A stretch of 37,160 nucleotides of DNA from Candidatus Woesearchaeota archaeon (GTDB taxonomy: Archaea; Nanobdellota; Nanobdellia; Woesearchaeales; GW2011-AR4): contig JADHVG010000007.1 in the NCBI GenBank assembly GCA_016784105.1, positions 1-37,160 of the forward strand, written 5' to 3'. A model generated the notes under the pieces. That model did no database searches. It worked only from the letters and a program-made list of their open reading frames with translations, and had not been told where the DNA came from. This document shows, one piece after another, positions 1-37,160 of this stretch (position 1 is its first letter; each line of letters starts with the position of its first letter). The position numbers were made by a program, and so were the translations under genes.

Positions 1-168
1 TATGTTTACCCCTACATTTTCTGCTTGACCAGTTGCAAAAGTGTAAGTCTGTTCAAAATTAGGCTCGAACTCTATCCTTATAGAATCCGGACTTATTCTA
101 ATTGCAGAAACTGAAAGAGAACTTAAAATAAGAACAAACAATAAAATAAAAAATTTACACCTCTTCAT
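1..168 (-). CDS. Exported protein, N-terminal fragment cut by window edge
   Basis: This frame is missing from the ORF track because it runs off the left edge. I translated 56 codons from an ATG at 168-166. The product starts with a signal peptide (MKRCKFFILLFVLILSSL, then SVSA) and continues RISPDSIRIEFEPNFEQ. That mature start resembles the one of the 403-aa protein at 1229-2440 (ALGISPGSKDIDFQPNLEE), so the two are probably paralogues of an archaeal surface family with a NEW3/CARDB-like beta-sandwich. It lies 48 bp after the 244-aa exported protein on the same strand and is likely in the same operon. The rest of the gene, including any membrane anchor, is outside the window. Confidence 0.75.
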   Translation of the reverse strand, partial: MKRCKFFILLFVLILSSLSVSAIRISPDSIRIEFEPNFEQTYTFATGQAENVGVNI

Positions 169-216
169 TTCATATAACCTTAATCAAATTTAAAAAAAAA
201 ATAAAAAAGAAAAATT

Positions 217-951
217 TTAGGATGTTGGATTTCTAGTTCCTGTTACCACTATCCCCGCTTCTTTAGCTCCAGCCGGAGCAGAATCAGGTATAGAGATGTT
301 AATGTCTATATTTAATGCATCACTGCTATCCACATACCTCAAATTAGTACATATAATCTTATCATCAATACTTGCGTTTTCAAAAATTGCACCACAAGCG
401 TCATCTGCAGAACCACCACACCTACCATCACTGGTAGTGTTAGGCTCTACTACAAGCATGCTTGTTCCGGAACTATTCACACAACTTCCAGTTTCGTTAA
501 CGGTAACGTTCCACAAGAACTTTGCAGTCTCAGCTCCTATAAAATTAGTAGCAGTCTTGTTTGCTCTTGCAGTTACGGTCAGATTAGTATTACCATCATT
601 TTCTACAGTGAATCCATTAGCAACCTCATTAAAACCATCACATCCGGAATTAGAACCTACAGTGACCCCATGATCGAGAGTACTTAACGTACAATTATCA
701 TACCCTCCACTTGTGTTCACGCTTCCAGATCCAAAAGCTACTGTTCCTTGTGAAAATTTTATGGATGAAGAAGTTGTTATTGTTACGGTGGCTGTCCCAT
801 TAGGAACCAAAGCAAACCCAGTTATTGGTTGCAAACCAACTGAAGTAAGACCGCTATTAACTGCATTAAGGGAAACGAACGTACCCCCCAAAGATATAGC
901 TAGTGTTGCAAAAAGCATTGTTAAAATAGTTTTATTAGATATTTCATTCAT
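217..951 (-). CDS. Exported surface protein, beta-rich
   Basis: A 244-aa protein with an N-terminal hydrophobic segment (TILTMLFATLAISLGGTF, about residues 8-25) that acts as signal or anchor. The mature part is rich in Thr, Ser, Asn and Gly, with many N-glycosylation-type sequons and four or more cysteines that could form disulfides. The last 30 residues (IDINISIPDSAPAGAKEAGI) match in pattern the end of the 573-aa protein at 2461-4134 (VDLHLDVPLDESAGEKRINI), which suggests a shared C-terminal beta-sandwich domain. Its ATG overlaps the stop codon of the 76-aa gene upstream (ATGA), so the two are translationally coupled. I do not recognise the family by name; a cell-envelope role is inferred. 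Confidence 0.8.
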   Translation of the reverse strand: MNEISNKTILTMLFATLAISLGGTFVSLNAVNSGLTSVGLQPITGFALVPNGTATVTITTSSSIKFSQGTVAFGSGSVNTSGGYDNCTLSTLDHGVTVGSNSGCDGFNEVANGFTVENDGNTNLTVTARANKTATNFIGAETAKFLWNVTVNETGSCVNSSGTSMLVVEPNTTSDGRCGGSADDACGAIFENASIDDKIICTNLRYVDSSDALNIDINISIPDSAPAGAKEAGIVVTGTRNPTS

Positions 952-1178
952 TTTTGTCCTCCATCTACTACTTCTAAAGTTAATTCTCCTGAACCTTCAT
1001 CCTTCACTTTCGGCGGTTTTTCCAAAGTTAAAGAAACTTCTCCGCTCGATGGACTTCCAGAACTGTCCACCGTTTTTGTTGTTTGTGGGCTGTTTAAAAG
1101 TCCAAAGGTAACTACTACTGCAACGATTACAGCTAAAAGAATCAGCATAGTGCTATTTTTCTTAGATAAGTCACCCAT
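948..1178 (-). CDS. Small single-span membrane protein
   Basis: A 76-aa protein. Residues about 11-29 (MLILLAVIVAVVVTFGLL) form one transmembrane helix after a short polar start. The outer part is Pro/Ser/Glu rich and contains two short similar strands (GEVSLTLEKPP and GELTLEVVD). A TATA-like element (GTATTTAAAC on the minus strand, near 1207-1216) sits about 30 nt before the ATG, so this gene probably starts a transcript that continues into the exported protein at 217-951. The two overlap by 4 bp. The function is unknown; it could help anchor or export the neighbouring surface protein, but nothing in the sequence proves that. Confidence 0.7.
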   Translation of the reverse strand: MGDLSKKNSTMLILLAVIVAVVVTFGLLNSPQTTKTVDSSGSPSSGEVSLTLEKPPKVKDEGSGELTLEVVDGGQK

Positions 1179-1228
1179 TTTAATTATTTACTTTTGAATG
1201 ATACTTGTTTAAATACATTTCGTTTTTT

Positions 1229-2440
1229 TTACCGTTTAATTTTTGGTTTTATATTTAAATTTCTTTTTTGTTTGAAGTTGATAAAAGTCCAAATAAAAAT
1301 TAACAATAGTGAAATTATCAAAATAGTTTTTCTTAAGTTCTTTTCTTTAGTTTTTTCTTTAAGTACCATTGTTATTCCTTCTATCTGAAAAAATATATCT
1401 TTTTTTTCTACAATTGTACGTATCTTATATTCTTTAACCTTATCTTCATAACTTAATTCCAAAGTTCCAGAATAAATTCCTTCTTCTGTTTCCTTTGAAT
1501 CCCAGAAAAGTTCTAAAGCATCAACACTTAAAGGAACAATACTTTTAGGATCAGAGGGTATGTTAATGATCTTATCTGAAACGTTATTTCTTAAAACTAT
1601 ATTTGCTTTTGCATCTTTTATTTCCCTATTAGCTAAATTTTCTACATCCAAGTTTATTTTTACTATTTCGCCTAATTCAAAATTACCTGAATAGATTCTT
1701 AATGGCTTCAAGAAAAAGTCTCCAAGCGTAAAAGAAGTTTCTATTGAAGTCTTTAGACCATCATAATTTATGTCTGCTATTGCTGTGTACTCTCCAAACT
1801 TCCCAGTCCATGATGCTTTGAATTCCTCTCTTTTCTGAGGTTCTAGGGTTAGAGCATTGGTATGCAAAACATCAACTATGTCTTTTTTATGGTCCCAGAT
1901 AGTTATTATTGCCCTGGTATCTTCTATTTTTTCACTTCCAAGATTTTTTACTCTAACAAAAAAGTTTGCGACACTTTCTTTAGTGACTATGTTCATATCC
2001 ACTTCCAAGAACTTCCCAGGATAAGGGACATTAACAACAATCTGAGAAGTAAGTGCTATCTTAGCAGAGATTGCAAGAGATCCTGATTCCTGAACTAGCG
2101 GAGTTTCCAGTATAACTATCTCTGCAATATTTTTCCCAGGGTTTAGTGCTTCCGGAAGAGCTAATTTGTAAGGTATCGAGATAGAATCTGTCTCTGAACC
2201 CATAAAAAATTCTTTCTTCTCAAATTCTACAGAATTATTGATAGGGCCTCTTACATGTACTGATAGGCTTAGGTTTCTTTTTTCGTTGTTGAATATTTTT
2301 ATTTTGGATTCTTCTTCTAAGTTTGGTTGGAAGTCTATGTCTTTTGATCCTGGACTGATTCCAAGAGCACTCACATTGCTTGCAATAACAATAAGAATTA
2401 ACAAAGATAATATCCCCACCATAATCTTGTTTTTCTTCAT
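1229..2440 (-). CDS. Membrane-anchored surface protein with NEW3/CARDB-like domains
   Basis: A 403-aa protein with a signal peptide (IMVGILSLLILIVIASNVSA), a long beta-rich ectodomain and a C-terminal transmembrane helix (TILIISLLLIFIWTFINF) followed by a basic tail. This is a type I membrane layout with most of the protein outside the cell. Phrases such as VRVKNLGSEKIEDTRA and LDVENLANREIKDAKA are typical of the CARDB/NEW3 adhesion-like beta-sandwiches of archaeal COG1361-type envelope proteins. The gene lies 20 bp after the 573-aa surface protein and is probably cotranscribed with it. The N-terminal mature sequence resembles the partial gene at 1-168. The exact ligand or partner is unknown. 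Confidence 0.8.
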   Translation of the reverse strand: MKKNKIMVGILSLLILIVIASNVSALGISPGSKDIDFQPNLEEESKIKIFNNEKRNLSLSVHVRGPINNSVEFEKKEFFMGSETDSISIPYKLALPEALNPGKNIAEIVILETPLVQESGSLAISAKIALTSQIVVNVPYPGKFLEVDMNIVTKESVANFFVRVKNLGSEKIEDTRAIITIWDHKKDIVDVLHTNALTLEPQKREEFKASWTGKFGEYTAIADINYDGLKTSIETSFTLGDFFLKPLRIYSGNFELGEIVKINLDVENLANREIKDAKANIVLRNNVSDKIINIPSDPKSIVPLSVDALELFWDSKETEEGIYSGTLELSYEDKVKEYKIRTIVEKKDIFFQIEGITMVLKEKTKEKNLRKTILIISLLLIFIWTFINFKQKRNLNIKPKIKR

Positions 2441-2460
2441 TGTTTTAGCTCACTGATTGT

Positions 2461-4134
2461 TTATTTTGACCTTTTTGCTTCAAAGGTTATATTTATTCTC
2501 TTTTCTCCAGCAGACTCATCCAGTGGAACATCTAGGTGTAAGTCCACTTCCGCAGAATCTTGAGTATCATGGTAATCAAGATCTATGATTGCTAGTGTGG
2601 AAGTTATAGACAAGTTAGTGAAATCAATTATAGATTCTGACCAGTTGAATGAATTTAATTTTGTTGTTACATTAGCTATCTTAAACTGGAACTTGTCTGT
2701 TGGAGTAGATGCTGATTCCCATAAGTTTCCATCGGCGTATAATGAGATGTTCGTGAACACATTACCATCATTATCTAAGATTAATGGGGCTGGTACATTA
2801 TCAGTGGTATTATCATTTTGTCCTAAGCTCAAGGCTCCAAAGTCAACGGTGTCTGTTAACAAGCTTAAGCTCACATAAGATTCTATGGTTATGTTCCTTA
2901 TTTCAGATTCTGGACCGTGAGATGTGATTCCTGAGCTTGAGTTGTCTATAGCAGTTATGGACCAATTATAATAGAAATTATCATCTCCCAAGTACAATAA
3001 TTCAGATGGAGTGTAATTTAATGTTGTAAGATTAAGGTCTCTACTATCATCTGAGCAACCAACACAAATTATCTTTAGGTTGAAGAGTACTGATTCATTA
3101 TCTATTTCTGTTATGTTATTCCATACAAAGGTCGGAGTTCTGTTGATTGTGAAATTATGAGCTGCAGGAGATACTAAGATTACTTGATCTGGGGGAGTAT
3201 TTGCTACTTCTATCACGTGTGATGATTGGTTTTTATTATTGACAGAATCATTCACAATTATTGTGAAATTAATTACGTTCTCATTACTAAGTCCTATTGT
3301 GAAGTTCTGTGAACATTTATCAGAAGTCCCAGATATAGATTTGTTCAATATACTTAATGATCCATCCGCAGTCCCATTGGTTATGAACTGACAGCTGCTT
3401 AATCCAAAATTATCAGATAGGTTCGCTGAAATGTTGATGATATCATCTCTCTTAGGGGATGTGTTGTTTATGGAAGTGTTTAATGTTGGAGGGATTGTGT
3501 CTACTATCATTGTATAATTTTCCCTAAAGAAAGTTGTGAAAGCAGATTCATTAGCTTTAATGTTCCAGATGTAAATTCCGCCTTCTAAGTTAGTTAGGTT
3601 GAAACCATTTATCTTGTTGGAGATGAACGTACTTGTTTGGTTTTCTTTCCAGGTTCCGGAGAAGTTACCGTATAAGGTTGCAGCTACTGCATTATCTGAG
3701 GAAGCGTTGAAAGTAAAGTTGATACTTGTTGTTTGTACTGAATTGTTCACTGATCCTAGTGAGTTAACTCTAACCGGAACCAAGATATTGTACTTGGTGC
3801 TGTCATAAATATTGCTCTCGTTATCAGTACAGTTAACACTCATGAAATGTATTCCTAAAGGTATTCCTGCTGCTGAGAAGTTCAGAGTTTTGTTGAAAGT
3901 TATCTCTGTTGAATTCTGTTCAAGAGTTCCATTCCGGTACAAGAGACAAGACGTTATGTTTATTGCGTCTGTTGTTTTGTACTTGAACATGATAGGATCT
4001 TCTGTCTTGAATTGAGATGTGTCTTGTGAAGGTATGACTAAGTTGACAGCTCCTGCTATCCCTATGAACATTGCCATCAACATAGCTAATGCTATGAAAA
4101 TCTTCCAGTTTCCTAGATTAGCTTGGTTATTCAT
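2461..4134 (-). CDS. Large exported Ig-like surface protein
   Basis: The ORF track starts this frame at 4182, but I prefer the ATG at 4134 (MNNQANLGNWK). It is preceded by AAGGAG four bases upstream, and the longer version would overlap the upstream gene by 56 bp instead of 8. The roughly 557-aa product has a hydrophobic signal/anchor (WKIFIALAMLMAMFIGIAGA) and a Thr/Asn/Ser-rich ectodomain full of NxS/T sequons. Blocks such as TIPPTLNTSINNTSP and VANTPPDQVILVSP mark bacterial-type Ig/fibronectin-like repeats. The C-terminus shares a domain pattern with the 244-aa protein at 217-951. It is probably a glycosylated envelope or adhesion protein, and the gene before it is a likely regulator. Confidence 0.82.
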   Translation of the reverse strand: MNNQANLGNWKIFIALAMLMAMFIGIAGAVNLVIPSQDTSQFKTEDPIMFKYKTTDAINITSCLLYRNGTLEQNSTEITFNKTLNFSAAGIPLGIHFMSVNCTDNESNIYDSTKYNILVPVRVNSLGSVNNSVQTTSINFTFNASSDNAVAATLYGNFSGTWKENQTSTFISNKINGFNLTNLEGGIYIWNIKANESAFTTFFRENYTMIVDTIPPTLNTSINNTSPKRDDIINISANLSDNFGLSSCQFITNGTADGSLSILNKSISGTSDKCSQNFTIGLSNENVINFTIIVNDSVNNKNQSSHVIEVANTPPDQVILVSPAAHNFTINRTPTFVWNNITEIDNESVLFNLKIICVGCSDDSRDLNLTTLNYTPSELLYLGDDNFYYNWSITAIDNSSSGITSHGPESEIRNITIESYVSLSLLTDTVDFGALSLGQNDNTTDNVPAPLILDNDGNVFTNISLYADGNLWESASTPTDKFQFKIANVTTKLNSFNWSESIIDFTNLSITSTLAIIDLDYHDTQDSAEVDLHLDVPLDESAGEKRINITFEAKRSK

Positions 4135-5092
4135 CTTTCTCCTTAGCATTCTTGTACGTTGTCCAGACAGTCCGCTCATCACGCTGCATGAGCAGAGCTA
4201 TGTCATGGTACGAGATATTGAGAGAATCTTTGAGGAAAAGGATGATAGAGGAAGACATTCCCAAGTGGGGTTTTAGTGCTGACACTGGGATTAACTTGTC
4301 AGAAGAAAATTCTAGTTTGGAAGCTTTTGAAGAAGAGTAGGAATTCCAAATACTAGCATACTCTTTTTTTAGGAGTGAAGAAATTTTTGAGATGCTTAAT
4401 GAATAATTTTCTTTAAGGAATTTTACAACAGATTTTGTTGTGCTAAGATCTTCCGAGAATATGTCCGCAGGAATGAAATACGAATCTTCTAACTCAGAGA
4501 TTATGGAAACTAAAGGAAATTTCGAAAGTAGAGTATGGAAATTGATGTAGATTTTAGAAATATCGACATAGTTTTTTTCTTGTTGCTTTGTTTCTGCTTT
4601 CTTGTATGTTGTCCAGATAGTTCTCTGGTCTCTTTCCAAGATTCTTGCGATTTCAGAATATTTTAGGTTTAATTCTTCTTTGAGATATTTTACAAGATTC
4701 TCTAGGACACTCAAGTTTTCGTTTCTCAAAATGTAAGAAGGTATGAAGAACTTGGGTTTTTTCTTGAAAATAATTTGTTTCTTTTTGCTTTGATTGTAAG
4801 CATACCAGACATTTTTGTTGGTCTTTCCTAAGACGAGAGAGGCTTCTTTTATTGACAAAGAGCAGTCTTCTATCAAGTATTTAGAAATAGCTTCTAATGC
4901 GGACAGCTTTTTTGAGAAGATGAAATCCGGAAGAAAAAGTTCTTTTTTTTGAAAAATTAGAGAAGGATCAGGATACTTTTTCTTCAGTTCTTCATATTTT
5001 GGCTTTATTCTAGAGAAATAGGTGTTTTTTTGGAGCTTGCGTCTACTTAAAACTAGATTTTTCTCAGTATTTTCACTATTTTTACTGAACAT
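4127..5092 (-). CDS. Regulator with four tandem helix-turn-helix repeats
   Basis: A 321-aa soluble protein with four copies of a roughly 50-residue unit, at about residues 53-104, 115-167, 205-257 and 267-316. Each has the pattern (F/L)(I/L)P..I....LS, then a helix, then LS..EIA.LL.RD.RTIW.TY..AK. The last part looks like a sigma-70 region 4/HTH recognition helix: YSEIARILERDQRTIWTTYK in repeat 2 and YHDIALLMQRDERTVWTTYK in repeat 4. Repeats 2 and 4 are closest to each other; 1 and 3 are more diverged. Such a protein could read a long or repeated DNA site. It overlaps the following surface-protein gene by 8 bp, so it probably controls this surface operon. A TATA element near 5121-5130 lies within a 19-bp sequence that is repeated upstream. 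No ligand domain is visible. Confidence 0.8.
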   Translation of the reverse strand: MFSKNSENTEKNLVLSRRKLQKNTYFSRIKPKYEELKKKYPDPSLIFQKKELFLPDFIFSKKLSALEAISKYLIEDCSLSIKEASLVLGKTNKNVWYAYNQSKKKQIIFKKKPKFFIPSYILRNENLSVLENLVKYLKEELNLKYSEIARILERDQRTIWTTYKKAETKQQEKNYVDISKIYINFHTLLSKFPLVSIISELEDSYFIPADIFSEDLSTTKSVVKFLKENYSLSISKISSLLKKEYASIWNSYSSSKASKLEFSSDKLIPVSALKPHLGMSSSIILFLKDSLNISYHDIALLMQRDERTVWTTYKNAKEKDE

Positions 5093-5114
5093 TTATCTAT
5101 CTAATTGAGTAATA

Positions 5115-5133
5115 TTTCTAGTTATATAAGTAA
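5115..5133 (-). promoter_or_regulatory. Promoter-overlapping 19-bp direct repeat, copy 1
   Basis: TTTCTAGTTATATAAGTAA lies here and again at 5187-5205, 72 bp away. On the minus strand this copy contains TTATATAA about 27-33 nt before the ATG of the four-HTH regulator, so it holds the likely TATA box and suggests a nearly leaderless mRNA. The exact repetition of the bases around the TATA box suggests an operator, possibly for autoregulation by the neighbouring protein (inference). Confidence 0.6.
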
Positions 5134-5186
5134 CTCTTTAAATATTTTGTGCAAGAACTAGCAGAAATAAACCATTTTAAGTATTT

Positions 5187-5205
5187 TTTCTAGTTATATA
5201 AGTAA
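5187..5205 (-). repeat. 19-bp direct repeat, copy 2
   Basis: This is an exact second copy of TTTCTAGTTATATAAGTAA, the first being at 5115-5133. It has no gene start at the right distance on either strand, so it is more likely a second protein-binding site than a second promoter. The 72-bp spacing is close to seven helical turns. Confidence 0.6.
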
Positions 5206-5327
5206 TTAGTATAAATAAGTTTCTTTTTATTAGCAATATCTAATTGCAATCCTCACTTTAGCTTACTAAACCAGCTATTTGTGGGCATTATCCCCCATAA
5301 CCCACATCCAATCTACTGAAATAGTGA

Positions 5328-5353
5328 GTTTTTAGGGCTTATATCCTAAAAAC
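5328..5353. repeat. Perfect 9-bp stem hairpin
   Basis: GTTTTTAGG, loop GCTTATAT, CCTAAAAAC. It directly follows an AGTGAG motif (5323-5328). There is no adjacent gene end, so it is not an obvious terminator. Confidence 0.6.
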
Positions 5354-5633
5354 AATCTAAAAAGATATGGTGCCTAAACTCACATTTTAGAATAACTTAG
5401 AGTATTTCGGCTTGAACGGCTAGATCCCTTCACTGACCCTCACTTTTAGTTTTTGGAAATAAATTTAGTATAGATTAGCATAAAACTGGCCTTTTTAGTG
5501 TATTTTAGAGAGCTATCAAGATACCTAAAAAATAAGGCTTTTTGTGATCTCATTTTAGCTGAAAATATGCTATTTTTTGATTGTTTTTTGTGATGGGATT
5601 TTTTTATGGTTTTTCTTTTGCTATACTCACTAG

Positions 5634-5651
5634 TTGAACTCTCACTTTTCA
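5634..5651 (-). repeat. 18-bp repeat, inverted copy of 13694-13711
   Basis: On the minus strand this reads TGAAAAGTGAGAGTTCAA, identical over 18 bases to the plus strand at 13694-13711, 8 kb away. It contains the full 13-base AAAAGTGAGAGTT motif of the phased array. Confidence 0.75.
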
Positions 5652-5975
5652 AAACCCTAATTAATTAATTTCAATATAGAAAAATATAGAAAATAACTAA
5701 ATCATACTTTAATATCTAGGTTTAAAACAGTATTAACTAAAGACTATGATAAAAACTCTTGGTTAAATAATAATTAATAAAAACTATAGGCTATAAACTA
5801 TAAATAATAGAGAAAACCATAAAAAACAATTAAAAAAGATAAATAACTATAATTACTTAAATATTTTAAGATAAACTAATAAAATATAGTTAAATATTAA
5901 TTAAATATTATAATAAAAAACTAATATATTTAATCAATAGAAAAAATTAAAAAACATTAAAAAAATAACGAAAAA

Positions 5976-6407
5976 ATGAGACAAAAATTCTGGATAATTC
6001 TGCTTATTTTCCTGGTTGGTTGCCAAAGCCAGGATAGCATAACAATCGATAATTTTGAGGACAAAATAAAGGTTAAAGTAGAAATAGTGGATGAACCTGA
6101 AGAGCGCATGAAGGGCCTCATGTTCAGAGAAAGTTTAGGAAAACAAGAGGGGATGTTATTCATATTTGAAAGTGAGGATTACTATCCATTCTGGATGAAA
6201 AATACCTTGATTCCATTAGACATGATGTGGATTTCCGATGATAAAACAATAATAGATATACAAACAGCAGTACCCTGTGAAGAAGATCCATGTCCAAGCT
6301 ATTATCCTGTTGGAGATTCAAGATATGTTTTAGAAGTTAATGCAGGTTTTTCAGAAGAAAATAATATAAGGGTTGGAAACAAAATAGACTTAGGCACCAT
6401 AAACTAA
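5976..6407 (+). CDS. DUF192 family lipoprotein
   Basis: A 143-aa protein with a lipoprotein-type signal (WIILLIFLVGC; Cys16 would be the lipidated residue) followed by a DUF192 domain. Family hallmarks are visible in order: ERMKGLMFRESL, GMLFIFE, FWMKNTLIPLDMMWI, then YVLEVNAG near the end. The length fits the family. DUF192 proteins are small beta-barrel extracytoplasmic proteins of unknown biochemical function. The gene follows the long AT-rich intergenic region and is 33 bp ahead of the Cys-rich lipoprotein gene, so the two may be cotranscribed. Confidence 0.88.
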   Translation: MRQKFWIILLIFLVGCQSQDSITIDNFEDKIKVKVEIVDEPEERMKGLMFRESLGKQEGMLFIFESEDYYPFWMKNTLIPLDMMWISDDKTIIDIQTAVPCEEDPCPSYYPVGDSRYVLEVNAGFSEENNIRVGNKIDLGTIN

Positions 6408-6440
6408 GATAAGAAAAATAAACAAATTGATGGTTTCAAT

Positions 6441-6794
6441 ATGGTAAAAACAATGAATTTAACATTATTCATTTTTGGTATATTCTTATTATTTGGCTGT
6501 ACTCAAGAACTTCCAGCGAATAAGGATTCAGTCGAGGTTCCCGATGAGAAACCAATTGAAGAACCTGGAACCAAATCCATGACACCGGAATTATGCAATG
6601 CTGCTTATGGACACTGGAATGAGTGCGGAAGTCCTTGTGCTGGAACAGATGCAGAAATATGTGTTGCGATGTGCGCACAACAATGCGAATGTGGAGGCAT
6701 AGCAGGATTTGGCTGTCCAGAAGGCTACAATTGTAGATTAACGGGTAAAATAGCAGACGAGATGGGAGTGTGTGTTAGTTTAAACAAAGAATAA
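6441..6794 (+). CDS. Cysteine-rich lipoprotein
   Basis: A 117-aa protein with a lipobox-like signal (FIFGIFLLFGC) and a mature part with about a dozen cysteines. The segment GHWNECGSPCAGTDAEICVA followed by MCAQQC resembles the middle of the 185-aa lipoprotein at 9350-9907 (GEFDECASACRNDPNAEICT, then AQC), so both carry the same small disulfide-rich domain. It is likely extracytoplasmic and disulfide-bonded. The 3' end overlaps the convergent gene at 6780-7415 by 15 bp. The function is unknown; relation to the Kazal-containing protein hints at a protease-inhibitor or protein-binding role. Confidence 0.8.
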   Translation: MVKTMNLTLFIFGIFLLFGCTQELPANKDSVEVPDEKPIEEPGTKSMTPELCNAAYGHWNECGSPCAGTDAEICVAMCAQQCECGGIAGFGCPEGYNCRLTGKIADEMGVCVSLNKE

Positions 6795-7415
6795 CTCGTT
6801 AAAAGTCCAGTTTCTATCCGTTTTTCCGAACCATCCTTCTCTAACTTCAGTAAGATCATATTGGTCAAATTTAGAGATAACAATATTAGCACCCCTAGCC
6901 ACTGGTTGTTTTCCAACATCTACAGTTCTGGGCTGTTTTAGTTCACTTCTCAAATAGCTTCCAGAAGGCATATCATCTCTTTCATTCTTCCCAACATTAG
7001 CGACGAAATTTTCCCCTACCACCAAAATAGGAGTTTCATATCCATACGTTTCTTGAAGCGCTGTAACAGTATCTCTAGCATATCCCTCATTCAAGTAAGG
7101 AACTATCAGAATTGGATTTTTTTTGGACCATCTTGTGTCTTTTCTTTCTTCTACTGCTTCATCCAGCGATAGATGGTGTAGGTCATAGGTTGTATCTCCG
7201 ATAAGCACCTCGGATTCAGAATGATTGAGCAATTCAGATTCTGGAGGATTCTCATCTAAAGTCGCATACCTATCGATGAAATACAAACTGGGATTTTGTT
7301 TTAATTTTAGTACTCTTCCAGATGGAGAAGAATCGTTTGCCGATGTAGAATGAGGCGTGAGTCTCTCTTCGAGATTCTTTGCTCCGTTTACGTTTGTGCT
7401 TCTGGGTTTAAGCAT
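6780..7415 (-). CDS. Hypothetical protein
   Basis: A 211-aa soluble protein that I do not recognise. The first 45 residues are polar and probably disordered. The rest has alternating beta/alpha-type stretches (NPILIVPYLNEGYARDTVTA and TPILVVGENFVANVG), suggesting a Rossmann-like or restriction-fold core, but no catalytic motif is clear. It ends in an aromatic tail, WTFNELFFV. A TATA-like TTTAAAT on the minus strand near 7460 could drive it. It is convergent with the Cys-rich lipoprotein, overlapping by 15 bp. Confidence 0.6.
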   Translation of the reverse strand: MLKPRSTNVNGAKNLEERLTPHSTSANDSSPSGRVLKLKQNPSLYFIDRYATLDENPPESELLNHSESEVLIGDTTYDLHHLSLDEAVEERKDTRWSKKNPILIVPYLNEGYARDTVTALQETYGYETPILVVGENFVANVGKNERDDMPSGSYLRSELKQPRTVDVGKQPVARGANIVISKFDQYDLTEVREGWFGKTDRNWTFNELFFV

Positions 7416-7581
7416 GATGTTATTGAAAACACTAGTTTTGAGCTTATTGATTCACTCATTTAAATACTTTTCTATTTTGTATACTGGTATAGTAATTTAG
7501 CTATTCGGTAGTTTGTAGAGGGAACAAAAAGAAAGCTTTTTAAATCAAAGAGATTCCTAGATAGTTATTCTTACGAATTAA

Positions 7582-7611
7582 GGGACGCTACCCAGGTTCT
7601 AACAACGTCCC
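7582..7611 (+). promoter_or_regulatory. Hairpin in leader of the 7657 gene
   Basis: GGGACG and CGTCCC can form a 6-bp stem around an 18-nt loop, about 45 nt before the ATG at 7657. A TTTTTAAAT element near 7538 would place the transcript start near 7565, giving a roughly 90-nt leader. That is unusual here, where most genes look leaderless. It may control translation or stability. Confidence 0.4.
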
Positions 7612-7656
7612 AAAAAAGAGCGATACTACAAAACAACAAGATTCTGTTATGTAAAA

Positions 7657-8283
7657 ATGGAAATAAGCCACGCAATAAACAGCATGATGCACGTGCTTCC
7701 TGAACAGGGAGAGCTCATAGACCTAGAAGGAAAACTATCATCCTTAAAACAAGTTTATGAAATACTGAAAGACGAAAATAGCGGAGCTTCCTTTGAATTC
7801 AGAGATCCTACCGGGAAGAGATTAGGCTATGCTACTGAGATGAATCCTGGAAAAAGTTATGGTCACGATCTAGTCTATGCGTTCTTGGAAGCAGGAGCTG
7901 AATTAACAGGATATATCACCAAACAAGGTCTTCCTCATGGAATTGACATGGAAGTTGCAAGACTATTCTTATCAGAAACCCAATTTAATCCTGATTCAGG
8001 ACTTGATCCAAAAACTTTTAATGAAGGAATCAGCGCAAAAATCTACGATAAAAAAGATTTATGGCACAATAGAAACTTATGGCAAGACTTTACCAGCACA
8101 TACCTAGATCAAGAAAACAGGATGAATCCTACCCTTTTAGGAAAAGGAATTGTGCTTTTGAATGGCTCACAAGATCTAACCGGAGCATTAAACAAAGCGA
8201 TAACCCAAGCAGGATTTGACCCAAAACAAATCGGAGACTATGATGTTGCTGTTTCCCCAATAAAAAAACAAATTGTTTACTGA
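7657..8283 (+). CDS. Hypothetical protein
   Basis: A 208-aa soluble protein that I do not recognise. It has no signal peptide or membrane segment. Two features stand out: a central FEFRDPTGKRLGYATEMNPG stretch, likely a beta hairpin, and a Trp/Asn-rich segment, KDLWHNRNLWQDFTS. The start ATG has no Shine-Dalgarno, but a leader with a hairpin precedes it. Base composition and codon use look like the neighbours. It stands alone between a divergent hypothetical gene and a non-coding GC-rich element. Confidence 0.65.
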   Translation: MEISHAINSMMHVLPEQGELIDLEGKLSSLKQVYEILKDENSGASFEFRDPTGKRLGYATEMNPGKSYGHDLVYAFLEAGAELTGYITKQGLPHGIDMEVARLFLSETQFNPDSGLDPKTFNEGISAKIYDKKDLWHNRNLWQDFTSTYLDQENRMNPTLLGKGIVLLNGSQDLTGALNKAITQAGFDPKQIGDYDVAVSPIKKQIVY

Positions 8284-8385
8284 TTATTTCTTCCCAAAAC
8301 TTAATTCTATTACAGTTGTTTCAGAACAAAACACCTGTTTAATGTAAAAACCTCAACATCTTGAATTCTTACCAATGAAAGAAGC

Positions 8386-8414
8386 GAGGGAGTCCAAAAA
8401 GTTCATATAATGCG
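8386..8414 (+). repeat. Repeat arm A: GAGGG-N5-AAAAAG-NN-CATATAATG
   Basis: This shares the layout GAGGG, 5-6 bases, AAAAAG, 2 bases, CRTRTAATG with the sequence at 10109-10136 (same orientation), and faces the inverted arm at 8534-8583. It forms the left end of the GC-rich hairpin element. Confidence 0.5.
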
Positions 8415-8543
8415 GAGCTAGGTGACAGAATGGCTCGTCGTCAGGCAACCCTGACAGACGAGACTTTTGCGTAGCAAAAGTTACAGGAGCATTTGGGGGT
8501 TGTGATGCCCAGAAAAGTGGACGCATCTAGCACACATTATACG
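8404..8543 (+). ncRNA. Candidate structured RNA or hairpin-rich element
   Basis: In an AT-rich background this stretch is about half G+C and folds well on paper. The outer arms CATATAATG/CATTATACG and GCTAG/CTAGC close a multibranch structure. Inside are a 12-bp stem with one bulged A (CTCGTCGTCAGG, loop CAAC, CCTGACAGACGAG; 8434-8462), a perfect 8-bp stem (ACTTTTGC, GTA, GCAAAAGT; 8463-8481) and a weaker GCAT/ATGC stem (8489-8508). A run of seven T follows at 8569-8575. A GC-rich island in an AT-rich archaeon often marks a non-coding RNA. I do not recognise it as SRP RNA, RNase P, 5S rRNA or a tRNA. Alternatively, it is a small DNA element with terminal inverted repeats. The strand is assumed from the T run. 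Confidence 0.45.
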
Positions 8544-8583
8544 CAAGCAGGCTTTGATGGACTGCGACTTTTTTTCTGACCTC
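8534..8583 (-). repeat. Repeat arm B (inverted)
   Basis: ACATTATACGC and CTTTTTTTCTGACCTC, separated by 23 bases, match in inverted orientation the sequence at 10109-10138 (GAGGGTCAGAAAAAAAG then GGCGTGTAATGT). Together they bracket the toxin-antitoxin pair and the Kazal lipoprotein gene. Confidence 0.5.
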
Positions 8584-8700
8584 AATTATATCACACAAGG
8601 GATTTTTAAGTCGTTGTGCACTCCAAAAAAGAGGCGTTTCTGTACTTTTTAAAGATAAATACGAAGATTTTTATAGGGAGAAGCCACTATTTGATTTACA

Positions 8701-8907
8701 ATGAGCGAAATGTTTGAAAAACAAATAATGGATAAATTGTTGAATTTGGAGCGAGGAATGAACTCTATGAAACAAGAAATTGATCTAATCAAGGAAAGAG
8801 TAGTTGATGATTCTACACTTAGTGATGATGATAAAAAAGCACTTGATGCAGCTTTAAAAGAACATAAAGAAGGAAAACTTTTTACTAAAGATCAAGTTTT
8901 TGATTAA
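8701..8907 (+). CDS. RelB-like antitoxin
   Basis: A 68-aa acidic, helical protein (KQIMDKLLNLERGMNSMKQE then IDLIKERVVDDSTLSDDDKK). It looks like the short archaeal RelB-type antitoxins, in which a helical N-terminus is followed by a region that wraps around the toxin. It sits immediately before a RelE/ParE-like toxin gene, with one base between its stop and the toxin ATG. A TATA-like element lies about 27 nt before its ATG, which would give a leaderless mRNA. Identification rests on size, charge and position rather than on a strong motif. Confidence 0.75.
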   Translation: MSEMFEKQIMDKLLNLERGMNSMKQEIDLIKERVVDDSTLSDDDKKALDAALKEHKEGKLFTKDQVFD

Positions 8908-8908
8908 G

Positions 8909-9175
8909 ATGGTTCAATTTCCTGCAGAATTCTCTTCGAGATCTAGAAAATATATCAAGAAGCTCGATAGCGATACAAAGTTAAGGTTAAGAGATAGAAT
9001 CGATAAACTAGAAGAAGATCCTTTTCCTTCAGAAGTAGAAAGAGTTAAGGATTACAAAGAAGGTAAGGCTTTTCGTGTTCGGGTGGGAGAACAAAGAATT
9101 CTGTATTTAGTTCAATACAATCCAAATAAGATTATTGTGTCCAAAATAGATAAGCGTTCTCGTGTTTACAATTAG
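8909..9175 (+). CDS. RelE/ParE-family toxin
   Basis: The product is about 88 aa from the ATG at 8909. The ORF track begins at a TTG at 8900 that would overlap the antitoxin, and I consider the ATG more likely. The sequence has the RelE/ParE layout: an N-terminal strand, two helices (SRSRKYIKKLDSDTKLRLRD), a basic middle (VKDYKEGKAFRVRVGEQRI) and the C-terminal strands LYLVQYNPNKIIVSKIDKRS. RelE members cleave mRNA on the ribosome and ParE members target gyrase; the basic GKAFRVRVGEQRILY core and basic C-terminus favour RelE. It is paired with the antitoxin just upstream. Confidence 0.85.
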   Translation: MVQFPAEFSSRSRKYIKKLDSDTKLRLRDRIDKLEEDPFPSEVERVKDYKEGKAFRVRVGEQRILYLVQYNPNKIIVSKIDKRSRVYN

Positions 9176-9208
9176 TATTTCTTGAAAAGTTAGTTGGCGT
9201 GGCTGAAC

Positions 9209-9232
9209 CATATAATGTACACACATTATATG
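9209..9232. repeat. Perfect inverted repeat between TA pair and Kazal gene
   Basis: CATATAATGT, ACAC, ACATTATATG: 10-bp arms with a 4-bp centre. The arms match those closing the GC-rich element at 8404/8535. It lies 34 bp after the toxin stop. It could be a terminator, an operator or a recombinase site resembling archaeal dif; the matching arms elsewhere favour a recombination or binding site. Confidence 0.55.
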
Positions 9233-9349
9233 AAAGAAATGAGGCTAAGTCTGAGGTTGAATTGGGAATTCTTTTTTAGAATATTTAGGGGCATTTAGTA
9301 AACATATTTATATATAACCTAAACTAGAAACTATAGTAGGAAGATTATT

Positions 9350-9907
9350 ATGAAAATTAAAATATTATCATTCGTATTTCTCGTCATTAGTTTGCTTATT
9401 GTTAGCGCTTGTTCAAACCAAGTTGCTAATGAGCCTGCAAAAAAAATTCCAAAGCCGTGCACAGCAGATTGGAATCCTGTCTGCGGAGTTGATGGAGTTA
9501 CATACAGTAATAAGTGCAGTGCAGGAGATATCAAAATTTCTTATGAATGGGAATGCGAAAGCGATAATCAAAATTCATGTGGGGATTTAGGGGGAAATTG
9601 GATTGATGACTCGAATGAATGCGAAGACATTTCGCAGCAAAATTGCGAAGCTTTAGGTGGGGAATTTGATGAGTGTGCTTCAGCATGTAGAAATGACCCA
9701 AATGCAGAAATATGCACCGCACAGTGTGTCCCACTCTGTAAGTTCAAAGAAGCTGCACATGTTTGCACAGAAGAAGAAAAAATGAACCAGATCTGCACAA
9801 GAGAATACATCCCCGTGTGTGGCAGCGATGAGGTTACCTATCCAACAGGATGTACGGCTTGCGCTGCTGGCGTAGATTCTTGGACAGAAGGTGAATGTCC
9901 TAGCTAA
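9350..9907 (+). CDS. Lipoprotein with two Kazal-type inhibitor domains
   Basis: A 185-aa protein with a lipobox signal (VISLLIVSAC, Cys21). Residues about 36-69 form a Kazal domain (CTADWNPVCGVDGVTYSNKC and on to YEWEC), and residues about 150-183 a second (CTREYIPVCGSDEVTYPTGC and on to TEGEC). Between them is the Cys-rich module shared with the 117-aa lipoprotein at 6441-6794. Kazal domains inhibit serine proteases by presenting a rigid loop, so this is likely a surface-tethered protease inhibitor, perhaps defensive or for contact with a host cell (inference). A TATA element near 9307-9319 and a GGAAG sequence precede the ATG. The gene sits between two inverted-repeat sites (9209-9232 and 10128-10147). 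Confidence 0.85.
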   Translation: MKIKILSFVFLVISLLIVSACSNQVANEPAKKIPKPCTADWNPVCGVDGVTYSNKCSAGDIKISYEWECESDNQNSCGDLGGNWIDDSNECEDISQQNCEALGGEFDECASACRNDPNAEICTAQCVPLCKFKEAAHVCTEEEKMNQICTREYIPVCGSDEVTYPTGCTACAAGVDSWTEGECPS

Positions 9908-10108
9908 TTTTCTAAAAAGGATACGTGTCCCTTATTAATAATTCTCAATTCAACCCTTGTTTCTCGAAGAATATAGATAGCGAGCAATGTGGCGAGCGTA
10001 ATTGTTGTCGCTTGCGACAGTTTGAATTTTTTTCTTTACAATGGAAATTGTTAGATGATTTCTTGGAGCTTTGTATGTGAAAAGAAACTCTCATCGAGAA
10101 ACTCGTAG

Positions 10109-10147
10109 AGGGTCAGAAAAAAAGGGCGTGTAATGTATATTATACGA
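10109..10147 (+). repeat. Repeat arm D with imperfect palindrome
   Basis: GAGGGTCAGAAAAAAAG is followed by CGTGTAATGTATATTATACG, an inverted repeat with 8-bp arms (7 of 8 matching). The first part is the inverted counterpart of arm B at 8534-8583. It lies just before the promoter of the 10182 gene, 340 bp before the XerA-like recombinase gene. Confidence 0.5.
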
Positions 10148-10181
10148 AGTTTTTTATATTTTGGATGAATTATACTGCAAC

Positions 10182-10496
10182 ATGTTATATGACCCAAAGA
10201 AAATAGGGGTAGAAATCACAGATATAGTCCAAAATGCTATTACAACCGGTTCTGCTCCAGTGGAAATAGGACTGGTTAACTTAAGTAACAGTGGTAGTGT
10301 GATTAAAGATAAATCATCCAACCTTGGATGGGAGATTTATGCAAAACCTGGAGAAGGACCAGAACTTAGAGTGGTTGTTCATTTTTCTGAAGCTTTTAAC
10401 ACATATTCAAAACTTAGAAGTAGATTTAAGGAATGGGGTATTGAAACGCAAAAAGGAAGATACGATTTCATAATGGATATTCCAGAAAATGATTGA
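10182..10496 (+). CDS. Hypothetical protein upstream of recombinase
   Basis: I start this gene at the ATG at 10182 (MLYDPKKIGVEI) rather than the TTG at 10161 used by the ORF track, because the TATA-like TTTTTATATTTT at about 10150-10160 is 26 nt before 10182 and would give a leaderless mRNA. The product is about 104 aa, soluble, alpha/beta, and acidic at the C-terminus. I do not recognise it. Its stop overlaps the recombinase start by 8 bp, so the two are cotranscribed and probably made in linked amounts, which suggests an accessory role to the recombinase. Confidence 0.65.
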   Translation: MLYDPKKIGVEITDIVQNAITTGSAPVEIGLVNLSNSGSVIKDKSSNLGWEIYAKPGEGPELRVVVHFSEAFNTYSKLRSRFKEWGIETQKGRYDFIMDIPEND

Positions 10497-11304
10497 AAAA
10501 CTGCAAACAGAACTCAAGATAAGAGGATTTAGTAAACAAACAATTAACTCTTATACTTTTCACAATACCAACTTCTTAGAATTTATTGATAAAAAACCGG
10601 AAGATGTGCTGAAAGATGATATCAAAGCATACATGGCCCATCTGATGTCAGAAAGAGGCCTTAAACCAAGTTCAGTAAGCCTAGCAATGAGTTCTTTGCG
10701 TTTTTTGTATGACGAAATGCTCGGGAAAGGTTTATTTGTAGGAATAAAGATGCCAAAACTAGAAAAAAAGCTTCCAATGGTCCTCACCAAAGCAGAAATC
10801 AAGCAACTTATTGAAATTATAGACAACCCTAAACATAAGTTACTGGTAAAAATGTTATATTCTTCTGGATTAAGAGTATCGGAATGTGTAAATCTTAAGG
10901 TAAAACATCTTGATCTGGAAGACAAATTCGGGTTTGTTAAAGCAGGTAAAGGAAACAAAGACCGGAACTTCATAATCTCAGGAGATCTAATACCCACTAT
11001 CAATTCCTACCTTAATGAAAGAAAAAATGAATCGAAATACTTGTTCAATGTTAAAGATAAAGCTCTAAGTACAAGACAAGCCCAAAGAATAGTAGGGGAT
11101 GCAGCCAAGAAGGCAGGAATCAAGAAAAGAGTGTTTTGTCATGCTTTGAGGAGCAGCTTCGCAACACACTTACTGGAATCAGGGACCGATATAAGGATAA
11201 TACAAGAACTGCTAGGGCATGCGAATCTGGCAACTACTCAAAGGTATACACAAGTAAGTAAAGAACAACTACGGAAAGTAAGAAGTCCGCTAGATGATTT
11301 ATAA
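10489..11304 (+). CDS. xerA: Tyrosine recombinase, XerA-like
   Basis: A 271-aa two-domain tyrosine recombinase. Residues about 1-85 are the SAM-like core-binding domain (SKQTINSYTFHNTNFLEFID). Residues 95-271 are the catalytic domain with all expected residues: Arg129 (SSGLRVSE), Lys154 (KAGKGNKDR), His218 and Arg221 (HALRSSFATHLL), His244 (LLGHANLATT) and nucleophile Tyr253 (QRYTQVS). The length fits archaeal XerA, which resolves chromosome dimers at dif. It could equally be an integrase of a small mobile element, given the toxin-antitoxin genes and inverted repeats nearby. It overlaps both neighbours by a few bases and forms a three-gene transcript with the hypothetical genes on each side. 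Confidence 0.92.
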   Translation: MIEKLQTELKIRGFSKQTINSYTFHNTNFLEFIDKKPEDVLKDDIKAYMAHLMSERGLKPSSVSLAMSSLRFLYDEMLGKGLFVGIKMPKLEKKLPMVLTKAEIKQLIEIIDNPKHKLLVKMLYSSGLRVSECVNLKVKHLDLEDKFGFVKAGKGNKDRNFIISGDLIPTINSYLNERKNESKYLFNVKDKALSTRQAQRIVGDAAKKAGIKKRVFCHALRSSFATHLLESGTDIRIIQELLGHANLATTQRYTQVSKEQLRKVRSPLDDL

Positions 11305-11782
11305 AATGGGAGAAGTAGACTACTCTAAACAAGCTCATTGGAATAAAGCTAGTGATAAAAGCAGGGTGAATAGGTTGTATGAGACGGAAAGCGATACGCG
11401 AGATGATCCTTCTATAAATGTAACAAAATTGCTTTTTACTGCAAGATATTCTGCTAATAAGGGAGATTACAAATCTATGGAATCTGATTTAGAAAACTTA
11501 AAAGATAACTCCAACTTGAGTTTCATGAATTCCATAGCAAATAAGGTTAAAGAAATAAAAAAAGTGGGATACAGAACCGCATCAAAGAGTCTTGTTTCGA
11601 GAATAAAAAAGGAATTACGAAGCCAAAATATTTCAAACGCAGATAGCATGTTGGAAGAGCTAAAACTCTGTTGTGAAGCGCTTAAAGAACAAAAATATGA
11701 TACTGAAGCATGCTATCTTGAAGTGGAAATCGATACTTCCAGAGAGTATTTAGCCGGATGGAATTCTTTAAGCAATGGGTAA
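11294..11782 (+). CDS. Hypothetical helical protein
   Basis: A 162-aa protein, almost entirely alpha-helical, with many Lys, Ser and Glu. Segments such as LLFTARYSANKGDYKSMESD and the later SMLEELKLCCEALKEQKYDT resemble TPR-like helical pairs, but the match is weak. Two starts are possible: the ATG at 11294, overlapping the recombinase by 11 bp, and the ATG at 11306 just after its stop. It is the last gene of the recombinase transcript and ends before a strong bidirectional hairpin. The function is unknown. Confidence 0.6.
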   Translation: MIYKMGEVDYSKQAHWNKASDKSRVNRLYETESDTRDDPSINVTKLLFTARYSANKGDYKSMESDLENLKDNSNLSFMNSIANKVKEIKKVGYRTASKSLVSRIKKELRSQNISNADSMLEELKLCCEALKEQKYDTEACYLEVEIDTSREYLAGWNSLSNG

Positions 11783-11868
11783 CTTATTTTCCATATTGTA
11801 AATTAATAACCCCTATTGATTAAAACTTTTAAGAAATAACTAAAAGAAATAATCAAAAAAGAAAATAG

Positions 11869-11893
11869 AAGTTTTAAGAAATACTTAAAACTT
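11869..11893. terminator. Bidirectional hairpin between convergent genes
   Basis: AAGTTTTAAG, AAATA, CTTAAAACTT is a perfect 10-bp inverted repeat between the convergent genes at 11294-11782 and 11894-12463, abutting the latter's stop codon. Part of it (TTTTAAGAAATA) also occurs as a direct repeat at 11827-11838. It is a likely terminator for both directions. Confidence 0.55.
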
Positions 11894-12463
11894 TTAATTG
11901 AAATTAACGAGCTCTTTTTGCGCAGTATCTATCATCAATATGTTTTCCTTGGCTTGTAACCTCTTAAAATCAGGATTCAATTTCAGATAAGGTGCATTGT
12001 TCACATACCTCCTTATCAAAGGAATTCCTTTACCAACTAACCTGGAAATATACTCACTCACGATATAGCTCGGAAACCCGGTTTTCTTCTCAATGTCTAT
12101 ATGGGAAACAAGACCCTTTTCATCTTCTAAAGCATAAATAACAAGAAAAACATGCTGTTCAGATTTAGTTAAAGGCTCAATGTTAAAGCTTTGCTTCTCG
12201 ACGATAAAATTGCTATTGCTTTGTAGAAATAATTCAACACTTTCCAATCGTTCAGCAATCTTTTCGACCTTGTTGTGCAGTTCATCAACACAGCCATAAT
12301 TGGTCTGGATTTCGTCTGTGTTCTGGTTAATAGCTTCTAAGTGCTCATCCAGTTCGGTTTTAACTGTTTTTAGAGCTTCTTTGAGCTCAAAGTCACTCAT
12401 TTTTGGTTTTTTAGAGAAATAGCGCTTTCTCTCCTTAAAAAAATTGTCAAATATCTTAACCAC
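11894..12463 (-). CDS. Coiled-coil plus winged-helix protein
   Basis: A 189-aa protein. Residues about 22-85 are a charged helix, probably a coiled coil (LKEALKTVKTELDEHLEAIN). Residues about 95-165 look like a winged helix (TKSEQHVFLVIYALEDEKGL, then HIDIEKKTGFPSYIVSEYIS), with a wing ending PYLKL. It has the same architecture as the 214-aa protein just upstream on the same strand. A TATA-like ATTTAAATA near 12490 indicates its own promoter. It is a DNA-binding protein that probably multimerises. It could be a transcription regulator or a partition-type DNA-binding protein; the repeat arrays beyond its neighbour make the second possibility worth testing. Confidence 0.65.
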   Translation of the reverse strand: MVKIFDNFFKERKRYFSKKPKMSDFELKEALKTVKTELDEHLEAINQNTDEIQTNYGCVDELHNKVEKIAERLESVELFLQSNSNFIVEKQSFNIEPLTKSEQHVFLVIYALEDEKGLVSHIDIEKKTGFPSYIVSEYISRLVGKGIPLIRRYVNNAPYLKLNPDFKRLQAKENILMIDTAQKELVNFN

Positions 12464-12525
12464 CCCATTTCTTTGAAATGATACGTGATTTAAATACTTT
12501 TATATTGTAGAAAATATCGATTCTA

Positions 12526-13170
12526 TTAATGCTGTTTCTGATGCTTATAGAGGTAATATTTTTGCTTTCCTCGTCGAGCAATACTTACTTCTGCTTGTTC
12601 TTCAAGCTCCTCCAGAATACGATAAAACGAGCTTTTAGAACACAAACCCTGATCAATAACTACCATTTCTTTGAGTTGTAAAGAGCTTATCTGACCATAT
12701 TTACGTATATAAGAAAATATTAAGTTTTTAACGTAATCCTTGGAATTTCGGGTTACTCTCTTCACAACTTTATCCCTGATTGTTGCTTTCCTTTGCTCTT
12801 CCAGCGTAGAAAGCCTTTTTTCTAACTCATATAGCTCCCGAGGTTTTTCTGCTGATTGAGTAGTCTGAGAAGGCTTTACGTGCATAGTGTCCATACGCTC
12901 ATTAAGCATCTTTATACGCTCCATCATGTTGTCAAAAGAATAATGGCTGTCAATAATTTTACGAATATCTTCAGGTCTTTTTGGAATGTAAGAAAGCTCT
13001 AATTGCAATTGTTTTATTGTATTTTCCTGCTGCATGTTTTTTTGGTACAAAAAATTAAGCCACTGAAAAATATTCTGAGTGTCTTTTTTAACATTTAGAA
13101 ATGACCTTTCAAGAAGCCTATGCAAATTGGATATTTTTTTGTCTGTTTTTGATCTTAATAAAGCGAACAT
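12526..13170 (-). CDS. Coiled-coil plus winged-helix protein next to repeat arrays
   Basis: A 214-aa basic protein. The N-terminal half is helical (MQQENTIKQLQLELSYI), residues about 110-130 are a strong coiled coil (ELYELEKRLSTLEEQRKATI), and residues about 145-210 form a winged helix (VKNLIFSYIRKYGQISSLQL, recognition helix around SKSSFYRILEELEE, wing ARRGKQKYYLYK). A TATA box (TTTAAATA on the minus strand, about 13189-13200) lies just before the start, and directly behind it begins an array of GGGA motifs at 11-bp spacing. A gene adjoining iterated sites commonly encodes the protein that binds them, so this is the best candidate binder (inference). It is paired with the similar 189-aa protein downstream. 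Confidence 0.68.
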   Translation of the reverse strand: MFALLRSKTDKKISNLHRLLERSFLNVKKDTQNIFQWLNFLYQKNMQQENTIKQLQLELSYIPKRPEDIRKIIDSHYSFDNMMERIKMLNERMDTMHVKPSQTTQSAEKPRELYELEKRLSTLEEQRKATIRDKVVKRVTRNSKDYVKNLIFSYIRKYGQISSLQLKEMVVIDQGLCSKSSFYRILEELEEQAEVSIARRGKQKYYLYKHQKQH

Positions 13171-13208
13171 ATCTCAATTATTATTGCCTTTTTATTTAAA
13201 TTTTTTGA

Positions 13209-13341
13209 TTTTTTTGGGAATATACTGGGACCAAATTAGGACTATTATGGAATTAATTGGGACTAAGTTATAGACGATAAATTAGATATTCTCAGGACTG
13301 ATCTGGGAATTTTATGGGAATTACTAGGGACAAAAATGGGA
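13209..13341. repeat. Double array of 11-bp GGGA repeats (2 x 5)
   Basis: GGGA or GGA motifs end at 13219, 13230, 13241, 13251 and 13262 (steps of 11, 11, 10, 11). After a 35-bp interval they resume at 13297, 13308, 13319, 13330 and 13341 (steps of 11). Typical units are ATTTTATGGGA, ATTACTAGGGA and CAAAAATGGGA. The layout, two groups of five 11-bp direct repeats with a gap, resembles parC of plasmid R1. The array lies behind the promoter of the coiled-coil/winged-helix gene. Confidence 0.6.
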
Positions 13342-13506
13342 ATAGAAAAGTATATTAAGGAAAAGGCAGATAGTAAGAAAAAAGATAAAGAAAATTTAAT
13401 GAAAAAATATAGATCAATAAAAAAAATTGATTCAGAAAAATAAATATCTTAAAAAATTAAACCATAAATTCAAAATATAAATAAAAAAATAGGAGAAATA
13501 TAATCG
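13342..13506. other. AT-rich spacer between the two arrays
   Basis: An A/T-dominated stretch with almost no G or C, between the GGGA array and the AAAAGTGAG array. A 35-codon Lys-rich frame (13336-13443) runs through it, but I do not regard it as a gene. The composition fits an easily melted segment. Confidence 0.5.
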
Positions 13507-14002
13507 AAAAGTGAGCCAAAAAATTGTTAAAAAACAGACATTTTTAGATCAAAATAGCAGAATATAGGCTAAAAGTGAGAGTTAAAACCAGGTAAAAAAT
13601 AGGATAAATGGTCAAATAGGCCTGAAAAGGACGAAAAGTGAGAGTTCATATTGGAGAAATAGGCCAAAAATGGCTAAAATAGAGGCTAAATGATGAAAAG
13701 TGAGAGTTCAATAAGGTCGAAAAAGGCACTTGAGATGATACTATCTCGGCTTAAGGTGTTCCAAGACCCAAAAGTGAGACTTGAACAGTACCCTACTGAT
13801 CCGGAGATAGCAGCAGAGATACTGTGGAACATGCACATGCGCAAGGATATAGGAAAAGTGAGTGTTGATCTGGGGTGTGGGACTGGGATGTTGGGCATAG
13901 GTATGCTGTTATTAGCAAAAGTGAGAGTTTTCATGATTGATATGGATGAAGACGCACTAAAAGTAGCTAAAGAGAACCTTGCAACAGTGGAAAGTGAGTA
14001 TA
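13507..14002 (+). repeat. Helically phased AAAAGTGAGAGTT array
   Basis: Eight copies of AAAAGTGAG (consensus AAAAGTGAGAGTT; the last copy begins GAAAGTGAG) start at 13507, 13571, 13634, 13696, 13770, 13854, 13917 and 13990. The steps are 64, 63, 62, 74, 84, 63 and 73 bp, each within 0.1 turn of a whole number of 10.5-bp helical turns. Three copies are upstream of the METTL5-like gene and five lie inside its coding sequence in two different reading frames, so the pattern is not a protein repeat. All copies are on the plus strand. Confidence 0.8.
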
Positions 14003-14334
14003 CTCTGCTTGGTGAAGCTGTTTTTGAGTGCAAGGATGTTGCTGATTTCGATAAAAAAGTTGATGTTGTCGTCGAGAATCCACCTTTCGGGATTAAAAAA
14101 AAGAACGCAGACAAAGTTTTTTTGGAGAAAGCTTTTTCGCTTTCCGATGTTGTTTATAGCTTCCACATGTCCGAAACCAAAGAGTTTATTGAAAAATTCT
14201 CGTCGAGAAATGGCTTTAAGATAACAGATAGGTGGGATTTTAACTTCCCTCTAAAGGCAACATATTTCTTTCATCGGAAGAAAATTGAAAGAGTTCCGGT
14301 TAGCTGTTTTAGATTTAAGAGAATAAAAGAATAA
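13690..14334 (+). CDS. METTL5-like RNA adenine methyltransferase
   Basis: A 214-aa class I SAM-dependent methyltransferase. Motif I is DLGCGTG (residues 60-66), the acidic motif is IDMDEDAL, and the catalytic NPPF tetrapeptide is at 130-133 (ENPPFGIKKK), typical of N6-adenine methylation. The N-terminal FQDPKVRLEQYPTDPEIAAE is a hallmark of the archaeal/eukaryotic METTL5 family, whose human member methylates 18S rRNA. A target in 16S rRNA is therefore likely. The first ten residues (MMKSESSIRS) come from a copy of the repeated AAAAGTGAGAGTT motif, and four more copies are inside the gene. A start at the second ATG (13693) is equally possible. Confidence 0.88.
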   Translation: MMKSESSIRSKKALEMILSRLKVFQDPKVRLEQYPTDPEIAAEILWNMHMRKDIGKVSVDLGCGTGMLGIGMLLLAKVRVFMIDMDEDALKVAKENLATVESEYTLLGEAVFECKDVADFDKKVDVVVENPPFGIKKKNADKVFLEKAFSLSDVVYSFHMSETKEFIEKFSSRNGFKITDRWDFNFPLKATYFFHRKKIERVPVSCFRFKRIKE

Positions 14335-14409
14335 TTCAGATTAAATTTATTTCCGTCGCTGATCTTACAATATTGTTACACAGACAATACATTTTTGATG
14401 GTTGGTATC

Positions 14410-14817
14410 CTATTTTATAAGTTCTTCAACACAATGATTCATTGTGCTTCCAGTTTCAACAACACTGTCATAGATTAAAACACTTCTTGAAATTGAAGGT
14501 TCTCCGATTAATCTTATTGAAGGATTATTGAAAAAATCGTCAAAAGAGGTTACACCTTCGTCGACATCTCCTTCTGAAACTGATTGAACGTATCTTTGTT
14601 GTGCTTGCTCTACTAATGAGGCATCTTTGTATCCTCCACGTTTTACTAAAGGCCAAAAAGATAATACCTGATACTCTGGCTTGATTAAATTATCATGACC
14701 TCTACTAAAAAACGATCTTTTTCCGCTTCTTTGAACTAAAACTATATCAGTCTCTGCTTGAGAAAGTAAGTGATCTTCTACTGTCATTTCTTCGTCTAGA
14801 ACAGCAATTAAGTTCAT
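14410..14817 (-). CDS. Phosphoribosyltransferase-fold protein, possibly degenerate
   Basis: The ORF track starts at 14835, but TTTTAAA at 14841-14847 is about 27 nt before the ATG at 14817 (MNLIAVLDEEMTVED), which suggests a leaderless start there. The product is about 135 aa. Near the end it has VLIYDSVVETGSTMNHCVEE, which matches the PRPP-binding loop of type I phosphoribosyltransferases (hhhhDDhhxTGxT), with the first acidic residue replaced by Tyr and the second followed by Ser. The protein is shorter than most family members and lacks a clear hood. It may be a small PRTase, a regulator with that fold or a decayed copy. No partner gene is evident. Confidence 0.5.
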   Translation of the reverse strand: MNLIAVLDEEMTVEDHLLSQAETDIVLVQRSGKRSFFSRGHDNLIKPEYQVLSFWPLVKRGGYKDASLVEQAQQRYVQSVSEGDVDEGVTSFDDFFNNPSIRLIGEPSISRSVLIYDSVVETGSTMNHCVEELIK

Positions 14818-14909
14818 ATCAACAGAGAAACTCAAATCTATTTTAAACTATTCTAATTACCCTAATCTCAATCAAAAGGTTTTTAAAACAAGATATATTC
14901 CAGAACAAT

Positions 14910-15185
14910 ATGGAAATTAGCGTTATAGAAGACAAAAAAAGTAAACTAGTTTTTGAAGTGGACGGTATGGGACATACGTTCATGAATGTTCTTAAGAATG
15001 AACTTTGGCAAGACAAAAGCGTTAAAATTTCTACTTACAGTGCTCGACATCCAATTATAAGCAAGCCTAAACTGATTCTGGAAACAGATGGCAAAGATCC
15101 TAGGGAAGCTCTTAAAGCGGCAGTTTCAAGATTGAAGAAAGAATCAGAAAAATTCAAGAAGGGAATTGCTAAAGAAATAAAATAA
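14910..15185 (+). CDS. rpoL: RNA polymerase subunit Rpo11 (L)
   Basis: The 91-aa length is typical of archaeal Rpo11. The conserved core is present: a beta strand (SKLVFEVDGMGHTFMNVLKN), then ELWQDKSVKISTYSARHPII, then PKLILETDGKDPREALKAAV with a long C-terminal helix. Rpo11 pairs with Rpo3 to form the platform on which archaeal RNA polymerase assembles. A TTTTTAAAA element about 28 nt before the ATG suggests leaderless transcription. A hairpin after the gene (15232-15265) or the T run at 15189-15193 may end the transcript. This is one of the clearest archaeal markers in the window. Confidence 0.92.
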   Translation: MEISVIEDKKSKLVFEVDGMGHTFMNVLKNELWQDKSVKISTYSARHPIISKPKLILETDGKDPREALKAAVSRLKKESEKFKKGIAKEIK

Positions 15186-15231
15186 TACTTTTTCTTAATT
15201 TTAGCATATATTTTGTAAATTAGTGTACAGA

Positions 15232-15265
15232 TTTGGTATTCCTTTGTAAGTCTTGTAATGCCAAA
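15232..15265 (+). terminator. Possible hairpin after rpoL
   Basis: TTTGGTATT and AATGCCAAA can pair over 9 bp (one G-U) around a 16-nt loop. It lies between rpoL and the next gene. It may be a terminator or mRNA stabiliser; no T run follows directly. Confidence 0.35.
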
Positions 15266-15330
15266 ATCCTAAGGTTTTAAGCTTTACAGGAAACGAAAAA
15301 GATATAAACACTATAGTGCCTAAAACTACC

Positions 15331-15819
15331 ATGAGTTTTGTCCGAATAAAGAAAATTAACGGTAATGAATACGCTTATTTAGTGGAAAATAAGTGGTACA
15401 AGAACCGCAGCAAAGGAAAGGACAAAGGTCCTAGGCAGAAGGTCTCAAAGTACCTAGGCCGAGTGCACAGCTTTAACAAAACATCAGAACAAAAATTCCA
15501 TGAATACAAAAAAATAGAAGACATGGAACAGTATATAGTGAGTAATACTCAAGATTCTATCATAAAAGATCTAATAAGATGGGAACTAGCTAGGAACAGT
15601 ATAGACACAACCGAATTTAGTGTGAACTTTTCAAGCAAAAAAGTCTTCAAAGGTAAGAAAGAAGTTTCCTTAAGAATGAATGAAGGGTTTTTGAACAGCT
15701 ACACCCTCAGAAGGCTCTTTAACCTAAAAAAAGAAGACAGCTATTATCTAGCAAAAAGCTTTATTGATGCCGGAATAGAAATACCGAAAGAAATCTTTAT
15801 TGGACTTTTTAGCGAATAA
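15331..15819 (+). CDS. Protein with transposase-like N-terminus
   Basis: I choose the ATG at 15331 (MSFVRIKKINGNEYAYLVEN); the ORF track uses a GTG at 15316. A GATATAAAC element around 15300-15308 is the right distance for a leaderless start at 15331. The product is about 162 aa. Its N-terminal 45 residues (VRIKKINGNEYAYLVENKWY, then GPRQKVSKYLGRV) resemble the start of IS1634-type transposases, but there is no DDE catalytic core, no terminal repeat and no sign of decay. It may be a domesticated DNA-binding domain. The C-terminal half is helical and unrecognised. It is convergent with the rhomboid gene, one base apart. Confidence 0.65.
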   Translation: MSFVRIKKINGNEYAYLVENKWYKNRSKGKDKGPRQKVSKYLGRVHSFNKTSEQKFHEYKKIEDMEQYIVSNTQDSIIKDLIRWELARNSIDTTEFSVNFSSKKVFKGKKEVSLRMNEGFLNSYTLRRLFNLKKEDSYYLAKSFIDAGIEIPKEIFIGLFSE

Positions 15820-15820
15820 A

Positions 15821-16435
15821 TCAAAAGCTTTTCTCCCACTCTTTAACTTTTCCTTCATCAATATGAACTTTCTCTTTTTTTGGTTTCTTCTCAGCAAAAT
15901 TTTTCCTATACTTAAACCCTACAAAAATTCCATAAGCCATACCCGCAAGATGTGCTATGTTCGCAGTTCCGGAAGGTGCTAAAATTCCCAATAAATCGCC
16001 TATGCCCCAGATGAATAATGCTACTATCATCGGCATCGGCATCCCATAAACCCACACCATAAGCCTAGGTCTTAACATAGCTAAAGTTCCTATAATACCA
16101 AAAATTGCACCAGAGGCTCCTAAAACTCTTGAATAAAAAGGTATAGAAGCTAAAGAAGCTATTAATCCAGCTATGAAAAATAACTTGAGAAATTTCTTTG
16201 TTCCAATTATATACTCTAAGATAGTTCCGAACAGCGCAAGTCCGAACAAATTATAGAATAAATGCTGGATGTTGCTGTGTAAAAATATAGCAGTTATTAG
16301 TGTCCAAGGCCGGGTAAAGTACAAACTACTATCCAAAATAAAAATATCAGTTATATTATTCAAAATATTCTGCAAGATAAAAATTAAGAAAATAAAGAAT
16401 GAAAGCCATAGTGCTGACCAATAATTATGCCTCAT
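15821..16435 (-). CDS. Rhomboid-family intramembrane serine protease
   Basis: A 204-aa protein with six predicted membrane segments. The rhomboid catalytic pair is visible: Ser109 in GASGAIFG and His162 in NIAHLAGMAYG. The HLFYN motif (58-62) supplies the oxyanion-side residues, and TRPWTLITAIFLHSN is the typical loop L1. The enzyme cleaves transmembrane segments of other proteins within the lipid bilayer; the substrate is unknown. The C-terminus is basic and cytoplasmic. Confidence 0.9.
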   Translation of the reverse strand: MRHNYWSALWLSFFIFLIFILQNILNNITDIFILDSSLYFTRPWTLITAIFLHSNIQHLFYNLFGLALFGTILEYIIGTKKFLKLFFIAGLIASLASIPFYSRVLGASGAIFGIIGTLAMLRPRLMVWVYGMPMPMIVALFIWGIGDLLGILAPSGTANIAHLAGMAYGIFVGFKYRKNFAEKKPKKEKVHIDEGKVKEWEKSF

Positions 16436-16497
16436 CTTTACAATAATGCCCTATTTTATTATAAATTTTTATAAACCATCACTAGATTCTAAGCAGA

Positions 16498-17196
16498 ATG
16501 AGAAACAAAGGACTACATGTCGCTATCATACTAGATGGAAACAGAAGATATGCAAAAAAATTAGGAAAAGAAGCATGGAAAGGACATGAATTCGGAGTCA
16601 AAAAAGTAGAAAAACTTCTGGAATGGTCCAAGGACCTTGGAGTTAGAGAATTAACCTTGTATTCGTTCTCCATGGACAACTTTGATAGACCAGAAATTGA
16701 AAAAAAAGCGCTATTCTCTTTGTTCAAAAAAAACATTAGCAGATTGGAAAAGGATGAAAATCTAAAGAAACACCAAATCAGGGTTAAGTTTATTGGAAAA
16801 CTGGAAAAATTTCCTGAAGACATACAAAAAGAAATGGAAAAAGTAATGGAAATGACAAAAGACAACACTCCCTTCAAACTAAACTTCGCAATGGCATATT
16901 CAAGTAAAGCAGAAATAGTAGATTCTGTGAAAAGAATAATCACTAAAATAAACAATAATGAAATAAAAATTGGAGATGTTAATGAATCTGCTGTTGAAGA
17001 AAACTTATATCTTTCTAGTTCTCCAGACATCTTCATTAGACCAGGAAAAGAAAAAAGGATGAGTGACTTCTTATTATGGCAAAGTGCTTACTCCGAACTA
17101 TTTTTTATAGACAAATTATGGCCTGAATTCGAAAAAGAAGACCTTGCAGCAATAATTGAAGAATTTAAATCAAGAGAAAGACGATTTGGAAGATAA
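16498..17196 (+). CDS. uppS: cis-Prenyltransferase (UppS-like)
   Basis: A 232-aa polyprenyl diphosphate synthase of the cis type. The N-terminal HVAIILDGNRRYAKKLGKEA contains the catalytic Asp13 and the DGNRR signature; LTLYSFSMDNFDRP follows as region III; and PDIFIRPGKEKRMSDFLLWQ then SAYSELFF is the conserved C-terminal region V. It makes the long polyprenyl phosphate (dolichol-type in archaea) that carries sugars for N-glycosylation, consistent with the sequon-rich surface proteins at the left of the window. TATA TTTTTATAAA about 27 nt upstream suggests a leaderless mRNA. Confidence 0.92.
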   Translation: MRNKGLHVAIILDGNRRYAKKLGKEAWKGHEFGVKKVEKLLEWSKDLGVRELTLYSFSMDNFDRPEIEKKALFSLFKKNISRLEKDENLKKHQIRVKFIGKLEKFPEDIQKEMEKVMEMTKDNTPFKLNFAMAYSSKAEIVDSVKRIITKINNNEIKIGDVNESAVEENLYLSSSPDIFIRPGKEKRMSDFLLWQSAYSELFFIDKLWPEFEKEDLAAIIEEFKSRERRFGR

Positions 17197-17247
17197 TAAT
17201 CAAATCCAAAACTATATAAACAATCTTCTTCCCAAAAAATACTGAAA

Positions 17248-18663
17248 ATGGATTCTTATGAGCTATTAAAAAAAGATATTTTGAAAGCTGTTGAACAATT
17301 CCACAAAATACCCAAAGACGAAGTTATAAGGGTAATCAGCCATTTAGATGCGGATGGTATAAGCGCAGCTTCCTTAATCGTAAAACTACTAAATACTGAG
17401 GATAGGAAGTACTCACTCTCAATAGTGCAGCAAATAAAACCAGATACTCTGGCAAATTTAGCAAAAGAACCCTACGATTTCTTTATTTTTACTGATCTAG
17501 GATCCGGAGCACTATCCACAATAGAAAAAGAATTTGCAGGGAAAAAAGTGATTATTCTTGACCATCACGATCCAGAAAAAAAAGGAGTAGAAAGTAAAGA
17601 CATAAGTTTTGTTAACCCCCACAAATTTGGGATAGATGGTGGAAAAGAAGTAGCTGGAGCAGGAATGGCATACCTATTCGCAAGTGCAGCCGATAAGAGA
17701 ATGGAAGAGTTTGCGCACGTAGCGATAATAGGTGCTATGGGAGACATGCAGGAAAAAGGCAGTTTTGAAAGAATCAACAAAGAAATACTTGAAAAAGCAA
17801 TTGAGAAAAAAAAAATAAAAGTTATTAGGGGTCTAAGAATGTTTGGAGCACAAACAAGGCCATTATACAAAATATTGGAGTATACAACTGATCCTTACAT
17901 ACCCGGAGTTTCTGGTTCGGAATCTGGTTCCATACAATTTTTGCAACAAGTAGGAATCAACCCAAAAAATGGAACAGGATGGAAGAAAGTAAAGGATTTA
18001 ACAAAAGAAGAAATGCAGAAGCTGGTTACGGGAGTGATACTAACTAGGTTTAACGAAGAAAACCCTGAAGATGTTCTGGGAAATGTTTACTTGCTTGAAG
18101 AAGAAAATGAAGGAAGTCCTACACGAGATGCAAAAGAATTTGCAACTTTATTAAATGCATGTGGGCGCATGGACAAAGCCTCACTAGGGATAGGAGCCTG
18201 TCTCGGAGATATAAAACTCAAAAAGAAAGCAATAGCCACGATGGGACACTACCGAAAAGAGATAGTAAGCTCATTAAGATGGTATGAAGCAAATGCAGAT
18301 AGCGAACTTATAATTCAAGGAGACAGCTATATGATAATAAATGCACAAGACAGTATAAGGCCTACAATCATAGGAACTTTAGCTTCCATATTATCTAAAT
18401 CAAATAACTTCACCAAACAATTCATAATGTCCCTAGCACAACTAGCAGATGGAACAACAAAAGTATCCTTAAGAATGCAAGGCATACACAAAGATATAGA
18501 CCTAAAAGATCTCATGATGAAAATGACAACCGGAATAGAAGACTGTGAAGCTGGCGGACATGCCAACGCAGCAGGAGCCCTAATGCCAACAGATGTGGAA
18601 CAAAAATTCATAGAAAACGCTAAATTAGTTCTAGCAAAAGCATCAATGGAAGAAATAGTTTAG
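17248..18663 (+). CDS. DHH nuclease, archaeal RecJ/GAN type
   Basis: A 471-aa DHH-DHHA1 phosphoesterase. Motif I is SHLDADG (31-37), motif II is FTDLG, motif III is DHHDPEKK (about 105), and the DHHA1 motif is GGHANAAGA (about 435). The size and arrangement match archaeal RecJ-like proteins, of which the GINS-associated nuclease GAN is the best studied; these remove DNA or RNA 5' ends during replication and repair. It is 51 bp after uppS with its own TATA element (CTATATAAAC). A second, shorter DHH protein is encoded at 30281-31309. Confidence 0.88.
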   Translation: MDSYELLKKDILKAVEQFHKIPKDEVIRVISHLDADGISAASLIVKLLNTEDRKYSLSIVQQIKPDTLANLAKEPYDFFIFTDLGSGALSTIEKEFAGKKVIILDHHDPEKKGVESKDISFVNPHKFGIDGGKEVAGAGMAYLFASAADKRMEEFAHVAIIGAMGDMQEKGSFERINKEILEKAIEKKKIKVIRGLRMFGAQTRPLYKILEYTTDPYIPGVSGSESGSIQFLQQVGINPKNGTGWKKVKDLTKEEMQKLVTGVILTRFNEENPEDVLGNVYLLEEENEGSPTRDAKEFATLLNACGRMDKASLGIGACLGDIKLKKKAIATMGHYRKEIVSSLRWYEANADSELIIQGDSYMIINAQDSIRPTIIGTLASILSKSNNFTKQFIMSLAQLADGTTKVSLRMQGIHKDIDLKDLMMKMTTGIEDCEAGGHANAAGALMPTDVEQKFIENAKLVLAKASMEEIV

Positions 18664-18680
18664 AAAAATAAAAAATAGGA

Positions 18681-18953
18681 TTAATTAAGATTCATTCTTA
18701 TTCCATCAATATGGTCTGCAATCTCAGAACCGTTCTTGGTAAGAGTAAGAAGTTTTAATCTTCCTTGTTTTTCAAAATTAACAAGACCTGATTTCTCCAT
18801 TTCCTGAAGAATTTTAACAACATGAGAATACGTACAGTCAACCGTTTTTGCAAGTGAAGAAGCGTACATGTCTGCTTTTGCGTTTTTCATGTGCACCAGC
18901 ATCATAGCAGGTTTCTCACGAAAAAAGACGTTGAAAATTGCTTTATTATCCAT
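18681..18953 (-). CDS. Winged-helix transcription regulator
   Basis: A 90-aa one-domain winged helix: helices around KPAMMLVHMKNAKADMYASS, recognition helix CTYSHVVKILQEMEKSGLVN, wing KQGRLKLLTLTKNG, then a dimerisation helix. It resembles MarR/ArsR-type archaeal regulators. The promoter region has a TATA element (TTTAAAGG, read on the minus strand as CCTTTAAATAG near 19038-19048) immediately followed by the perfect palindrome GAGTATATACTC, which fits repression of its own promoter. No cysteine or metal site indicates a sensed signal. Confidence 0.82.
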   Translation of the reverse strand: MDNKAIFNVFFREKPAMMLVHMKNAKADMYASSLAKTVDCTYSHVVKILQEMEKSGLVNFEKQGRLKLLTLTKNGSEIADHIDGIRMNLN

Positions 18954-19024
18954 AAAAATTCCCCCAAAATATTAATCCAAAAAATCATATTCTCTCTAAA
19001 GTCCCGATTTTGGAATATACTTTG

Positions 19025-19036
19025 GAGTATATACTC
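19025..19036 (-). promoter_or_regulatory. Palindromic operator candidate
   Basis: GAGTATATACTC is a perfect 12-bp palindrome just downstream of the TATA box for the winged-helix regulator gene (18681-18953). Next to it, TATACT-TTGG-AGTATA forms a second, overlapping inverted repeat. Binding here would block RNA polymerase. Confidence 0.5.
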
Positions 19037-19151
19037 ACTATTTAAAGGTTTCTAAAAAAAATAAAAACCCGTCGGGAAAACAATAAAAATAACACAATAT
19101 AAAAAAAACTTTTCAACAAAACTTATAAAACAAATTACTTTCACTTCTTCA

Positions 19152-21029
19152 ATGCCTGAAAAAATCGATGAAATGCTGTTCCCGCATGACAAAGTAAGAA
19201 AGACCCAAGATTTAGTTATAGATGATGTCCATAACTCACTAAAAGAGAAAAAAAACATACTTTTTCATGCTCCAACAGGAATAGGAAAAACAGTATCTGC
19301 ACTTGCACCAGCTCTAAGTTTTGCAATAAAAAATAATCTAACAATATTCTTCTTGACTTCTCGCCACACTCAACACAAGATAGCAGTTGATACACTTAAA
19401 GCAATAAAGAAAAAGCACGGAAACAATTTTAGCATTGTAGATTTAATCGGGAAAAAATTCATGTGCTTACAAGAAGTTGATGCCCTGTACAATTCTGATT
19501 TTCTAGATTACTGCAAAAGCTTACGGGAAAAGAACGAATGTGAATTCTACGAAAATGTTAGGAAAAAATCAAGGACAGTAACAGTTGAGGCAGAAGTTAA
19601 GCTAAAAGAACTTCAAGACGTTGGGCCGTTGCACGTACAGGAATTGGTTGAGTGCTGTAAAAAACCGAAGATGTGCCCTTACGAGATGGCTTCATTAATG
19701 TCCAAAAATGCTTCTGTTATAATTGCTGATTACAATTACATATTTAACTCTCCAATAAGAGAAAGCTTGCTTGCCCGTGCAGACAAGAAACTGGAAGAGT
19801 GCATAATAATAGTAGATGAAGGCCACAACCTTCCTGGAAGAGCAAGAGACATGCTAACAGCAAAGCTTTCCACGTTCATGATAGAACGAGCGATAAAAGA
19901 ATTAAACAAGTTCAAATTCTTCGATGCACTCGTAAAAGTAAAAAAACTTCAAGACATATTTGAAGAACTTTCATCAAATCTCAACTTTAACACAGAAGAA
20001 AAACTGATAAGGAAATATGAGTTAATGGACAGAATAAATGAAGAAATGAAATACGACGAGTTAATATCAGACCTAACATTCATAGGAGATGACATCAAAG
20101 AAAAACAAAAACAAAGCTATGTATCATCAATAGCAAAGTTTCTGGAAGTTTGGATAGGAGATGATAACGGGTTTGCGAGAATCTTAAGCAAGAGTGAAGA
20201 TAAGGACATAATAACACTAAACTACCAATGCCTAGACCCTTCTCTGTTAACAAGAGATGTTATTGATAAATCTTACTCAACAATCCTGATGTCTGGTACC
20301 TTGACACCAACCCACATGTATGCAGACATTTTAGGATTTTCAAATACTTTAGAAAAAGAATACGGAAATCCATTTCCAAAAGAAAACAGGTTGAGTTTGA
20401 TAATACCCGAAACAACAACAAAATATTCCAGAAGAAGTGAATCAGAGTATAAGAAAATAGCAGAAACTTGCAATAGAATTGTAAACAAGGTACCCGGAAA
20501 TGTTGCTTTGTTTTTTCCAAGCTACTTTTTGCGCGATAGAGTGTATAAGTACTTCTACGAAATATGTAAAAAAGAAAAAATTCTGGAAAAGCAAGCATTG
20601 AGCAATAAAGAAAAGCACGACATGCTGGAAAGATTCAAAAGCCACAAAGATGAAGGAGCAGTATTACTGGCTGCATCCGCAGGAAGTTTCGGGGAAGGTA
20701 TAGACTTACCGGGAGACTTCCTAAAAGCAGTGGTCATAATCGGATTACCACTAGAAAAACCAAACCTGGAAACCAAAGAACTAATAGATTACTACCAGGA
20801 AAAATACGGAAAAGGAATGGAATATGGGTACATCTTCCCAGCTATCACCAAATGTTTGCAAAATGCCGGAAGATGTATACGCTCAGAAAACGACAAAGGA
20901 GTAATTGTGTTATTAGACGAAAGATTTGCATGGAAAAACTACTATGATTGTTTTCCGGAAAACATGAACTTTAAAATAAGCAAAGTTTACGAAGAAAGAA
21001 TAGAAAGGTTTTTTGGAAACAGCTTATAA
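19152..21029 (+). CDS. XPD/Rad3-like superfamily 2 DNA helicase
   Basis: A 625-aa helicase of the DEAD_2 group. Walker A is HAPTGIGKTVS (39-49); Walker B is IIIVDEGHN (about 219-227). Cysteines between them (KFMCLQE, LDYCKSL, ECCKKPKMCPYE) suit the iron-sulfur cluster that XPD uses to open duplex DNA 5' to 3'. C-terminal motifs include MSGTLTP, AASAGSFGEGIDLPG (motif V) and QNAGRCIRS (motif VI). The length is typical of archaeal XPD. It probably acts in DNA repair or at stalled forks. TATA TTATAAAAC about 27 nt before the ATG suggests a leaderless mRNA. Its 3' end overlaps the convergent GCS2 gene by 6 bp. Confidence 0.9.
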   Translation: MPEKIDEMLFPHDKVRKTQDLVIDDVHNSLKEKKNILFHAPTGIGKTVSALAPALSFAIKNNLTIFFLTSRHTQHKIAVDTLKAIKKKHGNNFSIVDLIGKKFMCLQEVDALYNSDFLDYCKSLREKNECEFYENVRKKSRTVTVEAEVKLKELQDVGPLHVQELVECCKKPKMCPYEMASLMSKNASVIIADYNYIFNSPIRESLLARADKKLEECIIIVDEGHNLPGRARDMLTAKLSTFMIERAIKELNKFKFFDALVKVKKLQDIFEELSSNLNFNTEEKLIRKYELMDRINEEMKYDELISDLTFIGDDIKEKQKQSYVSSIAKFLEVWIGDDNGFARILSKSEDKDIITLNYQCLDPSLLTRDVIDKSYSTILMSGTLTPTHMYADILGFSNTLEKEYGNPFPKENRLSLIIPETTTKYSRRSESEYKKIAETCNRIVNKVPGNVALFFPSYFLRDRVYKYFYEICKKEKILEKQALSNKEKHDMLERFKSHKDEGAVLLAASAGSFGEGIDLPGDFLKAVVIIGLPLEKPNLETKELIDYYQEKYGKGMEYGYIFPAITKCLQNAGRCIRSENDKGVIVLLDERFAWKNYYDCFPENMNFKISKVYEERIERFFGNSL

Positions 21030-22367
21030 CTTCTTAATCAATTGTTTAGTCATTATTATTTCTTTAAACAAATCTTTAGAATGTTTTAAAGCTAGTTCTG
21101 CTGCCTGCTTGTTTGGAATGTTTTTGGAAAATCCCATCTTTTTTGCATCATTCAAGATTTCATCAGAAACCGTCCTTTTGTTCTTGAGCATTTTTTCCAA
21201 CGGCTCTATTAAAGGCAAACGCTCTTTAGGAACACACTGCTTTCCCAGTTTAAGAAGACCCCTACAATAATTTAAAACATCATTGTTACTTAGGCCTTCA
21301 TACGCAGCCCTAGGTTGCAGTTCAAAACGTACATGAGTGTGAGGAGGAATGTAAATTATATTACCTTCTTTCTTGAACGGTTCAGTTAAACCAATATCTG
21401 AAGGAAGTATCTGCACAAAATTTTCCTGAACGTCCCTTGTTATGTACTCAATCAATGTAGCAACAGCAATTATGATGCGGGGATGATTAACATCCATGCC
21501 TCGCTGTTCTAGTGTACCATGCGAAGAAATCTTAACAGGATTCCAAGTTGTATCTAAAATAGAACCGTGCTTCATAAAAGCTTTCAAGCTAATGTTCACT
21601 TTCTTAAGAATATCGTTCCAGCTATCAAACCTATGATTTATAATTTGCAATAAATCTGTTCCAGTAACCTTGTAAGGCTGCAACATACCAAAATCTTGAT
21701 GATTAGTGTACAAACCGGCAGGATACTTCAAGACATCTCCCCCCCTATACACAATAACCCTTGAATCCTTTCCCAAAAAATTTCCCTGATAAAACGGAGA
21801 ACTTTGAGCAAAAGTTGTTAGAGCTGGATCCATCGCAATAAAAAGGTTGTAAGTATTAACCATACTCTGTTTGTTTTTAGAATTCACAAGATGCTTGATA
21901 ACTTTTTTAGTGTAATCAAAGACACCCCACGGCAGCGAGTAATGACAATGTAAACCCAGACATCTTGCCGCTATGGAAAAACGGTTTTTTCCAAAAATTT
22001 GTTCCTTCATCTTATAACCCTTTTCTCTTGAGAACTCCGGAGAAAAAGTACCAGGATAGGTTCCATAAGGATACAAAACAATCCCTTCCTTTTCAGCACT
22101 ATGCAAAACAGACTCAAAATCATCCATAGCCTTAAACAGGATATCAGGAATATTATTGTGCGGAAAAGTCTTAATCTCAATCATATTCTTTCCGCATTCC
22201 TTCACAATATCTATACTTGGAGAAGCAGCCTTAACACGCTTAATGAGTTTCTCACCAGCATTAGTCATCCTGCCCTCTTCATCTAAAGTAAAGAGCTCAA
22301 ATTCCATTCCGAATTTCATGCCTTTCCGGATGGCTTCTTGTTTTGCATTAGTTTTTTTAGCTGCCAT
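21024..22367 (-). CDS. GCS2-type carboxylate-amine ligase
   Basis: I start at the ATG at 22367 (MAAKKTNAKQEA); the ORF track uses a TTG two codons earlier. The roughly 447-aa protein has the glutamate-cysteine ligase type 2 fold: GMKFGMEFELFTLDEEGRM binds metal and glutamate, and MIEIKTFP, LGLHCHYSLPWG and HTHVRFELQPRAAYEG are further active-site segments. Members join glutamate to an amine such as cysteine using ATP. It lies 75 bp after an N-formylglutamate amidohydrolase-like gene on the same strand, and this pairing suggests a small amide-bond pathway rather than glutathione synthesis, since no gshB is seen. The product is unknown. Confidence 0.82.
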   Translation of the reverse strand: MAAKKTNAKQEAIRKGMKFGMEFELFTLDEEGRMTNAGEKLIKRVKAASPSIDIVKECGKNMIEIKTFPHNNIPDILFKAMDDFESVLHSAEKEGIVLYPYGTYPGTFSPEFSREKGYKMKEQIFGKNRFSIAARCLGLHCHYSLPWGVFDYTKKVIKHLVNSKNKQSMVNTYNLFIAMDPALTTFAQSSPFYQGNFLGKDSRVIVYRGGDVLKYPAGLYTNHQDFGMLQPYKVTGTDLLQIINHRFDSWNDILKKVNISLKAFMKHGSILDTTWNPVKISSHGTLEQRGMDVNHPRIIIAVATLIEYITRDVQENFVQILPSDIGLTEPFKKEGNIIYIPPHTHVRFELQPRAAYEGLSNNDVLNYCRGLLKLGKQCVPKERLPLIEPLEKMLKNKRTVSDEILNDAKKMGFSKNIPNKQAAELALKHSKDLFKEIIMTKQLIKKL

Positions 22368-22442
22368 ATTCAAAAAAATTTATGATAAAAAAAAAAGATA
22401 TTACCCCTAAAAATAGCTATATTTTGCTATTTAAAAAAGTAG

Positions 22443-23561
22443 CTATAATTCGTCTTCAATGTCAAATATTTGAGTTATGTTCTTAGATAAGGTATCAAGT
22501 TTCTTTGGCAAAACCTTTTTACGATTTTTAGTCATGTAAAGTTTTTTGTTTACTTCCATAGAACAAATAAATATGTCAGGAAATTGGTTGTTGAGCCATT
22601 CTAAGATGTAACCTCCACCATACGGAACATTTAATGAAACTGGATGGTACTCCATGTTCGCAAGCTTGCGTTGCATACTCCTAACTATAGGCATGTAGAA
22701 CTTTGAGATGTACTTTGTGCCAAAACTCAGTTCAGGCCGTCCAGAAGCGTCTTTCATGGAATGTCCATCAAAAATAATATTGAAACGATATGTTTCGATC
22801 AACCTAGACAAAGTAAAGTAAAACTCATGATACCCCTCTAATAACCAACGTCTTTGGAATTCTGACAGGTCTCCTTTCCAGATCTTATCAATCCATTTTT
22901 CCTGTTTATTAGAGTAAATTGCGCGTCCCGGATCTCTGTTGTAATCACATGCAAACCTTGAAGACTTGTTATCTATCCAGATACCTCCTTTTTCCAAAAC
23001 AAGATTAGAATATATCTTATGAGTATCTATGTCCTCTTCCAATAACCTTTTTTCATGAGTAAGAGTTTGTTTGTCTTGTATGTCTTTACGCATCCAAGTA
23101 CCAGAATGGATAGTTGTTAATAAAACATTGAAATTATTTTTTTGATAATTATCATAAACAATAACTCCTCTTTTGGTTATTGTCATTTTCATATCTTTCT
23201 TTCTTTGTTCTAAGTCTTTGGTCTTTTCATGCTTATGGTAAACCCATTCAAGATCAGTTTTTACCAGCTCATACAATTTTCTGTCAATAAAAAAATTTTT
23301 GAAGTATAATTTGTTCCTATCTCTATGAAGCTCATATAAAGTTCCAGTAAGAAACTTTCCAAGAACCTTGTAGTTCTTTAGTACAGACACAAAATTAAGG
23401 TAAGGGTCGTCCTCAATTCTTTTTGTTAGTTTTTCAAGAATCTGAAATATCAAGAATCTTTTGGACAAAGATACCGTTATCGAAGTCCCTTTCGGACTTA
23501 TCATGACAGGAGAGAGCTGAGAAAATAGTTTCCTAAAAGTAAATTTTTCTGGTTTTGGCAT
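22443..23561 (-). CDS. N-formylglutamate amidohydrolase-like protein
   Basis: A 372-aa protein. The C-terminal two-thirds has FGase family motifs in order: TIHSGTWMRKD (zinc-binding His), RFACDYNRDPGRAIY, NIIFDGHSMKD and NVPYGGGYILEW, then FICSMEVNKKLYM. The N-terminal 130 residues are specific to this protein, and the total is longer than typical bacterial HutG-type enzymes (about 270 aa). FGase-fold proteins hydrolyse N-acylated amino acids or related amides with zinc. The leaderless promoter is CTTTAAATCC, about 27 nt upstream. The downstream GCS2 ligase is probably cotranscribed. Confidence 0.78.
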   Translation of the reverse strand: MPKPEKFTFRKLFSQLSPVMISPKGTSITVSLSKRFLIFQILEKLTKRIEDDPYLNFVSVLKNYKVLGKFLTGTLYELHRDRNKLYFKNFFIDRKLYELVKTDLEWVYHKHEKTKDLEQRKKDMKMTITKRGVIVYDNYQKNNFNVLLTTIHSGTWMRKDIQDKQTLTHEKRLLEEDIDTHKIYSNLVLEKGGIWIDNKSSRFACDYNRDPGRAIYSNKQEKWIDKIWKGDLSEFQRRWLLEGYHEFYFTLSRLIETYRFNIIFDGHSMKDASGRPELSFGTKYISKFYMPIVRSMQRKLANMEYHPVSLNVPYGGGYILEWLNNQFPDIFICSMEVNKKLYMTKNRKKVLPKKLDTLSKNITQIFDIEDEL

Positions 23562-23694
23562 AATAGTTCTTTGAAGAAATAGGATTTAAAGGTTTCTGTA
23601 TGGGCTAAATAATGATTTTACTTATACTACTAAAAGCTAAACTAGTATACAAAATAGTAATATTTATATACTAGCTAGTCTCTATGCTATTATT

Positions 23695-24099
23695 ATGGTC
23701 GTATTATTTGACAGATTTAACCTACCGGAAGACATTTATGAGGTCGTTTTTGCAACAAAACAACAGATAATAGTAGCTAAGCTTCTGGTAGAAATGATAA
23801 AAGAGAACAATAGCGAGATAAACAAAACCGAAATGTCACTTTTTGCTACCAAATTACACGATGGAGAACTAATAACAGACATCATCGATGAAGAACCATA
23901 CAAAGGCAAAAAAGTCAAAGTTTCCTATAACAAAAGACAATTTTATGATAGAATTTTAACACCGATGAAGAGCATGGGATTAATTGATTACGACCTTTAC
24001 AAAAAAACATACAAACTAACAGACAGATTCAACAAAGAAATGATAGGTATAGGTCTTATGTGGCTCCAAGAAATGAGAAAACCACCCAAACAAACTTAA
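23695..24099 (+). CDS. Hypothetical winged-helix-like protein
   Basis: A 134-aa soluble protein. Residues about 15-120 read as a helix-rich domain with a possible winged helix (AKLLVEMIKENNSEINKTEM, then RQFYDRILTPMKSMGLIDYD and KTYKLTDRFNKE, where the last would be the wing). A clear TATA ATTTATATAC 24-33 nt before the ATG gives a leaderless start. It is divergent from the FGase-like gene and is followed by a long-armed hairpin. It may be a small regulator; I do not recognise a named family. Confidence 0.6.
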   Translation: MVVLFDRFNLPEDIYEVVFATKQQIIVAKLLVEMIKENNSEINKTEMSLFATKLHDGELITDIIDEEPYKGKKVKVSYNKRQFYDRILTPMKSMGLIDYDLYKKTYKLTDRFNKEMIGIGLMWLQEMRKPPKQT

Positions 24100-24412
24100 T
24101 GCTTACTGGCTCCCTTAACAGAATTCTTTCCAAACCACCCCCACGAATCAACGAAGGGAGCCATCCTACTCAAAAAGAGGACAAATACTTCACAGAAAAC
24201 AAAAAACATACATTTTACACAAACAAGAAGGCCCAAGCCAAAAACACGGGAATAAAGCAAGCCCGCAACCAAAAAACACGGGAATTCACAGGGAAAAAGA
24301 GGTGAGATTGGGGGGAACTGATCTATTCTCAGATTGCCATTATAGAAAATTCGTTAATTTACCTATAAGGTATAAAAAACTTTAAATATAATCTTATTAG
24401 GAAGTTACCATT
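24100..24412. other. Intergenic region with hairpin and short repeats
   Basis: The ORF at 24060-24305 is not convincing. The stretch contains the TGGCTCCCTT/AAGGGAGCCA hairpin (24107-24163), two direct copies of AAAAACACGGGAAT (24240-24253 and 24272-24285), and the promoter of smc (TTTAAATATA about 24381-24390). Confidence 0.6.
24107..24163 (+). terminator. 10-bp-arm inverted repeat after the 134-aa gene
   Basis: TGGCTCCCTT and AAGGGAGCCA are perfect complements around a 37-nt C-rich loop, starting 8 bp after the stop codon. No T run follows, so it may be a 3'-end stabiliser or the core of a small RNA rather than a simple terminator. Confidence 0.4.
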
Positions 24413-27400
24413 ATGGAAGAGCAAGTGCAAGTGACGGTTCCAGCATCAAAGGGAACAAAAATAAACAAGATAGTGATGAATGGCTTCAAAAGCTTTGCAA
24501 AACACACAGAACTACTTCTCAATGATTCATTCAATTGTGTTTTAGGACCAAACGGTTCTGGAAAGAGCAACGTGATGGACGCACTGTGTTTCGTTCTAGG
24601 GAAAAGTTCTGCAAAATCACTAAGAGCAGAAAAAAGTTCTAATCTGATTTATAATGGCGGGAAAGCAAAAAAACCTGCAAAACATGGAGAAGTCTCAATC
24701 TATTTTGATAACACAACAAAAATATTCCCCACAGAAGATGCAGAAGTAAAAATCTCAAGAATTGTTCGTCAATCTGGCCAATCAGTATACAAAATAAATG
24801 ATGAAACAAGAACAAGACAAGAAATACTTGAACTACTAGGAATTGCGCGCATAAACCCAGATGCTTACAACATAATTCTTCAAGGAGACATCGTAAAATT
24901 AGTGGAAATGAACCCTAACGATAGAAGAGAACTAATAGGAGAAATAGCAGGAATTTCCATCTATGAAGAAAAAAGAGATAAAGCAATAAAAGAACTAGGA
25001 AAAGTTGATGAAAGACTCAAGGAAACAGAAATAGTTCTAGCGGAAAGAAATACCTACCTAAAAGAATTGCGAAAAGATAGAGATCAAGCTCTAAAGTACA
25101 AAGAGATGAATGAGAAAGTAAAAATAAACAAGGCTTCCCACCTAAAGCTGCAGATAGACAGAAAAACAAAAGAGAGAAATAATTTACAAGAAAAACTTAA
25201 TTCTTCCAAAAGCGAACTTGAAAAAGTAAACAACAAGATAGAAGAAATACGAACTGATAACAAGAAAAAAAGAGAAGAAATAGACAACATAACTCACGAG
25301 ATAGAAGAGAAAGGAGAAGTTGAACAAGTAAAGCTAAACAAAGAAGTGGAGCATCTGAAGATAGAACTTACCAAAAAAAACTCTAGGACGGAAGCGTTAA
25401 GGAATGAACTCTCCAAAATTCAACAAAGACAAAATGACCTAAAAGAAGGGACAAAAGAAGTTCAAGAAAAAATAGATGAACTTGAAAAAGAAAAAAAAGC
25501 GATGCAGGAAGAAATAACAGAAAAGAAAAAAGAAAAAGAATTCACAAGCCAAAAAATATCACAATTCAAAGAAAAAAATAAGTTAGGAGATCTAGGCGGA
25601 ATAGAAAAAGAAATAGAAGAAATAGACCAAAAATCAGAAACACTTGAAAAAGAAGTCTTACAAGTACGAGAACAGCAACACAACCTCATAAGAGAAAAAG
25701 ACAAGATAGGCCATGATCTTTCCAACATAGATTCACAGATGGAAAAAGTTCTTGAAGTTGAAAAAGAACACAAAAAACAACTAGAAGAACTCAATAACAA
25801 TAGGGGAAACTTCAAAAATTCTACTCTGGACCTAAACAAAAAGATTGATGAAGATTCCAGCTTAGCTGCACAACTAGGAACTGCAAGAAGAAGAATAACA
25901 GACAAAGCAGAAGAACTAAGCAAATTACAAGCAAGACACGTTTCTACTCGTGAACTGAATTATGCAGACATAGCAATAAAAAGAGTGATGGACCTAAAGA
26001 AAAACAATCCCAATATTTACGGGACAGTATCAGAGTTAGGAAACGTTGAATCAAAATACTCACTTGCTCTGGAAATTGCAGCAGGACCAAAAATAAAGAG
26101 TATAGTTGTGGAAGATGATAAAACAGCATCAGAATGCATCAAATACCTCAAAAACAATAAATTAGGAGTTGTTACTTTTATTCCCTTGAACAAAATAAAA
26201 ACAAGACCTGCTGATGCTTCTACAAAAAAGTTCACTAATGAAGAAGGATGTCATGGCTTGGCAATAGATCTCGTAAGTTTTGATACTAAGTTCAAGAAAG
26301 CCTTTGAATTTGCCTTATCTGACACCATAGTTGTGGATAACATAGAAACCGCTCGCAAGTTTGGAATAGGCAGTGCAAAATTTGTAACTTTAGACGGAGA
26401 CCTATCCGGAAGAAGCGGAACCATGCAAGGAGGTTACAGACTAAAAAGAAAACAAAGCATGGGCTTCAAAGAAAAAGATATCACAGAAGGAATTGAAAAA
26501 CTTGAAGCAGAAATATCAGAATTAAAAAACACAATAAACGTGCTGGAAACAAGGAAACTGGAAAATGAAGAAGGCATAGTAAAATTAAGAACATTCAAAG
26601 CAAACCTAGAAGGAGAAATAATCAAAATGGAAAAATCCCTCCATTTGGATGATTCGGATCTGGAAGCATCTAAAGAGAAAAAAGGAAGTCTAGAATCATC
26701 CGGAAAAGCAATGGATGAAAAAATAAATCTTATTCAAGAAAAAATTTCAACATTAAATCAGGAACTTGCTCTTGTAAAAACAGAAAAACAAAAACTAAGA
26801 TCTTCAATTGCACAGTTGCGAAATCCTGCTTTACTGGCAGAACTAAATGCTTTTGAAGAAAAATTAAGACAATTAAATGAAGATCTGTTAAAAACTGATT
26901 CTGAAATAAAATTACGAGATACTCAATCCGAAAGCATATACAAAAATGAATTGGAAAAAACAGACAAAATAATAAAACAACTACAAAAAGATGAACAAGA
27001 ATTTTCCGAGGAGCTCAAAGGTTTAGAGCATAGCATAAAAGAAAATGAGAAAGAACTTGATGAAAAAGAAGTGCTTGCACAAGAGTTTTATGCCAAGTTC
27101 AAAGGACTATTCCAAAAAAGATCAGAAATAGACAAAGCAATCCAAGAAAATGATAACAAGATAGCAAAAGAACAGGAAGACAGCAGAGAAACGGAAATAA
27201 AAGCAAATACATTATCATTAAAACATGCAGAAATACAAGCGATAATAGCAGGATTAGAACAAGAATTCTCACAGTATGAAGGAGTAAAACTGGACTTAGA
27301 CAGGACAGAAGAACAACTGAGAAATGATATTCGTAAATTTGAAAGAATGAGAGAACAAATAGGCAGTGTTAACATGCGGGCTTTAGAAATCTATGAAGAT

Positions 27401-27952
27401 GTTGAGAAGGAATACAACAACTTAATGGAGAAAAAAGAACTTCTAGGAACAGAAAAAGAAGAAGTCATGAAAATGATGGAAGAAATAGAAGGAAAGAAAA
27501 AAGAACTATTTTTACAAGTATTTGAGGTTGTAAATGAAAATTTCCAGAAATTCTTCACCAGCTTAACAACCAAAGGCTCACAAGCAACGCTAGTCGTAGA
27601 GGATCCAGAAAATCCGTTTGAAGCCGGAGTCAGGATAAATGTTAAAATAACCGGGAGCAAATTCCTAGACATCAGAAGTTTATCTGGAGGAGAAAAAACC
27701 ATGACCGCACTAGCTTTCATCTTCGCAATACAAGAACATGAACCGGCATCTTTCTATGTGTTAGATGAAGTGGATGCCGCACTAGATAAACACAACTCAG
27801 AAAAATTTGCAAAACTTATAAGACAATACTCAGACAAAGCACAATACCTTATAATAAGTCATAACGATTCCGTTATCTCAGAAGCAGATACACTCTACGG
27901 TGTTAGCATGAACGAACATGGAATGTCACAAGTAGTAAGCTTGAAGATTTAA
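24413..27952 (+). CDS. smc: Chromosome segregation ATPase SMC
   Basis: A 1179-aa protein, full family length. Walker A is GPNGSGKS (45-52). A long coiled coil runs to about 530, the hinge is about 530-680 (IYGTVSELGN... SGRSGTMQGGYRLKR), and a second coiled coil follows to about 1030. The signature LSGGE is at about 1090, Walker B is FYVLDEVDAALD (about 1115) and a D-loop/switch His is in LIISHND. SMC dimers load onto DNA and extrude loops to condense and separate chromosomes. The kleisin partners ScpA/ScpB are not in the window. The gene has its own TATA TTTAAATATA. It overlaps the convergent gene downstream by 4 bp. Confidence 0.96.
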   Translation: MEEQVQVTVPASKGTKINKIVMNGFKSFAKHTELLLNDSFNCVLGPNGSGKSNVMDALCFVLGKSSAKSLRAEKSSNLIYNGGKAKKPAKHGEVSIYFDNTTKIFPTEDAEVKISRIVRQSGQSVYKINDETRTRQEILELLGIARINPDAYNIILQGDIVKLVEMNPNDRRELIGEIAGISIYEEKRDKAIKELGKVDERLKETEIVLAERNTYLKELRKDRDQALKYKEMNEKVKINKASHLKLQIDRKTKERNNLQEKLNSSKSELEKVNNKIEEIRTDNKKKREEIDNITHEIEEKGEVEQVKLNKEVEHLKIELTKKNSRTEALRNELSKIQQRQNDLKEGTKEVQEKIDELEKEKKAMQEEITEKKKEKEFTSQKISQFKEKNKLGDLGGIEKEIEEIDQKSETLEKEVLQVREQQHNLIREKDKIGHDLSNIDSQMEKVLEVEKEHKKQLEELNNNRGNFKNSTLDLNKKIDEDSSLAAQLGTARRRITDKAEELSKLQARHVSTRELNYADIAIKRVMDLKKNNPNIYGTVSELGNVESKYSLALEIAAGPKIKSIVVEDDKTASECIKYLKNNKLGVVTFIPLNKIKTRPADASTKKFTNEEGCHGLAIDLVSFDTKFKKAFEFALSDTIVVDNIETARKFGIGSAKFVTLDGDLSGRSGTMQGGYRLKRKQSMGFKEKDITEGIEKLEAEISELKNTINVLETRKLENEEGIVKLRTFKANLEGEIIKMEKSLHLDDSDLEASKEKKGSLESSGKAMDEKINLIQEKISTLNQELALVKTEKQKLRSSIAQLRNPALLAELNAFEEKLRQLNEDLLKTDSEIKLRDTQSESIYKNELEKTDKIIKQLQKDEQEFSEELKGLEHSIKENEKELDEKEVLAQEFYAKFKGLFQKRSEIDKAIQENDNKIAKEQEDSRETEIKANTLSLKHAEIQAIIAGLEQEFSQYEGVKLDLDRTEEQLRNDIRKFERMREQIGSVNMRALEIYEDVEKEYNNLMEKKELLGTEKEEVMKMMEEIEGKKKELFLQVFEVVNENFQKFFTSLTTKGSQATLVVEDPENPFEAGVRINVKITGSKFLDIRSLSGGEKTMTALAFIFAIQEHEPASFYVLDEVDAALDKHNSEKFAKLIRQYSDKAQYLIISHNDSVISEADTLYGVSMNEHGMSQVVSLKI

Positions 27953-28422
27953 ATTTGAGTTTCAAAATTCCCTTTCATCGCTATGATTGATTCATCTGTC
28001 TGTTGAAATCTCTTCAAAAATTCATGCTCTTCGTCCATGATTTCCATCATAAGGGCATGAAATGTTGAGTTTAACGCTTGCAATAAATCAATAATTTCCT
28101 TTGCTGAAGAAAAAAACTCGTTGAACTTTTCTTGACTTTCTTGTTTTGATTCTTTTTCACTTCTTACAACTACATTTTCTAAAGTTTGGATTAGTCTATA
28201 CAACGTTTGCAATTCTTCATTTTTGTCAAAAGGTCTCCGGGATTCTTTCCCAGTTAAACTCTTAAGTAAAGATATAGATCTTTCAATTAGTTCTAAGAAT
28301 GTTTTATACTGCTCCACATTGACAAAAAGCTCTGCAATTTCTTTTTTATGAGAGATTGCTTTTATTTTAATTAAAATACCAAGAAATTCATCTGCTGTTT
28401 GTAAATTAAGCCTAGTTGACAT
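27949..28422 (-). CDS. Hypothetical coiled-coil protein
   Basis: I prefer the ATG at 28422 (MSTRLNLQTADEFLGILIKI) to the ORF-track start at 28452, because the first ten residues (MIFGNKKIKT) are atypical and the domain begins after them. The product is about 157 aa, entirely helical, with heptad-like stretches (EIIDLLQALNSTFHALMMEI). No motif points to a function. It is convergent with smc, so shared regulation is not implied. Confidence 0.55.
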   Translation of the reverse strand: MSTRLNLQTADEFLGILIKIKAISHKKEIAELFVNVEQYKTFLELIERSISLLKSLTGKESRRPFDKNEELQTLYRLIQTLENVVVRSEKESKQESQEKFNEFFSSAKEIIDLLQALNSTFHALMMEIMDEEHEFLKRFQQTDESIIAMKGNFETQI

Positions 28423-28480
28423 AGTTTTTATTTTTTTATTTCCGAAAATCATTCTATTTTTTTTATTGGAACTTTTGTTT

Positions 28481-29536
28481 TTATTCTTTTCTATTTTTTA
28501 CTAGTTTACTTATGGTTTTATCTATCAGCTTGAAAGCTTCAGCATTATTGTATCTCCCATATTTTTGTAGATTTTTCTTATATTCTGGAATCAAATGAAT
28601 AAAATCTTCTATGTCCTTTTCGGAAGTTTTCTTGGAAAACATACCATAACCAGACATATCAAGATGGATAGCGTTGATTATTTGCTCAAACTGCTTTTCT
28701 ACTGGAATGGACAAAACTGGTTTTTTTAAGTACAAAGCTTCAGTTATCAGGGAAAAACCCCCATTGGTAATCACTGCCTTACAATCTCTTAAATCTTTAA
28801 AAAAATCTTTTTCGTTGTTTTTTTTGAGAATTACATTTTTTGTTTTTTTATTTTTATGGAAACCATAAACAATAAATTTCTGATTTACCTTACTTAACTC
28901 CCTAACAAGGTCTTTGTTGCTTGTAGAAGTCTGATACACCAGAATATGGTTTTTGTCCTTTGGTTTCATCCTTAATATTTCTTTTCTCAATAAAGGTTTG
29001 ATTATGTTGACATCTTCACCTATCCCCTGTGCTGGAAGGAAAGAAAGAATAAACATCTTATCAACTCTGAGAATAAAAGTATCAATTATAAACTTAGTAA
29101 GAAAAGAAGTTAACCTATACTGTTTCGTTATTTGTGAATGGTCTGCACTCGTGATAAGATGTTGATTGTCCACAGAAACACAAGGAATCTTTTTTATGGT
29201 TGCATAATAGTTGGTTATAGGTTCAAAATCAGTTAAGATGATTTCTGGCTTAAACTTTTTTATTATCCTTCCAACTTTAAGACCTTTGTAAAAAATAATC
29301 GGGAATCTTAAGAGGTTGTTTAATAACGTCAATAAGTTTGCAGCTTTATTGTTTCTATAAAGTATCTTAAAATATCCTATTTTTTCTGCATCAGAAAACT
29401 TTGAAAGATACTTGAAAGACCTATGAGCAGAAACAACCTTTACTTTGTGTTTTTTTTGTAGATGCTCAATAAGAACTTTGCTTCTGACAGCATGACCCAT
29501 CCCTTCTCCTGCAACACCATAAAGAATTTTTGCCAT
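28481..29536 (-). CDS. Glycosyltransferase, MJ1255/VC2487 family
   Basis: A 351-aa GT-B fold protein. The N-terminal ILYGVAGEGMGHAVRSKVLI is the Gly-rich loop typical of the MJ1255/VC2487 family, and the C-terminal ITNGGFSLITEALYLKKPVL and FEQIINA is the nucleotide-sugar binding site (UDP-glycosyltransferase/MurG-like). It probably transfers a sugar to a lipid or glycan at the cytoplasmic membrane. The start is supported by a TATA element (TTTATAAATAAT on the minus strand, about 29558-29572) about 27 nt upstream. Confidence 0.85.
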   Translation of the reverse strand: MAKILYGVAGEGMGHAVRSKVLIEHLQKKHKVKVVSAHRSFKYLSKFSDAEKIGYFKILYRNNKAANLLTLLNNLLRFPIIFYKGLKVGRIIKKFKPEIILTDFEPITNYYATIKKIPCVSVDNQHLITSADHSQITKQYRLTSFLTKFIIDTFILRVDKMFILSFLPAQGIGEDVNIIKPLLRKEILRMKPKDKNHILVYQTSTSNKDLVRELSKVNQKFIVYGFHKNKKTKNVILKKNNEKDFFKDLRDCKAVITNGGFSLITEALYLKKPVLSIPVEKQFEQIINAIHLDMSGYGMFSKKTSEKDIEDFIHLIPEYKKNLQKYGRYNNAEAFKLIDKTISKLVKNRKE

Positions 29537-29580
29537 ACTATCAAAAGTAAAAAGATTATTTATAAATTTATAGAAAAGGA

Positions 29581-29651
29581 TGCGCCGGCTGGGGTTCGAA
29601 CCCAGATCAAAGGCTTGGAAGGCCCTTATACTACCATTATACTACCGGCGC
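29581..29651 (-). tRNA. tRNA-Gly (UCC anticodon)
   Basis: The minus strand gives the acceptor stem GCGCCGG/CCGGCGC, the anticodon loop CTTCCAA (anticodon TCC), the T arm TGGGGTTCGAACCCCA-type loop and discriminator A. All arms pair, length 71 nt. CCA is not encoded (the following bases are TCC), so it must be added enzymatically. No intron is present. Confidence 0.95.
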
Positions 29652-29676
29652 ATGAATATCGAGATTAATATTTTCT

Positions 29677-29684
29677 TTATAAAT
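29677..29684 (-). promoter_or_regulatory. TATA box of tRNA-Gly
   Basis: TTTATAAA, palindromic, 26-33 nt upstream of the tRNA 5' end on the minus strand. This is a standard archaeal TATA position. Confidence 0.7.
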
Positions 29685-29758
29685 TTAATTATTTTCCTCG
29701 AATTATCGAAATAATTAAATAGCAATCTAACGAAAATAAGGGTATTGAGGTGGTTTAC

Positions 29759-30274
29759 ATGGAATTTGATGCAAGTCCAGTATATAAGAACCTTATTTCT
29801 CCATTAGATGTCAATAGAAGTGTTAATGCTATAGAACACTTTAGCTTTGAAAGCATAGAAGAAGATGCACGCTTTCTGGAGTTCCTAGAAGATATGCAAC
29901 ACAATAACGATTCAATAGAACTCAACCTAATAAAAAATAATGCGTACAAGGAATCGGTCATGATATCTTTACACATAAACGAATCAGACAAAGAAACCTT
30001 GATGAACTTGATGCGAGATGAACAAAAAACTTTTGGCGGAAGCAAATTATTTTACATTAACGAACAAGGAGACAAAATTTCGATAGTTGCCGTTCCAGGA
30101 AGCGTTGACGGCAAAGTAAACATGGTGATAAGCAGACTCAGTAAAATAAATGAAAAAATTCATAGAATGAACACAAAAATAAAGAAAGAAAATACTGAAA
30201 TGTTCATGAAAAGAAACAGCAAAGACAAAAAAGACAAAATCATCAATATGATCAACAAGAATCTGAAAGTTTGA
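29759..30274 (+). CDS. Hypothetical protein
   Basis: I start at the ATG at 29759 because GAGGTG lies six bases upstream, an excellent Shine-Dalgarno; the ORF track's GTG (29750) is itself part of that site. The product is about 171 aa, with a mixed alpha/beta core (MISLHINESDKETLMNLMRD) and a very basic helical C-terminus (KKENTEMFMKRNSKDKKDKI). The tail could bind nucleic acid. Use of a strong ribosome-binding site is uncommon among genes in this window. I do not recognise the family. Confidence 0.65.
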   Translation: MEFDASPVYKNLISPLDVNRSVNAIEHFSFESIEEDARFLEFLEDMQHNNDSIELNLIKNNAYKESVMISLHINESDKETLMNLMRDEQKTFGGSKLFYINEQGDKISIVAVPGSVDGKVNMVISRLSKINEKIHRMNTKIKKENTEMFMKRNSKDKKDKIINMINKNLKV

Positions 30275-30280
30275 TTTTTA

Positions 30281-31309
30281 TTATTCTATTTTTTTCCTTA
30301 TCCTATCCAAGAACTCATTAAAATCTACTTCTTTTATGCTACAACCACAAGCATGCTCATGACCACCACCATAACCTTCCAGTCCGTTAAGCGCTTCCTC
30401 TAAGATTGGCGGAATTATAACATCTCTTCCTCGCAAACTCATCCGAACATCCCCATCCTTTTTCCTGCCAACAATTATCATCTTATCAGGGAACCTGTAC
30501 AATAGTTCATTGGAAAGGTCACCAGTAAAACTTGTTTTATCAGATTCGTAAGTGAAAACAAGTAAATTAGAATCATCCGCTGAATCAATGGCATTTTTTA
30601 ACAACCCCTCATAAATTACCTTAGCTTTCTCATACTTTTTATGTAGGAACTTTCCACGCGCAGTTTCCTTATTAAGAATTTCATACGGAGAATCTATTCT
30701 TGTGAGAATCTTGACATTTCTCATGACATCAGAAGCCTTACCCTTAAGACAAAAAGAGAATATCTTTATGAGTTCTCCAAGAGGAGTATCAAAATACATA
30801 TCCCCCACAGTTTTCTTGTCCCCTATTAAATCAGGATATTGTTCGCGAAATTCTTCTATAAAAGGAGGCATAAAATAATCAGCGATGCATCCCAAAGTAG
30901 CAATCCATAAGTCTTGACGAACAACATCATAACATAAGTTGGTTGTAGGAATATTATCTTCTTGGTTTGAAACTCGAGGGTTGAAGTACTGCACATTATT
31001 ACGCTCATAAGGTCCGTGATGGTCTATCCAGATGACCTTCGCAGAAGAAGCATCAATGAACTCTTGCTCAACATCCGCAACATCTAGCACAAAAACCTTA
31101 TCGGCATGATTCTCTTCAATTTTTCTTGCAAATTCTGCTGTTAATTTAGGATGGGTTTTTGCAATAACCCCATAACCTTCATTTTTATATCGATAAAAAA
31201 GCAAGAAAGAACACAAACCATCAGCATCAGAATCAAAGAAAATAAGCGGATTTTGAGAAGTATCAAGCTCTTCCCTTATCTTATCATACTGTTTTTCTGT
31301 TAATGCCAT
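30281..31309 (-). CDS. DHH-family phosphoesterase
   Basis: A 342-aa DHH-DHHA1 protein: motif I is FFDSDADG (24-31), motif II is VLDVAD, motif III is IDHHGPYE (95-102), and the DHHA1 glycine/histidine motif is YGGGHEHACG (about 313-322). It is shorter than the RecJ-like protein at 17248-18663. It could be an oligonucleotide (nanoRNA) or cyclic-dinucleotide phosphodiesterase or a replication-associated RecJ-like subunit; the sequence alone does not decide. TATA TTTATATAAC about 27 nt upstream suggests a leaderless mRNA. It is divergent from nreA. Confidence 0.83.
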   Translation of the reverse strand: MALTEKQYDKIREELDTSQNPLIFFDSDADGLCSFLLFYRYKNEGYGVIAKTHPKLTAEFARKIEENHADKVFVLDVADVEQEFIDASSAKVIWIDHHGPYERNNVQYFNPRVSNQEDNIPTTNLCYDVVRQDLWIATLGCIADYFMPPFIEEFREQYPDLIGDKKTVGDMYFDTPLGELIKIFSFCLKGKASDVMRNVKILTRIDSPYEILNKETARGKFLHKKYEKAKVIYEGLLKNAIDSADDSNLLVFTYESDKTSFTGDLSNELLYRFPDKMIIVGRKKDGDVRMSLRGRDVIIPPILEEALNGLEGYGGGHEHACGCSIKEVDFNEFLDRIRKKIE

Positions 31310-31392
31310 AGTTTTTGGAAATTTAATTGTTATATAAATGTATTTAAACTAAAAACAAAAATTTTATATCGTCTTTTTCAAATTTAACAGGT

Positions 31393-32604
31393 ATGCAACT
31401 CCCAAAATACGATTCTAAAAATCATCCATTATTCAATTGCGGAGATGTTAATTGTGCGATATGTGCAAAGGCTTATTCTCAAATGAAACTGAAGAAAAAG
31501 GAAGTGAAAGAAAATTTTAGTTCAGAAATGGTTGCGCCTTTTGTAGGCAGGTACAACTATCCAAACTTAAACCTTGGGATGATGGCACCTCCTGAAGAGA
31601 CGGAAGATGCGTGGTTGTATGATGCACCAAAATATTGGGCTTATGAACGCATGCAAATACCAAAAATTATTGAGTTTAGAAGTTCATTGATAAATTCTAG
31701 AACAAACTTGAACATAAAAAAAAGAGACAGGTTTTTGTTTCTGAATCAAGAAGCATCACTGGCAAGCGCTCCAGTAGATGTTGACATTTCTCTCAAAAAG
31801 AAACCCAGCTTCAGGATGAACTATGACAATTACATGGCTCCTACTGGGATGCTGGCAGAACTAAAAAGAGCGAAATTAACAGAAAATGCACAAATACATA
31901 CCAAAGTCCAGAAAGTGCATTATGATGATGACCTTAAGGCATCGGATGCCCTCACCTACCTTTATGACAATAAATTTGATGAAAACTTTCTTTCTCGAAT
32001 ATTGAGCGTAGGTACATTAGGAATTGGCAAAGATCGAAAATTAGTACCCACAAGATGGAGCATAACAGCAACGGATGATACTCTGGGAAAACATCTAATG
32101 AATAAAGTAAAAAAACACAATGAAATAAATTACAAAGCATTCTTCGGAGGCTACTTAGGAAATTACTATCTTGTCCTGTGTTTTCCAAATGTATGGAACT
32201 ATGAATTATTTGAGATGAGTGTTGCAAATCCTTCATACTATAAAACAGACCACGAATCTTATTCAGGAAGAAAAAATTACGCTTCTAATACCTCCGGAGG
32301 ATATTACACCGTAAAACTAGCAATCTTAGAAAAATTAAACCAGCTTAAAAGACAAGGAAGCTGCATAGCCTTAAGGTTCATAACGGGAGATTATACGTTA
32401 CCCTTAGGAGTATGGGTTACTAGAGAAGCAACAAGAAAAGCTTTAGAAGGTACCGGAATAGAATTTTCCTCAAAAGAACTCATGCTTGAATATGCAAATA
32501 AACTTGTAAAAAGAAAATTTGGATGTGGAATAGAACTATACCTCAAGGATAGCAAATTACTTAGAGAAATAAACAATCAATCAAAATTAAGTAAGTTTAT
32601 TTAG
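31393..32604 (+). CDS. nreA: NreA-family DNA repair protein
   Basis: A 403-aa protein with the hallmarks of archaeal NreA: an N-terminal Cys cluster (NCGDVNCAICAKAY, Cys16, Cys21, Cys24), VAPFVGRYNYPNLNLGMMAP, LVPTRWSITATDDTLG and ITGDYTLPLGVWVTREATRK. The last eight residues, QSKLSKFI, fit the PCNA-interacting (PIP) pattern QxxhxxF(aromatic/aliphatic), as described for NreA homologues, so it probably works with PCNA in repair of DNA damage. TATA ATTTTATAT about 27 nt before the ATG gives a leaderless mRNA. The leucine-rich leader and leuA follow on the same strand but have their own promoter. Confidence 0.88.
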   Translation: MQLPKYDSKNHPLFNCGDVNCAICAKAYSQMKLKKKEVKENFSSEMVAPFVGRYNYPNLNLGMMAPPEETEDAWLYDAPKYWAYERMQIPKIIEFRSSLINSRTNLNIKKRDRFLFLNQEASLASAPVDVDISLKKKPSFRMNYDNYMAPTGMLAELKRAKLTENAQIHTKVQKVHYDDDLKASDALTYLYDNKFDENFLSRILSVGTLGIGKDRKLVPTRWSITATDDTLGKHLMNKVKKHNEINYKAFFGGYLGNYYLVLCFPNVWNYELFEMSVANPSYYKTDHESYSGRKNYASNTSGGYYTVKLAILEKLNQLKRQGSCIALRFITGDYTLPLGVWVTREATRKALEGTGIEFSSKELMLEYANKLVKRKFGCGIELYLKDSKLLREINNQSKLSKFI

Positions 32605-32609
32605 AAATG

Positions 32610-32617
32610 TTTAAATA
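32610..32617 (+). promoter_or_regulatory. TATA box of leuA leader transcript
   Basis: TTTAAATA, 23-30 nt before the ATG at 32640. This is the normal archaeal spacing for a transcript that starts at or next to that ATG, which means the leader ORF would be translated leaderless. Confidence 0.65.
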
Positions 32618-32639
32618 GAATATAAAGAAACTAAGTTGT

Positions 32640-32711
32640 ATGGCTAACACAAATAAAATAAATTCTTTGAACTTGTTAGCTCTAAATCTCTTACTTCTGC
32701 TGCGGTTATAA
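32640..32711 (+). CDS. Leucine-rich leader peptide upstream of leuA
   Basis: A 23-codon ORF too short for the ORF track. It reads MANTNKINS, then a run including LNLLALNLLLLLRL, then TAA. Ten of 23 residues are leucine, encoded by ttg, ttg, tta, cta, ctc, tta, ctt, ctg, ctg and tta, so several leucyl-tRNAs would be sensed. It has a TATA box at the right distance for a leaderless start, lies 101 bp before leuA on the same strand, and its stop codon overlaps the 5' arm of a 7-bp-stem hairpin. This is the layout of a bacterial leucine attenuator: ribosome stalling at Leu codons when charged tRNA-Leu is scarce would change RNA folding ahead of leuA. The mechanism in an archaeon is inference. Confidence 0.7.
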   Translation: MANTNKINSLNLLALNLLLLLRL

Positions 32712-32746
32712 GGTCCAAACATTTTGGCATATTCTGCAAGGACCTT
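32710..32746 (+). promoter_or_regulatory. Attenuator-like hairpin before leuA
   Basis: AAGGTCC (32710-32716) and GGACCTT (32740-32746) pair perfectly; inner TTGgCA/TGCAA pairs may extend the stem. The 5' arm starts in the leader stop codon. GTTTT follows at 32752-32756, a short T run that could support termination. I did not find a clear competing antiterminator helix. Confidence 0.5.
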
Positions 32747-32812
32747 TCATCGTTTTAAAAAAAAAAATTCTAGAGTATGCTATAAACTAAACATGATGAG
32801 GAAATAAAAAAA

Positions 32813-34423
32813 ATGGAACATCAAAGAGATAAAAACCAAGTGTATATTTTTGATACCACCAACAGAGATGGTGAACAAGCAACAGAAGGAGCAAAACATG
32901 GGATACCTTCTAAACTAGAAATAGTTGCCGCACTTGAAAATGCACACGTTGATAGAATAGAAGCAGGATTCCCCATATCATCAGACCAAGATTTTGAAGC
33001 TGTCCAAAGCATTGCACAAAGTTCCAGAGAATCAATGATATTCGGTTTAGCAAGAGTCCCTATAGAAAAAACAGGAAAAATAATATATGATGATATTGAT
33101 ACTGCATTTGGCGCAGTTAGAGATGCTAACTTTAGAGGGATACACACATTTTCTGTTAATTTTGATGATTCAAGTCTTGAGCACTACGGATATTCCAGAG
33201 AAGAAGTCTTACAAGGAGCTGTTAGAGGGGTTGCTCATGCCAGGAAACTTTTAGGAGACCAAGGTCAGGTGGAATTTTCTTTTCAATGTGCAACAATAGC
33301 TCCTCTTGATGAAGTTGTTAAAGGATACCTAACAGTAATTGAAGCAGGAGCTAACGTAATCAATGTTCCAGATACTATTGGATACAGCCATCCAGATGAA
33401 ATAAGCTTGTTAATAACAACTTTAAGAAGAGAAGTCCCTGAAGATGTTATGATAAGCATACACTGTCACAACGATCTAGGTCTTGCGGTAGCAAATTCTT
33501 TAGCAGCAGTAAAAGCTGGAGCAGATATTATAGAATGTACTGTCAACGGAATAGGAGAAAGAGCAGGAAACGCTGCTTTAGAAGAAGTAGTGATGAACAT
33601 CAAAACCCGACCAGATTTGTTTGGAGGAAGAACTGTGGGAGTAGATACTTCCAAACTTAATGAGCTAAGTGCATTAGTGAGTCATCACTATGAAATGCCA
33701 GTGCAACAAAATAAAGCCATCGTTGGAGAAAATGCATTTAGACACAGATCAGGAATCCATCAAGATGGGATGATTAAAGGAGGAAGATATGAAATAATGA
33801 ATCCTGAAGAAGTTGGATGGTCCGGAGAAGGATACAGTTTAACTGCAAGATCAGGATATGCAGGAGTAGGACTAAGGCTTAGAAGATTAGGCTATAATAT
33901 TTCTGATGAGGATGTAAAAAAAATCATAATGCCTAATTTCAAGAACTTGGCAGATGAAAAAAGAAGTATAGGAGATACAGATCTAGTCTACCTTATGGAC
34001 TCTCGAAACACAGAACAAGATTACCGCTTAGAGTTTGTTGATTTAGGATCTGTTTCCAAGATTGAAGGTTCTGAAGATTATTTTGCATCGGTCGTTATTA
34101 ATGTAGATGGAAACGAAATGTCTTCAAAAGATGTATCTGGAAACGGAAAACACCATGAAGGATCTATTGATGCAATCTTTAGTGCTATAGACCAAGTAGT
34201 TGATAGGAGGGAAGGACTTCATCTAGTTCATTACGACCCCATAAATCTAGGAACTGGGAGAGAGGCTATAGCAGAAGTGACAGTCATATTAAGTGAGAAT
34301 GAAAAGTTTGATGGAAAAATAAGACCCTTTAAAGGGATGTATGTCGGAATAGGAACACATCAAGACACACTAAGAGCTTCTGCAATGGCGTATGTTGATG
34401 CTCTGAACAAAGCAATGAAATAG
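32813..34423 (+). CDS. leuA: 2-Isopropylmalate synthase
   Basis: A 536-aa enzyme that condenses acetyl-CoA with 2-oxoisovalerate, the first committed step of leucine synthesis. The catalytic TIM barrel starts with IFDTTNRDGEQATEGAKHGI; metal/substrate motifs are IHCHNDLGLAVANS and TVNGIGERAGNAALEE; GIHQDGMIKG follows in the subdomain. Residues about 395-536 form the LeuA dimer domain that in homologues binds leucine for feedback inhibition, so this is a full-length regulated form. The segment SLTARSGYAGV resembles the E. coli enzyme (from memory) rather than the usual LGKHSGRHA, hinting at transfer. GAGG about 15 nt before the ATG suits a leadered mRNA downstream of the leader peptide. No leuBCD genes are in the window. 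Confidence 0.9.
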   Translation: MEHQRDKNQVYIFDTTNRDGEQATEGAKHGIPSKLEIVAALENAHVDRIEAGFPISSDQDFEAVQSIAQSSRESMIFGLARVPIEKTGKIIYDDIDTAFGAVRDANFRGIHTFSVNFDDSSLEHYGYSREEVLQGAVRGVAHARKLLGDQGQVEFSFQCATIAPLDEVVKGYLTVIEAGANVINVPDTIGYSHPDEISLLITTLRREVPEDVMISIHCHNDLGLAVANSLAAVKAGADIIECTVNGIGERAGNAALEEVVMNIKTRPDLFGGRTVGVDTSKLNELSALVSHHYEMPVQQNKAIVGENAFRHRSGIHQDGMIKGGRYEIMNPEEVGWSGEGYSLTARSGYAGVGLRLRRLGYNISDEDVKKIIMPNFKNLADEKRSIGDTDLVYLMDSRNTEQDYRLEFVDLGSVSKIEGSEDYFASVVINVDGNEMSSKDVSGNGKHHEGSIDAIFSAIDQVVDRREGLHLVHYDPINLGTGREAIAEVTVILSENEKFDGKIRPFKGMYVGIGTHQDTLRASAMAYVDALNKAMK

Positions 34424-34568
34424 CTACTTAAAATTTTCAACATCCTTCAGAAACCTTTGAATAGTTTTTGTTTAGGTTTTAGTGTACTCTTTCCTAGAAC
34501 TTTTAGGTTACTACTAATGAGTAATTCTTTTAGAAAAACTTATAAATCATGCGATATGCTCCCCTTCC

Positions 34569-35942
34569 ATGACAGATAGAACCTTAACAGCAGTACAAAC
34601 CTCTGGGGGAATGGGAACTAGAGCCAGACCCATAAACCTCTATTCTGAAAGTTCAATGATTCCAAAAGGACTAATAAGAGTGATGGGAACTCCAATAGCA
34701 GAACTACAAATCAGGCAATTTGTAGAAGCAGAAATAAATGATCTTTACGTTGTGACCCAGCACCTAGAAAATAGAGAACATCTTTCAAATAGATTTGGAG
34801 ATGGCAGGAATTTTGGTTTAGATATCCACTACTCTGACCCACAAGATGATTGGACAAACAACGGAAGCGGAGATGCTATACTATCTAACATCCAAAGCAG
34901 AAACCTAACTGGAGATAGCATAATACTTCCAAATGACAACCTATTTGAATTTGATCTAAGTCGAATTATCCAACAACATAGAAAGACTGATGCGGTTATC
35001 TCTGTCCTGACCATAGACATGCAACCAATAGACACTCTTGATACTTATGGACTAATCAATGCTGATGACTCAAATAAAGTTGTGGAGCTGGCAGAAAAGC
35101 CAGAGAGTATAGAAGACCTTGTGCTAGCCCTGAGGCTTGATTCTGCCAAGGACCTAAGCAAGAAAAAAGTTCCGGTCAACACCGCAGGATACATAACTGA
35201 CAATGACTCTCTGATGCAGATATTATCCGAAGATTGGGTAAGAAACGGAAGGGAAAGTGAATCTGGATTTGATATGGCTGGAGACCTGATAACAGGTCTA
35301 CTAAAACACGGACATCCGGTTAACGTAACACCGATTGACTCTTGGGGAGATTTTGGTTCAACAGACTACATATTAAGCACAATACAACAAGCATTGGCAG
35401 GAAATTTTCCTTCCGTACATGGTTCTCTGGGGAAAAATTATTATCATGACCCCATAAAAAATATATGGATCCACAAAGAAACTTTGAAAAGAGAATACCG
35501 GGGAAAAACTCTCCAAGAAAGAATGAAATCGGGAGATGTGAATATAGGATCAAACACATTCATAGGAAGAAGAGTCATAATAGAGGACGGAGCAGAAATA
35601 AGGTATTCAAACATAGAAAAGTATGTGAAAGTCGGAAAGGGAGTTCAGATAGACCACTCCTACCTGTTGCCGAATTCAATAATAGGGCCTTATGCAGAAA
35701 TATCCCACTCAGCTCTTGGATTACAGATAAAAGTAAATTCCTCAGAAGAAACCCCTACCAGGATAAAAGCAGGGTCAGCAATAGGCCCAAAGATAACAAT
35801 ACCGGAAGGAACAGCATTAATAGGCGTTTCAGTTTATCCAGGATTCAATTTCGAGGGATCAGGAGAGTATAGCCACACCGATCTAACACCAAGTAAGGAG
35901 CACGTTATGCGTGCAGCCATAGTGTATGGTCCTCCAAAATAA
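34569..35942 (+). CDS. Sugar nucleotidyltransferase with left-handed beta-helix
   Basis: A 457-aa two-domain protein. Residues about 5-270 are a nucleotidyltransferase whose N-terminus contains GGMGTRARPIN (13-23), the NTP-binding loop, and IPKGLIRVMGTPI, with Lys33 in the usual catalytic place. Residues about 310-440 are hexapeptide repeats (NIGSNTFIGRRVIIEDGAEI, then KVGKGVQIDHSYLLPNS) forming a left-handed beta helix. This is the plan of glucose-1-phosphate/mannose-1-phosphate pyrophosphorylases and GlmU-like enzymes. It supplies an activated sugar, perhaps for surface glycans. The exact sugar cannot be read. TATA CTTATAAAT about 27 nt before the ATG suggests a leaderless mRNA. Confidence 0.85.
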   Translation: MTDRTLTAVQTSGGMGTRARPINLYSESSMIPKGLIRVMGTPIAELQIRQFVEAEINDLYVVTQHLENREHLSNRFGDGRNFGLDIHYSDPQDDWTNNGSGDAILSNIQSRNLTGDSIILPNDNLFEFDLSRIIQQHRKTDAVISVLTIDMQPIDTLDTYGLINADDSNKVVELAEKPESIEDLVLALRLDSAKDLSKKKVPVNTAGYITDNDSLMQILSEDWVRNGRESESGFDMAGDLITGLLKHGHPVNVTPIDSWGDFGSTDYILSTIQQALAGNFPSVHGSLGKNYYHDPIKNIWIHKETLKREYRGKTLQERMKSGDVNIGSNTFIGRRVIIEDGAEIRYSNIEKYVKVGKGVQIDHSYLLPNSIIGPYAEISHSALGLQIKVNSSEETPTRIKAGSAIGPKITIPEGTALIGVSVYPGFNFEGSGEYSHTDLTPSKEHVMRAAIVYGPPK

Positions 35943-35949
35943 TAAACAG

Positions 35950-37160
35950 TCAATTCTTGAAATCTTTTAAGTCTCTAAGAAATCTGTTTACAGTCTTTAT
36001 AATGTGCTCAGGTTGAGTTTTCAGAATTTTGACTAATTCTGAGAGAACATCTCCTTCAAACTTTTCTTTACTTTTTAATTTAATATCCTCTTCCGAAAGT
36101 TCTTGCTTTTTCTTTGCGGCTTTCCTTGCTTTCTTCCAAACCTGAAAAAGTTCTTCAACTCTAGCCGGAAGCTCATCAATCTCAACACCTAAAATCTTTG
36201 ATGATTCTTCCAAAATATCTTCTTTGCTGCTTACCTCAGACTCAGCTGCTTTACCAGCAGTAAACTCAATCCTAACAATACTATCAGAAATTTTAGTAGA
36301 TTTAAGAATATGAATGTTTCCAGCTTCTTTTGTGTTGTCTAAGTGTGTACCTCCACAGGCCTGCACATCAATACCTTCTATTTCAACTATCCTCAACCTT
36401 TTACCGGGAACAGCCCCACCTTGATATATAGCCATGCCAAATTTTTGCTCAGCTTCTGTTCTAGGGTAGAATTTCTTGAGAACTTTGGTTTTTGAATTCA
36501 CTATGTTATTAGCTTCAAGTTCTATCTTCTTTATCTCTTCATCAGACAAAGACTGATAATGAGAAATGTCCAAAGTGGCTTTACTTTGAGTCTTTCTTGC
36601 TCCGGCCTGATTGATATGCTTTCCTAAGACTCTTTTAGCTGCAAGCCCAACAATATGAGTTGCAGTATGGTGCTGAGCCAGCTGCTTTCTCCTTTCAACA
36701 TCTACCTTAACAGTTACCACCTCTCCTTCCTTGAACTTAGGAACATCAGAAAGAACATGAACAATAACAGAACCTTGTTTCACTATATCCTTTATCTCTT
36801 CGCCATTTATGGTTCCAATGTCGTGTAACTGCCCGCCTGAAGTAGGATACGCAACAGTCTTATCAAGAATAACATTACCATCTATTATCTTCAGAACCTT
36901 TGCCTTGTTTTCTGTTTTTAGATAATCATCAAAGTACAAAGCTTCTGTTTCCTTAACTCCTTCCAACGGAAGTTTCTCTTCTCTTCTTGTTGCATGTTCC
37001 TGTTCTTTCTTCTCATGAAGTTCCGCAACTTTCGCATAAAAATCATCCGGAACATTGACCTCTTTTCCAGACTTGTTAGCTTCTTCTTTGACAAGCTCCG
37101 GAGAAATACCCTGATTGTCATACAACCTTAACAGTTTATTTTCATCAAACTTTTCTTGCA
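35950..37160 (-). CDS. alaS: Alanyl-tRNA synthetase, C-terminal part (runs off window)
   Basis: The ORF track starts at an internal TTG at 37125, but the frame is open to the right edge (QEKFDENKLLRLYDNQGISP), so the gene continues outside. The visible roughly 400 residues contain the end of the catalytic/tRNA-binding part, the editing domain with HHTATHIVG and VQACGGTHLDNT (zinc ligands His, His, Cys, His), and a C-terminal helical oligomerisation region (KKARKAAKKKQELSEEDIKL). The GISPELV spelling and domain order match archaeal AlaRS. The enzyme charges tRNA-Ala and hydrolyses mis-charged Ser/Gly-tRNA. It is convergent with the nucleotidyltransferase, 7 bp apart. Confidence 0.93.
   Translation of the reverse strand, partial: QEKFDENKLLRLYDNQGISPELVKEEANKSGKEVNVPDDFYAKVAELHEKKEQEHATRREEKLPLEGVKETEALYFDDYLKTENKAKVLKIIDGNVILDKTVAYPTSGGQLHDIGTINGEEIKDIVKQGSVIVHVLSDVPKFKEGEVVTVKVDVERRKQLAQHHTATHIVGLAAKRVLGKHINQAGARKTQSKATLDISHYQSLSDEEIKKIELEANNIVNSKTKVLKKFYPRTEAEQKFGMAIYQGGAVPGKRLRIVEIEGIDVQACGGTHLDNTKEAGNIHILKSTKISDSIVRIEFTAGKAAESEVSSKEDILEESSKILGVEIDELPARVEELFQVWKKARKAAKKKQELSEEDIKLKSKEKFEGDVLSELVKILKTQPEHIIKTVNRFLRDLKDFKN

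Follow-up and report, generated by a model that had tools for sequence, protein, structure and literature searches.

A conserved 11-bp phased repeat array paired with a winged-helix gene at an origin-like chromosomal locus of Candidatus Woesearchaeota

Two blocks of five GGGA-type words with a period of 11 bp are present in the window (the whole 37,160-nucleotide stretch of DNA that was analysed), which is contig C65 of a 1.19-Mb draft genome in 71 contigs (G000) with relatives among Candidatus Woesearchaeota. This 11-bp array is no chance pattern but a genuine, conserved element that can be tested; it is found in near single copy per genome and is paired with the gene of a coiled-coil/winged-helix protein, wHTH_A. 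At a probability of roughly 45%, the array is read here as a single-copy chromosomal site that would be bound by wHTH_A and would most likely be associated with a replication origin, autoregulation being a secondary role. The features of the locus are listed in Table 1.

Table 1. Coordinates of the array and of associated features in the window.
Feature	Position	Strand	Remarks
Left k-box cluster	5252..5649	-	opposite direction; AAAAGTGAG 5' ends at 5649 and 5447, AAAGTGAG at 5259
14-bp palindrome TTTCNATATNGAAA	5669..5682		outermost left k box 28 bp away
Lowest-GC 250-bp stretch of the window	5717..5966		12.8% GC; candidate duplex-unwinding element
XerA tyrosine recombinase gene	10489..11304	+	over the NCBIfam equivalog cut-off
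wHTH_B gene	11894..12463	-	second coiled-coil/winged-helix protein
wHTH_A gene	12526..13170	-	214 aa; presumed array-binding protein
TATA box (TTTATTTAAAT) of the leaderless wHTH_A gene	13191..13201	-	kept in relatives; putative promoter
Array A	13215..13264	+	five (G)GGA words at 11/11/10/11 bp
Spacer motif TTATAGACGATAAA between arrays A and B	13268..13281		degenerate copy of the order-wide palindrome TTTATCGACGATAAA
Array B	13294..13342	+	five (G)GGA words spaced exactly 11 bp
Eight polar k boxes	13507..13998	+	five rightmost boxes within the methyltransferase gene (two reading frames)
MTS-type methyltransferase gene	13690..14334	+	contains k boxes
RNA polymerase subunit gene, Rpb11/L type (Rpo11)	14910..15185	+	conserved flank in 51/59 loci

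Array A is composed, in order, of the words TGGGAATATAC, TGGGACCAAAT, TAGGACTATT, ATGGAATTAAT, and TGGGACT, with GGA starting at 13217, 13228, 13239, 13249, and 13260, while the GGA starts of array B lie at 13295, 13306, 13317, 13328, and 13339; degenerate members have AGGA or TGGA in place of GGGA. The GGGA/GGA ends given in the original prediction match these computed coordinates exactly. The + strand of the window has two chains of five GGA at 10–12 bp spacing, and there are no others in the window. The array also surpasses its shuffled controls: 2000 local dinucleotide-preserving shuffles gave chains of at most four members (13/2000), and two chains of five were never obtained (0/2000). 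The array escapes Tandem Repeats Finder, since no more than about five of every 11 bases are repeated, and the search for known RNA families in the region 4000–15500 gave none above chance. Over 59 homologous loci, 203 of the 389 GGGA-to-GGGA distances are 11 bp, against 21 distances of 10 bp and 15 of 12 bp, and neighbouring GGGA show a second spacing peak at 22 bp (n = 39). The array exceeds 100 shuffles at 37 of these 59 named loci.

Such helical phasing of G/C and A/T, with autocorrelation peaks near 11 and 22 bp, would also be expected of architectural DNA in which GGG and AT-rich stretches position archaeal histones or another nucleoid protein without any specific reader. This explanation is very unlikely because rotational phasing alone would need no conserved word, strand, or gene pairing, whereas the word TGGGA(A/C)T is conserved together with its strand, is found at one main locus per genome, and travels with one gene family. 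Hardly any probability attaches to a decayed coding repeat, in which the 11-bp period would be the relic of an 11-residue protein repeat (frame 1: ...DLGILWELLGTKMGIEK...). One frame is indeed open after 13267, but translation of any DNA repeat with an 11-bp period gives an 11-aa period whichever frame is read, and the frames of the first half contain stops. It was ruled out by the arrays of the relatives, which are intergenic and conserved as DNA.

Of 39 relatives, 28 have homologues of wHTH_A, and homologues were also identified in 59 named records, mostly from Candidatus Woesearchaeota. The array is kept beside homologous genes, so that the original prediction passes the second of its own two checks, the first being periodicity above shuffled controls. 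A pattern of three TGGGA words at 11-bp spacing, with one mismatch allowed, was found in 21 of the 39 relatives, at one main locus each and in nearly all cases beside wHTH_A, while reversed-pattern controls in the same scan gave zero matches. Similarly, an order-wide scan with TGRGA matched 25 of 118 genomes, and in 24 of these 25 the match lies beside a gene of the wHTH_A family. Some of the order-wide matches belong to short wHTH_A paralogues with TGAGAC arrays, mostly upstream of the gene, located on contigs without AAAAGTGAGAGTT (k) boxes. A plain regulon operator was ruled out, as the pattern finds one main locus per genome. In addition, the entire wHTH_A/wHTH_B/array/Xer locus was observed in L265 (JAHILT010000040.1), a contig deposited in a Patescibacteria MAG and probably a misbinned archaeal one.

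The protein wHTH_A has an N-terminal coiled coil (helix 2–60) and a C-terminal winged helix (143–208), the latter confident in the structure model, with the recognition-helix sequence SKSSFYR. Its neighbour in 59 of 59 named loci is wHTH_B. Searches of wHTH_A against Pfam, NCBIfam, and PDB sequences gave no convincing relative, and the family profile found no significant relative among solved structures in a PDB sequence search. Structural matches of the model are generic winged helices only, including AspA (4rs8/5k5q) and TubR (3m8f; rank 41); another match, 2mh2, which we take to be Hop2, stands alongside a weak Pfam match to TBPIP. The repeat word is AGTCGACT in G027 and mixed TGGGA/TCCCA in other distant lineages, while G025 and G038 have a different word (GGTTCGGTAC/GTACGAACC) with copies inside or behind the wHTH_A gene. 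The recognition helix reads SK(S/T)(S/T)FYR with GGGA-type repeats and G-R-T-(A/T)-F-Y with GGTTC-type repeats; this shift of helix with repeat word is, as far as the sequences tell, the signature of a protein–site pair. The proposal that the neighbouring winged-helix protein binds the array is well supported by the co-travel of gene and site, from which we infer the binding itself.

The arrangement of promoter and arrays is shared among relatives. It comprises a TATA box, array A with 4–5 TGGGA(A/C)T words, a spacer with GACGATAAA, and array B with five words, to which a third word group is sometimes added. The array had been placed directly behind the promoter in the original prediction, and array A indeed begins just upstream of the TATA box of the minus-strand gene; both arrays are conserved in an alignment of 20 loci, in all of which array A abuts the conserved wHTH_A TATA box. 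The spacer palindrome TTTATCGACGATAAA is retained in many distant lineages with a changed repeat word, and many relatives have a BRE/TATA-like GACGAAAAG-TTTAAATATT in the spacer. This architecture would suit an autoregulatory operator, in which wHTH_A sits on array A between divergent promoters and on array B over the rightward start, with the first TATA box serving wHTH_A-wHTH_B and a second TATA in the spacer serving rightward transcription, so that its own operon and the methyltransferase-Rpo11 operon would both be repressed or activated. The arrays are mostly upstream of the gene, likewise for most of the short paralogues. However, the array lies downstream of the wHTH_A gene in five genomes (G026, G031, G032, G058, and G330), behind the 3' end of an inverted gene in G031 and G032, and inside or behind the gene in others; the methyltransferase can be lost while array and k boxes remain; and it is hard to see what else a regulator would do whose sole strong genomic site adjoins its own gene. 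Therefore, the operator array that was also suggested at the outset is weakened in its pure form by the downstream and internal arrays, while the lineages with upstream arrays are compatible with it, and as a full explanation it is rather unlikely.

The original prediction likened the array to parC of plasmid R1, in which a promoter element separates two sets of five direct repeats of 11 bp each. The geometry is indeed alike, in that phased direct repeats flank a promoter element as two blocks, but the remainder of the likeness does not hold. ParMRC has the actin-like ParM in its operon, whereas the annotated neighbours in the window and in syntenic relatives include no such gene; ParR is a ribbon-helix-helix protein, whereas wHTH_A combines a winged helix with a coiled coil; and the array is chromosomal and may be downstream of the gene. 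The parC of pSK41 has 10-bp repeats (PMC4911067). TubZRC also has a winged-helix protein beside an iterated site (TubR and tubC), but it encodes the tubulin/FtsZ-like TubZ, whereas no tubulin-like gene is present at the array locus and the operon partner is wHTH_B; the likeness of TubR to wHTH_A is that of a generic fold, and wHTH_A adds a long coiled coil. The archaeal winged-helix centromere binder AspA of pNOB8 spreads on DNA, and the sites of AspA and SegB have been described (PMC5120986). Nucleation of AspA takes place at a single 23-bp palindrome, and its operon also encodes ParB and ParA. Neither of these two was found at the array locus, and the structural similarity of AspA to wHTH_A is weak.

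The actin-, tubulin-, or ParA-type partner that a segregation system would call for is missing from the locus. The ParA-type ATPase domain PF13614, as used in ParABS, SegAB, and AspA-ParBA, is nowhere in the locus and is absent from the draft itself and from most of the other array-bearing genomes of the same family, these drafts being incomplete. Membership in parC/ParMRC, TubZRC, ParABS/SegAB, or AspA-ParBA is not supported because there is no adjacent partner NTPase. A centromere-like segregation site, in which wHTH_A and the array would form a chromosomal partition complex (like parC, tubC, or the AspA site) caught by an unknown motor or SMC, with XerA for dimer resolution, is consequently improbable. 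It would agree with the single-copy phased array, the winged-helix protein, the parC/tubC-like geometry, the presence of centromere-binding winged helices among the generic structural matches, and the XerA equivalog at the locus, Xer homologues being in or close to it in many genomes. Besides the missing NTPase, it is countered by the lack of any sign of movement or anchoring.

The surroundings of the array are origin-like, which was not anticipated in the original prediction. In most relatives the k motif, AAAAGTGAG(N)GTT, clusters at the array locus; at 56 of the 59 loci it occurs upstream of wHTH_A and on the same strand as the array. The right cluster of the window has AAAAGTGAG at 13507, 13571, 13634, 13696, 13770, 13854, and 13917 and AAAGTGAG at 13991. 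The k boxes face outward on both sides of a 4–8 kb block, which in many genomes holds XerA and both wHTH genes. The lowest-GC 250 bp coincide with the outermost k box in the window as well as in three contigs of 158–306 kb (G012C4, G009C12, and G021C3). For the palindrome TTTCNATATNGAAA, 25 occurrences at no more than 120 bp from k boxes were counted where 4 were expected, the usual distance being 28 or 36–39 bp.

The methyltransferase gene of the window and of many relatives has 3–6 AAAGTGAG boxes in two reading frames. In 42 loci, 115 k boxes were observed within this gene, compared with 5.6 expected from synonymous codons, so these boxes reflect DNA- or RNA-level selection inside coding sequence. 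That methyltransferase coding alone accounts for the k box was ruled out by this excess, by the use of two frames, and by the persistence of the box without the gene, which is missing in some lineages that still have array and k boxes. Other elements were also noticed around the locus. A decamer, TTAGGCAC(C/T)A, is repeated upstream of a small predicted lipoprotein gene on another contig of the same genome (C39, L001:85–200) and recurs at conserved places flanking the array/k locus (window 5377, 6390, and 15323), where it looks like another operator. The window also encodes a predicted protein with two Kazal-type protease-inhibitor domains (9350–9907; E 5e-16), which is unexpected in an archaeon, and a 321-aa protein (4127–5092) that matches a sigma-70 region 4-like helix-turn-helix (E 3e-10) and, as its second match, HTH_23, in an archaeal genome.

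The canonical archaeal oriC is defined by Orc1/Cdc6 and ORB boxes; of its elements, the array/k locus has the AT-rich unwinding element but lacks the ORB boxes, the ORB-like TTCCANNNGAAA occurring there at 0.018/kb, equal to background, vs. 0.569/kb at the cdc6 loci. The orc1/cdc6 loci (L057–L086) have inverted ORB-like boxes, TTTCCANNNGAAAC...GGGGT, around an AT-rich stretch with the palindrome TTTCTATATAGAAA, and a further ORB-like box often overlaps the cdc6 TATA box. Judged from these sequences, the orc1/cdc6 loci are the candidate canonical, ORB-bearing origin in Woesearchaeota. The k box itself was ruled out as an ORB, since the ORBs of the cdc6 loci differ from it and k boxes are essentially absent there. 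The palindrome TTTCNATATNGAAA is also found upstream of orc1/cdc6 in 27 of 30 loci, where it is flanked by ORB-like boxes.

Iterons have longer repeat units and are carried on plasmids. With their Rep initiators they resemble the array in being a protein-plus-direct-repeat module with helical phasing beside its own gene, whereas the array occurs on chromosomes, in many families of one order. Another counterpart is oriC3 of Sulfolobus, which has no ORB and is adjacent to the winged-helix initiator gene whiP (PMC4010727), while the Sulfolobus origins have a DUE motif in common (PMC12141716). As here, oriC3/WhiP combines a winged-helix gene with an ORB-less chromosomal site and shares the motif of its AT-rich element with an orc1/cdc6-type origin; WhiP is related to Cdt1, whereas the array locus has two coiled-coil proteins and an 11-bp phased array, and its origin activity is putative. 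An origin-associated maintenance role is therefore favoured, with modest confidence, since the locus has an unwinding-element signature without ORBs together with winged-helix genes, as does oriC3/WhiP relative to oriC1.

Strand composition was analysed at four-fold sites. GC skew has a significant changepoint at the locus in contig C4 of G012 (0/1000 permutations), and in G009 the sign is opposite to that of G012 on the same side; no GC changepoint at the locus was found in G021, G027, or G035. The complete genome G032 shows no skew switch at the locus, its skew extremes lying elsewhere, near 165 and 700 kb. Identification of the locus as terminus or primary origin by GC skew was dropped owing to this inconsistency across genomes, which also counts against the origin reading. 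As a separate observation, four-fold sites on one strand of the 1.30-Mb G032 (contig C1, L103–L165) have more A than T over almost all of the 1.25 Mb read, without a sign switch, which is unusual for bidirectional replication. The origin reading is further opposed by the canonical ORB-bearing candidate already present at orc1/cdc6, and plain autoregulation would look identical wherever the array is upstream of the gene. Moreover, the module is not obligatorily tied to an origin-like locus, because the short wHTH_A paralogues carry arrays on k-less contigs.

According to the preferred, origin-associated reading, arrays A and B would be the DNA that the neighbouring wHTH_A specifically recognizes, protein and site together making up a module of which a genome has essentially one. 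With one wHTH_A molecule for each 11-bp turn, all on the same side of the double helix, the complex would be a nucleoprotein filament, which we infer to be about 130 bp long. In most lineages, this site sits in an origin-like chromosomal locus, in which polar boxes, the shared palindrome, and an adjoining XerA accompany a strongly AT-rich element. The most probable role of the array there would be in chromosome maintenance, as the place where a WhiP-like initiator or regulator is loaded or controlled, repression or activation of the flanking divergent promoters being a secondary effect. The more specific proposal, tentative and held with less assurance than the association as such, is a second, ORB-less origin besides that at orc1/cdc6, in which AAAAGTGAGAGTT boxes would replace ORBs beside the shared DUE palindrome, and the coiled-coil winged-helix pair with the array would act as initiator or loader, as an independent counterpart of Sulfolobus oriC3/WhiP.

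The DPANN archaea are poorly accessible to genetics, and their replication start and chromosome segregation are largely unknown; a search of the open-access literature turned up no work on the origins of Woesearchaeota. The module described here, a protein with its site, extends across the order, and its conserved locus has origin-like features; it provides named sequences that can be tested. If the locus is not an origin, it would still be an unusual single-site DNA–protein array, in which the 11-bp phase was kept while the repeat word changed. If it is an origin, it would be an independent case of a winged-helix-defined archaeal origin.
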